NCBI GenBank assembly: GCA_000467715.1
Contig: AJFK01000123.1
Span: 1 to 25,256 of the forward strand
From: Hysterium pulicare CBS 123377
Taxonomy: Eukaryota; Ascomycota; Dothideomycetes; Hysteriales; Hysteriaceae
Direction: 5' to 3'
DNA: 25,256 nucleotides
Positions 1-25,256 of the stretch are shown here, piece by piece. The number at the start of each line of letters is the position of its first letter. Within the stretch, counting starts at the first letter, position 1. Below the pieces are notes generated by a model. That model was not told the origin of the DNA and made no database searches. It saw only the letters and a program-made list of their open reading frames with translations. The translations under genes were made by a program, and so were the position numbers.

Positions 1-22
1 CGGGGGTAATAGAAAGGCTTAC

Positions 23-92
23 CGCAATGACTGCCAATCATGACTCCGGCAGCGAGCATTATGGCGAAATCTATGCGAGGCTTAAGCTCCAT
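23..92 (-). CDS. possible first coding exon of a gene running off the left edge
   Basis: Read on the minus strand, an ATG at 92-90 opens 23 codons. They start M-E-L-K-P-R-I-D-F-A and continue into a short hydrophobic stretch (IMLAAGVMIG). The exon ends on a consensus GTAAGC donor (complement of 17-22), leaving the codon split after its first base. The frame is also open upstream of this ATG, so the true start may lie further right or this may be an internal exon. No family is recognised from so few residues. The donor and the membrane-like composition are the only support; the rest of the gene would lie outside the window. Confidence 0.25.
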
Positions 93-716
93 CCTGGGGA
101 TAATCTCCCTCAACGTCTTCAACGGGCAGTGCGGCCGACGATCGGCGCTCGTATCATTCCAGGTTTGAACGTGCTGTGGTCTGCCAACTTTCCCACTGCT
201 CATCCAACGCTGCTCCGTAGACTTGCATATCTACCACGGCAATTCTGCACATGCACGAGTAGCAAATTTCCGATTCCTCTTGATTTCCTGTTCTCTCTGC
301 TGACATCTGACTGTCGCATGCCGTCACCTTCCCACCACGGCTCATCAATTGACGCGTACAGCAGCTTGATTTCACTATCACCACTGCATCCTTTTGCGCC
401 GGAGACCGAGACATTTCGTCGAGAAGTATATGAGCTTCTTGGAAGCATTCGAGACACGGCTCGAAATCCCGAAGCACCGTAACGCCTGAGAGCTCGCTTT
501 CATTTAGACGAGCCACCTGATCTCAGTTACATGTTCACATCAACATCTTTCATTTTCGCAATCTCTTTGCTCCGTATAGATTATTCCTCATTCCCATCGG
601 ACATTTCTCTTCGCTGCTTCCGCCGGGTTAGCGATTGATCTTACATGCGCACTCATCTACGCTAAGCACGGGAGGTCTACAGTGATTTCAGTATACATGA
701 CAGAAATGCACAATCC
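93..716. other. stretch without a supported gene
   Basis: Open frames exist on both strands here (a 151-codon one at 27-482 plus and a 120-codon one at 154-516 minus). They overlap one another, show no domain, and are of a length that chance allows. From about 560 the sequence is a pyrimidine-rich, promoter-like spacer. I see no RNA gene or repeat. Confidence 0.4.
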
Positions 717-1319
717 TTAATGATCTTGCGAATACCATCTTGCGCCAATGAACCTACTGGTGGAAACTTTCGCGATTATTTCATAGGTCGCATTCAAATA
801 ACGCCATACTTCGGACACCAAGCTTCGCACGTTGAGCAATGTGAAAAAGGCAAGATTGAGAGGCTTACGAAATCGCTTCTTAGAGGGTGCGATGAGAGTC
901 AATAGCACCAACCTACTGTGGTAGTGTTCAACGTTCTTGGCTCGGTAAAGCGACGAAGTCTCTTTTGCTACCTCCCACTCAGTGTAGCCACTTGTGCGTA
1001 ATCGCCACCACAATGACGATGAACCTACTCCATGGCCTTCTAAGTAGGTACGCAAAGCGTGGCTTAGAATCGCGCGGATTATTTGAGTTTGTGCAATTTT
1101 AGAAAAACTGGGAAAGACGTCGAGTTGGTTATCATGAACGTGCATACTTTTGCCCCATGGGAATGTCAAATCGCATGGTCGAGACAATCTGGGGTATGTA
1201 GTGCTGATGTTGCAAGCCACCCGCGTGAGTATCGCATGCGCGAGAATGGCCTGTATTTTCTGTAGCAGTACCTTTGTATAATTGAACGCAACTTCCTCTG
1301 CTTGTGGCCACATGAACAT
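717..1319 (-). CDS. uncertain ORF, 200 aa, no recognised family
   Basis: This is an uninterrupted ATG-to-TAA frame of 200 codons. It lies divergent from the Sfk1-family gene, with about 330 bp between the two starts. The composition is protein-like: few Cys and Pro, a good share of Leu, Ala, Ile and Arg, and two similar amphipathic stretches near residues 20-35 and 80-95 (KIQAILAHAIL and QIIRAILSHAL). There is no signal peptide, membrane span or known motif. A chance ORF of this size is possible in 25 kb of six-frame sequence, so the call rests only on length and composition. Confidence 0.25.
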   Translation of the reverse strand: MFMWPQAEEVAFNYTKVLLQKIQAILAHAILTRVACNISTTYPRLSRPCDLTFPWGKSMHVHDNQLDVFPSFSKIAQTQIIRAILSHALRTYLEGHGVGSSSLWWRLRTSGYTEWEVAKETSSLYRAKNVEHYHSRLVLLTLIAPSKKRFRKPLNLAFFTLLNVRSLVSEVWRYLNATYEIIAKVSTSRFIGARWYSQDH

Positions 1320-1648
1320 GCTAAATACCAGAGCTCAGCAGTACCCATTTCATTTCATTATGATACGCTTTTGACGCGAGTTAAATTAGCCACGGCAAGC
1401 AGCCGCGGGCGTCCGAGTTCAATGATGTCATCCTCAATCCAAGTCAACAAAATTGGCCTCACCACCCTTTTCCCTATCGTAGGCCTGCTTCATCGTCTAT
1501 CCCAAGTCTTCGATTCCTTCAACTTACTTGCTGAAAAGATCTGTGCGCATCTGTTCTACGTTCGCACTCCTCATCTCCTTTCCTTTCGTGAAGTGTCTCA
1601 CGCGACACGCCGTTTTCTCGGAGCCGTCAAACAACAACAACCACAACC

Positions 1649-2874
1649 ATGTGGGGTATTTCGTATTGGATAATACCAATATTTTCATCTCTAGTATGGC
1701 TAGCTATGCTGCTTGCCATGTTGATTACATGGTCAGTTGAAGGCTTTCCCATCTATCCGTCGATGGCACCAGGTCAACACATCGCGTAAGTAATGTGTAG
1801 AACTTTGACTACCAAAGCATTACTGACTTCGACAGATACATATCCGGTAAGCGACCTATGGCTGCTATAATGTAGCCACCGCTGACAACTCGAAAAAGAC
1901 ATCGGAGCGGAGGGTCTAAAGCCTTTGTTCATTGCTATGTCAGCGGTAACGGTTGTGACATTCGATCTTGCCTTCATCTTAGAACGATGGCTACGGCACA
2001 CCGGAAGATTAGTGCACAACACCTCCCTGACTCAAAAGGTCCTCTCCTTCATCTCAATCATCGCAGCGATTGCAGGCGCTGCTGGGTTGATCCTACTGTC
2101 AATTTTTGATACCCTTCACCATCATCGTCTCCATGATGTGTTCCTGGCAGTCTTCATGTAAGGCCATTCATATAGTGAGAAACAAAACTTAGAGCGCTTC
2201 TAACAGCCGAACAGAGGTGGATATATCGTCTCCGCGATCTTCATCTGCGCCGAGTACCAGCGACTGGGCATTCACTTCCGCGAACACTCCGTCTTGCGAT
2301 ATTCATTTTGGATAAAGCTTTCTTTCATCTTGATTGAATTGGCTCTTGCCGTTGGTAAGCTCGTGGCCCAATGGTTTGCTTGGTTGATTACTGACACATA
2401 TCAGCCTTTGGTGTATCCCAAAGACAGAGCAAATGGAATATTGCTGCGATCCTGGAGTGGACCATCGCATTCATATACTTCTTCTACGTTCTCAGCTTCT
2501 TCATCGATTTCATGCCCGCAGTCCGAACCAAACACCATCAGAGCCGAGCCACCGAGATGGACGTGGCAATGGAGCAAGGAGATGCTCAGTCAAGTGATAG
2601 ATTCTATCGCAATGGAAGAGCAAATGGGTACATCGACTCGAATGCCAACGGGCATTCCAACTCGAACGCCAACAGGTACTCCAACTCGAATACCAACGGG
2701 TACACGAACTCGAACGCGAACGGAAATGGCTATACGAATGGATATGGAGGTGCTCGTACCAATGGGTACTTGGATCACGAGCATCATCCCGATGAAACGG
2801 GTATAAATGGAGATACATATTATCCCGATGGACACAAGCCTGTTGAGCCAGTACCGCCATCACGAAATTTCTAG
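1649..2874 (+). CDS. Frag1/DRAM/Sfk1 family integral membrane protein, five exons, 338 aa
   Basis: Exons read as 1649-1785, 1836-1846, 1899-2157, 2215-2354 and 2405-2874. All introns are GT-AG (50-57 nt), and the frame is kept through to TAG. The product starts M-W-G-I-S-Y-W-I-I-P and has about six hydrophobic segments. One spans residues 5-30; a luminal loop containing EGFPIYPS and ISDIGAEG follows; more spans continue to about residue 215. This is the layout of fungal Sfk1-like proteins, which in yeast act at the plasma membrane, helping the Stt4 PI4-kinase complex and lipid asymmetry. That role is family knowledge, not shown here. The cytosolic tail beyond about residue 220 is hydrophilic and carries an Asn-rich repeat. 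Exon 2 is only 11 nt. The ATG follows an A-rich CAACAACAACCACAACC leader, a good fungal context. Confidence 0.88.
2629..2724 (+). repeat. four 24-nt in-frame tandem repeats in the Sfk1-family tail
   Basis: Four consecutive 24-nt units (2629-2652, 2653-2676, 2677-2700, 2701-2724) encode the octapeptide [Y/H]-x-[N/D]-S-N-[A/T]-N-[G/R]. A looser run of NGYTNGYGG follows. The units differ mostly at synonymous or conservative positions, which suggests the peptide pattern is kept. Such coding minisatellites commonly vary in copy number between strains. Confidence 0.9.
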
Positions 2875-3372
2875 AATGCACCCTTTTATCCTTAATTGTT
2901 TGTAAATATTGTCTTCTGCTTAGTGTGGCCTTGAACAAGAAGAGTGTAAAGTCCTAGTCGGCCAATTTTTGGAGCGCGTGGTTCTGGTATTGCAGCATTC
3001 CTGGGTATTCTGGCGTATGGCAGCGTCTTCCGGTTGGTTTTTTAAAGTGTTTGTTTTTAACCTTTAAGATGGTGATGTAGAGTAGATCTAGAGAATTAGA
3101 CTTAGTGGATAAAGAGTCTACTAAGTAAGGAAGCATAAGGGCTCCATATTGGCCGGGGAAGGCATGGATATTTCATTCTAATTCAAGGAATAATATCGAT
3201 TTTGGGATGCGAACTGTGTCGATAATCTCAAGAGAATCCTGAATAAGCATATTAGGTAAGCCACTCTAGCAAATTCGGTTAAGCGTCTTGGCGCCCGCAC
3301 ACTCTGAAGCGAAATCACAGACGACACCAATTCTGTAGCGAGGCTACAAACCACATCGACAACCCACCAACA
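2875..3372. promoter_or_regulatory. 3' flank of the Sfk1-family gene and RPL36 promoter/leader
   Basis: The first part is a T-rich 3' region. From about 3180 it becomes the upstream region of RPL36. Within the probable leader, TGTAGC (3334-3339) and GCTACA (3343-3348) form a perfect 6-bp stem with a 3-nt loop, 25 bp before the ATG. No convincing TATA box or known ribosomal-protein promoter element was identified. Confidence 0.4.
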
Positions 3373-4114
3373 ATGCCGAAGGAAGTGAAACAGCGCTCCG
3401 GTTCGTAAAGCTATATGCAAACCTGATATCTTTGAATTATAGCTAACGTTCAATCCAGGCCTCGCTGTTGGCCTTAATGCCGGCCACCGTACGTCCAACT
3501 CCCCACTAAAAATTCCTTTACCGCTTGAAATCGAAGGCAATTCGGGGTCTAACAAAAGCGATTGAACAGAGGTCACACCACGACAAGTAGCACCAAAAAT
3601 TTCACGGAGAAAGGGTCATCTTTCAAAGCGAACGGCATTCGTGAGGGAAGTCACTCGAGAGGTTGCTGGGTACGTGAGACACTACACATCCGCACTCCGC
3701 AGTCTAGCTGGAATTTTTCTCCGCTATACAATGAGAAGCTCGTCTTCGGAAATGGACTATCGTAAGGCTAACTTTGATTGCTTTTTAGGCTCGCACCGTA
3801 ATATTCCTCTACCAAAGCCCAACCGCAAAATTCCTACTTACACCTGCGCAGATATGAGAAGCGTGTCATCGAATTGCTCCGAAACTCCAAGGACAAGCGT
3901 GCCCGTCGTTTGGCGAAGAAGCGTGTATGTTGCATCCATTTTCCCTCCCCAATACACCGGACACCGCCTGGGACACAATTTCGATGCACACTTTGTTATG
4001 CCGTAGTTGGCGATGTACACTGACAGTCTACAGCTCGGAACTTTCGGACGTGCGAAGAGGAAAGTTGACGAGATGACCAAGATCATTGCTGAGTCGAGGC
4101 GTGCCGGACACTAA
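3373..4114 (+). CDS. RPL36: 60S ribosomal protein L36 (eL36), six exons, 106 aa
   Basis: Exons read as 3373-3400, 3459-3488, 3570-3669, 3789-3797, 3852-3924 and 4034-4114, with every intron GT-AG. They total 321 nt and end in TAA. The product begins [19 protein letters not shown], continues through [21 protein letters not shown] and [18 protein letters not shown], and ends [10 protein letters not shown]. These are the hallmarks of eL36, a basic protein of the large ribosomal subunit, and 106 residues is the usual fungal length. Exon 4 is only 9 nt and supplies the L-A-P of the conserved G-L-A-P-Y-E block; no other reading gives these residues. Skipping it would stay in frame. Introns 3 (119 nt) and 5 (109 nt) show no C/D or H/ACA snoRNA boxes. 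Confidence 0.96.
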
Positions 4115-4751
4115 GCAATCAGAAGGAGTGGTTGTGTAGGGATTGTTTTCCTCTTGTCTCCAGGTGTTATGCCTCTTTCATCAGCGGACTAACTACGAAA
4201 TCAATACATGCTTCTATGGAAAATATGTCTGAAGGAGACGACTGGTGTGGGGGCATGATATCAACGTAGTCTCATTATAAAGACTCAAAATGTGAAATCG
4301 ATTCACGCCAGAGAATGCAATGTAACGGATACTGTGATTGAGTCGGGCTTACAGACCGGATTCCCCTTGCAAAACCTACTGACGGTGTTCCACAGTCAAT
4401 TAGTTGCATGGTCTTTCCGATGTGGACTAGCCTTCCTTCTCCACATTCCCAAACCGCCCTGAGCAATTGGAAACTTACTTCATTTCGGTTCAGTTTGGCT
4501 AGGATGATTCTTGCATTGTTGATGATGATGTTTGTTTAGCAATGAAGCAACCGAAGAGAGCACCAGACAAGCCTTGAGTATGTACCAGTAGGCTCTATGA
4601 AGTTTCAGAGTGAAGCAATCAACAGCTTTTTATCAAACCAGTTGGCTTGAGTTAAGTATTACCCTAGAATGTTGCTTGGTATAGCTAGATCCCAGAGTCT
4701 ACATATCCAGTACCTAGACTCCAACGTTGGCTTATTATCTCTCGATTCACC
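4115..4751. other. stretch without a supported gene
   Basis: This is the 3' flank of RPL36 followed by the upstream region of the next gene. Only short chance frames are present (a 63-codon minus one at 4275-4466). I see no RNA gene. The last 15 bases, up to the ATG at 4752, match the leader of the relic copy at 5846 (TCGATTCAC followed by 0-1 base and ATGAAGAG). Confidence 0.5.
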
Positions 4752-5446
4752 ATGAAGAGATTCTTACAAAGGATCAAGCCGAACTGGATTATCTCTACAC
4801 AACCCGTCTCGTCATCGTCTGACACTAAAGAACCCATCAAGGACCGCTCACACCAGTATCAAGTCCCTCCAAAGCACCCATCTCCTACAGAGAATGCAGA
4901 TCTCCCAGTCCAAGAAGGACATGAGAACAATAACGAGACACCAACCGAACCCTCCTCAAACTATCTAAAATCACCAAGGCCCAACAACCCCACCGACAAC
5001 GGATTCACTCAGCTAGTAGAAGCTCTCGCAAAATACCCACCCACATTCCAAATCCATTCAAGAAATCCTACGCACGATTCATTCAAAGTCGACCTAATCA
5101 AAATATAGAAGCCATCAATCCCCTCTTCATAGTCGTCGAAGAGCGAGCTTGTCTAAGGCATTATTTCAATTCCATCGTCTGCGACGCTTCTAGAAGCCTG
5201 CACGAAGTGAATGGGAGGGCTTTGCATCTCTTTCCAGCGGATCAGGAGGAACTTGTTGGCTGCGATGATGTTGTGTATCAGGAATTGAACGGTGATGTGA
5301 GGAGTTATCCGTTTGAGAAGGTGAAATATGGACAGGTTTGTTGGTTTCTGGATGTGGATGGGACGCTAGCGATGGTGGGGAGAAGGGCTGGAGGGGATTT
5401 TGATGGGTTTGGGGTTTTTGTGGGGAAGTTGGAGGCGGATGGTTGA
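4752..5446 (+). pseudogene. tandem-family copy 1, frameshifted, unrecognised protein
   Basis: The first frame (4752-5108) gives an ATG start, a Ser/Pro/Asn-rich N-terminus and the block LVEALAKYPPTFQ, then stops. A second frame, open from at least 5099 to the TGA at 5446, continues with PLFIVVEERA and later VKYGQVCWFLDVDGTLAMV. Both blocks have counterparts in the same order in the copy ending at 7166 (ILLKYPKDFQ, LVFVVIREHE, VTLGQVGWCLDADGALALI). The two frames are therefore one ancestral gene with a single 1-base-type shift between about 5080 and 5130. No GT-AG intron with a usable donor gives the required phase. An assembly error is the alternative. No domain or function is recognised; the GQVxWxLDxDGxLAx block is the best signature. 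Confidence 0.55.
5377..5420 (+). other. G-run cluster with G-quadruplex potential
   Basis: Six runs of three or four G lie within about 45 nt on the plus strand (in TGGGG, AAGGG, GAGGGG, TGGGT, TGGGG, TGGGG) with loops of 3-8 nt. They sit in the last codons of tandem-family copy 1. G-rich sequence continues to about 5515. The pattern fits the general G3+N1-7 quadruplex rule approximately. Confidence 0.5.
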
Positions 5447-5845
5447 GGATTGGTGGAGTGGAGAGTGGGGGGAGTGGGAGATGGAGTGGATAGTTGGAGA
5501 GAGGTCGAGGAATGTATTTCGCCTGGATAAACCTAGGTGTACAGTGTACAATAAGGAGTCTTTCCCCAAATCAGACGCGGTCGAAATAGAAATAAGCAAA
5601 TCACGTTGGTAAGCCTCGCGGCGACGAAAGCATTTTGATGCGTAAAGCAAAGGCCAAACTGGTCGTGCTGAAGACGGTGAACGAGACATACTAACTTGAA
5701 CTGTGTCCCCATGTAAGCGTGACAAACCGAATGCTGAAACGTTTACTACCATAGAGCCCTCTATAATATAAATAACTTCGCTATAGGTGCACTTTAGTAT
5801 CTCATCCTCTATTCGAACTCACGGTCTCGAATCTTTCGATTCACG
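5447..5845. other. spacer between tandem-family copies
   Basis: It starts with a G/A-rich tail (to about 5515) and becomes ordinary spacer. A TATA-like TATAATATAA lies near 5762. The segment at about 5805-5845 (CATCCTCTATTCG, then ACGGTCTC) matches the segment just upstream of the third copy at about 6115-6140 (CATCCTCAATTCGGACTACGGTCTC, split here for length), so the duplication included promoter or leader DNA. Confidence 0.45.
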
Positions 5846-6031
5846 ATGAAGAGTTCTGCACAGAACACGAAACGCAAATCTGCTAGTGCGGAGAGAAACG
5901 AAAACAGGAAGCGTCAGCGTCGCGTAACTTTAAACTAAGATGATACGGACGTTAATTTGGAGCCTTCTGCAGGTGAGGGTCTGAAAACGATGATGATGAA
6001 GATTCTAGAAGAACGCAATTAGCAGCTCTTA
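5846..6031 (+). pseudogene. relic of the N-terminal part of a tandem-family copy
   Basis: An ATG at 5846 opens 30 codons rich in Lys, Arg and Ser (KSSAQNTKRKSASAERNENR) and then stops; nothing further is coding. It matches the start of the 6150 copy in order: the Lys/Arg-rich opening, then the segment around GGAGCC...GCAGGTGAGG (5960-5980) against GGAGCC...ACAGGTGAGG (6234-6252). The leader also matches, as noted for the spacer. It appears to be the remnant of a duplicate whose body has been lost. Confidence 0.4.
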
Positions 6032-6149
6032 GCAAACCAGATGCCTACAGCAATCATTGCGTTAAAGCCCTACTTACTATATCTAAGCTTTCACGATCCG
6101 CGATCTCCAATTCCCATCCTCAATTCGGACTACGGTCTCCGGCCTTACA

Positions 6150-7166
6150 ATGTCAAGCCGTCACCCAAAGCGCAAATGGTCATCCGACACATTCGACGAT
6201 CCCACACACCAAGAAGATATGGAAGACGGTATGGAGCCACTTACAGGTGAGGCCGGTGGGTACCATGAAGAAGCAGACCCAACGGAGCTGCGAGGATCGA
6301 CGGAACACGGCGAAAGCAATGAGGATAGAGACGAGGTCGAAGGTGTTGAGAGTAGTGGGAGAGACGAAGAGCGGGACAAGGAGGGTGAAGAGGATGTCAT
6401 CTTGGAACTCCATCCCTGACTTGAACTTACAATCAGCAGGCTCATCATCATCCTTCATTCATGGCGCAAACGGTCATTTAGCACATTTGAAGGCCCATTC
6501 GAGCGCGAAGATCGGCAAGGATGGAAGCGACCACGTCTTGAGGCAGGAAGCAACGAGGACAGGGCAGTTGACACTGGAGCCCTGGAGCGCCAGTTGTTTC
6601 CTGAGGATGAAGAAGGCTTAAGTGCAGAGTCTAGAGGAGACGATGAAGCTGAGGAAGTTGATGAGGAAGATAGAGAAGAAGAGCATCTTCGGGACAAAGA
6701 GAAGAACGATGAGCGGATTGATATTGATCCATGGCTCGAGGACATTCTATTGAAATACCCTAAGGATTTCCAGGACGATTTCAAGGGAGCTTACAATCCG
6801 ACAGACGAGAGTGAGCCCAGCGACAATTCGTATGGAGCCAAGCGCTTAGTCTTCGTGGTTATCCGGGAGCACGAGAGCCACAGGATGTTTTGGAAATCCG
6901 CTCTTTTGGGCACGTATGCAGATCTAGATGCAGCAAATGCGAAGGCATTAGAGGACTTTCGTGAATGTTATGATGAGGAGGACGGCTGGGACGTAAACAA
7001 CGCTACCTTCATTCACATGACCATCCCTAAAAAGACCTTGGACTTTCATTCAGTCACACTCGGACAGGTGGGGTGGTGTCTGGACGCAGACGGAGCGCTT
7101 GCCTTGATCTCGGGAAGGGGAGATAGGTGGAAAATCTACGTCTCGAAGTCAGAAGTCAGAAACTGA
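6150..7166 (+). CDS. tandem-family copy 3, unrecognised acidic protein, gene model unresolved
   Basis: The 3' part (about 6440-7166, stop TGA) is a long open frame. It has an acidic, Glu/Asp-rich segment (about 6600-6720) and then a conserved module shared with the 4752 copy: WLEDILLKYPKDFQ, LVFVVIREHESHRMFW, a helix-like ADLDAANAKALEDF, and VTLGQVGWCLDADGALALI near the C-terminus. This frame has no early ATG; the next one is near 6886. The natural start is ATG 6150, whose frame stops at 6417, so an intron (for example from a GTACCA donor at 6260 to an AG at 6439 or 6481) or decay must be assumed. DNA around 6165-6200 and 6460-6500 is similar (GCGCAAAnGGTCAT, then ACATT), so the N-terminal part seems internally duplicated. 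No function is recognised. Confidence 0.45.
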
Positions 7167-7524
7167 GGGATGAAGGAGGGGACAGAGGATTTTCGGGAAC
7201 TCACGTATTAGATAAAATGAAAAGGGATAAGTATAGAGTAGGGATATCCGGGATTAGCAATATGTTCACTTTGTCAAAGAATACTCCCCAGGTAACTTGT
7301 CCTCTGATGCTCTCTGATGCTCTCTAAATCCATCATGAGAAGCTTGTAATCGATTGCATAGCATTCGAGACGATGTGATCTTGGAGAATTTATTGGTGTA
7401 TACCATTAGATACTGAAGGAAGTCGAAAGAATCATCCGGCAAAGAAATCGAAATAAAGCAATCATTCTTCCCACTTTCCTTCTTCAATAAACATGGTCCA
7501 TCCACCTTCACGGTTGGATCTTTA
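7167..7524. other. spacer between convergent genes
   Basis: It is the shared 3' flank of tandem-family copy 3 (plus) and the AAA ATPase (minus). It contains a short direct repeat, two copies of CTCTGATGCT in tandem at 7302-7321. Nothing else is supported. Confidence 0.5.
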
Positions 7525-9542
7525 TCAATATTCCTTCTTGAGTGGCCCGTCGTCCCAACGTGCCTTTTTAACAGAGAGCGGGGGAAGAGAACCAAGAGGG
7601 CTGAATCCGGATGTCCGTACAACTGAATTCCTCAACGCGTGCAATTCGTTCTCGGTCCTGTAAGGCTGAGAACTAGGCTGAGAATAGCCATGGATCTTCG
7701 TGTTTTGCAATAACGGAACAAGTTCATCCGTTTCAGCGTTGAGAACCTCATATGGGGCGGATGAGGCGCTTGCGGTGAGATCAGCACCACCAGAATCCAT
7801 GTCGTCCCTGAGTGTCTTCACAGTTCTCTTAAAGACCTTCCAGAACTCATACTTTTCAAAAGGATCTTTCTCGTCATCGTCATCCCTGACCGCTTCCTCG
7901 TCGCTATCGTCTCCGAAGGCGTGATTACGAGCCAGCTGAAGAAGTGTAGCCACGAATGCCTCTTTCAAGTACGCAAAGCTGAATTCGTCTGTGATATCAG
8001 CAATGGCGTCGCACAATTTCCGCGGAAATTCGATCTCAGGCTTGTTCTTCAGCTTCTTTCTCCAGAAATCCGCTGATAGTTGTTAGCAAGACCGCGTATT
8101 TACATTCACGATATGAATTTCTCACCATAGAGAGACCGCTCTTCCTAGTTGCCTGTTAACGAATGCAAAGTTACTCGGGACGTTTGGGGCTCACCTTGTT
8201 TGGTAATGGGAAGAGGTACTTGCGGTCGAAGCGACTCGGGCGTTTTGAGAGGCCGGGATCCAATTGGTCCACTAACGCGAGAGGTCAGCGAGCACACTTC
8301 CAATAGAGCTTCAATTAGGACGGCAAATAAAGCACTTACGGTGGTTAGTGGTCGCAATCATCAGAATGCCTAATATCTTATTAACAACTACTCTGCCTGT
8401 TCCATTTGGGTACCTCGATCTTACCATCATTATTTTCCAACCCATCTACTTCATTGAAGAAGTAGCTACGGGTTTGATTGGTGACGATAGTGTCAATATC
8501 CTCAAGGACGAGCAAGCAGGGGCTCGACGCCCTAGCCATTTGAAACACTGCCCTGATTGAGTAACTTGTAGGGGCAGACTTGACGTATAGGGTGACGACG
8601 GGAGGGTTGCGGTCGTAAAGCGTGTGCATCAAAGCCTTCAGGGAAATCGTTTTCCCATTACCTTGAATTGTTAACTTCGATGGTGCATTTGCGCTAAATG
8701 CTTTGTGACTTACCAACCGGGCCATGAAATATTAGACCACGCTGGCGAATACAATCAGCCTCCTTAAGCTAACAAGGGGTTCGAAAAGCAACTAGCTCTA
8801 ATGAATTGCACGATAGACTTACCTTCCATGGCACACCATACTCGTCGTATATGTCTTTGCCTGTTGCCAGTCAGATGACGGGTAGATGAATCATAGGGTG
8901 AGACCGCTTACTGTCAAAGAATCTGCTTGCGACTTCCGTCAAAGCTTTCTTCATCTTGGGATCAAGGATAACATCGTCCCACGATGCCTTCTTCACTTCT
9001 TCCCACATCTTCGTGCTTCTCGCCCAGTACCCATCGAAAACATAGATCGCGGGTTCTTCTCTGGTCAGCCAAGCACCGATCGTGGCAAGAAGAGCATCGA
9101 CAACCCCTGAGTTGGAGAAGCTGGTTTCATCGTCCCTGGGCTCCTTGAGTATGTACTGTAGCATTGTTCCGACAAAAGCCGTATAGAGAATGAAGTCCTC
9201 GTTGTTCCACTTGTAGTGATATCGAGCAAAGAAGATGGAGTCGGCAAGATATCCAGAACCGCCCCGATGCGAAGGTCCAACGAAACCACGCCATCGCAAG
9301 ACGGGCTCAGTGTCTTTGTCAAGCTCAGCTGTGGCAAAACCAGCGGCCGCAAATTGAAGGAGATTGCAATTGGTATACGGGACGGTGGTGACAGTCAGTT
9401 CTGGATGTTTTTCGCGGAGAGCAGTACTGATTTGCACGTCCAAATCGGTGGCTTTGGCAGAGGTAGAGTCACGATAGTCATCAAAAAGCTGAGGAGGATG
9501 GCCATCCCCCTCGACAAGAGTGAAGTCTTCAACAGCAGCCAT
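7525..9542 (-). CDS. BCS1-like AAA ATPase, eight exons, 542 aa
   Basis: Minus-strand exons are 9542-8912, 8860-8823, 8762-8714, 8661-8425, 8369-8340, 8271-8195, 8144-8126 and 8072-7525. All introns are GT-AG and the 1629 coding nt stay in frame to TGA. An N-terminal region of about 210 residues, typical of fungal BCS1-like ATPases of unknown role, precedes the AAA core. Seen there: Walker A GPVGNGKT (residues 237-244), Walker B LVLEDID (about 290-296), sensor 1 in MIATTNH (N327), and the arginine-finger region RPSRFDRK (339-346). A small helical lid with FPRKLCDAIADITDEFSF follows, then an acidic, low-complexity C-terminus. There is no BCS1 mitochondrial N-terminal domain or membrane helix, so it is not the complex III chaperone itself. 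I chose the ATG in GCCATGG at 9542; a frame-open ATG 17 codons upstream is less likely. Exon 7 is only 19 nt. Confidence 0.9.
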
Positions 9543-10659
9543 GGCGAAGGAGCAATGAGGAAATAGGAAAGATGAACAATCAATGTATTCCAATAAATGG
9601 TCTTAGAAAGGCGTGAAACACAACGGAGCCAGCCAGAACAGGACAGCTTTTGAATCCGGGAAATGGATTGAGCGAAGCCCACTCGACGCTTGTCAAAGTG
9701 AAGAGATGAGGGAGAGGACGGTTGCCTTCGACTTGAGATAGAGTGGTTTATGTATCCTCTGCTTGTACCAGGCTGGGCTAAGCCACCTGCGGAATCCTCC
9801 TACAGTCAGTTCGAAGGGGAAGGTGTTTTCGATTGGCTTGTGGTGTTGGTGGTGCTTGGCAATTCGGCCAAGAAGGATTCTGTTCCACTGTGAAACACAA
9901 AGGCGTCATCGCTCGCGGGGGCCTTGAGCTACTGCAGTGGTGAGCTTAGGCTTCGAGTTGGCTTCACAAACAGCATTTGGGGAGGCGGCGGAGCGTCTGG
10001 TGCTGTGTCCCCCGCATTTGAGGCTTTTGCCAAAATTGAGCACGGTCCATGAATGCACTCCAAACCCATCATCCATGGGAAACCCATCGAAGCGGCATCG
10101 AGATTGGAAGCAGGCGCTGTGTGACGCCGTTATCAAGATTGATCGACTCACCTACAATAACAGCCCATCTATGCGTCAATACGAGTTGCAGCCACCTCCC
10201 GATGCATTTAAGCTTCCGCGCCCGCAAGACTGGCTGATGGAGCGCTGTATCGTTCTAAGCCTCATCTTCGCACTGTGCTTGTCGAGTTGATGCTGGAAGG
10301 ATCACTGATGAGATGTATGAACTGCAGATGCCGACCTCGGAAGCATCGTCGGCACCGGCCAATCACCGAGGGCTCGATGTTGCTGAGTACATCATCCCGC
10401 GACCGCTTGACCGTGTAAAGCAGGTCTACTCGAGCCACCAGAAGAGAAACACTTTGATTTCCCCTATGCGCAGGTATAGGCCAAATACGGCCCAGAGCCT
10501 TGTTAATAAAGCTTGCTCGCTCTGCCCTTGAAAATTTCCTTCCTCTTCAATTCTTTTTCTTCTTTCAACCTAGGAACTTACCTTACCCCACCACCACAAC
10601 ACCCCACGTGCAACGCTTGAGATTATCTGTTTACGATACCACCACGTCCAAACCCAACT
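9543..10659. promoter_or_regulatory. divergent promoter region between the AAA ATPase and ornithine aminotransferase genes
   Basis: These 1117 bp separate two outward-facing starts. A 117-codon plus frame at 9937-10290 and shorter ones inside it show no domain and are not called. The last 120 bp before the aminotransferase ATG are strongly pyrimidine-rich (from about 10535), followed by a CACCACCACAACACCCCACGTG stretch, a typical fungal 5' leader that includes one CACGTG box. Confidence 0.5.
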
Positions 10660-12269
10660 ATGGCTCCAGGCGCAGTCCAGAACGGTACGACGGCGAGCAA
10701 TGGAACCAGCCTCAAGCCTACCGCAAGATCATTCCATCCCACCGGCACCCCAGACCCTTCACGCTATCATGCATCATCGTCGACCGAAGCAGTCGCTACA
10801 GAGGCCACATACGCGGCGCACAACTACCATCCTCTGCCAATAGGTATGTTTAGGGATGATTCCTCGCTCCAGTTGGCCTCCTACTGACATGTTTAGTCTT
10901 CTCACGAGCAAGTGGCTGCTCGGTTTGGGATCCCGAAGGCAAACATTACCTCGATTTCCTCTCCGCATACAGCGCCGTAAACCAGGGTCATTGCCATCCG
11001 GAACTCGTTAAAGCGTTGACGGAACAAGCCTCAAGGTTAACCCTCAGTAGCCGCGCATTCTACAATGATGTGTTTCCGCGGTTTGCAGAGTTCGTCACCA
11101 AAACGTTCGGTTTTGACATGGTCTTGCCTATGAATACTGGTGCAGAGGCCGTGGAGACTGCAGTGAAGATTGCAAGAAAATGGGGCTACAAAGTGAAGGG
11201 AATACCACAAAATGAGGCACTAGTGTTCGGTGTTCAGGAGAACTTTCACGGACGAACTGTGAGTGTCTGATCTTACTAAATTTTCTTTCTGGACTGATGT
11301 TGACTCATCCAGTTTGCCGCAATCACCATGTCGTCCGATCCAGAATCTCGAGATAACTATGGGCCATACCTCCCTAACATTGGAAGCATCAATCCTTCCA
11401 CAAAACAACCAATCCGATATAACAACGTCGAGGATGTCCGCAATGTTCTAGAGGAACACGGGAAGAATACAGCTGCATTCCTAGTCGAGCCGATTCAGGG
11501 TGAGGCTGGTATCGTGGTTCCGGATGATAGTTATCTCCGCGAGGTGAAGGCGCTATGCGAAAAGCACAACGTGTTGCTAATTTGCGATGAAATTCAAACA
11601 GGCATTGCCCGTACGGGGAAAATGCTGTGTCATGAATGGAGTGGCATTAAGCCAGATCTTGTTTTACTGGGCAAAGCCATTTCTGGTGGCATGTATCCAG
11701 TATCCTGCGTGCTTGGCTCGAAGGAGATAATGCTCACTATCGAGCCGGGCACTCACGGCTCCACATATGGTGGTAATCCACTCGGTTCTGCTGTTGCCAT
11801 AAGAGCATTGGAGCTCATTCAGGAAGAAAATATGGTTGAGCGCGCCGAAAAGTTAGGCAACCTCTTCCGTGATGGGCTAAGGAACATCAACAATCCTATG
11901 ATCAAGACAATCCGTGGAAAGGGCCTACTGAACGCGATGGTCATTGACGAGGATAAGACAAACGGTCACAGCGCATGGGATCTGTGCATGCTCTTCAAGG
12001 AGAAGGGATTGTTGGTAGGAAGAGCCCTTAAGATTGCACATGTACAAGACGTATCAAGACAGAATACTGATAACGGAGGACAGGCGAAACCCACTCACCA
12101 GAACATTATCCGTCTAGCACCACCTTTGGTCATCACCGAACAAGAGATTCAGAATGCTCTTGATATCATCCGAGAGGCCATGGAGGAGCTTCCCCAATTA
12201 AAAGGAAAGAAGGAAGAAGAGATCCTGCCACCTGGTGAGAAGAATGTTCACATTGGGGTGGATAACTAG
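10660..12269 (+). CDS. CAR2: ornithine aminotransferase (L-ornithine:2-oxoacid), three exons, 500 aa
   Basis: Exons are 10660-10843, 10897-11258 and 11313-12269, with GT-AG introns of 53 and 54 nt. This class-III, PLP-dependent aminotransferase converts ornithine and 2-oxoglutarate to glutamate semialdehyde and glutamate in arginine breakdown and proline supply. Fungal forms are cytosolic. Seen: [18 protein letters not shown] near the N-terminus, cofactor-phosphate loop [13 protein letters not shown], the block [12 protein letters not shown], Asp274 in ICDEIQTG, the Schiff-base Lys303 in [13 protein letters not shown], and [15 protein letters not shown]-terminal NIIRLAPPL follows, preceded by the HVQDVSRQN-type insertion seen in fungal enzymes. 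The N-terminal 45 residues are Ser/Thr/Ala-rich and not conserved; total length is slightly above the usual 440-460. The ATG sits in CCAACTATGGCTCC. Confidence 0.95.
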
Positions 12270-13902
12270 GTCAAAAGTATGCCAGCAACTCGTCTTCAAT
12301 TCGTCAAGGTAATGAATTTAAGAACTACCTATATGTATGCTGTTACGTTCTCGTCCTGTAAAATATGAAATCGCATGTTGAGATGGCATCAAACGGGAAA
12401 GTACTATCTGTGGTTCGTAGCCTGGAAGAGCTCAAAGTTGAGGTAGCGTGCCTCGCCCGAATCGAAAAATTCAATTTCATGCCTTATTGGTGCTGTTTAG
12501 CATTACCTACCGCATAAGGGAGGCGAAAATGCAACCGCCGTTCAAAAGCAATTTCTCATTGGACAACTTGCATCAATGCAGGTAGAGTCGTTGCCCGTTC
12601 TGAAAAACATCCCTTCACTTGGGTGAGAGCGATGCTTAGTGCTGACACAACCAACTGCTTCGCTGGACCATTAGTAGAGGTCACTCAAGTGTTTAAGGGG
12701 CTGTACAATCATAATAGCCAGAGGTATATAAGTGCTTGTGAGACTCGAAGTCTTGTGTGCGACGTTGAAATGTCCGTGTGTACTGTCCGACCTGGACCTG
12801 TTTTGTTGACCATGGTTCGTTGACGTTTGCCGACGACACCTCTTCTTGACCTATCGTCAACAGGCTGCTGCCTTGAAATCTTCCTCTTACACATTCTCAT
12901 GGCTAACTCGTTCACAATCAACCCTCGTAATCTAGGCTCCAGCGCGTCGGAGCCTGAGTCCGCCTCCGTGTGCCGATTCCGGCTACCTGGCATGATCCTT
13001 ATTGATGAATCCTCATTCCCAGGTTGAAAGGTCCAGAAACGGAGGGACATCGCAGTGTATTCCACCGAGAACCACAGGACAACAGCGTCATGCGTAGTTA
13101 AGTGCTGGGACAAGGTCTTAAGAGCCAACATGGCATTCGATTCTGGTATGCACGTCGACGGGTCTCCAAGGCCGCGGCAAAGACGGCAACGGCAGTTGCT
13201 GCAGTAGTCTGCCCAGATATCACACCGCAAGACAAGAGGGGGGTAAAGAAACACGAATTCATTTGGCTTACGAGAGGTACCAAAAGGGAGCCTGGCGTAT
13301 GAAGGTTCCTCCGAAGGCCTCTTAGATGGAAAGCATGCTCGGCTGGGATCCGCAGAGACCCATCCCATCACCCTCCGCGATCTTTGCGAGCCGCCGCTAA
13401 CGAGCACCGGTCCAAAGCTTAGTGCATCTGAAGCTTTCGTCTCGCACTCACGTTCCCGAAAAACTCGAAGACATCTAAAAGCACGAGACTCCCAGAATCC
13501 GGGCTCAGCAGTTTCAGAACGCGAAGAGTACCCGGTTATGGCGCTGCAATTAATTTGTTTCTGCGCTCATTACCAAACGCTGCATGTCCTGGGAGCCCGA
13601 ATACTCGGCGTGTGGTGAAAATTACGCATCTCGGCCGCACGGGAGATAAAAAGTCCCGACGCCTCAATGAGGCAACACATTTCTTTGACAAACTAGCGAC
13701 CCCGGATTGTGCTTCGCTTTGCGACGCTTGCCATTGGTGATTCGTACCTCCGTTTGGGGACCGACATTAGTTTTACAGTCGGCGTTTTGTGAATCATCTA
13801 CCTCATCACTCCGAGGTATATGTACTACCTTGGTTGCCTCCCACCATGGCGTTCCTCAAGCTTCGTCAATAACACCCCGATTTCTCCTCTTTCACCCCAA
13901 CC
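12270..13902. other. long spacer upstream of the ABC transporter, no supported gene
   Basis: This 1.6-kb stretch includes the 3' flank of the aminotransferase and the promoter of the ABCC transporter. The only long frame is a 232-codon minus ORF at 12709-13407. It is rich in Arg, Ser and Cys, has no domain, and ends in a run without features. I regard it as probably fortuitous but cannot exclude it. The last 60 bp before the transporter ATG are C/T-rich. No repeat, tRNA or transposon end is visible. Confidence 0.4.
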
Positions 13903-16900
13903 ATGTCAAGCTCTTCCATTGATGAGAAAGAGAAAGACTGGCGCCACAGTAACCCAGAAGCCGGTGAGGCTCCCGACAAACAATACGAGGCCATCGTGAC
14001 GGAGCCGCTCGAAGTGGTGAGCACCGACAAGGAACTCGAAGCTTTCGAAAAGCAGAGTGCCCGTAGACATCTCTCGCGGACTCAGAGTCGCGCCACTGGG
14101 ACCACTGGCATCTCCGAATACAGCGAAGATGCCGACTCTGTGAAGAGTCAGCGCAAGAAGAAAAAATGGTACAAGCGGATGAATCCTCTCAAATGGGGGG
14201 CAAAACCACCGGTGCCGGAGACAAAACAGGCCAGCAGAGAGTATACTGCCGGGTTCTTAAGTTTGATGACATTCCAATGGATGGCTCCACTTATGAATGT
14301 AAGTAAGATTTTAGTTGCGATTGGTTGATTTTTCGCTAATCTAGCTGTCCGGTATAGGTTGGGTATCAACGACCTCTTGAATACAACGACTTGTGGACCG
14401 TCAATCCGGACAGAAGCGCGGACGTACTAGCCGTTAAGCTGAAAGCCAACTTCAAGAACCGGATCGACAAGGGGAGCAAACGACCACTACTGGGCGCTCT
14501 TTTTGACACTTTCAAAGTCGAATTCCTCGTCGGCGGCGCCTGCCAGCTCACTGCTAGTATTGTCCAGTCCGTGGCGCCTTACATTCTCCGATTTTTGATC
14601 ACTTTCTCGCAGCAAGCCTACTTCGCGGAACGCTCCGGACGACCTCCGCCACACCTTGGACGGGGAATCGGCTTGGTGGTCGGCGTCACACTCATGCAAT
14701 GCACGCAAAGCATAGCCACGAATCATTTTATGTACCGCGGTATGATGGTTGGCGGCCAAGCCAGAGCTGTTTTGATGGCCGTTATTTTCGATAAGGCAAT
14801 GAAACTTTCAGGCAGAGCTAAAGCTGGTGGCAAAGCGCTCGGGACGCCTCCTCCGGAGATCAAACCGGGAAGTGAGGAGGAGATAAAATGGTATAAGAAG
14901 ATGTTGCGCAAGAAGCGAAAGGAAGTGAAGGCTGATCCAGAAGGCGTCCAGGGAGATGGCCGGGGTTGGAGTAATGGGAGGATCATCAACCTGATGTCTA
15001 CAGACACATATCGTGTTGACCTGGCCTGCGGTTTCTTCCACATGATCTGGACCTCTCCAATCGCTATTCTGGTGACCATAGCTCTGCTTCTCGTCAATCT
15101 TACATACAGTGCTCTTTCCGGTCTTGGCCTTTTGATGATCGTCATGCCTCTGCTGGGTCGTGCAGTGAGGAGCCTTTTCGCCAGGAGAATGAAAATCAAT
15201 AAGATCACCGACCAGAGAGTCAGTCTGACTCAAGAAATCTTGCAGGGCGTTCGTTTTGTCAAATATTTCGGTTGGGAGACCAGCTTTCTGAACCGGATTA
15301 GTGCGATTCGTAAGAAGGAGATCAGGGGCGTCCAATTCCTTCTGGGCATTCGTAATGCTATTTTGGCTATCGGCATGTCTATGCCGGTCTTCGCTTCGAT
15401 GTTGTCTTTCATCACATATTCTCTGTCGAATCATTCTCTCAACCCAGCACCGATTTTCTCCTCACTCGCGCTGTTCAACTCTCTGCGTCTGCCATTGAAC
15501 TTTCTTCCGCTGGTCATTGGACAGGTCATTGATGCCGCTGGCTCTCTCAAACGCATCCAAGAATTTCTTCTGGCAGAAGAAGCAGAGGAAGATGTCGAAT
15601 GGGATTATGGAAACAAGGATGCTGTAGTCCTGAAGCACGCCGACTTTACCTGGGAAAGGAATTCGACGCAGGAAACAGAAGATGTCTTGGCCAAGGGACC
15701 AACGAAGAAGGAGAGGAAAGAAACAGCCAAAGCCGAAAAGAGAGCTAGCAAGGCGGAGAATGCCCTTGCCAAGGAAATCGGTGGTCGACCCAATACTTCT
15801 GACACCTCGGAGGAGGAAGAGCCTTTCAAACTGCACGGAATTGATCTCACAATTGGACGGAATGAATTGCTTGCCGTCATTGGTACAGTAGGATCTGGCA
15901 AAAGCTCCGTACTGGCTGCACTAGCTGGTGATATGCGGAAAACTTCCGGAGGAGTCGTCCTGGGCGCCTCTCGTGCATTTTGTCCTCAGTATGCGTGGAT
16001 CCAGAATGCTACCGTCAAAGAAAACATCGTTTTTGGAAAAGACTTCAAGTCGGACTGGTACAATAAAGTCATTGATGCATGCGCCTTGCGTCCTGACTTG
16101 GAAATGCTTCCCAATGGAGATCAGACGGAAATTGGCGAACGAGGCATCACGGTCTCCGGAGGCCAAAAGCAACGACTCAATATCGCCCGTGCCATATACT
16201 TTGATGCAGACATCGTCCTCATGGATGATCCTCTCTCGGCTGTCGATGCGCACGTAGGCCGTCACATCATGGACAATGCGATCTGCGGACTACTCAAGGA
16301 CAAATGCCGGATATTGGCCACTCACCAACTTCACGTTCTGAACCGCTGTGACAGGATAGTCTGGGTTCAAGACGGTCGCATTGCCGCCATTGACACTTTC
16401 GATAACCTGATGTCTCACAACGAGGACTTCGTTAAGCTCATGTCGACTACATCGAGCGAAGAAAAGAAAGAAGACGAGGACCTTATCAACGAAGATGGAG
16501 TTGAAGAGGAAAAGAAAGTTAACAAGAAACGAAAATCGAAGAAGGCACCCCAACTCATGACAACCGAGGAGCGAGCGGTGAAGAGCGTATCCTGGAGTGT
16601 ATGGATGGCCTACATCAGAGCTGGCGGCGGTGTTTGGGTAGCACCACTTGTTGTCATACTTCTCGTCGGCTCCCAAGGAGCAAATATCGCCACCAGCTTG
16701 TGGCTCTCGTGGTGGACATCGGGAAAATTTGGTCTTGCTGAGGCCACCTACGTGAGTCCTTGCTGTACTTACAATTCAGAATCAAGCTAACATATTCCCA
16801 GATCGGTGTATATACCGCATTAGGTGTTATGCAGTCAGTGCTCATGTTTGGCTTCTCAATTGCTGTCTCCGTTTTTGGGACAGAAGCCGGTAAAGTTATG

Positions 16901-18385
16901 CTCCACCGAGCCATTTATCGTGTCCTTCGAGCCCCGATGTCATTCTTCGATACAACCCCGCTCGGACGTATTACCAATCGCTTCTCCAAAGACATCGATG
17001 TCATGGACAACACACTCACGGACGCTATCCGAATGTATTTCATGACTTTGGCCATGATCATCTCAGTGTTTATCCTCATCATTGTTTACTTCCATTATTT
17101 CGCCATTGCGCTAGGGCCCCTCTTCTGCGTCTTCCTATTGTCCGCGGCTTATTACCGAGCGTCAGCAAGAGAGATCAAGCGTCACGAATCGGTTCTCCGC
17201 AGCAGCGTCTTCGCTCGATTCAGCGAGGCCGTTGTTGGAACAGCCACAATCAGAGCATATGGACTTCAAACCCAATTTTCCAGATCAGTGCGCGCTGCCA
17301 TTGACGACATGAACAGCGCCTACTACTTGACCTTTGCGAATCAAAGGTGGCTTAGTATGCGTTTGGATGTCATTGGTATCTTACTTGTGTTTACTACCGG
17401 TATTCTGGTGGTCACGTCGAGGTTCTCGGTCAATCCCAGTATTGGCGGCCTCGTGCTTTCCTACATTCTCACCATTGTTCAAATGATCCAATTTACAGTG
17501 CGACAACTTGCCGAAGTAGAAAACAACATGAACGCAACAGAACGTATCCACCACTACGGCACGGAATTGGAACAGGAGGCGCCCCTCCAGCTGGGTGAAG
17601 TCAGACCGACATGGCCAGAGCATGGAGAAATTGTTTTCAACGATGTGCAAATGCGTTACAGAGATGGTCTTCCGTTGGTTCTCCAAGGGCTCAACATGCA
17701 TGTTGCAGCAGGGGAACGCATCGGCGTCGTCGGTCGAACCGGCGCAGGAAAGTCCAGCATCATGAGTGCTCTCTTCCGATTAGTAGAGCTATCCGGCGGA
17801 TCTATCACCATTGATGGTGTTAACATCAGCACCATCGGATTACACAACCTACGTTCGAAGCTGTCGATTATCCCTCAAGACCCGACTCTATTCCGGGGCA
17901 CGATCCGATCGAACCTCGACCCCTTCAATGAGCACACCGATCTCGAACTGTGGTCAGCTCTTCGCCAAGCAGATTTAGTATCGAACGAGACGACCATGGA
18001 TGACAAGTCCGGACGGATCCACCTCGACACTGTCGTAGAAGAAGAAGGATTGAACTTCTCGCTTGGCCAACGGCAACTGATGGCACTCGCTAGAGCCTTG
18101 GTCCGTAACTCCCAGATCATTGTCTGCGACGAAGCCACCAGCTCCGTCGATTTCGAAACCGACCAGAAGATCCAACGGACCATCGTGGAGGGCTTCAAGG
18201 GCAAGACTCTGCTTTGCATTGCCCATCGTTTGAAGACCATCATCAATTACGATCGCATCTGTGTCATGGACGCGGGGCAGATCGCCGAACTCGACTCGCC
18301 TTCGAACTTGTATGATGCTGGAGGCATTTTCAGAAGCATGTGCGATCGCAGTGGCATTCGCAGAGAAGACTTCTTCCAGCATTGA
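13903..18385 (+). CDS. ABCC-family full ABC transporter, Yor1-like, three exons, 1457 aa
   Basis: Exons are 13903-14298, 14358-16751 and 16802-18385; the introns (59 and 50 nt, GT-AG) are phase 0. The order is a charged N-terminus without an extra TMD0, then TMD1 (about 188-510), NBD1, TMD2 (about 890-1170) and NBD2. NBD1 has Walker A GTVGSGKS (641-648), signature VSGGQ (731-735) and Walker B LMDDPLSAVD (D755, with Asp in place of the catalytic Glu, usual for ABCC). NBD2 has Walker A GRTGAGKS (1241-1248), signature-like FSLGQ (1349-1353), Walker B with D1373/E1374, and the H-loop in IAHRLKT. Yor1-type transporters are plasma-membrane drug and organic-anion exporters; the substrate here is unknown. 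Lys/Glu-rich insertions lie before and after NBD1 and in a TMD1 loop (KKMLRKKRKEVK), all predicted cytosolic. The start is ATG in CCAACCATGTC. Confidence 0.95.
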
Positions 18386-19754
18386 ATGAGCATTTTAGGC
18401 CGTTAATGTGTAGTCATTGTGTTGGATTATAAAATTTGCCATGAAGATTTTGGACAGACTAGAGAGAGTCAGCTGGAGGATTCTTCGCTGGATACCACGT
18501 TTCTGGGCATTGTTGGCGGCGTTCTCAATTGGATTTAAAAAGGGCTTTTTTGGCACGCCTCTCAATATTCGAGGATATACCATATATTCAGCTTTTATAT
18601 AGTAGAAATCTTGTAATAGGCAGTAACGATAACTCAATGACATATTTTCCCAGGTAACTCGCACTTGATGGCTGGAAACGATGTCTTCTTCGTCGGAAAT
18701 GATGAATGTCGAAAAGCATAGGCATCCGCGGCAGGATCATTGTTCCGGCGCCGGGGCCTGATTGTTGAGGCAAAGTCTTTCATTTTTCATTAGCAAGCGT
18801 GGAAGGGTGATTTGTGCTGCAGCATGTCGGCGGGCCTAACTCGTTCCGTCTGGGAGCTTCTGGCAGCGCCCTGTTCTAGAACCGAGATGAAGCTAGGCCC
18901 GGGCGGGATTGCCTCGCTAACGCAAGGCACCGTGCGGCATCAATCTGGACTCCCGTCCGCATCCAGCAGGCGGCTGGCAAGATAGCAACTGCCAAGGCCA
19001 GCTGAGGTAGTACCACACTACCACTCTCTCCCCGCAGAAACCTTGAGTCAACTGGGCTTCCGCTTCCTGCATCTCCATCGCACGACGAACCCACGTGCAT
19101 GCTCGAGGGCTGGTGGAGGTGCTGTTGTGCCAGCTCATTTAACCAAATGAAACAGTGCTATGGCGAGTGACGTCTGTCGCAATCTCGCTCTAACTCGATC
19201 CAGCGCGCAGGCATAGCGCTGGAGCTAGTCTTGACCAACCGGGGACACGCCAAGACCGAGTTTGCTGCACCATGCATGCTCTTCACCAACCTGAAGAGCC
19301 AATATTGCCCACGCTCAAGCCTCACCCGTTGCCTTCCTCTTAACCAACTGTTCCTCCTTCGCTCTGAACCTCTCCTTCAATTGACCTTGTTTTCTTGCAC
19401 TTGCACAAACCCACGGTCGTAGCTGACGCAGGACGATTTAGCTACCCACACAACCACGACTGCTATTAGGAGAGCCCAGCCACCGCCTTCGTCCTACTTT
19501 CGTTGAGCTCCCCCTCGAATTTCAACCTCACGTCTTGGCCACATGTTGAGCCTCGCTATTTAATTTGACCACTTCCAACAGAGGTCATCTCGTCAATTGT
19601 TCTGTGTTGTGCTTGCGTCTCTGCATTTCGTCACGCTCAAGTCTCGTCATTGACATCGACCTCCTTATCTCAATACCCATTCACCCGACTCACTGGAGCC
19701 CTTCTCTCCATCAGCTGAGCTCACGAACCGACATTCAGCTGCACTTATCTCACC
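18386..19754. other. spacer and long 5' leader region
   Basis: To about 18660 this is the AT-richer 3' flank of the transporter. Between 18820 and 19130 it is GC-rich with short overlapping minus frames that have no domain. From about 19300 to the next ATG it is strongly C/T-rich with many TCACC/CTTC words, as in a long fungal 5' leader or promoter. No RNA gene or repeat is seen. Confidence 0.45.
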
Positions 19755-20333
19755 ATGTCTACTAACGAGAGGACCACGTTCGGTGCTACACTCGAGACAC
19801 CAAATTCCGCCGAGAAACTCCAGTCACCTCCCCAAATCCGACCAATGCCTTCAACAGAGAGCGCCTTCTCCAATACTCCCTCCATCGACCCTGCACGTAC
19901 TCCGACTGAAGGGCACGATCCCTCGAACCCCTTTTCCGCCTTTTACAAGCACCCAGACGCCCGTCGTTCGATGGATGAGGCCATCACCCCCCACAGCAAG
20001 ACACATTTGGACGTCTATGAGAAGGATCTCGAGTCTGGCTTGCCCATCTCAGCCACAACGTCGAACGCCCCAAAGGTCTCCGTCGATGGCCGTGTGAAGG
20101 AGTGCACCATGTGGCCTTCAAGGCAAACAATGATGGAGAAGGCTAAGGCTCGGAAGAGAGAACGCGGCCTCTTTCGCAACCTCAGTAGCAAACAGAAGCT
20201 CTGGGTGAAGATTCTCATCGCTCTGTTCATCGTTGCTGCCGCTGTTGGTCTTGGTGTGGGCATATCAAGAGCCGTTGGTGGAGGTGTGTGGGCTGGCAAT
20301 GGTCACAGCAAGCAGATACCCGACTCGCATTGA
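19755..20333 (+). CDS. conserved-looking fungal protein with one C-terminal membrane anchor, 192 aa
   Basis: This is a single-exon frame, ATG in CACCATGTC to TGA. Residues 1-110 are Pro/Ser/Thr-rich and probably disordered. Residues 108-150 are basic and look conserved (VDGRVKECTMWPSRQTMMEK, then KARKRERG). Residues 151-170 form a clear membrane helix (VKILIALFIVAAAVGLGVGI), followed by a short Gly-rich tail. The layout suggests a tail-anchored-type single-span protein with a cytosolic N-terminus. I recognise the general type (small single-span proteins common in Pezizomycotina) but no named family or function. Codon use is C-ending and regular, which supports a real gene. Confidence 0.8.
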   Translation: MSTNERTTFGATLETPNSAEKLQSPPQIRPMPSTESAFSNTPSIDPARTPTEGHDPSNPFSAFYKHPDARRSMDEAITPHSKTHLDVYEKDLESGLPISATTSNAPKVSVDGRVKECTMWPSRQTMMEKAKARKRERGLFRNLSSKQKLWVKILIALFIVAAAVGLGVGISRAVGGGVWAGNGHSKQIPDSH

Positions 20334-20355
20334 GTGTCACCATGCATTGCTTCGG

Positions 20356-20406
20356 GTACGTACTTTTACTACAGTACAACTATGACCCTTACTGACCCAC
20401 GGTTAG
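20356..20406 (+). other. probable 3'UTR intron of the single-span protein gene
   Basis: A GTACGT donor at 20356, a CTTACTGACCC branch-like sequence and a GTTAG acceptor ending at 20406 give a 51-nt intron. It starts 23 nt after the stop codon, within the size range of the other introns here. That distance is below the usual threshold for exon-junction-triggered decay. Confidence 0.4.
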
Positions 20407-21113
20407 CTTCGTACTTTGTTCATACTCTTACGATTCGTCTCGGGCTCTGCATTGCCATCCCACCTTTATTCGTATAGACCGACTTTACATCTTATGGTGT
20501 TCTTCTTACCACAAAAATCTTTACGTCCATTCACGAACTTCTACCTGGAGGCATCTAATACAAAGCGTGGTCAGCACATGTCGGCCTATTGTCACCGACT
20601 GGCTATCGTTTCTATTCCTCGCCTCCACTACGACGACTATACCACTGTTAAATTCCAGGAACTCGGTGTTGCTTCTTCGAGCTTTTTTTGGCGTCGGACA
20701 AACATTGCATATCCAACAAACATATCCACCTCCATCCATGTAGTTGCGGCTCATTCAGTTCATAACGACCTTCTCGATATCCCCTTTTTTTGTCTAACTT
20801 TATCGTTGTTCTAATACGGGGAGCTTCTTGTCTTTTGCTTTCCTTTTCTGTAAATACCTTTTTCTCTCTCTCTTAACTGTGAGCCATGGCTGGTTTGGGA
20901 AGTAAGGAGTAATTGCGGGTAGATTACTCGGGGTTTGCCATCATAGAAGCGTGGCATACAAATGACGAAAGTACAATATTTTCACATGGAACAATACCTT
21001 TTTGCTCTTCTTAATCGTTTGGTTTGGTGAATGCGCTATTTTGTTGATGGGATGCAGGTAACCACGGCACTGCACGCAGCCTTCCCTGAGGACGACGTGT
21101 ACTATGGTATGGT
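20407..21113. other. 3' flank and spacer
   Basis: It is a T-rich 3' region with long pyrimidine tracts (about 20780-20875), then plain spacer. Short frames on both strands show no domain. No RNA gene is seen. Confidence 0.45.
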
Positions 21114-21383
21114 ATGGTTTGCGTTCCACCTGAACTCGGTACCACATACGCCTCCCGTCCCAACGCCCCATCATTCGAAATCCCTCACATCCGCGAATAC
21201 CTCTTACCACAAGAACCTGACGACGCCTTCCTGACGCCTCGGCCTCTAACTCGCATCGACTCTATATGCAAGATCGGCATATACCCAGACCCCGTTTCAT
21301 CAGGTGCCGGGGTATTCGCAATGCTAAACATGCTCGCTACAATGCTAAACGTTCTTGCCTTCAGATGGCTTGGCGTTGTTTGA
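21114..21383 (+). CDS. short ORF or gene fragment, 89 aa, unrecognised
   Basis: An ATG-to-TGA frame with C-rich third positions over most of its length encodes VPPELGTTYASRPNAP, then FEIPHIREYLLPQEPDDAFLTPRP, and ends in a weakly hydrophobic segment (MLNMLATMLNVLAF). Just upstream, another frame (21031 onward) also reads protein-like up to AFPEDDVYYGM. A TGGTATGG duplication at the junction could have shifted the frame. This suggests the 3' remnant of a gene rather than a whole one. No domain is recognised. Support is codon use and composition only. Confidence 0.25.
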   Translation: MVCVPPELGTTYASRPNAPSFEIPHIREYLLPQEPDDAFLTPRPLTRIDSICKIGIYPDPVSSGAGVFAMLNMLATMLNVLAFRWLGVV

Positions 21384-22130
21384 AAGGGTTTGTTGCTTGT
21401 CGTCAGGGTTGCTGAAGCTGTGGGTGTTGCAGGTGTGGAAGGGTATAGACCCTAGGTATAGGTCAGGTGATGGGTGCTTAGTAAAGCATTTATGATTACA
21501 GGGGGTATACATTGACGAGGCTTTGTGGGGTTGAACACACTACTGGGCTGGGCTGTTTGTCCTGAGTTGGAGCTTGCAGGAAACAAAGGAGTGAATATAT
21601 CATGTTCCAGAACAGAATGCTCGGCATATTCATGGAGTTGGTTGGTGTGGGTCAACATGTCTGGCCCTACGAAGTGATGGTCCCGTGCCAGTGCAGTTGT
21701 CTCTTGGCTAAGAAGGACGTGACGGTTCTCCGTTAACCTGGTGTTCTCTATGGAGGATGGACGATGAACATCACTGCCGAGTGCCGAGTAGCTGCTCACG
21801 CCAATGGAGAGTCTAGCAAAGCATATCACTAGCCTTAAGTGGTGATACACTTCATCACTGGTACCGCTCGCTGACGCCTCCAAAGGGACTCTTCATCCCT
21901 CTTTTTTCGACACAAACGTAGCGCCCTCTCCCCCTCAACTCTACTCGATCTCCGGGACCCATATGAACGTTAATCGAGTTGGCCAATCCAGCTCATGGAT
22001 CTTTGGCTCCGGCAGCTATTGCATACCCCAAACCAGCTCCAAACAGTCATGGGATAACAGAATGCATCAGTTTGAAGACTCCAGGAGCATAGCGGCCTAA
22101 TCTTCACCTCTGTTATTGAGATTGAGAAGA
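21384..22130. other. spacer left of the promoter array
   Basis: No supported gene. A 143-codon minus frame at 21452-21883 has no domain. From about 22020 the sequence would be the leftward transcript of the first array module, holding only short frames of 7-26 codons. Confidence 0.45.
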
Positions 22131-22168
22131 TGGTAGTGTGGAGCTGAAGATGGAGGAGTAAGGGAAGA

Positions 22169-22247
22169 CTTTATAAGGGGAACTGGAGCTCGTTCTCACG
22201 TGGCGAGCTGCACGTGGTATGGATGAGGACTATACGAATATATAAAA
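22169..22247. promoter_or_regulatory. bidirectional promoter module A
   Basis: A minus-facing TATAAA (complement of 22170-22175) and a plus-facing TATATAAAA (22239-22247) point outward, 63 bp apart. Two CACGTG boxes lie between them at 22197-22202 and 22211-22216. CT-rich leaders follow on both sides. The leftward transcript has only 7- and 26-codon frames. The rightward one has a 24-codon frame and two small hairpins at once: GGAGGC/GCCTCC (22293-22311) and CTAGC/GCTAG (22312-22324). Confidence 0.5.
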
Positions 22248-22831
22248 CCAGGGTTGCTACGTCTTTTAACCCCTTCATTCATCCAGCGCGGAGGAGGCAT
22301 GTTAAGCCTCCCTAGCATTGCTAGACACTCTCAGTTGGGCTCATTCATGTGGGTGCCAGAGAGGGTTCTGTGATCATCTCCAGGACGCAAATCGCCATCA
22401 TGGTCAGCCTTTGAAGTACAGATGTGAAAATGGCCGTGTCGGACCCGCGTGGATCTGCTTGAAGGGGACTGGGGAGAGTAATCTCATCTTCACTGCTTCA
22501 CCCTTCTTATTTGAACTGATCTTCACTGCTTTCTAGTAGTACTAATCTTCATCAGCGCTTTACGGATATATTCGGATTCTCATAATGTATCCCATCGATC
22601 TCTTTCGACCACCGAATCCCCCGACCATGCGCAGTTTCCCGCTGAGCTTTTTGTCCACCAAGACAAAGGCGACCACGACCATGATCCATTGCTTCTCGAA
22701 GATATGATCCTTCTTCGTAGCCCAGAGGGAGAGGGACGCAGCCATCACGCGCCTTTTTTCGCCATGCTGACCCAGAAGGATTTCGCCGCTTTGAAGTAAA
22801 GAAAGGATGGTCTTGTGTAATGGCGGGAAGC

Positions 22832-22941
22832 TTTTATATCCAAGAAGATGAGAGCCACTAGAGACATATCTGACGTAAGAAAAGTGTTCACGAGTTTCAA
22901 CGGAGACACGTGCAGCATTTTCCACCGGAAACTCTATAAAA
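22832..22941. promoter_or_regulatory. bidirectional promoter module B
   Basis: TATAAAA on the minus strand (complement of 22832-22838) and TATAAAA on the plus strand (22935-22941) face outward, 96 bp apart. Between them lie TGACGTAA (22871-22878, CRE/bZIP-like) and CACGTG (22907-22912). The leftward leader is CT-rich; its first ATG opens 6 codons and the second, one base later in the same stretch, a 62-codon frame. The rightward first ATG opens only M-K before a stop. The sequence around the minus TATA (GGATATAAAAGCTTCC) is identical over 16 bases to that of module D. Confidence 0.55.
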
Positions 22942-23575
22942 GCTCTTTGGCGACTTGTCTTCCGTACTCTCTTCACACATTCAATCCCATGAAGTAGCCT
23001 GTGTGAGTCGCTGACCGGGCCAAACATTCGAACATGCGTACAATGATGCTTTCACAGTGCATGACTGGATCGAAATCTCGACAGGTCCAACGCTATGGCT
23101 CGGTTGGGTTGTTCGGGCTGATCAAAAGAAGAAAACCACTCTAATTATGTGGTGGGCGGAGGTGAGCCCTGCTTCAAAAATGGGTGCTGCTCATAGAATG
23201 ATATTCGACATCGTTCTCGGGTGGTGATGACCTTTATTATTATTTGGGGAATGCTGATACTTTTCACTGTCACAGGATTCCGCATTTCTAGCCTCCTGAA
23301 CGACGCCGGCTATCTCTATATATCCAGGATTCTGTCGTGATATGAACTACCAGCACCAAGTCCGACATCATGTGATTACATGCCAGGTTTATGGTTCCTC
23401 CATCAACAGAGATTGTCTTTGACTAGAACCAGGCTCCAGACTCCATAGAGACTTCCTCTGTCCTTTTTGAGAACCAGCCAATATGCGGTTTGTACTCGTT
23501 GCTTTCCGACGAAATTTCTGAGCAGGCATGTTACAAGTGCGTGAAAAGAAAGCGTAGATGGGGAGAAGAGGATAG

Positions 23576-23659
23576 TTTTATACCCGCTTTGCAAAGAGAA
23601 GACTCACGTGGGCAGGACTGAATGACTCAGCTAGGTTTTATCTACTCAACGTACATAAA
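23576..23659. promoter_or_regulatory. bidirectional promoter module C
   Basis: A minus-facing TATAAAA (complement of 23576-23582) is paired with a weaker plus-facing TACATAAA (23652-23659). CACGTG (23605-23610) and a perfect AP-1/Gcn4-type TGACTCA (23623-23629) lie between. The leftward leader is CT-rich and leads to a 46-codon frame. That frame shares a TCAAAGACAA segment, about 160 nt from the TATA, with module E at about 150 nt. Rightward, the first ATG (23721) opens 27 codons. Confidence 0.5.
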
Positions 23660-23769
23660 GCCAGCTCTCGGGATTCAATCTTCAACAATTCCGTGGGAGT
23701 TCTACCAACATCGAAACAGCATGAAAGCGAAGTCATGTCTTGGCCAGAAGCGATACCAGCTATTGTTGG

Positions 23770-24102
23770 ATGGGAAGGTGGGGGTGTGTGAAAACATTCG
23801 TTAGTACACCTTCATGGATGGGTGACAGTCATGAACACTCTGATAATCTGCAGGATGGTGTGGTGGTCTTGCGGAGTTGGTTAGTTAAGGTTCAGCATTT
23901 TCGAAGGATGCTGCTCGTCGTTATCGTTCTAGGAATCCTAATCGCCTATTTATCTTCGTCGCTGTCAGTTCTCCAAAGCTCCGCCATGTCGGTCTACGAA
24001 GCTTTGTTTTGTTGCCTTTTCACGATTCTCATTTCCGGGCTTCAAACTGTCACCTCGAAGACATATGACTTCGTTTTGGGACTGTGTTCGTTTTCGAGCT
24101 GA
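23770..24102 (+). CDS. doubtful 110-aa ORF with two hydrophobic segments, downstream of module C
   Basis: An ATG frame ending in TGA has two hydrophobic stretches (MLLVVIVLGILIAYL and ALFCCLFTILISGL) in its second half. It is not the first ATG after the module C promoter, and no similar protein follows the other modules. The conserved hairpin of the array lies inside it. It overlaps the leftward 66-codon frame of module D (23965-24165). It may be a chance frame within a non-coding transcript. Confidence 0.15.
   Translation: MGRWGCVKTFVSTPSWMGDSHEHSDNLQDGVVVLRSWLVKVQHFRRMLLVVIVLGILIAYLSSSLSVLQSSAMSVYEALFCCLFTILISGLQTVTSKTYDFVLGLCSFSS
23893..23913 (+). repeat. array hairpin, module C copy
   Basis: CAGCAT and ATGCTG pair at the ends of a 21-nt segment with TTTTCGAAG plus one loop base between them; G-T pairs extend the stem. 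It lies about 239 nt downstream of the plus TATA. The same ends and a central TCGAA recur in module D. Confidence 0.5.
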
Positions 24103-24248
24103 TGAATTGATCCAAGACTCGGACATGCAGCTGCGGGAAAGCGATTCATGCCCCCCACTCCACATTACCGGCTTTGAGAAGTAGTTATGGAGGAACTTCC
24201 CTTTGGGAATTTTGTAGAGAAGAAAGGAAGTGGTGGAGTTGAGGAAGC

Positions 24249-24334
24249 TTTTATATCCTTTCCAAGCAAGAGGCTAAGCTTGCGTACGCCCCGTGATGCG
24301 AGCGGATGAGTAACCCTCCCATGCACTATATAAA
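24249..24334. promoter_or_regulatory. bidirectional promoter module D
   Basis: A minus-facing TATAAAA (complement of 24249-24255) and a plus-facing TATATAAA (24327-24334) lie 71 bp apart. TGAGTAA (24307-24313, a half-changed AP-1 site) lies between, with GCTAAGCTTGC near 24273-24283, related to CAAGCTTGCTAAGC of module E. CACGTG is absent. The leftward leader is CT-rich and leads to a 66-codon frame (24165-23965). Rightward, ATG 24403 opens 92 codons (to 24681), which overlap the leftward frame of module E tail to tail. Confidence 0.55.
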
Positions 24335-24525
24335 TCCCACATTCAATTCCTAATTTGCAGACTTTGCGAAACCTTTGCTTCTGCGTAGACCAAAATTGTG
24401 CAATGCGACAAATGATGGGAACTGCAGTGAGTGTGTACAGACAGATACCCTTGGTGGTATGTTGGAGAGGATGGAGTCGTACTCAAAGTAGACGGATTCC
24501 GAGAAGAATAATCGAGTTCAAAAAT

Positions 24526-24546
24526 CAGCATCATCGAAAGATGCTG
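24526..24546 (+). repeat. array hairpin, module D copy
   Basis: CAGCATC and GATGCTG form a perfect 7-bp stem with a 7-nt ATCGAAA loop, about 199 nt downstream of the plus TATA. It aligns with the module C copy at 17 of 21 positions. Confidence 0.55.
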
Positions 24547-24846
24547 ACCATCATTACCAGCGGGAAAGTCGCGCAGGGTCCAATGCCCGAGTTCCGCACA
24601 TCGGCTGTATGGCAGATTGAATTTGTTCTTTCAACCAAGTCTCAAGATTCCACATGTATCGCCAGAAGCATGCATTCATAGACTCCATACAAAGTACTTG
24701 TCTTTGAATTGATTCCAAGCCCAGGAGCCATTGCGTTTCAATATGAGGTCTGCTGATCGCAACTCCACATGAAAGGGGATTGCAAGCCAGTTGATGAAGG
24801 AAAGACTGTAGTGTAGACATTATGGTTCGAAGAAACTTGGGGAAGT

Positions 24847-24938
24847 TTTTATAGCGTTTACTCAAGCTTGCTAAGCTGACATCACAGTGTCGCTGAGTCA
24901 GCATCCCCTTCTCCTTTTTCCTCCGTTCGTATATAAAA
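24847..24938. promoter_or_regulatory. bidirectional promoter module E
   Basis: A minus-facing TATAAAA (complement of 24847-24853) and a plus-facing TATATAAAA (24930-24938) lie 76 bp apart. Between them are TTACTCA (24858-24864), TGACATCA (24877-24884) and TGAGTCA (24894-24900), three bZIP-type sites. Leftward, ATG at 24820 opens 88 codons (to 24554). Rightward, a CT-rich leader leads to ATG 25007 and 40 codons (to 25129). Neither frame resembles those of other modules over its length. Confidence 0.6.
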
Positions 24939-25134
24939 AGCTCTCCACCTCCCGCACTCCTTCTAATTTCCTCACAAATCTTCCTTGATAGCAAATCTGG
25001 TACTGAATGGAGTTTCCAAAAACCACCCTGATTCAGCTAAATGCTTTGGAATCAGAACTTCCACCAGCAAAACACTATGTTTGGTTCTGCTCATGGGATT
25101 TCTTCGTCTACAGCATGGCGTGGAGCTGATGTTA

Positions 25135-25174
25135 GCTGGTGTGAAAAAGTCTTCAACCAGCATATATCATGCTG
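25135..25174 (+). repeat. array hairpins, module E copy
   Basis: Two overlapping stems: GCTGGT (25135-25140) pairs with ACCAGC (25156-25161), and CAGCAT (25158-25163) pairs with ATGCTG (25169-25174). They share bases, so they are alternatives. The second has the same stem ends as modules C and D and lies 228 nt downstream of the plus TATA. Confidence 0.5.
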
Positions 25175-25256
25175 CGAGCTCGTGGGATTGGGCTGCGAAT
25201 TGCTATACTTCTGGTCGGTGACAGCAAATGCCCTCGCCCATTCTGGACCCTACGGG

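Follow-up and report, generated by a model that had tools for sequence, protein, structure and literature searches.

The window, a 25,256-nucleotide stretch of the Hysterium pulicare CBS 123377 genome, contains five pairs of outward-facing TATA boxes (modules A to E), all lying within positions 22168-24939, and none across its first 22 kb (Table 1). The inner gaps between paired boxes measure 65, 96, 71, 71 and 78 bp from A to E, and successive module starts are 663, 744, 673 and 598 bp apart, values that differ by at most 2 bp from those first proposed. At equal score, positions 1-22000 gave no divergent and one convergent TATA pair and positions 22001-25256 gave no convergent pair, and 500 first-order Markov shuffles of the latter segment yielded on average 0.028 divergent pairs and at most two, against the five observed. 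The original prediction of five outward pairs, with the pattern missing from the normal genes of the window, was thus borne out. The weakest module is C, with CATAAAG as its plus box. CT-rich leaders on both sides had also been claimed, and on all 10 sides the pyrimidine fraction is 0.58-0.80 in the 45 nt past the box, then 0.38-0.55. As for the extent originally given, 22130..25256, the array is indeed cut on the right by the contig end at 25256, but its left start does not hold, because a palindrome precedes module A.

Table 1. Parts of the array in the window
Feature	Position	Strand	Remarks
Left-flank palindrome TGGTGATACACTTCATCACTG	21840..21860		about 350 bp before module A; TCATCA at 21852
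Module A	22168..22248		outward TATA boxes (22168/22241) enclosing two CACGTG sites
A plus and B minus predicted convergent non-coding bodies	22249..22830		skew flip; pooled set without codon signal
A/B midpoint degraded site	22536..22556		TCATCA at 22549; nine of the 12 half-site letters retained
Module B	22831..22942		outward TATA boxes (22831/22935) enclosing one CACGTG and one TGACGTAA site
B plus and C minus predicted convergent bodies	22943..23574		skew flip; pooled codon test
B/C midpoint palindrome TGGTGATGACCTTTATTATTA	23222..23242		palindrome scan
Module C	23575..23661		minus TATA and weaker plus CATAAAG (23575/23654); CACGTG and TGACTCA inside
C plus and D minus predicted convergent bodies	23662..24247		skew flip; pooled codon test
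Inverted repeat TCAGCATTTTCGAAGGATGCTG	23892..23913		about 50 bp left of C/D midpoint; resembles D/E repeat
Module D	24248..24334		outward TATA boxes (24248/24327) enclosing TGAGTAA (YRE/AP-1-like)
D plus and E minus predicted convergent bodies	24335..24845		skew flip; pooled codon test
Inverted repeat TCAGCATCATCGAAAGATGCTGA overlapping TGCTGACCATCATTACC	24525..24559		left of D/E midpoint
Module E	24846..24939		outward TATA boxes (24846/24932) enclosing TTACTCA and TGAGTCA
E-minus longest ORF, 88 aa	24557-24820	minus	no second genome match, no Pfam over cut-off

The same module occurs in arrays on seven further contigs of the 37 Mb genome, usually at a spacing of about 700 bp, and the paired-promoter array is a recurrent, dispersed element class that reaches beyond one locus. 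Four parts make up this class: paired TATA boxes, a core between them, pyrimidine-rich leaders and a midpoint palindrome. Genome-wide, the pattern TTWTAT-CACGTG-ATAWAA matched 19 times (16 different modules, spread over 12 contigs) versus once for the reversed control, TTATA-CACGTG-TATAA gave 21 versus six, and TATAT-CACGTG-ATATAA gave 13 and 15 versus 0 and 0. TGAGTAA alone between TATA boxes was barely enriched (5 and 4 versus 2 and 1), and plain TATA-pair patterns discriminated poorly, both in one search (110 versus 50 in the control, many within AT-rich patches) and in a second (263/241 versus 263/263). Of ten genome places inspected, six contained no array. Our curated set comprises 47 modules with 94 sides; 11 modules have a weak box on one side or on both, and in five of these 11 a box was detected on one side only, the opposite side being placed by position. 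Neighbouring modules lie less than 900 bp apart in 31 of 36 pairs (median of those 31, 731 bp); the other five pairs have centres 909-1596 bp apart, so the series lacks some modules or has them in degraded form. The original prediction did not include the midpoint palindrome, the core motifs, the flip in strand skew or the existence of other arrays.

The core between the boxes is CACGTG, TTASTMA or an array-specific variant. CACGTG reaches a density of 8.81 per kb in cores compared with 0.04 between modules and 0.14 in the background (66.5 kb), a share that is inflated because many modules were found via CACGTG itself, and TTASTMA-type sites reach 4.81 per kb compared with 0.20 and 0.20; the background sets used here and for the His-His and body-motif counts below omit L038. 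The window array, which was chosen without CACGTG, has four such sites in 381 bp of cores, none in the rest of the array and two in the first 22.1 kb of the window. Six of the 35 non-seed modules contain none of the tested core motifs. These sites suggest that a bHLH protein, acting through CACGTG, and a Yap/AP-1-like bZIP protein, acting through TTASTMA, control the modules together. With two outward core promoters and shared activator sites between them, the modules have the sequence make-up of bidirectional Pol II promoters. The leaders behave alike when pooled (89 of the 94 sides, five being too short for this and for the folding set), with pyrimidine fractions of 0.71, 0.68 and 0.56 in the first three 15-nt bins and about 0.47 thereafter. 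In fungi, divergently arranged gene pairs (for example histone H3-H4 and GAL1-10) likewise carry activator sites between two core promoters in a short shared regulatory region; however, conserved proteins are encoded there, whereas the array bodies have no codon signal.

Close to the midpoint between adjacent promoters lies a palindrome of the form TGATGA-(0 or 3)-TCATCA. Counted by tenths of 29 inter-module regions, TGATGA/TCATCA occurred 1, 1, 1, 5, 11, 15, 7, 1, 1 and 1 times. In 25 of 30 regions the best site with gap 0 or 3 fell at 0.35-0.65 of the length, and 26 of the 30 showed a change in the sign of GC skew at the midpoint (p 6e-5), among them all four in the window, which is the pattern expected from convergent transcription. 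These counts cover the 30 of 36 inter-module regions with 450-850 bp between boxes, four longer and two shorter ones being omitted; gaps of 0 and 3 were also those allowed in the search for the A/B site, and gaps of -1 to 5 in the broader palindrome scan. With the set restricted to the 36 of 47 modules in which both boxes score well, skew still flipped in 19 of 21 regions (p 2e-4), and the four central tenths contained 26 of 31 half-sites. The palindrome word also ranked first among words in the 90 predicted transcripts (four of the 94 sides fell short of 300 nt and were omitted). It occurred in 29 of them, whereas the four second-order nulls gave 14 or fewer; as every region was covered from either end, these counts are approximately doubled. 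The top word stayed of the same kind once the window array was excluded. In its strict form the palindrome had 20 matches genome-wide versus none in the control, with gap 0 in six and gap 3 in 11; none of the 20 lay on contigs with read arrays, and only two of the 20 (on C300 and C458) share a contig with E-box modules.

The dominance of gaps 0 and 3 would also be consistent with a decaying transposon or satellite relic, in which tandemly multiplied units have TCATCAC...GTGATGA as their short terminal inverted repeats, and tandem duplication does occur in one array, C261, where the duplicate pair gave a global alignment score of 181 versus a shuffle maximum of -51. In the window, the old tandem duplication claimed at first is marginal, since three unit-to-unit alignments gave borderline scores of 38, 40 and 26 versus mononucleotide-shuffle maxima of 40, 41 and 40, and the local similarities quoted for its modules are present. 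Such a relic, however, should have left dispersed similar copies, and the window array matched only itself up to E 10; moreover, the bodies diverge yet the TATA boxes, cores and midpoints persist, which would be unlike neutral decay. We therefore regard a relic as very improbable.

What the promoters might express was addressed by coding tests on the bodies. Neither codon periodicity nor a codon-usage signal was evident in 60 array ORFs 30 or more codons long (score -0.014 per codon versus 0.014 antisense), compared with 0.04-0.17 per codon in five long-ORF controls. The C261 unit pair is 68.6% identical, and in this one pair the reading frame is not conserved, only two of 26 gaps having a length that is a multiple of 3. 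Because no words are shared between bodies above the null, the codon signal is missing and the C261 gaps break the frame, the array bodies look non-coding. The early ORFs are nevertheless slightly long: ATG-started ORFs at +40 to +150 average 30.7 aa versus 23.3 antisense (p 4e-5), and the first-ATG ORF and the longest early ORF measure 32.0 versus 21.1 and 46.8 versus 35.0 relative to first-order Markov sequence. Together with the longest array ORFs, some of 88-178 aa, and with a 44-bp C261 match in which, judged by eye in an ATG frame, all eight substitutions affect the first or second codon position, this would fit a reading of the arrays as short-peptide genes that evolve very fast, with a small ORF behind every promoter and homology hidden by diversifying selection. 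We consider such genes unlikely, given the missing codon signal and the frame-breaking gaps, and also because the seven array ORFs searched had no Pfam match over cut-off, the 88-aa E-minus ORF had no other match in the genome and the first ATG showed no clear excess of purine at -3 (49 of 89). The earlier proposal of RNA, or of the regulatory DNA as such, as the product is accordingly supported, as the class recurs and most coding tests fail. A conserved His-His peptide was rejected, H[HYK]..?R occurring 59 times versus 46 expected; the excess of [NDE].H[HY] (62 versus 18 expected) probably reflects the TCATCA palindrome read in frame.

A role as cis-acting DNA is a possible but rather doubtful reading: clustered activator sites or transcription-opened chromatin would serve as an enhancer, a boundary, an origin or a hotspot of recombination, with the RNAs as mere by-products. 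This reading agrees with conservation limited to promoter, core, leader and palindrome, with body words not above null, with cores that differ array by array and with the ordinary genes sharing array loci (AA9 and tubulin at L029, adenylate kinase at L031, PRELI at L035), but the midpoint palindrome and the skew flip suggest that the transcribed span itself matters. Although 20 of the near-matches to the body motif CATGTCTTGG sit at +80 to +200, their total of 32 compares with 23 expected and body words stay within the null, so the motif was rejected. Hairpin-forming bodies were likewise rejected (mean fold z -0.37 over 89 sides, six below -2, near background). Rfam searches at the gathering score gave no match in the window or in 12 sources (84 kb), a tRNA search found none, and a bacterial promoter and terminator scan was uninformative.

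At about an even chance, we propose that the arrays are co-regulated sets of short divergent and convergent non-coding Pol II transcripts alternating with palindromic midpoints. The unit is about 0.6-0.8 kb, a compact predicted bidirectional promoter (TATA, activator core, TATA) alternating with a palindromic midpoint, and every promoter would fire in both directions. Each predicted RNA would consist of a pyrimidine-rich leader followed by about 300 nt of non-conserved non-coding body, and RNAs from adjacent promoters would meet at the palindrome, which may act as a two-way end point in the manner of a dimer-bound roadblock or terminator. Most likely, the overlapping RNA pairs would feed small-RNA or chromatin pathways rather than make proteins, and enzymes of such pathways are encoded by the same genome (four RdRP and four Piwi-domain, that is Argonaute, loci over cut-off). 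No match to the window array that could mark a silencing target elsewhere was found among the best-scored candidates, common words being skipped.

A literature search covering few subscription papers or preprints returned no published description of such arrays. The nearest known systems include the Neurospora disiRNA loci, at which convergent Pol II transcription is accompanied by small RNAs and dynamic DNA methylation, and which, in the available text, resemble the arrays in gene-rich location and would share with them sense and antisense Pol II transcripts, convergent transcription and, at some loci, divergent promoter transcripts (PMC3764098). However, an array, a midpoint palindrome or a repeated paired-TATA module is not described in that text, whose main part uses neither 'tandem' nor 'bidirectional' (PMC3764098). 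The promoter layout and skew flip described here would fit the disiRNA trait of convergent units. Fungal bidirectional Pol II promoters with divergent lncRNAs are also known (PMC8113380, PMC6602560); there a single promoter region fires both ways with non-coding products, as is predicted for the arrays, but the cases covered in the available text are single loci beside coding genes, and repeated arrays are not described in it (PMC8113380).

More tentatively, and with considerable doubt, the arrays may represent a new class of eukaryotic element: interchangeable hypervariable bodies would be set in a constant frame of paired-TATA promoter, array-specific activator core and midpoint palindrome, as co-regulated convergent-RNA libraries, a renewable source of diverse small RNAs that could serve self-regulation, genome defence or action against other organisms. 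Any sequenced fungus can be searched for the pattern, in which paired TATA boxes with a core alternate with a midpoint palindrome at a period of 0.6-0.8 kb. If transcribed, the arrays would be regulated multi-kilobase loci left blank by protein-centred annotation, and they would raise the questions of whether selection can hold promoters and end points as the product drifts, and whether fungi maintain dedicated convergent-RNA arrays for silencing.

The window is the whole of contig C102 (25,256 bp) in a genome of 37.2 Mb and 596 contigs. Among its genes are one for an ABC transporter, split into two exons, and others for a class-III aminotransferase, a Frag1/DRAM-like protein and an AAA ATPase; elsewhere the genome encodes AA9, tubulin, adenylate kinase and PRELI proteins, on which basis we take the source to be a fungus. 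The original prediction had placed five outward-facing TATA pairs near the window's right end, and with one TATA scoring matrix we found exactly five divergent and no convergent pairs at 22001-25256, against a mean of 0.028 and a maximum of 2 divergent pairs in 500 shuffles; the module spacings also agreed with those measured here. The same matrix yielded no divergent pair in positions 1-22000, in line with the claim that the window's normal genes lack the pattern, and the CT-rich leaders proposed on both sides of each pair were borne out by pyrimidine fractions of 0.58-0.80 in all ten. Module C is the weakest of the five, with CATAAAG as its plus-side box. The array is interrupted by the contig end (25256), so that the contig does not give its full number of units.

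A genome-wide search for TATA-CACGTG-TATA returned 19 matches versus a single match in the reversed control; the 19 correspond to 16 distinct modules spread over 12 contigs, with several spaced 600-760 bp apart on one contig. A variant pattern gave 21 matches versus 6, and a further variant 13 and 15 versus 0 and 0. Inspection of loci revealed arrays on C31, C58, C74, C75, C133, C251 and C261 and a lone E-box module on C240; C75 and C251 each hold two well-formed modules and a one-sided third. On C31, the modules at L031 (~56.8-61.4 kb) and L032 (~76.5-81.1 kb) form the two ends of a 25 kb stretch, which may be one giant array. Pattern-match positions suggest further arrays on three contigs.

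Candidate arrays located by pattern-search positions
Contig	Module pattern	Palindrome
C300	122261, 123022	125350
C458	9479	8768
C550	353, 10430, 11967	

The plain TATA-pair pattern gave 110 matches versus 50 in the control, a second such genome-wide search gave no excess, and 4 of 10 places fetched for a promising pair lay within arrays and 6 outside. Our curated set holds 47 modules: both boxes score well in 36, and one or both are weak in 11, five of which have a box on one side only, the opposite side being placed by position. Inner gaps measure 60-104 bp (median 79), and neighbouring modules lie less than 900 bp apart in 31 of 36 cases (median 731). Patches of extreme AT-richness, which we take to be what repeat-induced point mutation would leave, occur at contig ends, e.g. 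C3, C49, C93 and C101.

Near-match word counts in the predicted transcripts, made without use of position, brought out words like TGATGA-NNN-TCATCA in 29 of 90 transcripts (3 mismatches in 14) versus no more than 14 in any of four second-order nulls, counts that are roughly doubled as each inter-module region is read from both neighbours; with the window excluded, the top word was of the same kind. Half-sites fell in the four central tenths of inter-module regions in 38 of 44 cases (26 of 31 for well-formed modules only), and the best gap-0 or gap-3 palindrome was central in 25 of 30 regions. Genome-wide, the strict palindrome had 20 matches versus none in the control (gap 0 in 6, gap 3 in 11), none of them on contigs with inspected arrays. 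Within the window, palindromes lie left of module A, at the B/C midpoint and near the D/E midpoint; at A/B and C/D the site is degraded or replaced by a different inverted repeat. Pyrimidine content falls outward from the TATA box (0.71, 0.68, 0.56, then ~0.47; 89 sides). Past the leader, the predicted RNA-like strand has more G than C up to the midpoint and the reverse afterwards in 26 of 30 regions (p 6e-5), in 19 of 21 with well-formed modules only, and in all four window regions, an indirect trace such as two convergent transcription units of ~300 nt each would be expected to leave.

The cores between the boxes contained CACGTG at 8.81/kb (33 sites, 29 of 47 modules) versus 0.04/kb between modules, and TTASTMA-type sites at 4.81/kb versus 0.20/kb, rates that are inflated because modules were partly picked through CACGTG (12 fit the search pattern, and many neighbours were noticed via this motif). 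The window, not picked in this way, has four CACGTG in 381 bp of core, none in the remaining array and two in the first 22.1 kb. Cores look array-specific: GAATGAGTAAG-like sequence with CACGTG on C261, frequent TCACGGG on C31, and GATGACATAA with TTACTAA-like sites on C58 (L035). CACGTG and TTASTMA are candidate sites for bHLH and Yap/AP-1 proteins, respectively.

The bodies vary. No word at +60 to +290 of the predicted transcripts exceeded the null by more than 1-2 counts, predicted folding was close to background, Rfam gave no matches, and a genome search with the window's array matched only itself. Tandem duplication of units does occur, since two adjacent C261 units align end to end (68.6%, score 181 versus a shuffle maximum of -51). 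Units might instead encode short peptides, a rival we retain because early-starting ORFs are slightly long; moreover, two neighbouring C261 units share a 44-bp match (L039 727-770 and 1380-1423) whose eight substitutions, read by eye in an ATG frame, all affect first or second codon positions, by chance or as a coding trace. However, only 2 of 26 gaps in the C261 duplicate are divisible by three, and 60 array ORFs of at least 30 codons carry no codon-usage signal.

The simplest reading is that a row of bidirectional promoters, with transcription predicted from sequence, would yield non-coding RNAs, that those of neighbouring promoters would converge on the palindrome as a stop or meeting point, and that overlapping transcript ends would give rise to double-stranded RNA. 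Four RdRP loci and four Piwi-domain loci of this genome score over the cut-off; two of the RdRP loci (C233, C366) have TAA within the matched frame, reflecting either introns read through or decay. A Neurospora study associates disiRNAs and DNA methylation with convergent transcription at gene-rich loci (PMC3764098). Bidirectional promoters that occur singly are already known, as are convergent non-coding transcripts. Because literature searches at the level of titles and abstract openings found no genome-wide repeated promoter/palindrome alternation with variable bodies, and the parts of a fungal lncRNA review that we drew on describe no such array (PMC8113380), we consider the alternating promoter/palindrome array, as predicted here, a categorically new architecture, a claim about architecture rather than function.
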